64,000 nt of DNA from Loxodes magnus (lineage: Eukaryota > Ciliophora > Karyorelictea > Loxodida > Loxodidae): the NCBI GenBank assembly GCA_946699065.1, contig CAMPDV010000200.1, positions 1-64,000 of the forward strand, in the 5' to 3' direction. The position numbers were made by a program, and so were the translations under genes. Each line of letters begins with the position of its first letter. Positions within the stretch are counted from its first letter, which is position 1. The notes beneath the pieces were generated by a model. It worked only from the letters and a program-made list of their open reading frames with translations, searched no databases and was not told where the DNA came from. Positions 1 to 64,000 of the stretch are shown here, piece by piece.

Positions 1-648
1 TCCTCGAGATTGCTCCGGAGCCTAAAATTAAATGTTCGTATTCCGCCTACTATCCTATCTTGCTTGCTCTTATAGTCTCTAGTTTCTCTTCCATCACTAG
101 TTGCCTTTTTTCTTGTATATATTCCAAGAGCGTTCATCCATAACTGTTTTCTACTCCTTCTTAGTTTGAGCTGTTGATACATCTTCCTTTTTTCCTTCTG
201 TTATCTTAGCTTTTGCCAGTAACTCTTTTTGAAATTTAGGAATTTCCTACACTTCCTTCATAAATGTTCATTTGAGCCACATTAATAGACATTAGTAGGA
301 TTTAACTTCTCGCTTATATAAAGTTTTGTCAACTTTAATTTCTTCGACCTCCGTATTGTCTTATTTCTTATCCCTTGATTCAATTTACCTTTGAAATTTT
401 TGCTGATGTTCTACTAGTTGTGTTTATTGTCCGTTAATTTCTCTGCATTTTTAATCTTGATTCTTGGATTAGCTGTTCGGACTCTGAAATATGTTCCAGA
501 AAGCTCTTAGATCTCTCTCCTAAGATATGAGTCTTGATTTTAATTCTTCTTGCTTGTTCAGATTCTCCTTTAATTTTTCATTGTACTTTTACAGCTTTCT
601 AACCTCCTGGAGGTTCTGAACTAATTTTATGAGCTATTCCATACTCAT
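1..648 (-). pseudogene. Fossil D: zinc-knuckle ORF1-like protein of a retroelement (C-terminal part outside window)
   Basis: Minus strand, TAA/TAG read as Gln. The frame opens at ATG 648 (MSMEQLIKLVQNLQ...) and gives a Glu/Lys/Gln-rich coiled coil. A degenerate CCHC zinc knuckle lies at 249-290 (V-Y-Q-C-GSNE-H-L-[TGA]-RK-C, first Cys lost). The TGA at 258-260 sits where fossil A has Trp (TGG). The coil and the knuckle are in different frames, so the gene is broken. The C-terminal part lies left of base 1; full copies span the unit junctions. The zinc knuckle and coil suggest an ORF1/Gag-type nucleic-acid-binding protein. The element family is inferred. Confidence 0.7.
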
Positions 649-849
649 CTGGTAGAAGGATTGAACTCCAAGCCGCCTAGTGAAGAACAAACTTCATCTC
701 CTTCCTTGGTTTCTCTTATGAGGTTGTAGTATTCGCATGTGTTGTCTTCTGAGCTCGTTTTTGTTCCTCTCCTAGTTATTAGGATTAAGAAAAAAGTTAT
801 GGTTGAGGGAAAAAACTATCCAAGATAGGATTCAAGTTTCCTCTCTAGC

Positions 850-1129
850 TTCTTTGAGGTGGTAAAAATAGCTCTTTTGAATTTTTCCATTTTATTTTTA
901 CTATTAAAACATTTTTAAAAATAATAATTTTATTTCAGAAATTATTATTATTTACATAAAATAAAGGCATTAATAGTAATTAAAGCAGTTTTAAATCAAT
1001 GTTTTATATATATTTAATCCTTAAAAAGACTTTTAATTAATAAATTTTAACTATAAGGGTTAGGGTCATCTTTAATTAGAGGAAATGTTTCCTCAAATTA
1101 AAGACAATTAAAGTTTTTATATTCAATAC
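850..1129. other. A+T-rich spacer between fossils D and A
   Basis: No coding signal recognised. Contains one isolated GGGTTAGGG at 1057-1065. Equivalents follow at 21073-21352, 41742-42021 and 63369-63648. Confidence 0.5.
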
Positions 1130-1958
1130 TCAACTATACATGTCTTCATCTGAATCAATTTCAAACTGAGATAATTCTTCTTTCTCTTCAATAAGTTCAT
1201 AGAATTGTTCTTCCATCTTCTTGTAATTTTTCTCCAGCTTCTCTAAACAAATTCTAAGGTCATTGCTGTCCTTTTAAAGCTATTAATTCTGTTACTATTA
1301 ATTACTAAGATCTTGTTTGATTAGTGTTACACTTAGATCATCTAATATCAGCTTCTTTCTGTAAATACCTCCAAAGTAGTTACAATAAAGTCTCCTCGAT
1401 GTTCCAGATTCTTTATGGTGCTGCTCAAGCACTCTTCTTCAGTTCGGACATTACCTCCAAAAATTTCCAACCTTTTGACAACAATAACAACGTTTTATTG
1501 AGGGCTTGAATTAAAATTTTTATCCATTTTATCTGATTGAGGTTAGTTTTTTTTTGATTGACAATCGAATTTCTTCTTTAATTTTCTATTGATTTGCTTC
1601 TAGGTTTTTTTAAATAGTTCAAATTAGGAAGCTAAGGCTTCAATTTAAAACTAAAATTTACTTTCCGAGTTTTGATCTTCCTTTTTTCTATCTAACAAAA
1701 GAAGCCGAAGATTCAAGCTTTCCGCCTTTAGGATCTATATTTCGGTATTCATTTTCTCAATTAATGAATAAAGCTAAATAATGTCTTGCTCATGGGGTTC
1801 CTCAAGCTTTTTCAGTTTGCTAGGAAATTCAGTATTTCCCAATCCTTAACAGGAGTAGATTTATCTTTTTTGAATCCTTTGTTCTTCTTAGTTAACTGAG
1901 ACTTAAGATTAATCTTTAAGACTAAACGTTAAGGTTTAGATTCCCGGGTTTTTTTCAT
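1130..1958 (-). pseudogene. Fossil A: zinc-knuckle ORF1-like protein
   Basis: Minus strand from ATG 1958 (MKKTRESKPQ). A coiled coil (EEPHEQDIIQLYSLIEKM) is followed by a zinc knuckle at 1448-1489, C-Y-C-C-QKVG-N-FWRQ-C. The usual His is Asn (AAT) and Trp is TGG. After the knuckle come a second coil (LEKLEKNYKKMEEQFYELIE) and an acidic tail (DSDEDMYS) closed by TGA at 1130-1132. One frame change falls just before the knuckle and is shared by all units. A TGA in CPN-[TGA]-RR is a second candidate Trp codon. It resembles retrotransposon ORF1/Gag proteins; no RT is directly attached. Confidence 0.65.
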
Positions 1959-2509
1959 TTAAAAAAAAGACTTTTAGAAATATTGGTAGGATTAATATAA
2001 AAGCTATTAGAGATATTATATGAAGTATAAAAAAATTAATTTTATAAGATTTAATTATTATTTATCATAAAGCTTATTATTAATTAATTAGAGAGATAAA
2101 ATCTATAAAATATCAATAATTAAATTAGATAATTTTACCTTAATCACAATGCTAATTGATTTAAATTTTAATAAGATGAATACTAATATTAACCAAAAAC
2201 TAAAAGAATAAAAATTATAAATTAATTAAAAATGGAAAGTTATTAGTAAATTTAATAGATAAAAATAAATTAAAAAATGAAATAAAAATAATAATCAAAT
2301 AATAAAGTTTAAGTTATTAATTATAAAATCAACATATTATAATTTATTTATATTTTCATTTAATTTTAAATTATAACCAAATTTTAAGTAGTTTATAAAA
2401 TTGAAAGGATTAAAATCTTTCTATTTCATATTGCTGCAAAAATAATATGGCTTTAGAGATTTTATAATAAATACTTTTATATATACTATTTTATATAATA
2501 GAAATATTT
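1959..2509. other. A+T-rich spacer upstream of fossil A
   Basis: Very A+T-rich with no reading frame, repeat or RNA recognised. Equivalents are 22182-22732 and 42852-43404. Confidence 0.5.
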
Positions 2510-2820
2510 TAATTAATTTCAACTAAAAGAGTTTTTGGGATAAGAAACTCCTTTCCGATTATAAGATCCGACGCTCTCTTTTTATGGAATAACGGGGATA
2601 TCCTGTTGTTCTCCAGGCACAGCTGTTAGGGAGACCCATCGCTATGAGCAGCCAGGCTTCAAGCCCCTACCAAGAGCGGATAATCTCAAAGACAGCGTTC
2701 CCTTCAGAAAATGATTCTGACCAGGGACTTTCTCAGCGACAGGAAAGGAACTTGTTCCCAGCCATAAAACCAGAAAGTTTAGTCACGAAGGTAATTCTCA
2801 GCTCCCACCATCTTTTCAAT
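2510..2820 (+). repeat. GC-rich repeat, left copy (unit 1)
   Basis: About 310 bp of much higher G+C than its surroundings, beginning TTTCAACTAAAAGAG and ending CTCCCACCATCTTTTCAAT. The same sequence lies inverted at 7715-8016. It contains perfect short palindromic stems: GGCTTCAAGCC at 2655-2665 and GGAACTTGTTCC at 2747-2758. A frame open in the standard code (2644-2871, starting MSSQASSPYQERI) runs through it. All copies are near-identical in nucleotides, so frame conservation is not proof of coding. It could be a terminal inverted repeat, a SINE-like element or a structured RNA. Confidence 0.85.
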
Positions 2821-3184
2821 TATTGTATAATAATTTTAAATATATTAATTAATAAATCTATAAATATTTAATATTTTTAGTTTATCTTTTATAATTATCT
2901 ATTTATAAAAAGGGAAATGCTACTTTAAATAAATATTATAATTTAGAAGTTTATTTTTCTTCCTTTTAAGATTATTATAGATGAGATTATTACAGAAAAA
3001 TTTTAAATTATAAGAGTAACTTAAATAATAATTTATATAAAGTTTTTATTTTCTTCATTAATATAGATTTCTTATTTTAACTGTATCTTAATCCAAAAAT
3101 ACTTTTATTTTTAATAATTGAAAATAATTTTATTTATTATTATATTTTTTTAATAATAAATAAATTAAAATAAATAAATTTTAC

Positions 3185-3222
3185 TATAGAGCGTGTAGCA
3201 CCTCATTGACGCGCAGCTCTTT
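3185..3222 (+). repeat. 40-bp stem-loop motif (unit 1, first)
   Basis: TATAGAGCGTGTAGCACCTC followed by ATTGACGCGCAGCTCTTT. Related sequence occurs inverted at 9346-9386 and 13585-13622. Possibly a conserved 3' stem-loop of a retroelement. Confidence 0.6.
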
Positions 3223-3239
3223 CAATATTAATATTTAAT

Positions 3240-3592
3240 TATTATGAAAAATGTTCTCATGCTTCTTGTTAAATTTATAGAAGTCCAATGAGTCATGTCA
3301 GCTTCTCCAATCGGAGAATCTACTTATTAAACATTATTCTCGAATCTAGAATCAAATGCTCCAATCTTCTTGAATAAGTTCCAAATAAGAATTAACTATT
3401 AAGTCCTTAAATAAAAAGCCCGCCAATCAAACTTTCATATTGATAGCGAGAACCCTCAGACAAATTAGGTTTGTCTCTTCCGAGCTTATCCACTCTTACT
3501 TGTGGTGGCATCTAGTCCTAAATATTCGCAATGCAGTATACACTGCACCAGCTTGTCTACTAGGTCTCCCGACCGCAGCCGATATCCATTTT
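3240..3592 (+). repeat. ~350-bp dispersed repeat, copy a (unit 1)
   Basis: Moderate-G+C block with a diverged direct copy at 18963-19276. Shared landmarks in order: ATGAGTCA(T/C)GTCAGCTT, a GGGGAATCT-like box, AAGAATTAA, TTAGGT(T/G)TGTCT, GGCATCTA and CAATGCAGTATACACTG. The last holds the inverted repeat GCAGT-ATAC-ACTGC. Function unknown; perhaps a SINE or element UTR. Confidence 0.65.
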
Positions 3593-3837
3593 ATATATAT
3601 ATAATAACTAGTTCTATATTCATCAAAGCTTGCAAAGAAATTTCTATATTAATAGTTACTTAAACTTAGTTACAAAAGTATATAATTTAAATATAATTTA
3701 TAATTGACTTTAATAATCTTTTGATATAAACAGTTAATTATAAATTATAAAGCATTTTTTATCAATAATTGATTTACTATTTTAGATTTAATAAAAATAT
3801 TTTTGATAAGTTGAATATAAATACTTTTATATTAAAA

Positions 3838-5058
3838 ATGAGTAATTTCTAGATACTTAATATAATTATTTTATTTATATTTAATAATTGTTTTAATTAT
3901 CATTTTTAATATAAATATACTTTAGACTTGCTAGTATCTCCTGTGAAAATTAGGAGTAATATCTGTTTACTAAACTTTGTATTTAAGATATTTTAGATAT
4001 ATCTAGAATTTCAAATAAATTGATTATTATTTTTATAGTTTCTTTATTTTTATTAATTCTCAATAGATTTCATAAAATTTTAATTAGTTGTAGAGCTTTT
4101 AAGATATCTATGTTTCGAAAAAGAGACATTCAGAGATTATACTGATGTATTCCAGAAAAATGATAGTTTGAGATTTAAAGCAAAACTCTTACATTAAATC
4201 AATAATTTACCATTATTAATTTAAAAATACTAAGTTCTGATAATGTTAGTCCAAAATTCCATTTATACTGGTTGATATTTAAATAAATCTGTATCATCAA
4301 GTTTGATATAGTTTAGCAATTCCTTATAGCCTATTAATTAGATAATTATATATCATACTATCTTTTTAGGTATCAGTCAATCTATTAATAAGCGTATTTA
4401 AGTTAACTTCACTGAACGCAAACTGAGAATTCATAATAAAGCAAGAAAAATAAGAATTTACTAATTAAAGTTAAGATATAAAAGAGGAATCTCTTACCTG
4501 ATCACTAGTATGATAAAAACTCCAAGGAATGTAAATGAGTACTTTCAACTTTCTAATACTCATAGTAGTTCTTTAATATCAAACCTAAAATCTAAATGGA
4601 TATTAAAGGACGAAGAGTAATAAAGAGATGATAAGCTGAAGAAATTAAAACATTTAGTAGGAAATAGTAGATTTTTCAAAATAAAATTAAGAAGAAAAGC
4701 AGGTCAAACTTATATACATTTTATTGTTCGACTGCAAATAATTGGAAAGAAGTTTAAAGCCACAAATTACTATAAATAGAGATAGACACAAATGAAAAGC
4801 ACGAACAATTTATACTTGAAATAACTGAGCTGGATAACATTAAAATATGAAAATGAAGAAGAATCAATAATATTTAAAATTTCTACTGAAAGGACTTTTA
4901 ATAACAAAAAAATGAAATCTATGAAAAAATTATATAAATAAACTTTAAAGAGTTAAATGATTAATGCAAAAAAAATAATCAATTAGTTAAATATTAAGGA
5001 GTAATTGTAAATAATTCAGCAATTTTGTTCATGAGTATATCCTTTGGAAGAGATATGA
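3838..5058 (+). pseudogene. Unrecognised ORF (unit 1 copy, frameshifted)
   Basis: Same protein as at 24069 up to about residue 350. A one-base loss at AATAACAAAAAAATG (about 4900) and a longer A run near 4967 move the tail out of frame. The total length is again a multiple of three. Confidence 0.42.
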
Positions 5059-5519
5059 ATCTCTTTCTTACGATATAAATCCAAATTTCTTCTACTTAAT
5101 TTTATATTCTCTTTTTATCATTGATTTGCTTTTAATTTTATTAATGCTTAAAATTAAAGATCTGGTTAAAAAGCATGTTGCATATTAATTTATTCAGTCA
5201 AAAAAATCAAAGAAATCTCAAGTGTAACATCGACTTAAGATGCTTTTAAGGTTTAATTATAGCTGAGAATTACAACTTAGTATGTAATTATTGTTCTAAT
5301 TTTCTAATTCTTATTGCTTTTATTACTTAAGGTTTAAAAGAAATATTTTAGTTCCTTGAGACTAACTTTTAAGTTAATCTTAATCAAAATTAAATTTTTT
5401 ATTTCAATACATTTTTTCTTATAATAATAATATACTTAAATTTTGAGAGTTTTAGCTTTCCCTTGGCTTTCAACCAGATACTTACTGCCATTTTTTTTAC
5501 GTGGATGAATGCCACAATC

Positions 5520-6236
5520 TTTTTTATATGTAGTAAACTACCAATAATAGATAATTTCATTTTTGATAAAGGTTTCTACTAGAAGATTCCATTTTCCGTT
5601 ATTCAGAGTTTATTCAGAATTTATTTAGACTTCTTCCGATTCTTCGTTCTTCTTTTATCCTTAGTTGTTTTCATATTCAACATTGTAGTAAAATATGGTA
5701 GGCTGAATTGCAGTAGTAACAGTTTTTGGTTGGTTTTTTCTGATTTTGCTTCTTAAATTTTTTTTTCAATTTCTCTATTCGATTTTGTAAATTTTTCAGT
5801 TTTTCTTCTTATTATTTTTCTTAATAAATTAATTTAGTTAAGAATTTTTCTATAATCATGATTTTTATGAAATAACTATCGATTGTGATTATTCATAAAG
5901 TTATTTCTCTATTATAAACTTTTTAGATAACTGACGCATAGTATTAATACCTCGTTATTTTAGTCGTCATTATTTTTCATTAATTCTCTGATTTTTCCCT
6001 TAATTGTAGATTGTTTCTTCGTACTTTTAGATAAATTTTTTAATTTGGTCGTATTTATTTTATAATTTTTGGTCAATTTAATTTTAAGGTTTTTCTATCT
6101 TTGAAGTTCCGGTCATAACTTTACCTTCTGATGAGGAACTCGATTCCTCTTGTTGTTGATGCTTTTTCTCTATTTATTTTGCTGCTTTTCTTCTTAAGTT
6201 TCTAAGTAATTCTTTAAGAGATGGACAGATTATTCC
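5520..6236 (-). pseudogene. Fossil B: zinc-knuckle ORF1-like protein with intact CCHC motif
   Basis: The minus-strand frame, open from about 6236 (CPSLKELLRNLRRKAAK), passes an ATG at 6116 (MTGTSKIEKPQNQIDQKLQ) and gives a Gln/Lys-rich coil (KYDQIKKFIQKYEETIYNQ). A complete zinc knuckle, C-Y-Y-C-NSAY-H-ILLQ-C, lies at 5680-5721 but in another frame, so there is at least one frameshift. TGA codons follow directly (QC-[TGA]-I-[TGA]-KQL). It is the least decayed knuckle of the five ORF1-like fossils. It lies between the inverted GC-rich repeats and points away from the 405-codon ORF. Confidence 0.65.
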
Positions 6237-6239
6237 CTT

Positions 6240-7714
6240 TTTTTATTATTGTTTATTTAATCTTTTATATAAATTTTAAATATAGATAAATTACTTATTT
6301 AAATTATACTATTTTTATAACTTAACATAAAATTAATTATTTCTTACAATTAAAATATTAAAAAAAGTAATTTAATATAATTAACTAACTTTTTTTTAAA
6401 ATCTAGTGTTTACTTTTTAAATGCTATATATAAAAATATATTTAAGATATTTGTGTAAAATTATTAGATTTTAATCCAATTAAAATTAATAAATAGTTAT
6501 TAGTAGCTTTATTTTGAAAGTTTATTTGATTTTTATATTTAATTAAAAAATAATAAAAAAATAAAATATAAACACTAATATAATTTATTCTACTGTAATA
6601 TTATCAATTTTTTTAATTTTCTTTATAAATTCAAATTTCTTTCGTGTTTGTTTCAGCAGTTTGAAAATATTTATAAAAAATATTAATTAATCATAAGAAA
6701 CAATTATAAATTTCTCTTAACATTCGATTTAACTTCCATTTATTTAAACTTAAATGGTAAGATTTTTTATTATTTTATAATTTACAAAGTATATATTCTC
6801 ATTCAAAATTAAATATAAAAATATTTGTTTTATTTTAAGATTAAATTAATTTAATTTATTATTTCACATCTTTTTATATTAAAAAGAATATTTATTCTAA
6901 ACTAAGATAAGCTATTGCTATTAACTATTATGATTCTATTTTATTTGAAAATAAAAGTCTTAAGAAGATAATCTTTTTTAATTAAAAGTAAAGCTTCATA
7001 AATTTTAAAGTAATTTGCTCAAAATTAATTTAAAAATTATTAATGAATATTTAAATTTAATATTAACTTCATTCTCAACATCTAATATTTCCAAGCTTCC
7101 ATACTTTTATTATTGTATTCTATAGACAGATGTCACTATTTATTTGCTTTATTGCTTCAGTTAATTTTTACACTTCATATCTAAATTTTCACTATTTTTT
7201 TATTTTTAAGCTTAGAGTTTGAAAAAAAAATGATTATAGCAACTTAAAAAATAAAGCAAGCTATAAAAAAATTAAATATGATAGGATATTGAAAAAGATA
7301 AGAATATCGAAAAATAAGAAAATGATAGATACAGAATAGAAAATGATCACAATTAGAATGAGAAATATAAATTATTAAGATACATTAAATTAATAATGAA
7401 TGAAATATAATTAAAATACATAAATAAGAAGAAAATCTTATTAATAATAGCTAAATTTTATAAAATAAATAAGTTGTTGAAATTAAAAAATGTGATAAAG
7501 ATAAAAAAGTTAAATAAATATTTCAATTTTAATTTTTTATAATTGCATATTATTTATTAAATAAATTAAAATTATTTTATTTCATTTAACAATAAAAACA
7601 ACCATATTCAATAAAAAATAGTCAAATTATATTTTTTAAAATGAAAAATTGTAAATTAAAAGATTATAGTTCTGATAATTAAAGTAAGATTTAATCAAAA
7701 TAAAAAGGAAATAA
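6240..7714. other. Long A+T-rich spacer
   Basis: Nearly pure A/T with many homopolymer runs. I could not support any gene, RNA or repeat in it. Equivalents are 26466-27943 and 47131-48613. Confidence 0.5.
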
Positions 7715-8016
7715 AAAGATGGTGGGAGCTGAGATTGACCTTCGTGACTAAACTTTCTGGTTTTATGGCTTGGAACAAGTTCCTTTCCTGTCGCTGAGAA
7801 AGTCCCTGGTCAGAGTCATTTTCTGAAGGGAACGCTGTCTTTGAGATTATCCGCTCTTGGTAGGGGCTTGAAGTCTGGCTGCTCATAGCGATGGATCTCC
7901 CTAGCAGCTGTGCCTGGAGAACAACAGGATATCCCTGTTATTCCATAAAAAGAGAGCGTCGGGTTGTGCAATCGGAAAGGAGTTTCCAATAAATTTTTTA
8001 GTTGAAATTAATTAAA
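7715..8016 (-). repeat. GC-rich repeat, right copy (unit 1), inverted
   Basis: Reverse complement of the left copy, ending on the plus strand with TAGTTGAAATTAATTAAAAT. The two copies flank about 4.9 kb containing the 405-codon ORF and fossil B, which would fit terminal inverted repeats. It differs from L by scattered substitutions, for example in the terminal AAACTCC...CGACGC block. Confidence 0.85.
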
Positions 8017-8529
8017 ATGATGTTTACTTATTAATTTAATTTAATTATGATCAATTAAGCGAATGTTTATTTATAACTAGAGAAGTGTGCAAGTATAAAA
8101 TCTTATAATTTTTATGATAAGTAAGAGTGCATTCTAAATGAAAAAATTTTTCTGATTTCTCAAAAAAGTTAATATTTGAGAACAGATTTGGTAATTACAT
8201 AAGAAAGAGTATAAGATGTTTTATTATACTTTATATTATTTTTTTAAATATAAAAAGTTCGTGGTATTTTCTTAAAGTAATTAAAATAGTTTAATCTGCT
8301 ATTAGGTTTTTAAATTTTTAAGCAAAATTTTAGATTATTTTTTAAGGATGAGTAAGTAACTTTCAGTTTTTTCTCTATCATTTCATTTAAAGTTTAATAT
8401 TTTTAATTCTTTTTTATAATGATTAATGTTTAAATTCTCTATGATAAATTTACATATATGCTAAATAAATTATTCTATTATCATAAGTAAAAAATATGAT
8501 TAATATTAAGCTAAATTTTATAAAATTTC
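8017..8529. other. A+T-rich spacer right of the GC-rich repeat
   Basis: Nothing recognised. The part nearest 8530 may hold a further, very diverged extension of the inverted RING fragment. Equivalents start at 28676 and 48918. Confidence 0.45.
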
Positions 8530-8990
8530 CAAATCTTCTTAATTATGTTTATAATAATACTCTTCTATTGTTAAAACTTATTCTTTTTCATTTTCTTATT
8601 TTTATTAGTAGACTATCATTTTACTATTGCCACCTACATTTATAAAAACTCTAAATAAGTTATTCATTTTATTGTCAGAAAACTCTTTTTATATTTTATT
8701 TTCTTCTTTCATTATTTTAGTTTCTTTATATGAGATATGAAGAATTAGCTTATACTAAGTTAAAATTTAAAATATTGCATGTTAGTTATAACTTTAAGTA
8801 AATTATGATTTAAGAAAGTTAATTTTTTATAGAGTTAAGTAATGGTAGTTTTAATATTATTGTAGTTGTTCTGTTTATTATTTAGATTTAAGGGATATAT
8901 TTTTTAGGAGGATTGTCAATTAGACTATAAGATTTAGAGGAAGAAATAATTAAAATGATATAAATGAAAGTTAGTTATTAAGGAAAGTAG
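8530..8990 (-). pseudogene. Inverted, internally deleted RING-gene fragment (unit 1)
   Basis: The reverse complement matches the RING gene in two separate blocks. First, CTCTAAATCTTATAGTCTAA (8921-8940) matches 10978-10997, inside the RING domain. It is then joined directly to the coiled-coil region: 8530-8893 matches 11354-11750, with one ~25-bp deletion. The rest of the RING finger is missing, so this is a broken second copy. Confidence 0.8.
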
Positions 8991-9082
8991 TTTAATTTAT
9001 TTTAAGTGTAGATTTATTTTTAAATTATTATTTAATAGTTCATCAATTTATTATTTCACTTCATTTTACTTATAATTTAAAT

Positions 9083-9406
9083 ATGCAGGATCACTCCTCC
9101 AACTGAGATTTACTAACTTCTGGTGTCACAAATTATCCTATAGACGAAAAACCGATCAAGAATCTTGACAGGAGCTAAAAGAGACAGAACTGGAGGCATC
9201 AAATATAACGTGCTTTGATGAAAGATGACAATTACTAAAGTCTCTTAGAGAAGCAATCCGATTACCGCTCTATAAAAGACAAGACTTTAAGAGAATGATA
9301 GTACATGGAAAGATTTCAACTTTATAAACCTTAAAAAACTTTATCAAAAGAGCTGCAAATCATTGAGGTGCTACATACTCTATGATCTGAGATCTTATAT
9401 TAGTGA
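9083..9406 (+). pseudogene. Short open segment, unrecognised (unit 1)
   Basis: From ATG 9083 (MQDHSSN-[TGA]-DLLTSGV), UAR-as-Gln reading gives about 107 codons of protein-like composition, including RQNWRHQIQRALMKDDNY. Internal TGAs at about 9104, 9296 (LRE-[TGA]-QYMERF) and 9380 would have to be sense codons. Its 3' end overlaps the 40-bp stem-loop motif. It may be the remnant N-terminus of the element containing fossil E. Confidence 0.3.
9346..9386 (-). repeat. 40-bp stem-loop motif (unit 1, second)
   Basis: Reverse complement reads CATAGAGTATGTAGCACCTC then AATGATTTGCAGCTCTTT. It overlaps the open segment 9083-9406. Confidence 0.55.
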
Positions 9407-9698
9407 AAATGAGTTTAAATTAAAACTAAAACTTATAACTAGTTGAATAATTCAAGAAAATGGTTGATCTACATATTAAATTGATAAAGCTTTTTCAAAC
9501 AGGCTTTAATTACCCGTTTAAGAACATTTAATAAAAATGTATACAGTATTCTCAATAAAGAATTTGATTGATTGCGAATTCTCTAAAGATAACGATAAAA
9601 TATAATGATATAATAATAACTAAAATTTTAATATTTATGATCATAACAAATAAGATAAAGATAGATTAAATTTATTATTTCACTATATAAAATTAAAA

Positions 9699-10560
9699 AT
9701 GGAAAAGATGCAAAGAATTAGAAAAGTTTCTTGCTCCCAATAAGTAGAAGTAATTATAATTCTAGAATTTCAAGGAAAAAGGAAAATCCATTAAAAGTGG
9801 TGCTTTTTAAATTTAAACTCTTACCTCTGATGAGAAAACTAAGAAATAGGTCAAAAATTTCTTTAACTCGAAAATCTCGGATTTATCTACTGAGTAACAA
9901 GTAAGCTATGGCTATCTGATTAAATGGTGTTGGACCTTTAGGAAGAGATCAAGAAGCTAAAGAAGCATAATAAGTAGCTTATTTGAAAAACTTGAAATAG
10001 TAGAGACATAGAATCAAGACGTATGATCTTAGAAAGAGAACTAAACATATTTTGAAATATATCTCAAGATGATATCAGTCAAACTAAAACTAGAATAGAA
10101 GTAGATAGGACTGGTTGAAAATATTGAAGAAAATAATCAAAATTCAACATCAAAGGAACTAAGAACGCAAAATCAACTTGCAAATTGGAGATAAAATGGA
10201 TTTATAGAAAAAATTCTATTTTTATATGATTGGAGAAACATGCTAAACTAATTTTGAAGAAATAAAATTTATATAGACGGGAAAAATACTTTAAGTGATT
10301 GTGCTAATTTATCTAGAAAAGAAAAAAAAGCATATTAAAAAAAATAGATACTAAAGAGAAAGAAAGAGAATATATTAATTTAGGAAAATATACTGAATTT
10401 TTTCAAGGAAGGATATACTAAAAATGCAATAAAATTTGGAACCAATTAACAAGAAATAAAGAATGGTAAAACAGATGATAGATCACAGAGAGAAATAAAT
10501 TAGAAAATGAGGAGTTTTAGTAAGAATATTATAATATAAAAAGTAAATTTAAAAATCTCA
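9699..10560 (+). pseudogene. Fossil E: plus-strand ORF1-like protein, zinc knuckle eroded
   Basis: Two frames must be combined. In one, LDLQEEIKKLKKHNK and then ERELNIF-[TGA]-NISQ match fossils C (ERKLSAFWNISQ) and D (ERDLRAFWNIFQ). The TGA at 10053-10055 aligns with TGG in both. The other frame holds LFEKLEIVETQNQD and the later IYIDGKNTLSDCANLSRKEK and NFFKEGYTKNAIKF. At the expected knuckle position the Cys codons look converted (F-Y-F-Y-MIGE). This is a relative of fossils C and D in the opposite orientation, with several frameshifts. Confidence 0.55.
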
Positions 10561-10933
10561 ATCTCTGAAAAATTACCAGTTTTAAAATATTTAAAAGGAA
10601 ATAATTTTAAATAATTTTTTTGTTAATAAATTATAAAAAGAAAATAAATAAAAATTCGCGATAATATTTGTCTTATTCACTTTTTATAAAATATCTTTAT
10701 TAATAATAACCTTAAAATAAAAAAATTATTTAACTGTTTAATAATTCAGTGAAAATAAAAAGAATATAAACATTATTAAGTATTAAATATTTAACTATTC
10801 ATATCCAATAAATTTATTTCTAAGTTTAAAATTTTTTATTAACTTAAATACATCTAATTATTAAATATTTTTAATACTTTTATTTTAATTATCAAATCAT
10901 CATTTTAACTGTTTTAAACTGATAAATTATAAA
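10561..10933. promoter_or_regulatory. A+T-rich upstream region of the RING gene
   Basis: Nearly pure A/T sequence between fossil E and the RING-gene ATG, probably its 5' flank. No specific promoter element can be supported. Equivalents are 31221-31593 and 51461-51832. Confidence 0.3.
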
Positions 10934-12433
10934 ATGGAAAAAACTTAACTAAGTCTTCCATTCCATTGCTCTCTTTGCTCTAAATCTTATAATCTAACCG
11001 ATAATCTTCCTAAACTCTTAGACTGTGGAAAAAATATCTGCCTTAACTGTTGCTAAAATTACTTCTTTATTTAATAGTTTATGTGTCCCTTCGATTATAA
11101 AATGTCTCTTACTCCTGTCATCTAGTTAAATAATGATTAAAGTATTTTAGAACAGTTATATCAAAAATAAAGAAACTAAGAACAATAAAATCTATTATAA
11201 TACAACTTTAAACAACTCTCTCTCAACTTATAAAACTCTATAGATTAGATGTAACTATGAAATACAAACAAAACTAAAGTGATTCAATAAATTTAAGAAA
11301 TCTAATAAAAACTAAATCTTTAAATAAACTAACTAAAATAGTAGAGTATAACACTTAAATCTAAATAATAAACAGAACAACTACAATAATATTAAAACTA
11401 GCATTACTTAACTCTATAAAAAATTAACTTTCTTAAATCACAACTTACTTAAAGTTATAACTAACATGCAATATTTTAATTCTGAGCTTAATATAAGCAA
11501 ATTCTTCATGCCTCATATAAAGAAACTAAAATAATGAAAGAAGAAAATAAAATATAAAAAGAGTTTTCTGACATTCAAATGAATAACTTATTTAGAGTTT
11601 TTATAAATGTAGGTGGCAATAATAAAATGATAGTCTACTAATAAAAATAAGAAACTTAAAAATAAGAAATTTAATAAAAAGAAAATGAAAAAGAATAAGT
11701 TTTAACAGTAGAAGAGTATTATTATAAACATAACTTAGATGACTTAGAAATTTTAGATCTTTTAGTTTTAAAATAAGATTTAATAGAGAGATAAAATGAT
11801 TTAGATTATCACTAAGAAAATTTATTGTCTTTAATTTAACTTTATTTATTGAGTATTTGAGAATCAGAAGAGGCAGAACAAAATAAAATACTTTTAGATA
11901 TTGAACAAAAGTAAAATAGAATATTTTCATCAAATATTATTATTTTGTTTTTAAATAAAAGTGTTGATGATAATATATTTTGAGAGGTAGGAGGAAAGAA
12001 AGGATATTTATGTTTTAAAATGAATAAAGATTGCTAATTTTATGGATTATCTATTTATCCTTCGGTTTCTTAATAATAAATGGCTTATATATCAACTATT
12101 AGAATAATAAAAGGAAATCAAGCAACTTATTAAAATTAAGATGTCATTTGAAAAAATAACTATAATTCAAGTGTTAATATTTTTAATAAGAAATATTATT
12201 AATAACTTTTTTGAGAAAAATCCAAAGTAGAAATTGAAGCTGAATAGTTTTATGTTTTAGAAATCGATTTTTAGAGTGGAAGTTTATGATGTGGAAAACA
12301 AAATGAATTTTAATCTTAGGTTTCTTAGAATGGTTATACTCTTAGGGTATATGAAGCTAAAAATATTCCTAAAGGAAATTTGTCCTTTTATTTATAAGGA
12401 CCACTTTTCGAGTTTAAGTTTAGACTGAAATGA
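10934..12433 (+). CDS. RING-finger / coiled-coil protein (unit 1), 499 codons
   Basis: With TAA/TAG as Gln, one frame runs from ATG 10934 to TGA 12431-12433 with no frameshift. Residues 12-54 form a RING-like finger: C12-x2-C15, C31, C36-x2-C39, C51 and D54 in place of the last Cys, with Lys33 where His is usual (LDCGKNICLNC). Residues ~60-310 are Gln/Lys/Glu-rich coiled coil. Residues ~340-499 are a beta-rich-looking tail (KKGYLCFKMNKDCQFYGLSI; FYVLEIDF; NGYTLRVYEAKNIPKG). The TRIM-like order suggests a ubiquitin ligase, but the altered finger may not bind zinc fully. Seven internal TGAs (11258, 11483, 11858, 11981, 12149, 12212, 12287; codons 109, 184, 309, 350, 406, 427, 452) and no TGG imply UGA=Trp or a dead gene. 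Confidence 0.6.
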
Positions 12434-12481
12434 GAAAATGGAATTCGAATTTTTTAAATTTATAATAACTTACAGTATGAC

Positions 12482-12519
12482 ATATAAATAATATATAAAT
12501 AATATATAAATAATATATT
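12482..12519. repeat. 11-bp microsatellite, short allele (unit 1)
   Basis: About three copies of an 11-bp unit (TAAATAATATA), followed by TTAGCATATATA, in the 3' flank of the RING gene. Confidence 0.85.
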
Positions 12520-12533
12520 AGCATATATATATA

Positions 12534-13159
12534 CATATATATCTCTTTTTTCTGTTTAGCCCATCTGTATCATTTGGATAATTTACTGAGCTATAGTCGA
12601 AAACTTATTTATTTATAAAAATACTGCTAAAAATAAATATAATGATATAGTAAATCTTTTTATTTAAATAGTGAAGGAACGAATAAATAATAAAAGATTG
12701 ATTTTTTATTATAATTTTACTTTGGAAAATATATTTTTGTAACTTTAAATTTTATTATATTAATATAAAAATCAAATATACAATTATATTTATTTAATAA
12801 ATGCTTGAAGTTTATTTTATATCAAAACTGGTTTTCTATATTTACATATGTAAGATAGTTTTTATTAATTTTTTATTTAAATTATACAAATTAAACTCAC
12901 ATACTTTATGAAGGAGTAAACTTAACAAAGCAAGTAAAATAAAATAAAATACCTTTAGGAAAATGTAATTTTATCTTTCATTTAATAATACATAAATATA
13001 ATTTAGAAAATTAATGTTAACAATATTTTTATTTTTCTTCTTAATTTATATTAGCTTTATTTATATATTGTTTATTTTCTTTATTTATATTGTAAATTTT
13101 TGATTAAATAACTGATTTATCATCATATATAATTTTTTAATATTGCTTTGTTCATTGTT
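12534..13159. other. A+T-rich region 3' of the RING gene
   Basis: No gene recognised. Probably 3' flank plus spacer. Equivalents are 33185-33805 and 54868-55490. Confidence 0.45.
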
Positions 13160-13440
13160 CGAAGGTGAACAACAAGGTCATCTTCATCGGAGGTTGGGGA
13201 AGTTAAGTACCCATAATCGAATTTATGTCTTCCTCTGCTTTGGTTTGGCCTCGAGACATAAGATTCTTAGACCTTCAGCATTGGCTTAGTTTAGATTTAA
13301 TTCTGGAACGAAAAAGAAATAATATTGCGAGCTTCATCAGAGGTGGGGAATTTAAGTACCCATAATTGACACATATCGTCCTCTGCTTTGGTGATGCAAT
13401 GAGACACAATCCTGCCATGTCCTTGGACCTCCAACAAATA
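13160..13440. repeat. 60-bp direct duplication in a moderate-G+C block (unit 1)
   Basis: Two imperfect direct copies of a ~60-bp sequence, at about 13172-13243 and 13335-13395. Each runs from CTTCATC(G/A)GAGG through AAGTACCCATAAT to TCCTCTGCTTTGGT. On the minus strand one frame gives protein-like sequence (TKAEDDMCQLWVLKFPTSDE), but the two copies are not in the same frame. Nature unknown. Confidence 0.6.
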
Positions 13441-13447
13441 TTAAAGA

Positions 13448-13580
13448 TTACGAGTATTCTAAAATTATATCAGCATTGAACATTTTTATCAGTTCTGAAT
13501 AATTATACCAGTATTGAACAAGGTCTACCAGTATCTGATAATTTTATCAGTAACAAACATTCTTGTCAGTATGAAACATT
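13448..13580 (-). repeat. 19-20-bp minisatellite (unit 1)
   Basis: The minus strand shows about six to seven degenerate tandem units with consensus TTCAATACTGRTAWAATTA, between the 60-bp duplication and the stem-loop motif. Confidence 0.75.
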
Positions 13581-13584
13581 TTTT

Positions 13585-13622
13585 AAAGAGCTGCGCACCA
13601 ACGAGAGTGCTACGCACTCTGT
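13585..13622 (-). repeat. 40-bp stem-loop motif (unit 1, third)
   Basis: Contains the perfect hairpin AGAGTGC-TAC-GCACTCT. It lies at the 3' side of fossil C on the minus strand. Confidence 0.65.
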
Positions 13623-13629
13623 AATCAAA

Positions 13630-14935
13630 TTTATTTATTTATTTATCAATTTTCTTTTTTAATATTAAAATTCATTTTTCTTTACATTGCCCATATTATA
13701 TAAACCTTTCTTAAATCACCTTTTCGTGTTTTCTCTTATTTCCATATTTTCAAAGTACAAGAAATACTGATTATTTATTATTGTTTCAATTTATAGTTTT
13801 TATTATTCCATAATATAATTAAGATTTTCATTACTTATTTTCATTTTTTTACATAGCATAACTTATTTTGTTATTGTGGTGTCACCTTTATTTGGTTAAC
13901 CACATATTAGATTTTGTAGAATTCTTTTCTTATCAGAAATCTTTTATATCGTATTCATCTGACTTTTCCAGGTCGTAAATCATTATAAATTGCTTTTTCT
14001 CTTCTTGCTAATGTTTGGAAAACAAATCCTATCATTCATGTCTCGAATCATCTCAGTGCATCAGTAATCTTTGGAGCTTCTAAGTAAGGTTAAAATTTTT
14101 GTTCTAATACATATTTCCGTTTAGTGTGCAATAAATCTTAAATAGGCTTTAAATTCTCCTTTCCGTTTCTTAATATTATTTTCCCTTAAACCTATAACAT
14201 TTGTTTTCCTTATATCCATATTTTTACAATATCAATATCTTATTATTATTAATAAAATAGTTAAGTTTGGCAATTTTCGAGGATTTTCACCTCTTCATGC
14301 CGGTTCCAGATTGCTCCGAGATTAAAAAAAATGTTTATAAGTCTCTACTCCTCTCCCACCTACTTGTTCTTGTTGTCTCTAACTATGTTTCCGTTCAGCA
14401 AAGGTTTTTTTCTATAAATATTACAAGCTAGTTCATGAATAGTCTCTCTCTAATTTTACTTTGTTATAGTTATCTCTTTTTCTTTTGCTACGCTTGCTAT
14501 TTCCTTTATTTTCTCCAATACTGGTTCTTAAATTTAGGAATTACTCACATCTTCTTCATAGATATTTCTCTGAATTACAATAGAAGCACCTTTTAACTAA
14601 TTTGATTGGCTTAACCTTCTTCTTCCTGTCAATTACCTCTATCAGCATAAGATCACCTCTTTGCTCATTAAGTTTCATTTGCTGTTGCAATTTCTCTTCT
14701 ATTTCTCCAAGCTTGTTTCCCAACTCCGTCTGTTTCTCTTGCTAATTTTAAGATTATCAGTTCTGACTCTGTGATATGTTCCAAAATGCACTTAATTTCC
14801 TTTCTTAGGACATAAATCTTGACTAGATTTCTCTTGCTTGGTCAGATTCTCCATTAGCTTATCGTTGTCCTTCTTTAGTCTCTTGACCTCTTCCTGAAGG
14901 TTTATTTCAACTTGGATGAGCTTTTCCTTGCTCAT
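13630..14935 (-). pseudogene. Fossil C: zinc-knuckle ORF1-like protein (unit 1)
   Basis: ATG 14935 (MSKEKLIQVEINLQEEVKRL) opens a coiled coil, then SAFWNISQ, then a knuckle at 14547-14588: C-F-Y-C-NSEK-Y-L-[TGA]-RR-C, with His changed to Tyr. One frameshift after the knuckle is inferred from alignment with fossil D. Downstream the frame stays protein-like to about 13630: RHE-[TGA]-QDLFSKHQQEEKK, FIMIYDLEKSDEYDIKDF, KHEKVIQERFIQYGQCKEK. About ten TGAs there sit in Trp-like settings, beside three TGG codons. Likely ORF1 of a non-LTR retrotransposon, paralogous to D. Confidence 0.65.
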
Positions 14936-15129
14936 CTACCAGAAGGATTAAATTCCGACACCTCCTGGTGTAAAGCAGACTTTGCCTGCTTTCTGGGGTC
15001 CTCTAGTGAAGTCGGTGTTTCAGTATGCTTGCTTTTTGAACCTTCTTCCGTTACTCTTGTTAAATTCCAGATTTTTAAGGTTGTTAATATTAAGAAAAGG
15101 CTAAATTTGCGAAGAAGATGATTGCCAAG

Positions 15130-16150
15130 AAGTGGTTTCCTGCTTCCTCCCTCCTTTTTGGCTTAGAAGAGGAGGTATAGAATCCTTTCTAGAAACTTTC
15201 CACCATTTTTTTATCAGTATCAATATCTTTTTTTCTATTTTCTAATAGCAGAAGTTAAAGGAAGAATTCTTTTTATCTTCTTGATTCTGAATCAGATTGT
15301 TAGTTAAGTTTGATTTGCTCCAGTTAACTAATCCTCTGGTCAAATTTTTATCTAAAATTCCTTTCGATTTAAGTAACCTATCATTCTATCTCTTTAGAAA
15401 TGTTTATTATTTTAATTTTTGCTTAGGTCTCTATTCATTTATCAGTTTATTAATTACTAGCTTAAAAGATTAGGCTATTTATTTAAGGTCTTAAACTTCT
15501 TTTGTTAGCTTCTTATCCAATTGTAAGAAGTGGAGTCATTAGTAAGGTCTGGTTAATTATTAGGTTTTGTTGGAAAAGCCTGCTATTTCTTAGGTGATAT
15601 TTTTTAATATATGAATTAATTAATTTACGTGGTTTCACTATTGATAGGTTGACCACAAATTAAGAGAGAATCAAAAGTAAGAATATTCTTGGAAATTATC
15701 TTATCTGACCAGAATCTGCTCATTTTCTTCCATTATTCTAATTCTTCTTCCAATAGATTCATTATATCCTGATCTGAATAGTTAGAGTCAATCTCAATCA
15801 TTAGGTTTTTTTTTAAAAGTAGAATTCTATTCTCTATCTGTTACTTTTCTAACTCTTTCATTTGTCTTTAGATAGTAAAAATATCTGTTAGTCTTTTCTT
15901 AGCGCATCGCAAGTTTCTTTCCACATTTCTTTTTTTAATTTTTATAAAGCTGTTAAATCAAGTTTTTATTTTCGTCCTCATGATAAACTATTATAAATTC
16001 AAGTATGCTAGTTGGATCATGTTCTGTAGTTTTTACCAATTGTTTTCTAATAAGATAAAATTTTTTAAATATAGCCTCGTTTTCTTTTCTCTAATATATC
16101 TTTCAGAAAATTTTTAATGTGACAACCTATTTCTTTTCTTTTTATTGCTT
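15130..16150 (-). pseudogene. Open region between the RT and fossil C (unit 1)
   Basis: The minus strand continues from the RT tail as protein-like sequence (IYQRKENEAIFKKFYLIRKQ; KKKCGKKLAMRQEKTNRYF). After one frameshift it reads MIEIDSNYSDQDIMNLLEEE and FDSLLICGQPINSETTQINQ, and then becomes ambiguous down to fossil C. TGA codons at NSKF-[TGA]-YESYKQ and LKIF-[TGA]-KIYQ look like Trp. It may be the C-terminus of the RT polyprotein or the N-terminus of the fossil C element. Family not recognised. Confidence 0.4.
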
Positions 16151-18463
16151 ATAGGACTCGTATCAAAATTTCGAATTTGTAATTTCCTCACACTATTTTT
16201 TCAATCTGAAGTTAAGGAAGGCTTATTTTTATTAGTTATTACTGATATTTACGTTCGCGAGATTTTCTATTAACTATTCTCTTTCCTCTTTGCATTATTT
16301 GCAATCTTCTATTATATGATCTCATCTTCCATTCTATAATTAAAGAACTAACATGCTTCACTCTCCATTAGATTTAGTTCTTTCATCGTTTATGCTGCTC
16401 CATTACAATTTGGCCATTATCCTAAACAAGTACCATATTTCATGTTTTCTTTGTTTATTGAATCTTAGATAGTTTAGCATTCCTTGTATGAATTTTTTCA
16501 TTCATTCACTTCGATATTTTTAGCAGGTTATCCTAATCTACATTTGTGTAATGGAATTTACATCATTATGGAATTTTATCATTTTTTTTATCAATATTTT
16601 TCCATTTGTTCCTTTTCAGTTATCCTGTATTGTTATTTTGTCATTGAACTGAAGTATCTCCATAACCTTCCTTGTGTAGTTTTCAAATATATAGTTATTC
16701 CTCTTTGCTAATTGACATAATTATCCATCTAATGTTGATTCTTAGTTTAGGAGCAATTTTCTATTGAACATTAACATACATTATCACATATAGTATTGTA
16801 GTTTAAAGAATTGCAATTCATTCTCCAGGATTTCGTTTTATGCGAAAAGGAACATCTATTGCAGCTCTTAATGATCTACGCTTCGTGATCTACAATTTAT
16901 TTAAAGAATTGTTTCCTATAACTTCCTCTATGAATGAAATACAATCGCTTCCATAACCAAATATTTGATTTATAAAGGATTTTATTATTATAGATGCATT
17001 ATATGGAATAATTCCTTTCTGAATTGTTAATTTACTTTATATTCATGCTTGGGTTTTCTGGTATTCTTAGATTCTTGATTCCAGGTGTTTTTAATATGAA
17101 ATGTTTTCTTATTTCAATGGCCCAAATACTTAAACTCCTTCACTTTCTCTATTAATATTCCATTTATTGCGATTATCTCTTAATTTTGTCTTGCATTACC
17201 ATTTCATACCATTCATTTTGTTTTGTCCGCAATTTATAAATTATATCGCTATGATCATTATTATAGTATATCAGTCATATCTTCTAGTTAATCTCGATGA
17301 AATAATGCTACAATATCATCAGCATATGCTAGGGCACCTACTTATCTTACTTCTGTTCCATGTTCCGTTTCAATTTGTATTGTAATCACAACTTTTTTTC
17401 CTTTAGTTCATTCAGTAAATAATTTATTATTATATTGAATAATCTCGGGGAGCAGGCACATCCTTATTTTACTCCTTTTTAAGTTTCAAATTCTTCAGAG
17501 ACTAGTTCTTTATTCTTAATCTTTGCTCTCCTCTTTATATATGCCTGCTAGGAGTCTTATTACTCCTTCAGGTACTTCGATCACATTCCGTATTTTTCAT
17601 ATATCTTATCTGATTACTGAATCAAATGCTTTTTGATATCAATAAAAATGATGATAGTCTCATAATTGTTATAATATAATCATTCTTGTATTGTTCTTAA
17701 ATTGAATGTTTATTGAGAGCATGATTTACCTGCTTTAAATCCGTACTATAATTCATCATCTCATCTTTACAAATAAGGATTTAATTACTCGAATAGTTAG
17801 AGATCTATGATTTTCAAAAGGTTATTTATAAGTGATATTGAATGGTGGTTCATAGGGTCATCTGTGTTTCCTTTTTTGTGTAGCAATATAATGTAGGATT
17901 CTTTAATCTGTTTAGGTATTTTACCCGATTGAATTATATTTTAAATTAATTTTGAGTTATATTTATTAAATTCTCTCCTCCGGCTTTTATTACTCCTATT
18001 TAGCATTTATCTGGTCCTAGTTTATCAATGTTCAAGTAGTAAACTTCTTTTGTCTAGTGTACTTTTAAATTCCTTTCCAAATATCATTCATATTTCCCTG
18101 ATTAATCTTTCCCAGACAGCTATTGAATTAGTTTCTTTAATCTTTTCTTTCTTGTTTTCTAATCTACTTCTGGCTTCTTGTTTCATTTTTATGTTGAGTG
18201 CAATGTCCCTTTTTCCTTATCTTATAAGATTTTTAACTTATTTTTGCTTAATTTTAAAATTATCTTCTTAGCTTTTTTATTTCCTCAGAGTAATTTTATT
18301 TTCTTTATTATTGACTTGTGTATCCACATATGGTCTCCACTCCTTCCTATACTATTTTCTTTCATGTATTATAATAGTCTTCATTTATATGTTTTAAATC
18401 CCATTTAACCTGCTAATTTCTTGAATTAATCTTATATCTGTTTTCTTTTTAGTTTCTGATAGA
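16150..18463 (-). pseudogene. Non-LTR retrotransposon reverse transcriptase, decayed (unit 1)
   Basis: Minus strand with TAA/TAG as Gln. In order: LGPDK and IKAGGENLI (about 18025-17970), KKGNTDDPMNHHSISLINN (about 17877), FKAGKSC (17742), DIKKAFDSV with one base missing (17640-17617), GVKQGCACSPRLFN (17475) and LAYADDIVALF with the catalytic YADD (17329-17306). Then come a thumb-like QRYKLQIADKTK (about 17252) and the C-terminal HIIEDC part of a Cys/His finger typical of non-LTR elements (16318-16301). It copied element RNA into DNA when active. Frameshifts near 17630 and in the finger make it a pseudogene. No endonuclease domain was recognised, so it is probably 5'-truncated. TGAs at 17597-17599, 17255-17257 and 16322-16324 fall at Trp positions. 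Confidence 0.88.
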
Positions 18464-18962
18464 ATATATAATATTAAATAGAGAAACATCATGTAAAAAT
18501 AAAGGAGTAGGAAATTATCAGGTTGGTATAGTGATAACTTTGAATTGAAAAGAAAAGATTAATAAGCTATTTTAACTAAAGAGAATAACTTTATAAATTA
18601 CATATATATTATGAAAGTTTATAAACTTACTTATTTATAGCTATTCTTTTATCTTTTTAATCTTTATATTATACATATTCCATATAATTTACCAATCAAT
18701 TGCTGCATGCAATTTTATTTTCTCATTAGTTTTGCTTATAAACAAAGTTCTTTCCTATAAGTAGATTTCTTAATTTTAATCAGCTGTAATTATATTAAAT
18801 ATTTAAGGGAGGAGAAAGAAATGGCTTAGTCAAATAAAAATAAAAAAATTATTAAGAAAATAAGAAAAAAGAGGTAAAATAGGTTTCTTTAATAAAAAAA
18901 TTAATTAATTTACATAACATCAGCATTAATAGATTTGCCACGAATTAGCTGCTAATGTAATA
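18464..18962. other. A+T-rich spacer upstream of the RT
   Basis: No gene recognised. If the RT were full-length its endonuclease should lie here, but no such sequence was seen. Equivalents are 39131-39629 and 60760-61258. Confidence 0.45.
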
Positions 18963-19276
18963 TAACTGTTCTCATTAATTATACTATCTTAATCTAGTCA
19001 TCCTATGAGTCACATCAGCTTTCTAAATGGGGAATCTTCTTATTAACATTTTTTTTATTAAATGTTCCAGTCTTCTAAAATAATATCCAATAAGAATTAA
19101 ATATAATAAATAGCTCCTCAGTCACATTTTTATTCTTCTAGTTATAACTCTTAGGTAAGTTAGGTGTGTCTTATCCGAATTTTTCCATTTTTATCAGGCA
19201 TCTAATGTGAGATAATCGGCAATGCAGTATACACTGTACCAGATTACCTAGTTCTCTCAACTTTAATCTGACGGTC
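18963..19276 (+). repeat. ~350-bp dispersed repeat, copy b (unit 1)
   Basis: Diverged partner of 3240-3592, same orientation, lying between the RT fossil and fossil D. Confidence 0.65.
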
Positions 19277-19639
19277 ATATTTAAAAATTATGAATAAAAT
19301 ATAAGAAAAAATAAAAAGCAAATATAACTAAGAAAAAAGAATATAAAAGCTATTTAATATTGAATTAAATAATAATGATACTCTTGTAAATAAGTTAGCA
19401 AACCTATCAAATGATTAAATTAAATATTTATAAAGATAGAGTAATTAACTTTGCATACATAAAGAAATTAATATCTTTGTCTAATAGAATTTAATTATCT
19501 TTATTTTTAAAAATTCAAAAAATTAAATAAAAGCAAGTTTAATAATATTTCTTATATGCTAGATGTTGATTAATAAATTAAAATTGTCTCATTTATAATG
19601 ATAATTTGATTGAAGGTAAGAAATTAATTATTAGATGCA
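19277..19639. other. A+T-rich spacer between the ~350-bp repeat and fossil D
   Basis: Nothing recognised. Equivalents are 39943-40308 and 61571-61936. Confidence 0.45.
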
Positions 19640-20871
19640 TATTTATATTTTTCGAGTTAATAAGAACCAGTTGATTAGAAAAATCTCTTAAATTTGAATG
19701 AAATAATAATTTTTAATAGTTATCTAATTAATTTAAAGTTCATTCCTTTGAACTAAATAGCTTGAGTTATATAACTACATTTTTTATCTAATTCTAATAG
19801 AATTAAAGAGAGCGCTAAATTTATATTTCTGTTTCATCTTAAAATAATAAGATGTTAAGATAAGTTTAATTTATTCATATAAACTAGATAAAAATATTAA
19901 AATTATAATTTGTATAATTATATGATTCATTCTTATATTATGGATACAATAATTAAATTTGAGAGCTTCCTTATAAAATTTAAAGTTAACTTAAATTTAA
20001 TCTGGCTTTATTTTCATCCAATTATATAGATTCTAATTAATTTAGTAATATGAGAATATTTTGAGACCATGAAACTTTTTGATATATTTTACTATATTTC
20101 AAAAATTTTGGTCAGTTTATTAGTGTCCTGTATATTTTCTCTTTTTTAGTTTTCTTATGTAATGTTAGTTTATGATTAAAAGTGTTTTACATTCATTTAT
20201 GTATTTCAACCTATTTCTATCTTTCCTCGAGATTGCTCCGGAGCCTAAAATTAAATGTTCGTATTCCGCCTACTATCCTATCTTGCTTGCTCTTATAGTC
20301 TCTAGTTTCTCTTCCATCACTAGTTGCCTTTTTTCTTGTATATATTCCAAGAGCGTTCATCCATAACTGTTTTCTACTCCTTCTTAGTTTGAGCTGTTGA
20401 TACCTCTTCCTTTTTTCCTTCTGTTATCTTAGCTTTTGCCAGTAACTCTTTTTGAAATTTAGGAATTTCCTACACTTCCTTCATAAATGTTCATTTGAGC
20501 CACATTAGTAGACATTAGTAGGATTTAACTTCTCGCTTATATAAAGTTTTGTCAACTTTAATTTCTTCGACCTCCGTATTGTCTTATTTCTTATCCCTTG
20601 ATTCAATTTACCTTTGAAATTTTTGCTGATGTTCTACTAGTTGTGTTTATTATCCGTTAATTTCTCTGTATTTTTAATCTTGATTCTTGGATTAGCTGTT
20701 CGGACTCTGAAATATGTTCCAGAAAGCTCTTAGATCTCTCTCCTAAGATATGAGTCTTGATTTTAATTCTTCTTGCTTGTTCAGATTCTCCTTTAATTTT
20801 TCATTGTACTTTTACAGCTTTCTAACCTCCTGGAGGTTCTGAACTAATTTTATGAGCTATTCCATACTCAT
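19640..20871 (-). pseudogene. Fossil D: zinc-knuckle ORF1-like protein (unit 1/2 junction copy)
   Basis: Starts at ATG 20871: coiled coil, then the HL-[TGA]-RKC knuckle at about 20472-20513. The C-terminal part shares an aligned stretch with fossil C (F-K-x-x-Y-W-x-K-x-R-x-Q, then L-x-M-N-x-L-x-I). A shared T6 run (rc A6) near 20331 shifts the frame relative to unit 4. Beyond the TGA at 20099-20101 the same frame still gives protein-like sequence (NIVKYIKKFHGLKIF) to about 19640, so this TGA may not be a stop. Confidence 0.65.
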
Positions 20872-21352
20872 CTGGTAGAAGGATTGAACTCCAAGCCGCC
20901 TAGTGAAGAACAAACTTCATCTCCTTCCTTGGTTTCTCTTATGAGGTTGAAGAATCACATGTATTGTCTTCTGAGCTCGTTTTTGTTCCTCTCCTAGTTA
21001 TTAGGATTAAGAAAAAAGTTATGGTTGAGGGAAAAAAACTATCCAAGATAGGATTCAAGTTTCCTCTCTAGCTTCTTTGAGGTGGTAAAAATAGCTCTTT
21101 TGAATTTTTCCATTTTATTTTTACTATTAAAACATTTTTAAAAATAATAATTTTATTTCAGAAATTATTATTATTTACATAAAATAAAGGCATTAATAGT
21201 AATTAAAGCAGTTTTAAATCAATGTTTATATTATATTTAATCCTTAAAAAGACTTTTAATTAATAAATTTTAACTATAAGGGTTAGGGTCATCTTTAATT
21301 AGAGGAAATGTTTCCTCAAATTAAATACAATTAAAGTTTTTATATTCAATAC

Positions 21353-22181
21353 TCAACTATACATGTCTTCATCTGAATCAATTTCAAACTGAGATAATTC
21401 ATCTTTCTCTTCAATAAGTTCATAGAATTGTTCTTCCATCTTCTTGTAATTTTTCTCCAGCTTCTCTAAACAAATTCTAAGGTCATTGCTGTCCTTTTAA
21501 AGCTATTAATTCTGTTACTATTAATTACTAAGATCTTGTTTGATTAGTGTCACACTTAGATCATCTAATATCAGCTTCTTTCTGTAAATACCTCCAAAGT
21601 AGTTACAATAAAGTCTCCTCGATATTCCAGATTCTTTATGGTGCTGCTCAAGCACTCTTCTTCAGTTCGGACATTACCTCCAAAAATTTCCAACCTTTTG
21701 ACAACAATAACAACGTTTTATTGAGGGCTTGAATTAAAATTTTTATCCATTTTATCTGATTGAGGTTAATTTTTTTTGATTGACAATCGAATTTCTTCTT
21801 TAATTTTCTATTGATTTGCTTCTAGGTTTTTTTAAAATAGTTCAAATTAGGAAGCTAAGGCTTCAATTTAAAACTAAAATTTACTTTCTGAGTTTTGATC
21901 TTCCTTTTTTCTATCTAACAAAAGAAGCCGAAGATTCAAGCTTTCCGCCTTTAGGATCTATATTTCGGTATTCATTTTCTCAATTAATGAATAAAGCTAA
22001 ATAATGTCTTGCTCATGGGGTTCCTCAAGCTTTTTCAGTTTGCTAGGAAATTCAGTATTTCCCAATCCTTAACAGGAGTAGATTTATCTTTTTTGAATCC
22101 TTTGTTCTTCTTAGTTAACTGAGACTTAAGATTAATCTTTAAGACTAAACGTTAAGGTTTAGATTCCCGGGTTTTTTTCAT
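21353..22181 (-). pseudogene. Fossil A, unit 2 copy
   Basis: Same structure, ATG at 22181 and terminal TGA at 21353-21355, with the same pre-knuckle frame change. Small private indels in the T and A runs around 21768-21838 alter the coil frame. Confidence 0.62.
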
Positions 22182-22732
22182 TTAAAAAAAAGACTTTTAA
22201 AAATATTGGTAGGATTAATATAAAAGCTATTAGAGATATTATATGAAGTATAAAAAAATTAATTTTATAAGATTTAATTATTATTTATCATAAAGCTTAT
22301 TATTAATTAATTAGAGAGATAAAATCTATAAAATATCAATAATTAAATTAGATAATTTTACCTTAATCACAATGCTAATTGATTTAAATTTTAATAAGAT
22401 GAATACTAATATTAACCAAAAACTAAAAGAATAAAAATTATAAATTAATTAAAAATGGAAAGTTATTAGTAAATTTAATAGATAAAAATAAATTAAAAAA
22501 TGAAATAAAAATAATAATCAAATAATAAAGTTTAAGTTATTAATTATAAAATCAACATATTATAATTTATTTATATTTTCATTTAATTTTAAATTATAAC
22601 CAAATTTTAAGTAGTTTATAAAATTGAAAGGATTAAAATCTTTCTATTTCATATTGCTGCAAAAATAATATGGCTTTAGAGATTTTATAATAAATACTTT
22701 TATATATACTATTTTATATAATAGAAATATTT

Positions 22733-23041
22733 TAATTAATTTCAACTAAAAGAGTTTTTGGGATAAGAAACTCCTTTCCGATTATAGGATCCGATGCTCT
22801 CTTTTTATGGAATAACGGGGATATCCTGTTATGCTCCAGGCACAGCTGTTAAGGAGCTCCATCGCTATGAGCAGCCAGACTTCAAGCCCCTACCAAGAGC
22901 GGATAATCTCAAAGACAGCGTTCCCTTCAGAAAATGACTCTGACCAGGGACTTTCTCAGCGACAGGAAAGGAACTTGTTCCAAGCCATAAAACCAGAAAG
23001 TTTAGTCACGAAGGTAATTCTCAGCTCCCACCATCTTTTCA
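22733..23041 (+). repeat. GC-rich repeat, left copy (unit 2)
   Basis: Same family. Here the standard-code frame extends upstream to an ATG at 22831. Several positions (CAGACTTC, GTTCCAAGCC) match the right-hand copies rather than the unit 1 left copy. Confidence 0.85.
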
Positions 23042-23415
23042 ATTATTGTATAATAATTTTAAATATATTAATTAATAAATCTATAATTATTTAATATTTT
23101 TAGTTTACTTTTATAATTATCTATTTATAAAAAGGTAAATGCTACTTTAAATAAATATTATAATTTAGAAGTTTATTTTTCTTCCTTTTAAGATTATTAT
23201 AGATGAGATTATTACAGAAAAATTTTAAATTATAAGAGTAAATATTTTACCTTAAACAATAATTTATATAAAGTTTTTATTTTCTTCATTAATATAGATT
23301 TCTTATTTTTAACTGTATCTTAATCCAAAAATACTTTTATTTTTAATAATTGAAAATAATTTTATTTATTATTATATTTTTTAATAATAAATAAATTAAA
23401 ATAAATAAATTTTAT

Positions 23416-23453
23416 TATAGAGAGTGTAGCACCTCATTGACGCGCAGCTCTTT
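23416..23453 (+). repeat. 40-bp stem-loop motif (unit 2, first)
   Basis: As at 3185 but GAGAGTGTAGCAC. Confidence 0.6.
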
Positions 23454-23470
23454 CAATATTAATATTTAAT

Positions 23471-23820
23471 TATTATGAAAAATGTTCTCATGCTTCTTGT
23501 TAAATTTATAGAAGTCCAATGAGTCATGTCAGCTTCTCCAATCGGAGAATCTACTTATTAAACATTATTCTCGAATCTAGAATCAAATGCTCCAATCTTC
23601 TTGAATAAGTTCCAAATAAGAATTAACTATTAAGTCCTTAAATAGAAAGCCCGCCAATCAAACTTTCATATTGATAGCGAGAACCCTCAGACAAGTTAGG
23701 TTTGTCTCTTCCGAGCTTATCCACTCTTACTTGTGGTGGCATCTAGTCCTAAATATTCGCAATGCAGTATACACTGCACCAGCTTGTCTACTAGGTCTCC
23801 CGACCGCAGCCGATATCCAT
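23471..23820 (+). repeat. ~350-bp dispersed repeat, copy a (unit 2)
   Basis: Almost identical to the unit 1 copy a, with a few substitutions (for example AAATAGAAAGCCCGCC). Confidence 0.65.
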
Positions 23821-24068
23821 TTTATATATATATAATAACTAGTTCTATATTCATCAAAGCTTGCAAAGAAATTTCTATATTAAATGTTACTTAAACTTAG
23901 TTACAAAAGTATATAATTTAAATATAATTTATAATTGACTTTAATAATCTTTTGATATAAACAGTTAATTATAAATTATAAAGCATTTTTTATCAATAAT
24001 TGATTTACTATTTTAGATTTAATAAAAATATTTTTGATAAGTTGAATATAAATACTTTTATATTAAAA

Positions 24069-25286
24069 ATGAGTAATTTCTAGATACTTAATATAATTAT
24101 TTTATTTATATTTAATAATTGTTTTAATTATCATTTTTAATATAAATATACTTTAGACTTGCTAGTATCTCCTGTGAAAATTAGGAGTAATATCTGTTTA
24201 CTAAACTTTGTATTTAAGATATTTTAGATATATCTAGAATTTCAAATAAATTGATTATTATTTTTATAGTTTCTTTATTTTTATTAATTCTCAATAGATT
24301 TCATAAAATTTTAATTAGTTGTAGAGCTTTTAAGATATCTATGTTTCGAAAAAGAGACATTCAGAGATTATACTGATGTATTCCAGAAAAATGATAGTTT
24401 GAGATTTAAAGCAAAACTCTTACATTAAATCAATAATTTACCATTATTAATTTAAAAATACTAAGTTCTGATAATGTTAGTCCAAAATTCCATTTATACT
24501 GGTTGATATTTAAATAAATCTGTATCATCAAGTTTGATATAGTTTAGCAATTCCTTATAGCCTATTAATTAGATAATTATATATCATACTATCTTTTTAG
24601 GTATCAGTCAATCTATTAATAAGCGTATTTAAGTTAACTTCACTGAACGCAAACTGAGAATTCATAATAAAGCAAGAAAAATAAGAATTTACTAATTAAA
24701 GTTAAGATATAAAAGAGGAATCTCTTACCTGATCACTAGTATGATAAAAACTCCAAGGAATGTAAATGAGTACTTTCAACTTTCTAATACTCATAGTGGT
24801 TCTTTAATATCAAACCTAAAATCTAAATGGATATTAAAGGACGAAGAGTAATAAAGAGATGATAGGCTGAAGAAATTAAAACATTTAGTAGGAAATAGTA
24901 GATTTTTCAAAATAAAATTAAGAAGAAAAGCAGGTCAAACTTATATACATTTTATTGTTCGACTGCAAATAATTGGAAAGAAATTTAAAGCCACAAATTA
25001 CTATAAATAGAGATAGACACAAATGAAAAGCACGAACAATTTATACTTGAAATAACTGAGCTGGATAACATTAAAATATGAAAATGAAGAAGAATCAATA
25101 ATATTTAAAATTTCTACTGAAAGGACTTTTAATCAACAAAATAATGAAATCTATGAAAAAATTATATAAATAAACTTTAAAGAGTTAAATGATTAATGCA
25201 AAAAATAATCAATTAGTTAAATATTAAGGAGTAATTGTAAATAATTCAGCAATTTTTTCATAGTATATCCTTTGGAAGAGATATGA
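24069..25286 (+). CDS. Unrecognised 405-codon ORF (unit 2, frame intact)
   Basis: Read with TAA/TAG as Gln, one frame runs from ATG 24069 to TGA 25284-25286 without a frameshift. The N-terminal half is hydrophobic and aromatic (residues 1-100, e.g. NWLLFLQFLYFYQF), possibly membrane-associated. The middle reads LLRYLCFEKETFRDYTDVF, and the C-terminal half is basic (KIKLRRKAGQTYIHFIVRLQ). Two internal TGAs, at 24252 and 24504, give N-[W]-LLF and YTG-[W]-YLN. Both would have to be Trp for the ORF to be translated. I recognise no family. It lies between the inverted GC-rich repeats, so it could be the gene of an element bounded by them. Units 1 and 3 have frameshifts near the C-terminus. Confidence 0.45.
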
Positions 25287-25749
25287 ATCTCTTTCTTACA
25301 ATATAAATCCAAATTTCTTCTACTTAATTTTGTATTCTCTTTTTATCATTGATTTGCTTTTAATTTTATTAATGCTTAAAATTAAAGATCTGGTTAAAAA
25401 GCATGTTGCATATTAATTTATTCAGTCAAAAAAATCAAAGAAATCTCAAGTGTAACATCGACTTAAGATGCTTTTAAGGTTTAATTATAGCTGAGAATTA
25501 CAACTTAGTATGTAATTATTGTTCTAATTTTCTAATTCTTATTGCTTTTATTACTTAAGGTTTAAAAGAAATATTTTAGTTCCTTGAGACTAACTTTTAA
25601 GTTAATCTTAATCAAAATTAAATTTTTTATTTCAATACATTTTTTTCTTATAATAATAATATACTTAAATTTTGAGAGTTTTAGCTTTCCCTTGGCTTTC
25701 AACCAGATACTTACTGCCATTTTTTTTACGTGGATGAATGCCACAATCT

Positions 25750-26465
25750 TTTTTATATGTAGTAAACTACCAATAATAGATAATTTCATTTTTTATAAAG
25801 GTTTCTACTAGTAGATTCCATTTTCCGTTATTCAGAGTTTATTCAGAATTTATTTAGACTTCTTCCGATTCTTCGTTCTTCTCTTATCCTTAGTTGTTTT
25901 CAGATTCAACATTGTAGTAAAATATGGTAGGCTGAATTGCAGTAGTAACAGTTTTTGATTGGTTTTTTCTGACTTTGCTTCTAAATTTTTTTTTCAATTT
26001 CTCTATTCGATTTTGTAAATTTTTCAGTTTTTCTTCTTATTATTTTTCTTAATAAATTAATTTAGTTAAGAATTTTTCTATAATCATGATTTTTATGAAA
26101 TAACTATCGATTGTGATTATTCATAAAGTTATTTCTCTATTATAAACTTTTTAGATAACTGACGCATAGTATTAATACCTCGTTATTTTAGTCGTCATTA
26201 TTTTTCATTAATTCTCTGATTTTTCCCTTAATTGCAGATTATTTCTGCGTACTTTTAGATAACTTTTTTAATTTGGTCGTATTTATTTTATAATTTTTGG
26301 TCAATTTAATTTTAAGGTTTTTCTATCTTTGAAGTTCCGGTCATAACTTTACCTTCTGATGAGGAACTCGATTCCTCTTGTTGTTGATGCTTTTTCTCTA
26401 TTTATTTTGCTGCTTTTCTTCTTAAGTTTCTAAGTAATTCTTTAAGAGATGGACAGATTATTCCC
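25750..26465 (-). pseudogene. Fossil B, unit 2 copy
   Basis: Intact CCHC at 25909-25950. It differs from the other units at several positions (for example TTGCAGATTATTTCTGCG at about 26232). Confidence 0.62.
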
Positions 26466-27943
26466 TTTTTTATTATTGTTTATTTAATCTTTTATATAAA
26501 TTTTAAATATAGATAAATTACTTATTTAAATTATACTATTTTTATAACTTAACATAAAATTAATTATTTCTTACAATTAAAATATTAAAAAAAGTAATTT
26601 AATATAATTAACTAACTTTTTTTTAAAATCTAGTGTTTACTTTTTAAATGCTATATATAAAAATATATTTAAGATATTTGTGTAAAATTATTAGATTTTA
26701 ATCCAATTAAAATTAATAAATAGTTATTAGTAGCTTTATTTTTGAAAGTTTATTTGATTTTTATATTTAATTAAAAAATAATAAAAAAATAAAATATAAA
26801 CACTAATATAATTTATTCTACTGTAATATTATCAATTTTTTTAATTTTCTTTATAAATTCAAATTTCTTTCGTGTTTGTTTCAGCAGTTTGAAAATATTT
26901 ATAAAAAATATTAATTAATCATAAGAAACAATTATAAATTTCTCTTAACATTCGATTTAACTTCCATTTATTTAAACTTAAATGGTAAGATTTTTTATTA
27001 TTTTATAATTTACAAAGTATATATTCTCATTCAAAATTAAATATAAAAATATTTGTTTTATTTTAAGATTAAATTAATTTAATTTATTATTTCACATCTT
27101 TTTATATTAAAAAGAATATTTATTCTAAACTAAGATAAGCTATTGCTATTAACTATTATGATTCTATTTTATTTGAAAATAAAAGTCTTAAGAAGATAAT
27201 CTTTTTTAATTAAAAGTAAAGCTTCATAAATTTTAAAGTAATTTGCTCAAAATTAATTTAAAAATTATTAATGAATATTTAAATTTAATATTAACTTCAT
27301 TCTCAACATCTAATATTTCCAAGCTTCCATACTTTTATTATTGTATTCTATAGACAGATGTCACTATTTATTTGCTTTATTGCTTCAGTTAATTTTTACA
27401 CTTCATATCTAAATTTTCACTATTTTTTTATTTTTAAGCTTAGAGTTTGAAAAAAAAATGTTTATAGCAACTTAAAAAATAAAGCAAGCTATAAAAAAAT
27501 TAAATATGATAGGATATTGAAAAAGATAAGAATATCGAAAAATAAGAAAATGATAGATACAAAATAGAAAATGATCACAATTAGAATGAGAAATATAAAT
27601 TATTAAGATACATTAAATTAATAATGAATGAAATATAATTAAAATACATAAATAAGAAGAAAATCTTATTAATAATAGCTAAATTTTATAAAATAAATAA
27701 GTTGTTGAAATTAAAAAATGTGATAAAGATAAAAAAGTTAAATAAATATTTCAATTTTAATTTTTTATAATTGCATATTATTTATTAAATAAATTAAAAT
27801 TATTTTATTTCATTTAACAATAAAAACAACCATATTCAATAAAAAATAGTCAAATTATATTTTTTAAAATGAAAAATTGTAAATTAAAAGATTATAGTTC
27901 TGATAATTAAAGTAAGATTTAATCAAAATAAAAAGATAATTAA

Positions 27944-28222
27944 AAAGATGGTGGGAGCTGAGATTGACCTTCGTGACTAAACTTTCTGGTTTTATGACTA
28001 GGAACAAGTTCCTTTCCTGTCGCTGAGAAAGTCCCTGGTCAGAGTCATTTTCTGAAGGGAACGCTGTCTTTGAGATTATCCGCTCTTGGTAGGGGCTTGA
28101 AGTCTGGCTGCTCATAGCGATGGATCTCCCTAGCAGCTGCTTTTCGAAAGCAACAGGATATCCCCTTTATCCCATGAAGGGAGTGTTGGGGTCGTTAAAC
28201 TACAAGAAGTTGCAGTCCAAAA
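27944..28222 (-). repeat. GC-rich repeat, right copy with a different tail (unit 2)
   Basis: Matches the family up to about 28138, then switches to a related but different end (CAACAGGATATCCCCTTTAT, then GGGAGTGTTGGGGTC) instead of the usual CAACAGGATATCCCTG...GAGAGCGTCGGG end. It is therefore a second subfamily of the element. Confidence 0.8.
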
Positions 28223-28233
28223 TTCTTTAAGTT

Positions 28234-28265
28234 TAAAATTAAATTAAATTAAATTAAATTAAATC
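28234..28265. repeat. (AAATT)n short tandem repeat
   Basis: About five to six copies of AAATT between the two adjacent GC-rich repeats of unit 2. Possibly the remnant of a tail of the inserted copy. Confidence 0.75.
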
Positions 28266-28375
28266 AAAATAAAAAATATTTTAAAAATTATTTTTAGATT
28301 CTTTATCTTTTCATATGATTAATGAATGACGTAATAGATAAAAAAAAATTTAACTTGGATAAAATGAAATAATTG

Positions 28376-28675
28376 AAAAGATGGTGGGAGCTGAGATTGA
28401 CCTTCTGAATCATACTTTCTGGTTTTATGGCTAGGAACAAGTTCCTTTCCTGTCGCTGAGAAAGTCCCTGGTCAGAGTCATTTTCTGATGGGAACGCTGT
28501 CTTTGAGATTATCCGCTCTTGGTAGGGGCTTGAAGTCTGGCTGCTCATAGCGATGGATCTCCCTAGCAGCTGTGCCTGGAGAACAACAGGATATCCCTGT
28601 TATTCCATAAAAAGAGAGCGTCGGGTTGTGCAATCGGAAAGGAGTTTCCAATAAATTTTATAGTTGAAATTAATT
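28376..28675 (-). repeat. Extra GC-rich repeat copy (unit 2 only)
   Basis: Complete copy with the usual tail, directly after the variant copy and in the same orientation, separated by a short A+T spacer with (AAATT)n. Absent from units 1 and 3. It accounts for most of the additional length of unit 2. Confidence 0.85.
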
Positions 28676-29190
28676 AAAATGATGTTTACTTATTAATTTA
28701 ATTTAATTATGATCAATTAAGCGAATGTTTATTTATAACTAGAGAAGTGTGTAAGTATAAAATCTTATAATTTTTATGATAAGTAAAGTGCATTCTAAAT
28801 GAAAAAATTTTTCTGATTTCTCAAAAAAGTTAATATTTGAGAACAGATTTGGTAATTACATAAGAAAGAGTATAAGATGTTTTATTATACTTTATATTAT
28901 TTTTTTAAATATAAAAAGTTCGTGGTATTTTCTTAAAGTAATTAAAATAGTTTAATCTGCTATTAGGTTTTTAAATTTTTAAGCAAAATTTTAGATTATT
29001 TTTTAAGGATGAGTAAGTAACTTTCAGTTTTTTCTCTATCATTTCATTTAAAGTTTAATATTTTTAATTCTTTTTTATAATGATTAATGTTTAAATTCTC
29101 TATGATAAATTTACATATATGCTAAATAAATTATTCTATTATCATAAGTAAAAAATATGATTAATATTAAGCTAAATTTTATAAAATTTC

Positions 29191-29651
29191 CAAATCTTCT
29201 TAATTATGTTTATAATAATACTCTTCTATTGTTAAAACTTATTCTTTTTCATTTTCTTATTTTTATTAGTAGACTATCATTTTACTATTGCCACCTACAT
29301 TTATAAAAACTCTAAATAAGTTATTCATTTTATTGTCAGAAAACTCTTTTTATATTTTATTTTCTTCTTTCATTATTTTAGTTTCTTTATATGAGATATG
29401 AAGAATTAGCTTATACTAAGTTAAAATTTAAAATATTGCATGTTAGTTATAACTTTAAGTAAATTATGATTTAAGAAAGTTAATTTTTTATAGAGTTAAG
29501 TAATGGTAGTTTTAATATTATTGTAGTTGTTCTGTTTATTATTTAGATTTAAGGGATATATTTTTTAGGAGGATTGTCAATTAGACTATAAGATTTAGAG
29601 CAAGAAATAATTAAAATGATATAAATGAAAGTTAGTTATTAAGGAAAGTAG
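29191..29651 (-). pseudogene. Inverted RING-gene fragment (unit 2)
   Basis: Same deleted structure as 8530-8990, with few substitutions. Confidence 0.78.
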
Positions 29652-29743
29652 TTTAATTTATTTTAAGTGTAGATTTATTTTTAAATTATTATTTAATAGT
29701 TCATCAATTTATTATTTCACTTCATTTTACTTATAATTTAAAT

Positions 29744-30067
29744 ATGCAGGATCACTCCTCCAACTGAGATTTACTAACTTCTGGTGTCACAAATTATCCT
29801 ATAGACGAAAAACCGATCAAGAATCTTGACAGGAGCTAAAAGAGACAGAACTGGAGGCATCAAATATAACGTGCTTTGATGAAAGATGACAATTACTAAA
29901 GTCTCTTAGAGAAGCAATCCGATTACCGCTCTATAAAAGACAAGACTTTAAGAGAATGATAGTACATGGAAAGATTTCAACTTTATAAACCTTAAAAAAC
30001 TTTATCAAAAGAGCTGCAAATCATTGAGGTGCTACATACTCTATGATCTGAGATCTTATATTAGTGA
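29744..30067 (+). pseudogene. Short open segment, unrecognised (unit 2)
   Basis: Copy of 9083-9406 with the same in-frame TGAs. Confidence 0.3.
30006..30046 (-). repeat. 40-bp stem-loop motif (unit 2, second)
   Basis: Identical to the unit 1 copy at 9346 as far as read. Confidence 0.55.
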
Positions 30068-30359
30068 AAATGAGTTTAAATTAAAACTAAAACTTATAAC
30101 TAGTTGAATAATTCAAGAAAATGGTTGATCTACATATTAAATTGATAAAGCTTTTTCAAACAGGCTTTAATTACCCGTTTAAGAACATTTAATAAAAATG
30201 TATACAGTATTCTCAATAAAGAATTTGATTGATTGCGAATTCTCTAAAGATAACGATAAAATATAATGATATAATAATAACTAAAATTTTAATATTTATG
30301 ATCATAACAAATAAGATAAAGATAGATTAAATTTATTATTTCACTATATAAAATTAAAA

Positions 30360-31220
30360 ATGGAAAAGATGCAAAGAATTAGAAAAGTTTCTTGCTCCCA
30401 ATAAGTAGAAGTAATTATAATTCTAGAATTTCAAGGAAAAAGGAAAATCCATTAAAAGTGGTGCTTTTTAAATTTAAACTCTCACCTCTGATGAGAAAAC
30501 TAAGAAATAGGTCAAAAATTTCTTTAACTCGAAAATCTCGGATTTATCTACTGAGTAACAAGTAAGCTATGGCTATCTGATTAAATGATGTTGGACCTTT
30601 AGGAAGAGATCAAGAAGCTAAAGAAGCATAATAAGTAGCTTATTTGAAAAACTTGAAATAGTAGAGACATAGAATCAAGACGTACGATCTTAGAAAGAGA
30701 ACTAAACATATTTTGAAATATATCTCAAGATGATATCAGTCAAACTAAAACTAGAATAGAAGTAGATAGGACTGGTTGAAAATATTGAAGAAAATAATCA
30801 AAATTCAACATCAAAGGAACTAAGAACGCAAAATCAACTTGCAAATTTGAGATAAAATGGATTTATAAAAAAATTCCGTTTTTATATGATTGGAGAAACA
30901 TGCTAAACTAATTTTGAAGAAATAAAATTTATATAGACGGGAAAAATACCTTAAGTGATTGTGCTAATTTATCTAGAAAAGAAAAAAAAGCATATTAAAA
31001 AAATAGATACTAAAGAGAAAGAAAGAGAATATATTAATTTAGGAAAATATACTGAATTTTTTCAAGGAAGGATATACTAAAAATGCAATAAAATTTGGAA
31101 CCAATTAACAAGAAATAAAGAATGGCAAAAAAGATGATAGATCACAGAGAGAAATAAATTAGAAAATGAGGAGTTTTAGTAAGAATATTATAATATAAAA
31201 AGCAAATTTAAAAATCTCAA
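30360..31220 (+). pseudogene. Fossil E, unit 2 copy
   Basis: Same structure. Small private changes, such as one A fewer near 30867 and AAGCATATTAAAAAAATAG, alter the frame further. Confidence 0.52.
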
Positions 31221-31593
31221 TCTCTGAAAAATTACCAGTTTTAAAATATTTAAAAGGAAATAATTTTAAATAATTTTTTTGTTAATAAATTATAAAAAGA
31301 AAATAAATAAAAATTCGCGATAATATTTGTCTTATTCACTTTTTATAAAATATCTTTATTAATAATAACCTTAAAATAAAAAAATTATTTAACTGTTTAA
31401 TAATTCAGTGAAAATAAAAAGAATATAAACATTATTAAGTATTAAATATTTAACTATTCATATCCAATAAATTTATTTCTAAGTTTAAAAATTTTTTATT
31501 AACTTAAATACATCTAATTATTAAATATTTTTAATACTTTTATTTTAATTATCAAATCATCATTTTAACTGTTTTAAACTGATAAATTATAAA

Positions 31594-33093
31594 ATGGAAA
31601 AAACTTAACTAAGTCTTCCATTCCATTGCTCTCTTTGCTCTAAATCTTATAATCTAACCGATAATCTTCCTAAACTCTTAGACTGTGGAAAAACTATCTG
31701 CCTTAACTGTTGCTAAAATTACTTCTTTGTTTAATAGTTTATGTGTCCCTTCGATTATAAAATGTCTCTTACTCCTGTCATCTAGTTAAATAATGATTAA
31801 AGTATTTTAGAACAGTTATATCAAAAATAAAGAAACTAAGAACAATAAAATCTATTATAATACAACTTTAAACAACTCTCTCTCAACTTATAAAACTCTA
31901 TAGATTAGATGTAACTATGAAATACAAACAAAACTAAAGTGATTCAATAAATTTAAGAAATCTAATAAAAACTAAATCTTTAAATAAACTAACTAAAATA
32001 GTAGAGTATAACACTTAAATCTAAATAATAAACAGAACAACTACAATAATATTAAAACTACCATTACTTAACTCTATAAAAAATTAACTTTCTTAAATCA
32101 AAACTTACTTAAAGTTATAACTAAAAGGAAATCTTTTAATTCTGAACTTAGTATAAGCAAATTCTTCATGCCTCATATAAAGAAACTAAAATAATGAAAG
32201 AAGAAAATAAAATATAAAAAGAGTTTTCTGACAATAAAATGAATAACTTATTTAGAGTTTTTATAAATGTAGGTGGCAATAATAAAATGATAGTCTACTA
32301 ATAAAAATAAGAAATTTAAAAATAAGAAATTTAATAAAAAGAAAATGAAAAAGAATAAGTTTTAACAGTAGAAGAGTATTATTATAAACATAACTTAGAT
32401 GACTTAGAAATTTTAGATCTTTTAGTTTTAAAATAAGATTTAATAGAGAGATAAAATGATTTAGATTATCACTAAGAAAATTTATTGTCTTTAATTTAAC
32501 TTTATTTATTGAGTATTTGAGAATCAGAAGAGGCAGAACAAAATAAAATACTTTTAGATATTGAACAAAAGTAAAATAGAATATTTCCATCAAATATTAT
32601 TATTTTGTTTTTAAATAAAAGTGTTGATGATAATATATTTTGAGAGGTAGGAGGAAAGAAAGGATATTTATGTTTTAAAATGAATAAAGATTGCTAATTT
32701 TATGGATTATCTATTTATCCTTCGGTTTCTTAATAATAAATGGCTTATATATCAACTATTAGAATAATAAAAGGAAATCAAGCAACTTATTAAAATTAAG
32801 ATGTCATTTGAAAAAATAACTAAAATTCAAGTGTTAATGTTTTTAATAAGAAATATTATTAATAACTTTTTTGAGGAAAATCCAAAGTAGAAATTGAAGC
32901 TGAATAGTTTTATGTTTTAGAAATCGATCTTTAGAGTGGAAGTTTATGATGTGGAAAACAAAATTAATTTTAATCTTAGGTTTCTTAGAATGGTTATACT
33001 CTTAGGGTATATGAAGCTAAAAATATTCCTAAAGGAGATTTGTCCTTTTATTTATAAGGACCACTTTTCGAGTTTAAGTTAAGACTGAAATGA
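31594..33093 (+). CDS. RING-finger / coiled-coil protein (unit 2), 499 codons
   Basis: Exactly the same length as the unit 1 copy and the same TGA positions, with no indel. Substitutions against unit 1 include several that change amino acids, for example Asn34 to Thr inside the finger and Ile46 to Val. They show no obvious preference for silent sites, so selection on the protein is doubtful. Confidence 0.58.
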
Positions 33094-33140
33094 GAAAATG
33101 GAATTCGAATTTTTTAAATTTATAATAACTTACAGTATGA

Positions 33141-33168
33141 CATATAAATACTATATAAATAATATATT
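33141..33168. repeat. 11-bp microsatellite, shortest allele (unit 2)
   Basis: About two copies, one with a substitution (AATACTATATAAAT). Confidence 0.8.
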
Positions 33169-33805
33169 AGCATATATATATACATATATATCTCTTTTTT
33201 CTGTTTAGCCCAATTGTATCATTTGGATAATTTACTGAGCTATAGTCGAAAACTTATTTATTTATAAAAATACTGCTAAAAATAAATATAATGGTATAGT
33301 AAATCTTTTTATTTAAATAGTGAAGGAACGAATAAATAATAAAAGATTGATTTTTTATTATAATTTTACTTTGGAAAATATATTTTTGTAACTTTAAATT
33401 TTATTATATTAATATAAAAATCAAATATACAATTATATTTATTTAATAAATGCTTGAAGTTTATTTTATATCAAAACTGGTTTTCTATATTTACATATGT
33501 AAGATAATTTTTATTAATTTTTTATTTAAATTATACAAATTAAACTCACATACTTTATGAAGGAGTAAACTTAACAAAGCAAGTAAAATAAAATAAAATA
33601 CCTTTAGGAAAATGTAATTTTATCTTTCATTTAATAATACATAAATATAATTTAGAAAATTAATGTTAACAATATTTTTATTTTTCTTCTTAATTTATAT
33701 TAGCTTTATTTATATATTGTTTATTTTCTTTATTTATATTGTAAATTTTTGATTAAATAACTGATTTATCATCATATATAATTTTTTAATATTGCTTTGT
33801 TCATT

Positions 33806-34090
33806 GTTCGAAGGTGAGCAACAAGGTCATCTTCATCAGAGGTTGGGGAAGTTAAGTACCCATAATCGAATTTATGTCTTCCTCTGCTTTGGTTTGGCCT
33901 CGAGACATAAGATTCTTAGACCTTCGGCATTGGCTTAGTTTAGATTTAATTCTGGAACGAAAAAGAAATAATATTGCGAGCTTCATCAGAGGTGGGGAAT
34001 TTAAGTACCCATAATTGACACATATCGTCCTCTGCTTTGGTGATGCAATGAGACACAATCCTGCCATGTCCTTGGACCTCCAACAAATAT
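33806..34090. repeat. 60-bp direct duplication (unit 2)
   Basis: Copy of 13160-13440 with few substitutions. Confidence 0.6.
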
Positions 34091-34096
34091 TAAAGA

Positions 34097-34232
34097 TTAC
34101 GAGTATTCTAAAATTATATCAGCATTGAACATTTTTATCAGTACTGAATAATTATACCAGTATTGAACAAGGTCTACCAGTATCTGATAATTTTATCAGT
34201 AACAAACATTCTTGTCAGTATGAAAAATTTTT
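34097..34232 (-). repeat. 19-20-bp minisatellite (unit 2)
   Basis: Same copy number as unit 1. Confidence 0.75.
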
Positions 34233-34271
34233 TAAAGAGCTGCGCACCAACGAGAGTGCTACGCACTCTGT
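34233..34271 (-). repeat. 40-bp stem-loop motif (unit 2, third)
   Basis: Same perfect hairpin as at 13585. Confidence 0.65.
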
Positions 34272-34278
34272 AATCAAA

Positions 34279-35583
34279 TTTATTTATTTATTTATCAATT
34301 TTCTTTTTTAATATTAAAATTCATTTTTCTTTACATTGCCCATATTATATAAACCTTTCTTAAATCACCTTTTCGTGTTTTCTCTTATTTCCATATTTTC
34401 AAAGTACAAGAAATACTGATTATTTATTATTGTTTCAATTTATAGTTTTTATTATTCCATAATATAATTAAGATTTTCATTACTTATTTTCATTTTTTTA
34501 CATAGCATAACTTATTTTGTTATTGTGGTGTCACCTTTATTTGGTTAACCACATATTAGATTTTGTAGAATTCTTTTCTTATCAGAAATCTTTTATATCG
34601 TATTCATCTGACTTTTCCAGGTCGTAAATCATTATAAATTGCTTTTTCTCTTCTTGCTAATGTTTGCAAAACAAATCCTATCATTCATGTCTCGAATCAT
34701 CTCAGTGCATCAGTAATCTTTGGAGCTTCTAAGTAAGGTTAAAATTTTTGTTCTAATACATATTTCCGTTTAGTGTGCAATAAATCTTAAATAGGCTTTA
34801 AATTCTCCTTTCCGTTTCTTAATATTATTTTCCCTTAAACCTATAACATTTGTTTTCCTTATATCCATATTTTTACAATATCAATATCTTATTATTATTA
34901 ATAAAATAGTTAAGTTTGGCAATTTTCGAGGATTTTCACCTCTTCATGCCGGTTCCAGATTGCTCCGAGATTAAAAAAAAGTTTATAAGTCTCTACTCCT
35001 CTCCCACCTACTTGTTCTTGTTGTCTCTAACTATGCTTCCGTTCAGCAAAGGTTTTTTTCTATAAATATTACAAGCTAGTTCATGAATAGTCTCTCTCTA
35101 ATTTTACTTTGTTATAGTTATCTCTTTTTCTTTTGCTACGCTTGCTATTTCCTTTATTTTCTCCAATACTGGTTCTTAAATTTAGGAATTACTCACATCT
35201 TCTTCATAGATATTTCTCTGAATTACAATAGAAGCACCTTTTAACTAATTTGATTGGCTTAACCTTCTTCTTCCTGTCAATTACCTCTATCAGCATAAGA
35301 TCACCTCTTTGCTCATTAAGTTTCATTTGCTGTTGAAATTTCTCTTCTATTTCTCCAAGCTTGTTTCCCAACTCCGTCTGTTTCTCTTGCTAATTTTAAG
35401 ATTATCAGTTCTGACTCTGTGATATGTTCCAAAATGCACTTAATTTCCTTTCTTAGGACATAAATCTTGATTAGATTTCTCTTGCTTGGTCAGATTCTCC
35501 ATTAGCTTATCGTTGTCCTTCTTTAGTCTCTTGACCTCTTCCTGAAGGTTTATTTCAACTTGGATGAGCTTTTCCTTGCTCAT
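34279..35583 (-). pseudogene. Fossil C, unit 2 copy
   Basis: ATG 35583. Nearly identical to the unit 1 copy; fewer A's near 34971 shift the tail. Confidence 0.62.
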
Positions 35584-35779
35584 CTACCAGAAGGATTAAA
35601 TTCCGACACCTCCTGGTGTAAAGCAGACTTTGCCTGCTTTCTGGGGTCCTCTAGTGAAGTCGGTGTTTCAGTATGCTTGCTTTTTGAACCTTCTTCTGTT
35701 ACTCTTGTTAAATTCCAGATTTTTAAGGTTGTTAATATTAAGAAAAGGCTAAATTTGTGAAGAAGACGATTGCCAAGAA

Positions 35780-36797
35780 GTGGTTTCCTGCTTCCTCCCT
35801 CCTTTTTGGCTTAGAAGAGGAGGTATAGAATCCTTTCTAGAAACTTTCCACCATTTTTTTATCAGTATCAATATCTTTTTTTCTATTTTCTAATAGCAGA
35901 AGTTAAAGGAAGAATTCTTTTTATCTTCTTGATTCTGAATCAGATTGTTAGTTAAGTTTGATTTGCTCCAGTTAAATAATCCTCTGGTCAAATTTTTATC
36001 TAAAATTCCTTTCGATTTAAGTAACCTATCATTCTATCTCTTTAGAAATGTTTATTATTTTAATTTTTGCTTAGGTCTCTATTCATTTATCAGTTTATTA
36101 ATTACTAGCTTAAAAGATTAGGCTATTTATTTAAGGTCTTAAACTTCTTTTGTTAGCTTCTTATCCAATTGTAAGAAGTGGAGTCATTAGTAAGGTCTGG
36201 CTAATTATTAGGTTTTGTTGGAAAAGCCTGCTATTTCTTAGGTGATATTTTTTAATATATGAATTAATTAATTTACGTGGTTTCACTATTGATAGGTTGA
36301 CCACAAATTAAGAGAGAATCAAAAGTAAGAATATTCTTGGAAATTATCTTATCTGACCAGAATCTGCTCATTTTCTTCCATTATTCTAATTCTTCTTCCA
36401 ATAGATTCATTATATCCTGATCTGAATAGTTAGAGTCAATCTCAATCATTAGGTTTTTTTTTAAAAGTAGAATTCTATTCTCTATCTGTTACTTTTCTAA
36501 CTCTTTCATTTGTCTTTAGATAGTAAAAATATCTGTTAGTCTTTTCTTAGCGCATCGCAAGTTTCTTTCCACATTTCTTTTTTTAATTTTTATAAAGCTG
36601 TTAAATCAAGTTTTTATTTTCGTCCTCATGATAAACTATTATAAATTCAAGTATGCTAGTTGGATCATGTTCTGTAGTTTTTACCAATTGTTTTCTAATA
36701 AGATAAAATTTTTAAATATAGCCTCGTTTTCTTTTCTCTAATATATCTTTCAGAAAATTTTTAATGTGACAACCTATTTCTTTTCTTTTTATTGCTT
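35780..36797 (-). pseudogene. Open region between RT and fossil C (unit 2)
   Basis: Copy of 15130-16150; one T fewer near 36711. Confidence 0.38.
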
Positions 36798-39130
36798 ATA
36801 GGACTCGTATCAAAATTTCGAATTTGTAATTTCCTCACACTATTTTTTCAATCTGAGGTTAAGGAAGGCTTATTTTTATTAGTTATTACTGATATTTACG
36901 TTCGCGAGATTTTCTATTAACTATTCTATTTTCTCTTTGCATTATTTGCAATCTTCTATTATATGATCTCATCTTCCATTCTATAATTAAAGAACTAACA
37001 TGCTTCACTCTCCATTAGATTTAGTTCTTTCATCGTTTATGCTGCTCCATTACAATTTGGCCATTATCCTAAACAAGTACCATATTTCATGTTTTCTTTG
37101 TTTGTTGAATCTTAGATAGTTTAGCATTCCTTGTATGAATTTTTTCATTCATTCACTTCGATATTTTTAGCAGGTTATCATAATCTACATTTGTGTAGTG
37201 GAATTTGCATCATTATGGAATTTTATCATTTTTTTTATCAATATTTTTCCATTTGTTCCTTTTCAGTTATCCTGTATTGTTATTTTGTCATTGAACTGAA
37301 GTATCTCCATAACCTTCCTTGTGTAGTTTTCAAATATATAGTTATTCCTCTTTGCTAATTGACATAATTATCCATCTAATGTTGATTCTTAGTTTAGGAG
37401 CAATTTTCTATTGAACATTAACATACATTATCACATATAGTATTGTAGTTTAAAGAATTGCAATTCATTCTCCAGGATTTCGTTTTATGCGAAAAGGAAC
37501 ATCTATTGCAGCTCTTAATGATCTACGCTTCGTGATCTACAATTTATTTAAAGAATTGTTTCCTATAACTTCCTCTATGAATGAAATACAATCGCTTCCA
37601 TAACCAAATATTTGATTTATAAAGGATTTTATTATTATAGATGCATTATATGGAATAATTCCTTTCTGAATTGTTAATTTACTTTATATTCATGCTTGGG
37701 TTTTCTGGTATTCTTAGATTCTTGATTCCAGGTGTTTTTAATATGAAATGTTTTCTTATTTCAATGGCCCAAATACTTAAACTCCTTCACTTTCTCTATT
37801 AATATTCCATTTATTGCGATTATCTCTTAATTTTGTCTTGCATTACCATTTCATACCATTCATTTTGTTTTGTCCGCAATTTATAAATTATATCGCTATG
37901 ATCATTATTATAGTATATCAGTCATATCTTCTAGTTAATCTCGATGAAATAATGCTACAATATCATCAGCATATGCTAGGGCATCTACTTATCTTACTTC
38001 TGTTCCCTACATATCTTACTTCTGTTCCATGTTCCGTTTCAATTTGTATTGTAATCCCAACTTTTTTCCTTTAGTTCATTCAGTAAATAATTTATTATTA
38101 TATTGAATAATCTCGGGGAGCAGGCACATCCTTATTTTACTCCTTTTTAAGTTTCAAATTCTTCAGAGACTAGTTCTTTATTCTTAATCTTTGCTCTCCT
38201 CTTTATATATGCCTGCTAGGAGTCTTATTATTCCTTCAGGTACTTCGATCACATTCAGTATTTTTCATATATCTTATCTGATTACTGAATCAAATGCTTT
38301 TTGATATCAATAAAAATGATGATAGTCTCATAATTGTTATAATATAATCATTCTTGTATTGTTCTTAAATTGAATGTTTATTGAGAGCATGATTTACCTG
38401 CTTTAAATCCGTACTATAATTCATCATCTCATCTTTACAAATAAGGATTTAATTACTCGAATAGTTAGAGATCTATGATTTTAAAAAGGTTATTTATAAG
38501 TGATATTGAATTGTGGTTCATAGGGTCATCTGTGTTTCCTTTTTTGTGTAGCAATATAATGTAGGATTCTTTAATCTGCTTAGGTATTTTACCCGATTAA
38601 ATTATATTTTAAATTAATTTTGAGTTATATTTATTAAATTCTCTCCTCCGGCTTTTATTACTCCTATTTAGCATTTATCTGGTCCTAGTTTATCAATGTT
38701 CAAGTAGTAAACTTCTTTTGTCTAGTGTACTTTTAAATTCCTTTCCAAATATTATTCATATTTCCCTGATTAATCTTTCCCAGACAGCTATTGAATTAGT
38801 TTCTTTAATCTTTTCTTTCTTGTTTTCTAATCTACTTCTGGCTTCTTGTTTCATTTTTATGTTGAGTGCAATGTCCCTTTTTCCTTATCTTATAAGATTT
38901 TTAACTTATTTTTGCTTAATTTTAAAATTCTCTTCTTAGCTTTTTTATTTCCTCAGAGTAATTTTATTTTCTTTATTATTGACTTGTGTATCCACATATG
39001 GTCTCCACTCCTTCCTATACTATTTTCTTTCATGTATTATAATAGTCTTCATTTATATGTTTTAAATCCCATTTAACCTGCTAATTTCTTGAATTAATCT
39101 TATATCTGTTTTCTTTTTAGTTTCTGATAG
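36797..39130 (-). pseudogene. Non-LTR reverse transcriptase, decayed (unit 2)
   Basis: Same motifs, YADD at about 37954-37977. A 22-bp tandem duplication at 37985-38028 lies just N-terminal of YADD and adds a private frameshift. Confidence 0.87.
37985..38028. repeat. 22-bp tandem duplication inside the RT
   Basis: CTAC(TT/AT)ATCTTACTTCTGTTCC occurs twice in direct succession in unit 2 and once in units 1 and 3. A recent slip or duplication in a dead gene. Confidence 0.9.
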
Positions 39131-39629
39131 AATATATAATATTAAATAGAGAAACATCATGTAAAAATAAAGGAGTAGGAAATTATCAGGTTGGTATAGT
39201 GATAACTTTGAATTGAAAAGAAAAGATTAATAAGCTATTTTAACTAAAGAGAATAACTTTATAAATTACATATATATTATGAAAGTTTATAAACTTACTT
39301 ATTTATAGCTATTCTTTTATCTTTTTAATCTTTATATTATACATATTCCATATAATTTACCAATCAATTGCTGCATGCAATTTTATTTTCTCATTAGTTT
39401 TGCTTATAAACAAAGTTCTTTCCTATAAGTAGATTTCTTAATTTTAATCAGCTGTAATTATATTAAATATTTAAGGGAGGAGAAAGAAATGGCTTAGTCA
39501 AATAAAAATAAAAAAATTATTAAGAAAATAAGAAAAAAGAGGTAAAATAGGTTTCTTTAATAAAAAAATTAATTAATTTACATAACATCAGCATTAATAG
39601 ATTTGCCACGAATTAGCTGCTAATGTAAT

Positions 39630-39942
39630 ATAACTGTTCTCATTAATTATACTATCTTAATCTAGTCATCCTATGAGTCACGTCAGCTTTCTAAATGGGG
39701 AATCTTCTTATTAACATTTTTTTTATTAAATGTTCCAGTCTTCTAAAATAATATCCAATAAGAATTAAATATAATAAATAGCTCCTCAGTCACATTTTTA
39801 TTCTTCTAGTTATAACTCTTAGGTAAGTTAGGTGTGTCTTATCCGAATTTTTCCATTCTTATCAGGCATCTAATGTGAGATGATCGGCAATGCAGTATAC
39901 ACTGTACCAGATTACCTAGTTCTCTCAACTTTAATCTGACGG
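39630..39942 (+). repeat. ~350-bp dispersed repeat, copy b (unit 2)
   Basis: Equivalent of 18963-19276. Confidence 0.65.
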
Positions 39943-40308
39943 TCATATTTAAAAATTATGAATAAAATATAAGAAAAAATAAAAAGCAAATATAACTAAG
40001 AAAAAAGAATATAAAAGCTATTTAATATTGAATTAAATAATAATGATACTCTTGTAAATAAGTTAGCAAACCTATCAAATGATTAAATTAAATATTTATA
40101 AAGATAGAGTAATTAACTTTGCATACATAAAGAAATTAATATCTTTGTCTAATAGAATTTAATTATCTTTATTTTTAAAAATTCAAAAAATTAAATAAAA
40201 GCAAGTTTAATGATATTTCTTATATGCTAGATGTTGATTAATAAATTAAAGATTGTCTCATTTATAATGATAATTTGATTGAAGGTAAGAAATTAATTAT
40301 TAGATGCA

Positions 40309-41540
40309 TATTTATATTTTTCGAGTTAATAAGAACCAGTTGATTAGAAAAATCTCTTAAATTTGAATGAAATAATAATTTTTAATAGTTATCTAATTAA
40401 TTTAAAGTTCATTCCTTTGAACTAAATAGCTTGAGTTATATAACTACATTTTTTATCTAATTCTAATAGAATTAAAGAGAGTGCTAAATTTATATTTCTG
40501 TTTCATCTTAAAATAATAAGATGTTAAGATAAGTTTAATTTATTCATATAAACTAGATAAAAATATTAAAATTATAATTTGTATAATTATATGATTCATT
40601 CTTATATTATGGATACAATAATTAAATTTGAGAGCTTCCTTATAAAATTTAAAGTTAACTTAAATTTAATCTGGCTTTATTTTCATCCAATTATATAGAT
40701 TCTAATTAATTTAGTAATATGAGAATATTTTGAGACCATGAAACTTTTTGATATATTTTACTATATTTCAAAAATTTTGGTCAGTTTATTAGTGTCCTGT
40801 ATATTTTCTCTTTTTTAGTTTTCTTATGTAATGTTAGTTTATGATTAAAAGTGTTTTACCTTCATTTATGTATTTCAACCTATTTCTATCTTTCCTCGAG
40901 ATTGCTCCGGAGCCTAAAATTAAATGTTCGTATTCCGCCTACTATCCTATCTTGCTTGCTCTTATAGTCTCTAGTTTCTCTTCCATCACTAGTTGCCTTT
41001 TTTCTTGTATATATTCCAAGAGCGTTCATCCATAACTGTTTTCTACTCCTTCTTAGTTTGAGCTGTTGATACATCTTCCTTTTTTCCTTCTGTTATCTTA
41101 GCTTTTGCCAGTAACTCTTTTTGAAATTTAGGAATTTCCTACACTTCCTTCATAAATGTTCATTTGAGCCACATTAATAGACATTAGTAGGATTTAACTT
41201 CTCGCTTATATAAAGTTTTGTCAACTTTAATTTCTTCGACCTCCGTATTGTCTTATTTCTTATCCCTTGATTCAATTTACCTTTGAAATTTTTGCTGATG
41301 TTCTACTAGTTGTGTTTATTGTCCGTTAATTTCTCTGCATTTTTAATCTTGATTCTTGGATTAGCTGTTCGGACTCTGAAATATGTTCCAGAAAGCTCTT
41401 AGATCTCTCTCCTAAGATATGAGTCTTGATTTTAATTCTTCTTGCTTGTTCAGATTCTCCTTTAATTTTTCATTGTACTTTTACAGCTTTCTAACCTCCT
41501 GGAGGTTCTGAACTAATTTTATGAGCTATTCCATACTCAT
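40309..41540 (-). pseudogene. Fossil D: zinc-knuckle ORF1-like protein (unit 2/3 junction copy)
   Basis: Nearly identical to the 19640-20871 copy. ATG at 41540, TGA candidate stop at 40768-40770, open sequence continuing below it. It carries the same inherited frameshifts, showing that they predate the tandem amplification. Confidence 0.65.
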
Positions 41541-42021
41541 CTGGTAGAAGGATTGAACTCCAAGCCGCCTAGTGAAGAACAAACTTCATCTCCTTCCTTG
41601 GTTTCTCTTATGAGGTTGTAGTATTCGCATGTGTTGTCTTCTGAGCTCGTTTTTGTTCCTCTCCTAGTTATTAGGATTAAGAAAAAAGTTATGGTTGAGG
41701 GAAAAAACTATCCAAGATAGGATTCAAGTTTCCTCTCTAGCTTCTTTGAGGTGGTAAAAATAGCTCTTTTGAATTTTTCCATTTTATTTTTACTATTAAA
41801 ACATTTTTAAAAATAATAATTTTATTTCAGAAATTATTATTATTTACATAAAATAAAGGCATTAATAGTAATTAAAGCAGTTTTAAATCAATGTTTATAT
41901 TATATTTAATCCTTAAAAAGACTTTTAATTAATAAATTTTAACTATAAGGGTTAGGGTCATCTTTAATTAGAGGAAATGTTTCCTCAAATTAAAGACAAT
42001 TAAAGTTTTTATATTCAATAC

Positions 42022-42851
42022 TCAACTATACATGTCTTCATCTGAATCAATTTCAAACTGAGATAATTCTTCTTTCTCTTCAATAAGTTCATAGAATTGT
42101 TCTTCCATCTTCTTGTAATTTTTCTCCAGCTTCTCTAAACAAATTCTAAGGTCATTGCTGTCCTTTTAAAGCTATTAATTCTGTTACTATTAATTACTAA
42201 GATCTTGTTTGATTAGTGTTACACTTAGATCATCTAATATCAGCTTCTTTCTGTAAATACCTCCAAAGTAGTTACAATAAAGTCTCCTCGATGTTCCAGA
42301 TTCTTTATGGTGCTGCTCAAGCACTCTTCTTCAGTTCGGACATTACCTCCAAAAATTTCCAACCTTTTGACAACAATAACAACGTTTTATTGAGGGCTTG
42401 AATTAAAATTTTTATCCATTTTATCTGATTGAGGTTAGTTTTTTTTTGATTGACAATCGAATTTCTTCTTTAATTTTCTATTGATTTGCTTCTAGGTTTT
42501 TTTTTAAATAGTTCAAATTAGGAAGCTAAGGCTTCAATTTAAAACTAAAATTTACTTTCCGAGTTTTGATCTTCCTTTTTTCTATCTAACAAAAGAAGCC
42601 GAAGATTCAAGCTTTCCGCCTTTAGGATCTATATTTCGGTATTCATTTTCTCAATTATGAATAAAGCTAAATAATGTCTTGCTCATGGGGTTCCTCAAGC
42701 TTTTTCAGTTTGCTAGGAAATTCAGTATTTCCCAATCCTTAACAGGAGTAGATTTATCTTTTTTGAATCCTTTGTTCTTCTTAGTTAACTGAGACTTAAG
42801 ATTAATCTTTAAGACTAAACGTTAAGGTTTAGATTCCCGGGTTTTTTTCAT
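42022..42851 (-). pseudogene. Fossil A, unit 3 copy
   Basis: ATG at 42851 and terminal TGA at 42022-42024. The T run near 42497-42506 is longer than in unit 1, and one base is missing near 42656. Confidence 0.62.
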
Positions 42852-43404
42852 TTAAAAAAAAGACTTTTAGAAATATTGGTAGGATTAATATAAAAGCTAT
42901 TAGAGATATTATATGAAGTATAAAAAAATTAATTTTATAAGATTTAATTATTATTTATCATAAAGCTTATTATTAATTAATTAGAGAGATAAAATCTATA
43001 AAATATCAATAATTAAATTAGATAATTTTACCTTAATCACAATGCTAATTGATTTAAATTTTAATAAGATGAATACTAATATTAACCAAAAACTAAAAGA
43101 ATAAAAATTATAAATTAATTAAAAATGGAAAGTTATTAGTAAATTTAATAGATAAAAATAAATTAAAAAATGAAATAAAAATAATAATCAAATAATAAAG
43201 TTTAAGTTATTAATTATAAAATCAACATATTATAATTTATTTATATTTTCATTTAATTTTAAATTATAACCAAATTTTAAGTAGTTTATAAAATTGAAAG
43301 GATTAAAATCTTTCTATTTCATATTGCTGCAAAAATAATATGGCTTTAGAGATTTTATAATAAATACTTTTATATATACTATTTTATATAATAGAAATAT
43401 TTTA

Positions 43405-43712
43405 ATTAATTTCAACTAAAAGAGTTTTTGGGATAAGAAACTCCTTTCCGATTATAAGATCCGACGCTCTCTTTTTATGGAATAACGGGGATATCCTGTT
43501 GTTCTCCAGGCACAGCTGTTAGGGAGACCCATCGCTATGAGCAGCCAGGCTTCAAGCCCCTACCAAGAGCGGATAATCTCAAAGACAGCGTTCCCTTCAG
43601 AAAATGATTCTGACCAGGGACTTTCTCAGCGACAGGAAAGGAACTTGTTCCCAGCCATAAAACCAGAAAGTTTAGTCACGAAGGTAATTCTCAGCTCCCA
43701 CCATCTTTTCAA
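43405..43712 (+). repeat. GC-rich repeat, left copy (unit 3)
   Basis: Matches the unit 1 left copy (CAGGCTTC, GTTCCCAGCC) rather than unit 2. Confidence 0.85.
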
Positions 43713-44076
43713 TTATTGTATAATAATTTTAAATATATTAATTAATAAATCTATAAATATTTAATATTTTTAGTTTATCTTTTATAATTATCTATTTATA
43801 AAAAGGGAAATGCTACTTTAAATAAATATTATAATTTAGAAGTTTATTTTTCTTCCTTTTAAGATTATTATAGATGAGATTATTACAGAAAAATTTTAAA
43901 TTATAAGAGTAACTTAAATAATAATTTATATAAAGTTTTTATTTTCTTCATTAATATAGATTTCTTATTTTAACTGTATCTTAATCCAAAAATACTTTTA
44001 TTTTTAATAATTGAAAATAATTTTATTTATTATTATATTTTTTAATAATAAATAAATTAAAATAAATAAATTTTAC

Positions 44077-44115
44077 TATAGAGCGTGTAGCACCTCATTG
44101 ACGCGCAGCTCTTTC
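44077..44115 (+). repeat. 40-bp stem-loop motif (unit 3, first)
   Basis: Unit 1 version (GAGCGTGTAGCAC). Confidence 0.6.
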
Positions 44116-44129
44116 AATATTAATATTTA

Positions 44130-44483
44130 ATTATTATGAAAAATGTTCTCATGCTTCTTGTTAAATTTATAGAAGTCCAATGAGTCATGTCAGCTTCTCC
44201 AATCGGAGAATCTACTTATTAAACATTATTCTCGAATCTAGAATCAAATGCTCCAATCTTCTTGAATAAGTTCCAAATAAGAATTAACTATTAAGTCCTT
44301 AAATAAAAAGCCCGCCAATCAAACTTTCATATTGATAGCGAGAACCCTCAGACAAATTAGGTTTGTCTCTTCCGAGCTTATCCACTCTTACTTGTGGTGG
44401 CATCTAGTCCTAAATATTCGCAATGCAGTATACACTGCACCAGCTTGTCTACTAGGTCTCCCGACCGCAGCCGATATCCATTT
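44130..44483 (+). repeat. ~350-bp dispersed repeat, copy a (unit 3)
   Basis: Equivalent of 3240-3592, unit 1 version. Confidence 0.65.
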
Positions 44484-44729
44484 TATATATATATAATAAC
44501 TAGTTCTATATTCATCAAAGCTTGCAAAGAAATTTCTATATTAATAGTTACTTAAACTTAGTTACAAAAGTATATAATTTAAATATAATTTATAATTGAC
44601 TTTAATAATCTTTTGATATAAACAGTTAATTATAAATTATAAAGCATTTTTTATCAATAATTGATTTACTATTTTAGATTTAATAAAAATATTTTTGATA
44701 AGTTGAATATAAATACTTTTATATTAAAA

Positions 44730-45951
44730 ATGAGTAATTTCTAGATACTTAATATAATTATTTTATTTATATTTAATAATTGTTTTAATTATCATTTTTA
44801 ATATAAATATACTTTAGACTTGCTAGTATCTCCTGTGAAAATTAGGAGTAATATCTGTTTACTAAACTTTGTATTTAAGATATTTTAGATATATCTAGAA
44901 TTTCAAATAAATTGATTATTATTTTTATAGTTTCTTTATTTTTATTAATTCTCAATAGATTTCATAAAATTTTAATTAGTTGTAGAGCTTTTAAGATATC
45001 TATGTTTCGAAAAAGAGACATTCAGAGATTATACTGATGTATTCCAGAAAAAATGATAGTTTGAGATTTAAAGCAAAACTCTTACATTAAATCAATAATT
45101 TACCATTATTAATTTAAAAATACTAAGTTCTGATAATGTTAGTCCAAAATTCCATTTATACTGGTTGATATTTAAATAAATCTGTATCATCAAGTTTGAT
45201 ATAGTTTAGCAATTCCTTATAGCCTATTAATTAGATAATTATATATCATACTATCTTTTTAGGTATCAGTCAATCTATTAATAAGCGTATTTAAGTTAAC
45301 TTCACTGAACGCAAACTGAGAATTCATAATAAAGCAAGAAAAATAAGAATTTACTAATTAAAGTTAAGATATAAAAGAGGAATCTCTTACCTGATCACTA
45401 GTATGATAAAAACTCCAAGGAATGTAAATGAGTACTTTCAACTTTCTAATACTCATAGTAGTTCTTTAATATCAAACCTAAAATCTAAATGGATATTAAA
45501 GGACGAAGAGTAATAAAGAGATGATAAGCTGAAGAAATTAAAACATTTAGTAGGAAATAGTAGATTTTTCAAAATAAAATTAAGAAGAAAAGCAGGTCAA
45601 ACTTATATACATTTTATTGTTCGACTGCAAATAATTGGAAAGAAGTTTAAAGCCACAAATTACTATAAATAGAGATAGACACAAATGAAAAGCACGAACA
45701 ATTTATACTTGAAATAACTGAGCTGGATAACATTAAAATATGAAAATGAAGAAGAATCAATAATATTTAAAATTTCTACTGAAAGGACTTTTAATAACAA
45801 AAAAATGAAATCTATGAAAAAATTATATAAATAAACTTTAAAGAGTTAAATGATTAATGCAAAAAAAAATAATCAATTAGTTAAATATTAAGGAGTAATT
45901 GTAAATAATTCAGCAATTTTGTTCATAGTATATCCTTTGGAAGAGATATGA
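44730..45951 (+). pseudogene. Unrecognised ORF (unit 3 copy, frameshifted)
   Basis: Carries the unit 1 frameshift near 45800 and an even longer A run (nine A) near 45861. Confidence 0.42.
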
Positions 45952-46414
45952 ATCTCTTTCTTACGATATAAATCCAAATTTCTTCTACTTAATTTTATAT
46001 TCTCTTTTTATCATTGATTTGCTTTTAATTTTATTAATGCTTAAAATTAAAGATCTGGTTAAAAAGCATGTTGCATATTAATTTATTCAGTCAAAAAAAT
46101 CAAAGAAATCTCAAGTGTAACATCGACTTAAGATGCTTTTAAGGTTTAATTATAGCTGAGAATTACAACTTAGTATGTAATTATTGTTCTAATTTTCTAA
46201 TTCTTATTGCTTTTATTACTTAAGGTTTAAAAGAAATATTTTAGTTCCTTGAGACTAACTTTTAAGTTAATCTTAATCAAAATTAAATTTTTTATTTCAA
46301 TACATTTTTTCTTATAATAATAATATACTTAAATTTTGAGAGTTTTAGCTTTCCCTTGGCTTTCAACCAGATACTTACTGCCATTTTTTTTACGTGGATG
46401 AATGCCACAATCTT

Positions 46415-47130
46415 TTTTATATGTAGTAAACTACCAATAATAGATAATTTCATTTTTGATAAAGGTTTCTACTAGAAGATTCCATTTTCCGTTATTCAGA
46501 GTTTATTCAGAATTTATTTAGACTTCTTCCGATTCTTCGTTCTTCTTTTATCCTTAGTTGTTTTCATATTCAACATTGTAGTAAAATATGGTAGGCTGAA
46601 TTGCAGTAGTAACAGTTTTTGGTTGGTTTTTTCTGATTTTGCTTCTTAAATTTTTTTTTCAATTTCTCTATTCGATTTTGTAAATTTTTCAGTTTTTTCT
46701 TCTTATTATTTTTCTTAATAAATTAATTTAGTTAAGAATTTTTCTATAATCATGATTTTTATGAAATAACTATCGATTGTGATTATTCATAAAGTTATTT
46801 CTCTATTATAAACTTTTTAGATAACTGACGCATAGTATTAATACCTCGTTATTTTAGTCGTCATTATTTTTCATTAATTCTCTGATTTTTCCCTTAATTG
46901 TAGATTGTTTCTTCGTACTTTTAGATAAATTTTTTAATTTGGTCGTATTTATTTTATAATTTTTGGTCAATTTAATTTTAAGGTTTTTCTATCTTTGAAG
47001 TTCCGGTCATAACTTTACCTTCTGATGAGGAACTCGATTCCTCTTGTTGTTGATGCTTTTTCTCTATTTATTTTGCTGCTTTTCTTCTTAAGTTTCTAAG
47101 TAATTCTTTAAGAGATGGACAGATTATTCC
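46415..47130 (-). pseudogene. Fossil B, unit 3 copy
   Basis: Intact CCHC at 46573-46614, otherwise like unit 1. The T run at about 46691-46697 is longer than in unit 1. Confidence 0.62.
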
Positions 47131-48613
47131 CTTTTTTTATTATTGTTTATTTAATCTTTTATATAAATTTTAAATATAGATAAATTACTTATTTAAATTA
47201 TACTATTTTTATAACTTAACATAAAATTAATTATTTCTTACAATTAAAATATTAAAAAAAGTAATTTAATATAATTAACTAACTTTTTTTTAAAATCTAG
47301 TGTTTACTTTTTAAATGCTATATATAAAAATATATTTAAGATATTTGTGTAAAATTATTAGATTTTAATCCAATTAAAATTAATAAATAGTTATTAGTAG
47401 CTTTATTTTTGAAAGTTTATTTGATTTTTATATTTAATTAAAAAATAATAAAAAAATAAAATATAAACACTAATATAATTTATTCTACTGTAATATTATC
47501 AATTTTTTTAATTTTCTTTATAAATTCAAATTTCTTTCGTGTTTGTTTCAGCAGTTTGAAAATATTTATAAAAAATATTAATTAATCATAAGAAACAATT
47601 ATAAATTTCTCTTAACATTCGATTTAACTTCCATTTATTTAAACTTAAATGGTAAGATTTTTTATTATTTTATAATTTACAAAGTATATATTCTCATTCA
47701 AAATTAAATATAAAAATATTTGTTTTATTTTAAGATTAAATTAATTTAATTTATTATTTCACATCTTTTTATATTAAAAAGAATATTTATTCTAAACTAA
47801 GATAAGCTATTGCTATTAACTATTATGATTCTATTTTATTTGAAAATAAAAGTCTTAAGAAGATAATCTTTTTTAATTAAAAGTAAAGCTTCATAAATTT
47901 TAAAGTAATTTGCTCAAAATTAATTTAAAAATTATTAATGAATATTTAAATTTAATATTAACTTCATTCTCAACATCTAATATTTCCAAGCTTCCATACT
48001 TTTATTATTGTATTCTATAGACAGATGTCACTATTTATTTGCTTTATTGCTTCAGTTAATTTTTACACCTTCATATCTAAATTTTCACTATTTTTTTATT
48101 TTTAAGCTTAGAGTTTGAAAAAAAAATGTTTATAGCAACTTAAAAAATAAAGCAAGCTATAAAAAAATTAAATATGATAGGATATTGAAAAAGATAAGAA
48201 TATCGAAAAAATAAGAAAATGATAGATACAGAATAGAAAATGATCACAATTAGAATGAGAAATATAAATTATTAAGATACATTAAATTAATAATGAATGA
48301 AAATATAATTAAAATACATAAATAAGAAGAAAATCTTATTAATAATAGCTAAATTTTATAAAATAAATAAGTTGTTGAAATTAAAAAATGTGATAAAGAT
48401 AAAAAAGTTAAATAAATATTTCAATTTTAATTTTTTATAATTGCATATTATTTATTAAATAAATTAAAATTATTTTATTTCATTTAACAATAAAAACAAC
48501 CATATTCAATAAAAAATAGTCAAATTATATTTTTTAAAATGAAAAATTGTAAATTAAAAGATTATAGTTCTGATAATTAAAGTAAGATTTAATCAAAATA
48601 AAAAGATAATTAA

Positions 48614-48917
48614 AAAGATGGTGGGAGCTGAGATTGACCTTCGTGACTAAACTTTCTGGTTTTATGACTAGGAACAAGTTCCTTTCCTGTCGCTGAGAAA
48701 GTCCCTGGTCAGAGTCATTTTCTGAAGGGAACGCTGTCTTTGAGATTATCCGCTCTTGGTAGGGGCTTGAAGTCTGGCTGCTCATAGCGATGGATCTCCC
48801 TAGCAGCTGTGCCTGGAGAACAACAGGATATCCCTGTTATTCCATAAAAAGAGAGCGTCGGGTTGTGCAATCGGAAAGGAGTTTCCAATAAATTTTATAG
48901 TTGAAATTAATTAAAAT
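48614..48917 (-). repeat. GC-rich repeat, right copy (unit 3)
   Basis: Body matches unit 2 (TTTATGACTAGGAAC) with the usual tail. It lies to the right of the unit 1/unit 2 switch point of this mosaic unit. Confidence 0.85.
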
Positions 48918-49428
48918 GATGTTTACTTATTAATTTAATTTAATTATGATCAATTAAGCGAATGTTTATTTATAACTAGAGAAGTGTGTAAGTATAAAAT
49001 CTTATAATTTTTATGATAAGTAAGAGTGCATTCTAAATGAAAAAATTTTTCTGATTTCTCAAAAAAGTTAATATTTGAGAACAGATTTGGTAATTACATA
49101 AGAAAGAGTATAAGATGTTTTATTATACTTTATATTATTTTTTTTAAATATAAAAAAGTTCGTGGTATTTTCTTAAAGTAATTAAAATAGTTTAATCTGC
49201 TATTAGGTTTTTAAATTTTTAAGCAAAATTTTTAGATTATTTTTTAAGGATGAGTAAGTAACTTTCAGTTTTTTCTCTATCATTTCATTTAAAGTTTAAT
49301 ATTTTTAATTCTTTTTTATAATGATTAATGTTTAAATTCTCTATGATAAATTTACATATATGCTAAATAAATTATTCTATTATCATAAGTAAAAAATATG
49401 ATTAATATTAAGCTAAATTTTATAAAAT

Positions 49429-49889
49429 TTCCAAATCTTCTTAATTATGTTTATAATAATACTCTTCTATTGTTAAAACTTATTCTTTTTCATTTTCTTA
49501 TTTTTATTAGTAGACTATCATTTTACTATTGCCACCTACATTTATAAAAACTCTAAATAAGTTATTCATTTTATTGTCAGAAAACTCTTTTTATATTTTA
49601 TTTTCTTCTTTCATTATTTTAGTTTCTTTATATGAGATATGAAGAATTAGCTTATACTAAGTTAAAATTTAAAATATTGCATGTTAGTTATAACTTTAAG
49701 TAAATTATGATTTAAGAAAGTTAATTTTTTATAGAGTTAAGTAATGGTAGTTTTAATATTATTGTAGTTGTTCTGTTTATTATTTAGATTTAAGGGATAT
49801 ATTTTTTAGGAGGATTGTCAATTAGACTATAAGATTTAGAGCAAGAAATAATTAAAATGATATAAATGAAAGTTAGTTATTAAGGAAAG
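49429..49889 (-). pseudogene. Inverted RING-gene fragment (unit 3)
   Basis: Same deleted structure as 8530-8990. Confidence 0.78.
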
Positions 49890-49984
49890 TAGTTTAATTT
49901 ATTTTAAGTGTAGATTTATTTTTAAATTATTATTTAATAGTTCATCAATTTATTATTTCACTTCATTTTACTTATAATTTAAAT

Positions 49985-50308
49985 ATGCAGGATCACTCCT
50001 CCAACTGAGATTTACTAACTTCTGGTGTCACAAATTATCCTATAGACGAAAAACCGATCAAGAATCTTGACAGGAGCTAAAAGAGACAGAACTGGAGGCA
50101 TCAAATATAACGTGCTTTGATGAAAGATGACAATTACTAAAGTCTCTTAGAGAAGCAATCCGATTACCGCTCTATAAAAGACAAGACTTTAAGAGAATGA
50201 TAGTACATGGAAAGATTTCAACTTTATAAACCTTAAAAAACTTTATCAAAAGAGCTGCAAATCATTGAGGTGCTACATACTCTATGATCTGAGATCTTAT
50301 ATTAGTGA
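49985..50308 (+). pseudogene. Short open segment, unrecognised (unit 3)
   Basis: Copy of 9083-9406 with the same in-frame TGAs. Confidence 0.3.
50247..50288 (-). repeat. 40-bp stem-loop motif (unit 3, second)
   Basis: Same as at 9346. Confidence 0.55.
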
Positions 50309-50597
50309 AAATGAGTTTAAATTAAAACTAAAACTTATAACTAGTTGAATAATTCAAGAAAATGGTTGATCTACATATTAAATTGATAAAGCTTTTCAAA
50401 CAGGCTTTAATTACCCGTTTAAGAACATTTAATAAAAATGTATACAGTATTCTCAATAAAGAATTGATTGATTGCGAATTCTCTAAAGATAACGATAAAA
50501 TATAATGATATAATAATACTAAAATTTTAATATTTATGATCATAACAAATAAGATAAAGATAGATTAAATTTATTATTTCACTATATAAAATTAAAA

Positions 50598-51460
50598 ATG
50601 GAAAAGATGCAAAGAATTAGAAAAGTTTCTTGCTCCCAATAAGTAGAAGTAATTATAATTCTAGAATTTCAAGGAAAAGGAAAATCCATTAAAAGTGGTG
50701 CTTTTTAAATTTAAACTCTCAACTCTGATGAGAAAACTAAGAAATAGGTCAAAAATTTCTTTAACTCGAAAATCTCGGATTTATCTACTGAGTAACAAGT
50801 AAGCTATGGCCATCTGATTAAATGGTGTTGGACCTTTAGGAAGAGATCAAGAAGCTAAAGAAGCATAATAAGTAGCTTATTTGAAAAACTTGAATAGTAG
50901 AGACCATAGAATCAAGACGTATGATCTTAGAAAGAGAACTAAACATATTTTGAAATATATCTCAAGATGATATCAGTCAAACTAAAACTAGAATAGAAGT
51001 AGATAGGACTGGTTGAAAATATTGAAGAAAATAATCAAAATTCAACATCAAAGGAACTAAGAACGCAAAATCAACTTGCAAATTGGAGATAAAATGGATT
51101 TATAGAAAAAATTCTATTTTTATATGATTGGAGAAACATGCTAAACTAATTTTGAAGAAATACAATTTATATAGACGGGAAAAATACCTTAAGTGATTTG
51201 CTAATTTATCTAGAAAAGAAAAAAAAGCATATTAAAAAAAAATAGATACTAAAGAGAAAGAAAGAGAATATATTAATTTAGGAAAATATACTGAATTTTT
51301 TCAAGGAAGGATATACTAAAAATGCAATAAAATTTGGAACCAATTAACAAGAAATAAAGAATGGTAAAACAGATGATAGATCACAGAGAGAAATAAATTA
51401 GAAAATGAGGAGTTTTAGTAAGATATTATTAATATAAAAAGTAAATTTAAAAATCTCAAT
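50598..51460 (+). pseudogene. Fossil E, unit 3 copy
   Basis: Several private single-base deletions (about 50677, 50892, 51198, 51420) lie in the indel-rich block of unit 3. Confidence 0.5.
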
Positions 51461-51832
51461 CTCTGAAAAATTACCAGTTTTAAAATATTTAAAAGGAAAT
51501 AATTTTAAATAATTTTTTTGTTAATAAATTATAAAAAGAAAATAAATAAAAATTCGCGATAATATTTGTCTTATTCACTTTTTATAAAATATCTTTATTA
51601 ATAATAACCTTAAAATAAAAAAATTATTTAACTGTTTAATAATTCAGTGAAAATAAAAAGAATATAAACATTATTAAGTATTAAATATTTAACTATTTCA
51701 TATCCAATAAATTTATTTCTAAGTTTAAAATTTTTTATTAACTTAAATACATCTAATTATTAAATATTTTTAATACTTTTATTTTAATTATCAAATCATC
51801 ATTTTAACTGTTTTAAACTGATAAATTATAAA

Positions 51833-53334
51833 ATGGAAAAAACTTAACTAAGTCTTCCATTCCATTGCTCTCTTTGCTCTAAATCTTATAATCTAACCGA
51901 TAATCTTCCTAAACTCTTAGACTGTGGAAAAAATATCTGCCTTAACTGTTGCAAAAATTACTTCTTTATTTAATAGTTTATGTGTCCCTTCGATTATAAA
52001 ATGTCTCTTACTCCTGTCATCTAGTTAAATAATGATTAAAGTATTTTAGAACAGTTTATCAAAAATAAAGAAACTAAGAACAATAAAATCTATTATAATA
52101 CAACTTTAAACAACTCTCTCTCAACTTATAAAACTCTATAGATTAGATGTAACTATGAAATACAAACAAAACTAAAGTGATTCAATAAATTTAAGAAATC
52201 TAATAAAAACTAAATCTTTAAATAAACTAACTAAAATAGTAGAGTATAACACTAAATCTAAATAATAAACAGAACAACTACAATAATATTAAAACTACCA
52301 TTACTTAACTCTATAAAAAATAGCTTTCTTAAATCACAACTTACTTAAAGTTATAACTAAAAGGAAATCTTTTAATTCTGAGCTTAGTATAAGCAAATTC
52401 TTCATGCCTCATATAAAGAAACTAAAATAATGAAAGAAGAAAATAAAATATAAAAGAGTTTTCTGACAATAAAATGAATAACTTATTAGAGTTTTTATAA
52501 ATGTAGGTGGCAATAATAAAAATGATAGTCTACTAATAAAAATAAGAAATTTAAATTAAGAAATTTAATAAAAAGAAAATGAAAAAGAATAAGTTTTAAC
52601 AGTAGAAGAGCATTATTATAAACATAACTTAGATGACTTAGAAATTTTAGATCTTTTAGTTTTAAAATAAGATTTAATAGAGAGATAAAATGATTTAGAT
52701 TATCACTAAGAAAATTTATTGTCTTTAATTTAACTTTATTTATTGAGTATTTGAGAATCAGAAGAGGCAGAACAAAATAAAATACTTTTAGATATTGAAC
52801 AAAAGTAAAATAGAATATTTTCATCAAATATTATTAATTTTTTTTTAAATAAAAGTGTTGATGATAATATATTTTGAGAGGTAGGAGGAAAGAAGGGATA
52901 TTTATGTTTTAAAATGAATAAAGATTGCTAATTTTATGGATTATCTATTTATCCTTCGGTTTCTTAATAATAAATGGCTTATATATCAACTATTAGAATA
53001 ATAAAAGGAAATCAAGCAACTTATTAAAATTAAGATGTCATTTGAAAAAATAACTAAAATTCAAGCGTTAATGTTTTTAATAAGAAATATTATTAATAAC
53101 TTTTTGAGGAAAATCCAAAGTAGAAATTGAAGCTGAATAGTTTTATGTTTTAGAAATCGATTTTAGAGTGGAAGTTTATGATGTGGAAAACAAAATGAAT
53201 TTTAATCTTAGGTTTCTTAGAATGGTTATACTCTTAAGGTATATGGAGCTAAAAATATCCCTAAAGGAGATTTGTCCTTTTATTATAAGGACCACTTTTC
53301 GAGTTTAAGTTTAGACTGAAATGAGAAAATGGAA
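51833..53334 (+). pseudogene. RING-finger / coiled-coil protein (unit 3), frameshifted
   Basis: At least seven single-base indels against units 1 and 2 (about 52056, 52252, 52323, 52454, 52487, 52521 and 53107) disrupt the frame. They may be true decay or uncorrected read errors. The expanded microsatellite begins 40 bp after the stop. Confidence 0.6.
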
Positions 53335-53371
53335 TTCGAATTTTTTAAATTTATAATAACTTACAGTATGA

Positions 53372-54858
53372 CATATAAATAATATATAAATAATATATAA
53401 ATAATATATTAGCATAATATATAAATAATATATAAATAATATATAAATAATATATAAATAATATATAAATAATATATAAATAATATATAAATAATATATA
53501 AATAATATATAAATAATATATAAATAATATATAAATAATATATAAATAATATATAAATAATATATAAATAATATATAAATAATATATAAATAATATATAA
53601 ATAATATATAAATAATATATAAATAATATATAAATAATATATAAATAATATATAAATAATATATAAATAATATATAAATAATATATAAATAATATATAAA
53701 TAATATATAAATAATATATAAATATAAATAATATATAAATAATATATAAATAATATATAAATAATATATAAATAATATATAAATAATATATAAATAATAT
53801 ATAAATAATATATAAATATAATATATAAATAATATATAAATAATATATAAATAATATATAAATAATATATAAATAATATATAAATAATATATAAATAATA
53901 TATAAATAATATATAAATAATATATAAATAATATATAAATAATATATAAATAATATATAAATAATATATAAATAATATATAAATAATATATAAATAATAT
54001 ATAAATAATATATAAATAATATATAAATAATATATAAATAATATATAAATAATATATAAATAATATATAAATAATATATAAATAATATATAAATAATATA
54101 TAAATAATATATAAATAATATATAATAATATATAAATAATATATAAATAATATATAAATAATATATAAATAATATATAAATAATATATAAATAATATATA
54201 AATAATATATAAATAATATATAAATAATATATAAATAATATATAAATAATATATAAATAATATATAAATAATATATAAATAATATATAAATAATATATAA
54301 ATAATATATAAATAATATATAAATAATATATAAATAATATATAAATAATATATAAATAATATATAAATAATATATAAATAATATATAAATAATATATAAA
54401 TAATATATAAATAATATATAAATAATATATAAATAATTAATAAATAATATATAAATAATATATAAATAATATATAAATAATATATAAATAATATATAAAT
54501 AATATATAAATAATATATAAATAATATATAAATAATATATAAATAATATATAAATAATATATAAATAATATATAAATAATATATAAATAATATATAAATA
54601 ATATATAAATAATATATAAATAATATATAAATAATATATAAATAATATATAAATAATATATAAATAATATATAAATAATATATAAATAATATATAAAATA
54701 ATATATAAATAATATATAAATAATATATAAATAATATATAAATAATATATAAATAATATATAAATAATATATAAATAATATAAAATAATATATAAATAAT
54801 ATATAAATAATATATAAATAATATATAAATAATATATAAATAATATATAAATAATATA
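53372..54858. repeat. 11-bp microsatellite, expanded allele (unit 3)
   Basis: About 1.49 kb, roughly 135 copies of TAAATAATATA. The original right-hand flank TTAGCATA occurs both near the start (about 53409) and at the end (about 54858), so the expansion lies to the right of an ancestral three-copy block. A few units have one-base changes (53730, 53816, 54124, 54437, 54695, 54780). Confidence 0.97.
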
Positions 54859-55494
54859 TTAGCATATATATGTATATATCTCTTTTTTCTGTTTAGCCCA
54901 ATTGTATCATTTGGATAATTTACTGAGCTATAGTCGAAAACTTATTTATTTATAAAAATACTGCTAAAAATAAATATAATGATATAGTAAATCTTTTTAT
55001 TTAAATAGTGAAGGAACGAATAAATAATAAAAGATTGATTTTTTATTATAATTTTACTTTGGAAAATATATTTTTGTAACTTTAAATTTTATTATATTAA
55101 TATAAAAATCAAATATACAATTATATTTATTTAATAAATGCTTGAAGTTTATTTTATATCAAAACTGGTTTTCTATATTTACATATGTAAGATAGTTTTT
55201 ATTAATTTTTTATTTAAATTATACAAATTAAACTCACATACTTTATGAAGGAGTAAACTTAACAAAGCAAGTAAAATAAAATAAAATACCTTTAGGAAAA
55301 TGTAATTTTATCTTTCATTTAATAATACATAAATATAATTTAGAAAATTAATGTTAACAATATTTTTATTTTTCTTCTTAATTTATATTAGCTTTATTTA
55401 TATATTGTTTATTTTCTTTATTTATATTGTAAATTTTTGATTAAATAACTGATTTATCATCATATATAATTTTTTAATATTGCTTTGTTCATTG

Positions 55495-55775
55495 TTCGAA
55501 GGTGAGCAACAAGGTCATCTTCATCAGAGGTTGGGGAAGTTAAGTACCCATAATCGAATTTATGTCTTCCTCTGCTTTGGTTTGGCCTCGAGACATAAGA
55601 TTCTTAGACCTTCGGCATTGGCTTAGTTTAGATTTAATTCTGGAACGAAAAACAAATAATATTGCGAGCTTCATCAGAGGTGGGGAATTTAAGTACCCAT
55701 AATTGACACATATCGTCCTCTGCTTTGGTGATGCAATGAGACACAATCCTTCCATGTCCTTGGACCTCCAACAAA
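55495..55775. repeat. 60-bp direct duplication (unit 3)
   Basis: Copy of 13160-13440 with few substitutions. Confidence 0.6.
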
Positions 55776-55794
55776 TATTAAAGATTACGAGTAT

Positions 55795-55882
55795 TCTAAA
55801 ATTATATCAGCATTGAACAAGGTCTACCAGTATCTGATAATTTTATCAGCAACAAACATTCTTGTCAGTATGAAACATTTTT
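55795..55882 (-). repeat. 19-20-bp minisatellite (unit 3), two units shorter
   Basis: Lacks about 38 bp relative to units 1 and 2, which is two repeat units, by a junction inside CATTGAACAAGG. Confidence 0.75.
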
Positions 55883-55920
55883 TAAAGAGCTGCGCACCAA
55901 CGAGAGTGCTACGCACTCTG
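55883..55920 (-). repeat. 40-bp stem-loop motif (unit 3, third)
   Basis: Same perfect hairpin as at 13585. Confidence 0.65.
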
Positions 55921-55927
55921 TAATCAA

Positions 55928-57235
55928 ATTTATTTATTTATTTATCAATTTTCTTTTTTAATATTAAAATTCATTTTTCTTTGCATTGCCAATATTATAT
56001 AAACCTTTCTTAAATCACCTTTTCGTGTTTTCTCTTATTTCCATATTTTCAAAGTACAAGAAATACCGATTATTTATTATTGTTTCAATTTATAGTTTTT
56101 ATTATTCCATAATATAATTAAGATTTTCATTACTTATTTTCATTTTTTTACATAGCATAACTTATTTTGTTATTGTGGTGTCACCTTTATTTGGTTAACC
56201 ACATATTAGATTTTGTAGAATTCTTTTCTTATCAGAAATCTTTTATATCGTATTCATCTGACTTTTCCAGGTCGCAAATCATTATAAATTGCTTTTTCTC
56301 TTCTTGCTAATGTTTGGAAAACAAATCCTATCATTCATGTCTCGAATCATCTCAGTGCATCAGTAATCTTTGGAGCTTCTAAGTAAGGTTAAAATTTTTG
56401 TTCTAGTACATATTTCCGTTTAGTGTGCAATAAATCTTAAATAGGCTTTAAATTCTCCTTTCCGTTTCTTAATATTATTTTCCCTTAAACCTATAACATT
56501 TGTTTTCCTTATATCCATATTTTTACAATATCAATATCTTATTATTATTAATAAAATAGTTAAGTTTGGCAATTTTCGAGGATTTTCACCTCTTCATGCC
56601 GGTTCCAGATTGCTCCGAGATTAAAAAAAAAGTTTATAAGTCTCTAATCCTCTCCCACCTACTTGTTCTTGTTGTCTCTAACTATGCTTCCGTTCAGCAA
56701 AGGTTTTTTTCTATAAATATTACAAGCTAGTTCATGAATAGTCTCTCTCTAATTTTCCTTTGTTATAGTTATCTCTTTTTCTTTTGCTACGGCTTGTTAT
56801 TTCCTTTATTTTCTCCAATACTGGTTCTTAAATTTAGGAATTACTCACATCTTCTTCATAGATATTTCTCTGAATTACAATAGAAGCACCTTTTAACTAA
56901 TTTGATTGGCTTAACCTTCTTCTTCCTGTCAATTACCTCTATCAGCATTGGATCACCTCTTTGCTCATTAAGTTTCATTTGCTGTTGCAATTTCTCTTCT
57001 ATTTCTCCAAGCTTGTTTCCCAACTCCGTCTGTTTCTCTTGCTAATTTTAAGATTATCAGTTCTGACTCTGTGATATGTTCCAAAATGCACTTAATTTCC
57101 TTTCTTAGGACATAAATCTTGATTAGATTTCTCTTGCTTGGTCAGATTCTCCATTAGCTTATCGTTGTCCTTCTTTAGTCTCTTGACCTCTTCCTGAAGG
57201 TTTATTTCAACTTGGATGAGCTTTTCCTTGCTCAT
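55928..57235 (-). pseudogene. Fossil C, unit 3 copy
   Basis: ATG 57235. Shares most diagnostic variants with unit 2 in this part, with a private C-to-G/T change in GCTACGGCTTG at about 56789. Confidence 0.62.
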
Positions 57236-57429
57236 CTACCAGAAGGATTAAATTCCGACACCTCCTGGTGTAAAGCAGACTTTGCCTGCTTTCTGGGGTC
57301 CTCTAGTGAAGTCGGTGTTTCAGTATGCTTGCTTTTTGAACCTTCTTCCGTTACTCTTGTTAAATTCCAGATTTTTAAGGTTGTTAATATTAAGAAAAGG
57401 CTAAATTTGTGAAGAAGACGATTGCCAAG

Positions 57430-58443
57430 AAGTGGTTTCCTGCTTCCTCCCTCCTTTTTGGCTTAGAAGAGGAGGTATAGAATCCTTTCTAGAAACTTTC
57501 CACCATTTTTTTATCAGTATCAATATCTTTTTTTCTATTTTCTAATAGCAGAAGTTAAAGGAAGAATTCTTTTTATCTTCTTGATTCTGAATCAGATTGT
57601 TAGTTAAGTTTGATTTGCTCCAGTTAACTAATCCTCTGGTCAAATTTTTATCTAAAATTCCTTTCGATTTAAGTAACCTATCATTCTATCTCTTTAGAAA
57701 TGTTTATTATTTTAATTTTTGCTTAGGTCTCTATTCATTTATCAGTTTATTAATTACTAGCTTAAAAGATTAGGCAATTTATTTAAGGTCTTAAACTTCT
57801 TTTGTTAGCTTCTTATCCAATTGTAAGAAGTGGAGTCATTAGTAAGGTCTGGTTAATTATTAGGTTTTGTTGGAAAAGCCTGCTATTTCTTAGGTGATAT
57901 TTTTTAATATATGAATTAATTAATTTACGTGGTTTCACTATTGATAGGTTGACCACAAATTAAGAGAGAATCAAAAGTAAGAATATTCTTGGAAATTATC
58001 TTATCTGACCAGAATCTACTCATTTTCTTCCATTATTCTAATTCTTCTTCCAATAGATTCATTATATCCTGATCTGAATAGTTAGAGTCAATCTCAATCA
58101 TTAGGTTTTTTTTAAAAGTAGAATTCTATTCTCTATCTGTTACTTTTCTAACTCTTTCATTTGTCTTTAGATAGTAAAAATATCTGTTAGTCTTTTCTTA
58201 GCGCATCGCAAGTTTCTTTCCACATTTCTTTTTAATTTTTATAAAGCTGTTAAATCAAGTTTTTATTTTCGTCCTCATGATAAACTATTATAAATTCAAG
58301 TATGCTAGTTGGATCCTGTTCTGTAATTTTTACCAATTGTTTTCTAATAAGATAAAATTTTTTAAATATAGCCTCGTTTTCTTTTCTCTAATATATCTTT
58401 CAGAAAATTTTTAATGTGACAACCTATTTCTTTTCTTTTTATT
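57430..58443 (-). pseudogene. Open region between RT and fossil C (unit 3)
   Basis: Copy of 15130-16150, with shorter T runs near 58107 and 58230. Confidence 0.38.
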
Positions 58444-60759
58444 GCTTATAGGACTCGTATCAAAATTTCGAATTTGTAATTTCCTCACACTATTTTTTCA
58501 ATCTGAGGTTAAGGAAGGCTTATTTTTATTAGTTATTACTGATATTTATGTTCGCGAGATTTTCTATTAACTATTCTCTTTCCTCTTTGTATTATCTGCA
58601 ATCTTCTATTATATGATCTCATCTTCCATTCTATAATTAAAGAACTAACATGCTTCACTCTCCATTAGATTTAGTTCTTTCATCGTTTATGCTGCTCCAT
58701 TACAATTTGGCCATTATCCTAAACAAGTACCATATTTCATGTTTTCTTTGTTTATTGAATCTTAGATAGTTTAGCATTCCTTGTATGAATTTTTTCATTC
58801 ATTCACTTCGATATTTTTAGCAGGTTATCCTAATCTACATTTGTGTAATGGATTTGCATCATTATGGAATTTTATCTCTTTTTTTATCAATATTTTTCCA
58901 TTTGTTCCTTTTCAGTAATCCTGTATTGTTATTTTGTCATTGAACTGAAGTATCTCCATAACCTTCCTTGTGTAGTTTTCAAATATATAGTTATTCCTCT
59001 TTGCTAATTGACATAATTATCCATCTAATGTTGATTCTTAGTTTAGGAGCAATTTTCTATTGAACATTAACATACATTATCACATATAGTATTGTAGTTT
59101 AAAGAATTGCAATTCATTCTCCAGGATTTCGTTTTATGCGAAAAGGAACATCTATTGCAGCTCTTAATGATCTACGCTTCGTGATCTACAATTTATTTAA
59201 AGAATTGTTTCCTATAACTTCCTCTATGAATGAAATACAATCGCTTCCATAACCAAATATTTGATTTATAAAGGATTTTATTATTATAGATGCATTATAT
59301 GGAATAATTCCTTTCTGAATTGTTAATTTACTTTATATTCATGCTTGGGTTTTCTGGTATTCTTAGATTCTTGATTCCAGGTGTTTTTAATATGAAATGT
59401 TTTCTTATTTCAATGGCCCAAATACTTAAACTCCTTCACTTTCTCTATTAATATTCCATTTATTGCGATTATCTCTTAATTTTGTCTTGCATTACCATTT
59501 CATACCATTCATTTTGTTTTGTCCGCAATTTATAAATTATATCGCTATGATCATTATTATAGTATATCAGTCATATCTTCTAGTTAATCTCGATGAAATA
59601 ATGCTACAATATCATCAGCATATGCTAGGGCACCTACTTATCTTACTTCTGTTCCATGTTCCGTTTCAATTTGTATTGTAATCACAACTTTTTTTTCCTT
59701 TAGTTCATTCAGTAAATAATTTATTATTATATTGAATAATCTCGGGGAGCAGGCACATCCTTATTTTACTCCTTTTTAAGTTTCAAATTCTTCAGAGACT
59801 AGTTCTTTATTCTTAATCTTTGCTCTCCTCTTTATATATGCCTGCTAGGAGTCTTATTACTCCTTCAGGTACTTCGATCACATTCCGTATTTTTCATATA
59901 TCTTATCTGATTACTGAATCAAATGCTTTTTGATATCAATAAAAATGATGATAGTCTCATAATTGTTATAATATAATCATTCTTGTATTGTTCTTAAATT
60001 GAATGTTTATTGAGAGCATGATTTACCTGCTTTAAATCCGTACTATAATTCATCATCTCATCTTTACAAATAAGGATTTAATTACTCGAATAGTTAGAGA
60101 TCTATGATTTTCAAAAGGTTATTTATAAGTGATATTGAATGGTGGTTCATAGGGTCATCTGTGTTTCCTTTTTTGTGTAGCAATATAATGTAGGATTCTT
60201 TAATCTGTTTAGGTATTTTACCCGATTGAATTATATTTTAAATTAATTTTGAGTTATATTTATTAAATTCTCTCCTCCGGCTTTTATTACTCCTATTTAG
60301 CATTTATCTGGTCCTAGTTTATCAATGTTCAAGTAGTAAACTTCTTTTGTCTAGTGTACTTTTAAATTCCTTTCCAAATATTATTCATATTTCCCTGATT
60401 AATCTCTCCCAGACAGCTATTGAATTAGTTTCTTTAATCTTTTCTTTCTTGTTTTCTAATCTACTTCTGGCTTCTTGTTTCATTTTTATGTTGAGTGCAA
60501 TGTCCCTTTTTCCTTATCTTATAAGATTTTTAACTTATTTTTGCTTAATTTTAAAATTATCTTCTTAGCTTTTTTATTTCCTCAGAGTAATTTTATTTTC
60601 TTTATTATTGACTTGTGTATCCACATATGGTCTCCACTCCTTCCTATACTATTTTCTTTCATGTATTATAATAGTCTTCATTTATATGTTTTAAATCCCA
60701 TTTAACCTGCTAATTTCTTGAATTAATCTTATATCTGTTTTCTTTTTAGTTTCTGATAG
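58443..60759 (-). pseudogene. Non-LTR reverse transcriptase, decayed (unit 3)
   Basis: Same motifs without the 22-bp duplication. Carries the ancestral missing base in DIKKAFDS. Largely unit 1-like in sequence. Confidence 0.87.
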
Positions 60760-61258
60760 AATATATAATATTAAATAGAGAAACATCATGTAAAAATAAA
60801 GGAGTAGGAAATTATCAGGTTGGTATAGTGATAACTTTGAATTGAAAAGAAAAGATTAATAAGCTATTTTAACTAAAGAGAATAACTTTATAAATTACAT
60901 ATATATTATGAAAGTTTATAAACTTACTTATTTATAGCTATTCTTTTATCTTTTTAATCTTTATATTATACATATTCCATATAATTTACCAATCAATTGC
61001 TGCATGCAATTTTATTTTCTCATTAGTTTTGCTTATAAACAAAGTTCTTTCCTATAAGTAGATTTCTTAATTTTAATCAGCTGTAATTATATTAAATATT
61101 TAAGGGAGGAGAAAGAAATGGCTTAGTCAAATAAAAATAAAAAAATTATTAAGAAAATAAGAAAAAAGAGGTAAAATAGGTTTCTTTAATAAAAAAATTA
61201 ATTAATTTACATAACATCAGCATTAATAGATTTGCCACGAATTAGCTGCTAATGTAAT

Positions 61259-61570
61259 ATAACTGTTCTCATTAATTATACTATCTTAATCTAGTCATCC
61301 TATGAGTCACATCAGCTTTCTAAATGGGGAATCTTCTTATTAACATTTTTTTTATTAAATGTTCCAGTCTTCTAAAATAATATCCAATAAGAATTAAATA
61401 TAATAAATAGCTCCTCAGTCACATTTTTATTCTTCTAGTTATAACTCTTAGGTAAGTTAGGTGTGTCTTATCCGAATTTTTCCATTTTTATCAGGCATCT
61501 AATGTGAGATAATCGGCAATGCAGTATACACTGTACCAGATTACCTAGTTCTCTCAACTTTAATCTGACG
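61259..61570 (+). repeat. ~350-bp dispersed repeat, copy b (unit 3)
   Basis: Equivalent of 18963-19276. Confidence 0.65.
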
Positions 61571-61936
61571 GTCATATTTAAAAATTATGAATAAAATATA
61601 AGAAAAAATAAAAAGCAAATATAACTAAGAAAAAAGAATATAAAAGCTATTTAATATTGAATTAAATAATAATGATACTCTTGTAAATAAGTTAGCAAAC
61701 CTATCAAATGATTAAATTAAATATTTATAAAGATAGAGTAATTAACTTTGCATACATAAAGAAATTAATATCTTTGTCTAATAGAATTTAATTATCTTTA
61801 TTTTTAAAAATTCAAAAAATTAAATAAAAGCAAGTTTAATAATATTTCTTATATGCTAGATGTTGATTAATAAATTAAAATCGTCTCATTTATAATGATA
61901 ATTTGATTGAAGGTAAGAAATTAATTATTAGATGCA

Positions 61937-63167
61937 TATTTATATTTTTCGAGTTAATAAGAACCAGTTGATTAGAAAAATCTCTTAAATTTGAATGAAA
62001 TAATAATTTTTAATAGTTATCTAATTAATTTAAAGTTCATTCCTTTGAACTAAATAGCTTGAGTTATATAACTACATTTTTTATCTAATTCTAATAGAAT
62101 TAAAGAGAGCGCTAAATTTATATTTCTGTTTCATCTTAAAATAATAAGATGTTAAGATAAGTTTAATTTATTCATATAAACTAGATAAAAATATTAAAAT
62201 TATAATTTGTATAATTATATGATTCATTCTTATATTATGGATACAATAATTAAATTTGAGAGCTTCCTTATAAAATTTAAAGTTAACTTAAATTTAATCT
62301 GGCTTTATTTTCATCCAATTATATAGATTCTAATTAATTTAGTAATATGAGAATATTTTGAGACCATGAAACTTTTTGATATATTTTACTATATTTCAAA
62401 AATTTTGGTCAGTTTATTAGTGTCCTGTATATTTTCTCTTTTTTAGTTTTCTTATGTAATGTTAGTTTATGATTAAAGGTGTTTTACCTTCATTTATGTA
62501 TTTAAACCTATTTCTATCTTTCCTCGAGATTGCTCCGGAGCCTAAAATTAAATTTTCGTATTCTACCTACTATCCTATCTTGCTTGCTCTTATAGTCTCT
62601 AGTTTCTCTTCCATCACTAGTTGCCTTTTTCTTGTATATATTCCAAGAGCGTTCATCCATAACTGTTTTCTACTCCTTCTTAGTTTGAGCTGTTGATACC
62701 TCTTCCTTTTTTCCTTCTGTTATCTTAGGTTTTGCCAGTAACTCTTTTTGAAATTTAGGAATTTCCTACACTTCCTTCATAAATGTTCATTTGAGCCACA
62801 TTAATAGACATTAGTAGGATTTAACTTCTCGCTTGTATAAAGGTTTGTCAACTTTAATTTCTTCGACCTCCGTATTGTCTTATTTCTTATCCCTTGATTC
62901 AATTTACCTTTGAAATTTTTGCTGATTTTCTACTAGTTGTGTTTATTATCCGTTAATTTCTCTGCATTTTTAATCTTGATTATTGGATTAGCTGTTCGGA
63001 CTCTGAAATATGTTCCAGAAAGCTCTTAGATCTCTCTCCTAAGATATGAGTCTTGATTTTAATTCTTCTTGCTTGTTCAGATTCTCCATTAATTTTTCAT
63101 TGTCCTTTTACAGCTTTCTAACCTCCTGGAGGTTCTGAACCACTTTTATGAGCTATTCCATACTCAT
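61937..63167 (-). pseudogene. Fossil D: zinc-knuckle ORF1-like protein (unit 3/4 junction copy, best-preserved C-terminus)
   Basis: ATG at 63167. One T fewer at 62624-62628 joins the post-knuckle part into a single frame (IYTRKRQLVMEEKLETIRAS, then LILGSGAISRKDRNRFKY) down to the TGA at 62396-62398 and, if that codon is sense, on to about 61937. The coil-to-knuckle frame change remains, so it is still a pseudogene unless programmed frameshifting occurs. Confidence 0.6.
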
Positions 63168-64000
63168 CTGGTAGAAGGATTGAACTCCAAGCCGCCTAGT
63201 GAAGAACAAACTTCATCTCCTTCCTTGGTTTCTCTTATGAGGTTGAAGTATTCGCATGTGTTGTCTTCTGAGCTCGTTTTTGTTCCTCTCCTAGTTATTA
63301 GGATTAAGAAAAAAGTTATGGTTGAGGGAAAAAACTATCCAAGATAGGATTCAAGTTTCCTCTCTAGCTTCTTTGAGGTGGTAAAAATAGCTCTTTTGAA
63401 TTTTTCCATTTTATTTTTACTATTAAAACATTTTTAAAAATAATAATTTTATTTCAGAAATTATTATTATTTACATAAAATAAAGGCATTAATAGTAATT
63501 AAAGCAGTTTTAAATCAATGTTTATATTATATTTAATCCTTAAAAAGACTTTTAATTAATAAATTTTAACTATAAGGGTTAGGGTCATCTTTAATTAGAG
63601 GAAATGTTTCCTCAAATTAAAGACAATTAAAGTTTTTATATTCAATACTCAACTGTACATGTCTTCATCTGAATCAATTTCAAACTGAGATAATTCTTCT
63701 TTCTCTTCAATAAGTTCATAGAATTGTTCTTCCATCTTCTTGTAATTTTTCTCCAGCTTCTCTAAACAAATTCTAAGGTCATTGCTGTCCTTTTAAAGCT
63801 ATTTATTCTGTTACTATTAATTACTAAGATCTTGTTTGATTAGTGTTACACTTAGATCATCTAATATCAGCTTCTTTCTGTAAATACCTCCAAAGTAGTT
63901 ACAATAAAGTCTCCTCGATGTTCCAAATTCTTTATGGTGCTGCTCAAACATTCTTCTTCAGTTCGGACATTACCTCCAAAAATTTCCAACCTTTTGACAA
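62521..64000. repeat. Macrosatellite unit 4 (partial)
   Basis: Start of a fourth copy, cut by the window edge inside fossil A. It carries private substitutions around 62550-63170. In fossil D it has a T run at 62624-62628 one base shorter than in the other copies, which keeps that reading frame open. Confidence 0.95.
63649..64000 (-). pseudogene. Fossil A, unit 4 copy (N-terminal part outside window)
   Basis: C-terminal coil and acidic tail, with terminal TGA at 63649-63651. The window ends inside the zinc-knuckle region. Confidence 0.6.

Follow-up and report, generated by a model that had tools for sequence, protein, structure and literature searches.

In the karyorelict ciliate Loxodes magnus, UAA and UAG have been assigned to Gln, and UGA to both Trp and stop, in the part of PMC11441545 drawn on here; the same amino-acid readings, UAA/UAG as Gln and UGA as Trp, are given for Parduczia sp. 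in the corresponding part of PMC4967479. The sections on termination in both papers describe UGA as being read as Trp where its distance upstream of the poly(A) tail is sufficient, and as stop otherwise (PMC11441545; PMC4967479). The L. magnus macronuclear assembly is described in the same part of PMC11441545 as comprising 706 Mbp with about 2,700 RVT_1 copies. The current study concerns a window of 64 kb, that is, the whole stretch of DNA analysed, together with genome-wide searches of the window's own assembly (705,730,643 bases in 7843 contigs). Our main reading, to which we give a probability of roughly 97%, is that this is a karyorelict genome, almost certainly that of L. magnus, using NCBI table 27, in which UAA and UAG encode Gln and UGA encodes Trp inside genes and stop at gene ends. 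The reading of UAR as Gln and UGA as Trp, with UGA also serving as stop, is supported by actin-family host genes, a kinase motif and the retroelement copies of the same assembly, and the proposal of these sense readings in the initial annotation was thereby borne out. The link to karyorelicts drawn there is probably right too, the assembly agreeing with that of L. magnus in size and in its thousands of RVT_1 sequences (about 2,700 copies published, 3403 reverse transcriptase (RT) candidates here). As this code had been given to Loxodes before this work and is already published for this kind of ciliate, the present finding is a correct rediscovery.

The window has about 24% GC and is made up of a tandemly repeated unit of 20-21 kb, present in three complete copies plus the first part of another. 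Since the units are approximately 99% identical, TGA sightings repeated among the copies in the window are not independent. No standard-code ORF of 150 aa and no tRNA gene was found in the 64 kb, nor did any Rfam family reach its gathering threshold there, two short stretches giving sub-threshold matches only. Relatives sought in viral contigs and in prokaryote contigs were not found.

The evidence from host genes was obtained from the actin family, for which 97 scored candidates in the genome gave 96 matches, 25 of them with internal TGA. Eleven loci were hand-picked from the 96 matches, seven of them for carrying TGA. Among these, 17 TGA codons lay in columns filled by at least six rows, and after four judged by inspection to be upstream of the start codon were set aside, 13 coding TGA codons were left. 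Trp was the commonest other residue at 7 of the 13, against a background of 42 in 4192 positions in the 11 loci. These seven fall in three conserved Trp columns (the first in loci L033, L034, L036 and L041, the second in L036 and L042, the third in L033), which is the opposite of what the initial annotation had named as refuting the code, namely housekeeping genes with TGA as terminal stop only. The other six coding TGA codons face F, Q, G, V and, twice, F/Y. TGA also follows directly after the conserved C-terminus in nine of the 11 rows, the other two not matching the pattern; because the search pattern required TGA, this is a consistency check. The Gln of an IQA-type motif, found in 9 of the 11 loci, is encoded by TAA in eight and by TAG in one.

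A short kinase pattern, D-[V/I/M]-any codon-S/T-L/F-G-[V/I/M], was searched genome-wide and gave 174 matches, compared with 5 for the reversed pattern. The free codon among the 100 matches listed of the 174 was TGA in 35, TTT in 21, TAT in 16, TGG in 11, TAC in 10, TTC in 5, and CTT and TGT in one each; by residue, Phe and Tyr account for 26 each and Leu and Cys for one each, beside the TGA and TGG codons. The 95 distinct sequences among the 100 gave TGA 32 and TGG 11. Kinases carry Trp, Phe or Tyr at this position; TGA occupies the Trp share of the site, where Phe and Tyr have their own codons.

The RT of the retroelement is represented in the window by four pieces defined by homology, which together hold 9 TGA and 0 TGG in 388 codons:
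17638..17967, reverse strand: fossil RT piece a, with TGA at 17761-17763 (LQR-TGA-DDE, outside the Trp columns) and at 17680-17682 (IQE-TGA-LYY, a Trp column)
17537..17638, reverse strand: RT piece b, with DI-TGA-KI at 17597-17599, TGA in 19 of 19 aligned copies
59386..59832, reverse strand: RT piece c, in unit 3, an open frame from before GVKQGC past YADD, with four TGA, three of them in Trp columns
16794..17078, reverse strand: RT piece d, with TQA-TGA-IQS at 17043-17045 (TGA in 14 copies, TGG in 2) and a second, unaligned TGA

A degenerate pattern for the GVKQGC block occurs three times, once per full unit (mean 0.00 in 100 shuffles), and its Gln is indeed TAA, at 17464-17466 on the reverse strand. 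The sites DI-TGA-KI, QQ-TGA-SQRY and GR-TGA-DHIIEDC of the initial annotation were recovered, except that SQRY is followed by NL and not by the KL claimed. In a PDB sequence search, piece c matched human LINE-1 ORF2p (1.6e-05), and two single RT frames gave chance-level matches only. The LINE copies in the window are frameshifted. Genome-wide, all 150 candidates scored of the 3403 were above the cut-off (best 116.1 bits), each match containing 3 to 9 TGA, and the frames at eight loci contained 8-10 TGA and 1 TGG per 333 codons. Codon columns tallied over 20 RT loci were TGA 15, TGG 4 and ATT 1 for IQE-TGA; TGA 19 for DI-TGA; TGG 14, TGA 5 and ACA 1 for LQQ-TGA; TGA 18 and TTC 1 for KTK-TGA; TGA 15, TGT 1 and AAA 1 for MV-TGA; and TGA 14 and TGG 2 for TQA-TGA. 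The LQR column held GAT in 13 loci and others in 7, and the LGH column held ATA in 11 and TAA in one. Thus, six of the nine TGA codons in the window RT lie in columns filled almost only by TGA and TGG, two do not and one is unaligned, indicating that most were inherited as sense codons and a minority arose by decay: in the dead RT copy of the window, most TGA codons are inherited Trp codons and some were added by decay.

The window also contains a gene with a RING domain, a coiled coil and a PHR domain, present in each full unit:
10934..12433, forward strand: RING - coiled coil - PHR gene of unit 1, 499 codons, ATG at 10934, terminal TGA at 12431-12433
31594..33093, forward strand: RING-PHR copy of unit 2, without indels relative to unit 1 and with the same seven TGA codons
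51833..53321, forward strand: RING-PHR copy of unit 3, with ten one-base indels relative to units 1 and 2

The unit-1 gene is one unbroken frame with seven internal TGA (11258, 11483, 11858, 11981, 12149, 12212 and 12287) and no TGG, exactly as annotated; it was one of two indel-free ORFs said to need sense TGA, the second of which was not recognisable. Its Gln codons are 49 TAA, 10 TAG, 13 CAA and 1 CAG (TAR 59 of 73). The frame ends in TGA, followed by an AT-rich repeat, and in this one gene 47 codons separate the last internal TGA from the stop, which is consistent with the published position-dependent reading. The RING domain matches TRIM32 (9.8e-05, PDB sequence search), the middle of the gene is coiled-coil-like as judged by eye, and the PHR domain was identified in the unit-2 copy, with TGA as Trp, as PF08005 (29.5 bits, 1.2e-06); the PDB sequence search gave no match for the PHR domain. 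Frame preference placed the RING frame above the other two forward frames in seven of eight TGA-bounded segments, and a reverse frame scored above it in two of the eight and equal to it in one.

Between units 1 and 2, the RING frame shows 21 substitutions and no indels, compared with 115 substitutions and 28 indels in the rest of the unit. We give the indel argument little weight because the unit-3 copy has ten one-base indels and homopolymer errors may inflate indel counts. The codon differences between the two copies were nonsynonymous in 18 of 20 cases and synonymous in 2, with 81% nonsynonymous expected at random, so no purifying selection is visible between them. In the genome, 86 scored of 785 candidates gave 91 matches to the RING gene, down to approximately 30% identity, including near-full-length open frames with 4-8 TGA. 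Alignment of 26 loci (22 distinct sequences) showed TGA 24 and TGG 2 at codon 309. Codons 109, 184, 350, 406 and 452 had TGA in 21, 22, 16, 15 and 16 rows, respectively, the remaining rows having ACA, TAT, TAA, TTA, GAA and others with no TGG listed, and codon 427 had TGA 5 and TGG 3 among many codons.

Decayed coding pieces elsewhere in the window were aligned with one another:
9930..10205, forward strand: fossil E, a coiled-coil piece, with NIF-TGA-NISQ at 10053
14478..14822, reverse strand: fossil C, with FW (TGG at 14781-14783) and a zinc knuckle with TGA
183..615 (427-615 and 183-479), reverse strand: fossil D pieces, with FW (TGG at 496-498) and a zinc knuckle with TGA
1400..1600, reverse strand: fossil A, a zinc knuckle with TGG in the column where C and D have TGA

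The TGA of fossil E and the two FW codons form one aligned column, and the zinc knuckles another, as the initial annotation had stated. Three of nine TGA codons in the fossil alignment stand opposite TGG; the other six face GAG, AAC/ACC, AGC/AGT, GGA/AAC, GGA and TTA/TTC, indicating that decay is present too. With only three of nine facing TGG, decay could not be ruled out from the fossils by themselves, and the caveat already attached to them, that G-to-A decay of TGG in dead copies would give the same pattern, was a fair one for the fossils used. The earlier list of fossil sites was selective, as it left out the six that do not face TGG.

Pfam profiles of RT, RING and PHR were also scored with TGA set to different residues, and this generic scoring was equivocal and not decisive by itself. 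RVT_1 scored 51.6 bits with TAR as Gln and 42.0 with TAR as Lys, the sole alternative tried. One RT frame reached 31.5 bits for RVT_1 with TGA as Trp, no RVT_1 match being listed for nine other residues; in the other RT frame, which contains an out-of-frame stretch, Trp was the lowest of nine residues (51.6 vs. 53.3-55.8 bits). By site, Trp outscored Ser by 3.9 bits at LQQ-TGA and by 1.2 bits at KTK-TGA and was preferred by about 2 bits at NIF-TGA; it was 1.1-2.8 bits below the alternatives tested at the LQR, IQE, DVI and SL sites, and was level within 0.2 bits at the MV, LGH and LF sites. At five control RT positions, hand-picked after a clustered random draw was set aside, the difference of Trp over Ser was +1.4, +0.1, -2.1, -2.4 and -2.8. 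Trp against most residues had no effect on the RING match, the unit-1 PHR match was seen with TGA as Ser and was absent with Trp or Arg, and a scan of 20 residues over PHR gave His 30.8, Tyr 29.7 and Trp 29.5.

Three other explanations of these codons were considered. Under NCBI table 6, UAR would be Gln and UGA a stop only, and the in-frame TGA would have arisen in dead copies through decay of TGG or other codons. The frameshifted LINE copies, the six fossil TGA codons not facing TGG, the two window RT codons opposite other codons in the genome copies and the lack of visible purifying selection between the RING copies all fit such decay. Against these stand the TGA at Trp sites in actin-family genes of full length and in open copies of RT, the 35 to 11 ratio of TGA to TGG among the listed kinase matches and the RING frame free of indels between units 1 and 2; moreover, when an ancestor carrying TGG at the seven RING sites was left to decay neutrally in simulation, a median of 383 substitutions was needed to yield seven TGA. 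We regard table 6 as refuted, because open-frame host genes have TGA at conserved Trp.

It is equally improbable that the TGA codons lie within short introns of a multiple of three bases that are spliced from the mRNA. For four of the seven RING-gene TGA codons, a GT..AG span of 15-60 bases with a length divisible by three can be drawn around the codon; however, control codons allow this at about the same rate (26 of 55), the other three cannot be so enclosed, and across other copies the same residues are written as either TGA or TGG. That UGA is a sense codon for another residue, or for several, is likewise very unlikely: the actin-family TGA codons in Phe, Phe/Tyr, Gln, Gly or Val columns and the slightly higher PHR scores of His and Tyr would suit it, but the conserved Trp sites of actins and RT show TGA and TGG interchangeably, and at the kinase site TGA takes up the Trp share beside Phe and Tyr with codons of their own.

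In this genome, TGA occupies conserved Trp sites, both in open-frame host genes and in retroelement copies, interchanging with TGG at these sites, and it also terminates actin-family genes. Published work on the code suggests that tRNA-Trp would decode UGA distant from the mRNA poly(A) tail and that a release factor would recognise UGA near it. In such genomes, gene finding has to allow for both meanings of TGA, Trp and stop. The non-standard code could be recognised from raw sequence alone, and most TGA codons in the dead RT prove to be inherited sense codons, not damage.

Compared with NCBI table 27, the karyorelict nuclear code of Loxodes and Parduczia, no difference in kind was found. UAA/UAG as Gln is seen in the TAR codons of the actin-family motif and in the RVT_1 score; UGA as Trp within genes in the actin family, the RT columns and the kinase motif; and UGA as stop at the end of the RING frame and at the actin-family C-termini, where the pattern required TGA. 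With table 6 (Tetrahymena, Paramecium), the present genome shares UAR as Gln and UGA as stop, but UGA is never a sense codon there, and table 6 is excluded here because host genes carry TGA in Trp columns. The code of Condylostoma magnum is table 28, in which UAA and UAG serve as stops too; here TGA stands at the nine actin-family ends found with a search pattern that required TGA. UAA and UAG as Gln and UGA as Trp are common to C. magnum and the present genome, according to the part of PMC4967479 used here.

Beyond the assignment itself, we lean towards the view that UGA is the main Trp codon of this genome and not a rare extra, while still serving as stop. TGA outnumbers TGG by 35 to 11 in the kinase motif (100 listed of 174), and by 8-10 to 1 in RT frames, and the RING gene has seven TGA against no TGG. 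No UGA usage figure for Loxodes was found in the literature consulted. For other species, the corresponding part of PMC4967479 gives UGA shares of 0.042% of codons in C. magnum, 0.120% in Parduczia and 0.059% in B. japonicum. The sampled frames here, which are few and not a genome average, show a far higher share than Condylostoma, Parduczia and Blepharisma, namely 1.4% in the RING gene (7 of 499) and 2.4-3.0% in RT frames (8-10 of 333). If UGA is indeed the main Trp codon, position-dependent termination would operate under a much heavier load in this genome than in the species on which its description is based, and if such heavy use extends to the whole genome, Loxodes would lend itself to measuring how termination by position handles abundant sense UGA.

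The window (1–64,000) is organized as a tandem array of a 20–21 kb unit, with an identity of about 99% between the units. Further matches to the gene encoding a RING, coiled-coil and PHR frame (RING-PHR) were observed past the window end, at 65–117 kb of the same contig, as well as on five other contigs of the assembly (C192, C2068, C2230, C3248 and C3255), which suggests that the amplified region is larger than the window.

Comparison of units 1–3 revealed that the frame break of the fossil reverse transcriptase in unit 1, in the region of 17392, comes down to a difference in homopolymer length, which unit 3 lacks, indicating that part of the apparent fossil frameshifts are specific to one unit or sequencing errors. 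In unit 3, the tract of an 11-base AT-rich repeat (53311–54858) is longer by about 1.4 kb than in units 1 and 2; the numerous one-base indels close to it are possibly an assembly error.

A repeat of about 325 bases occurs as a pair in opposite orientations at 2491–2816 and 7714–8034, with an identity of 92%, and more copies are present in units 2 and 3. The repeat appears SINE-like by eye, and an Rfam search of one copy (within 2480–3620) gave no match above threshold.

Units 1 and 2 each carry a RING-PHR copy on the plus strand (10934–12433 and 31594–33093), and the codon differences between the two comprised 18 nonsynonymous and two synonymous changes. RING-PHR represents an amplified gene family under relaxed or fast evolution. 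In the zinc-binding motif of its RING domain, Lys occupies the position of His in TRIM32, the protein matched by this domain in the PDB sequence search.
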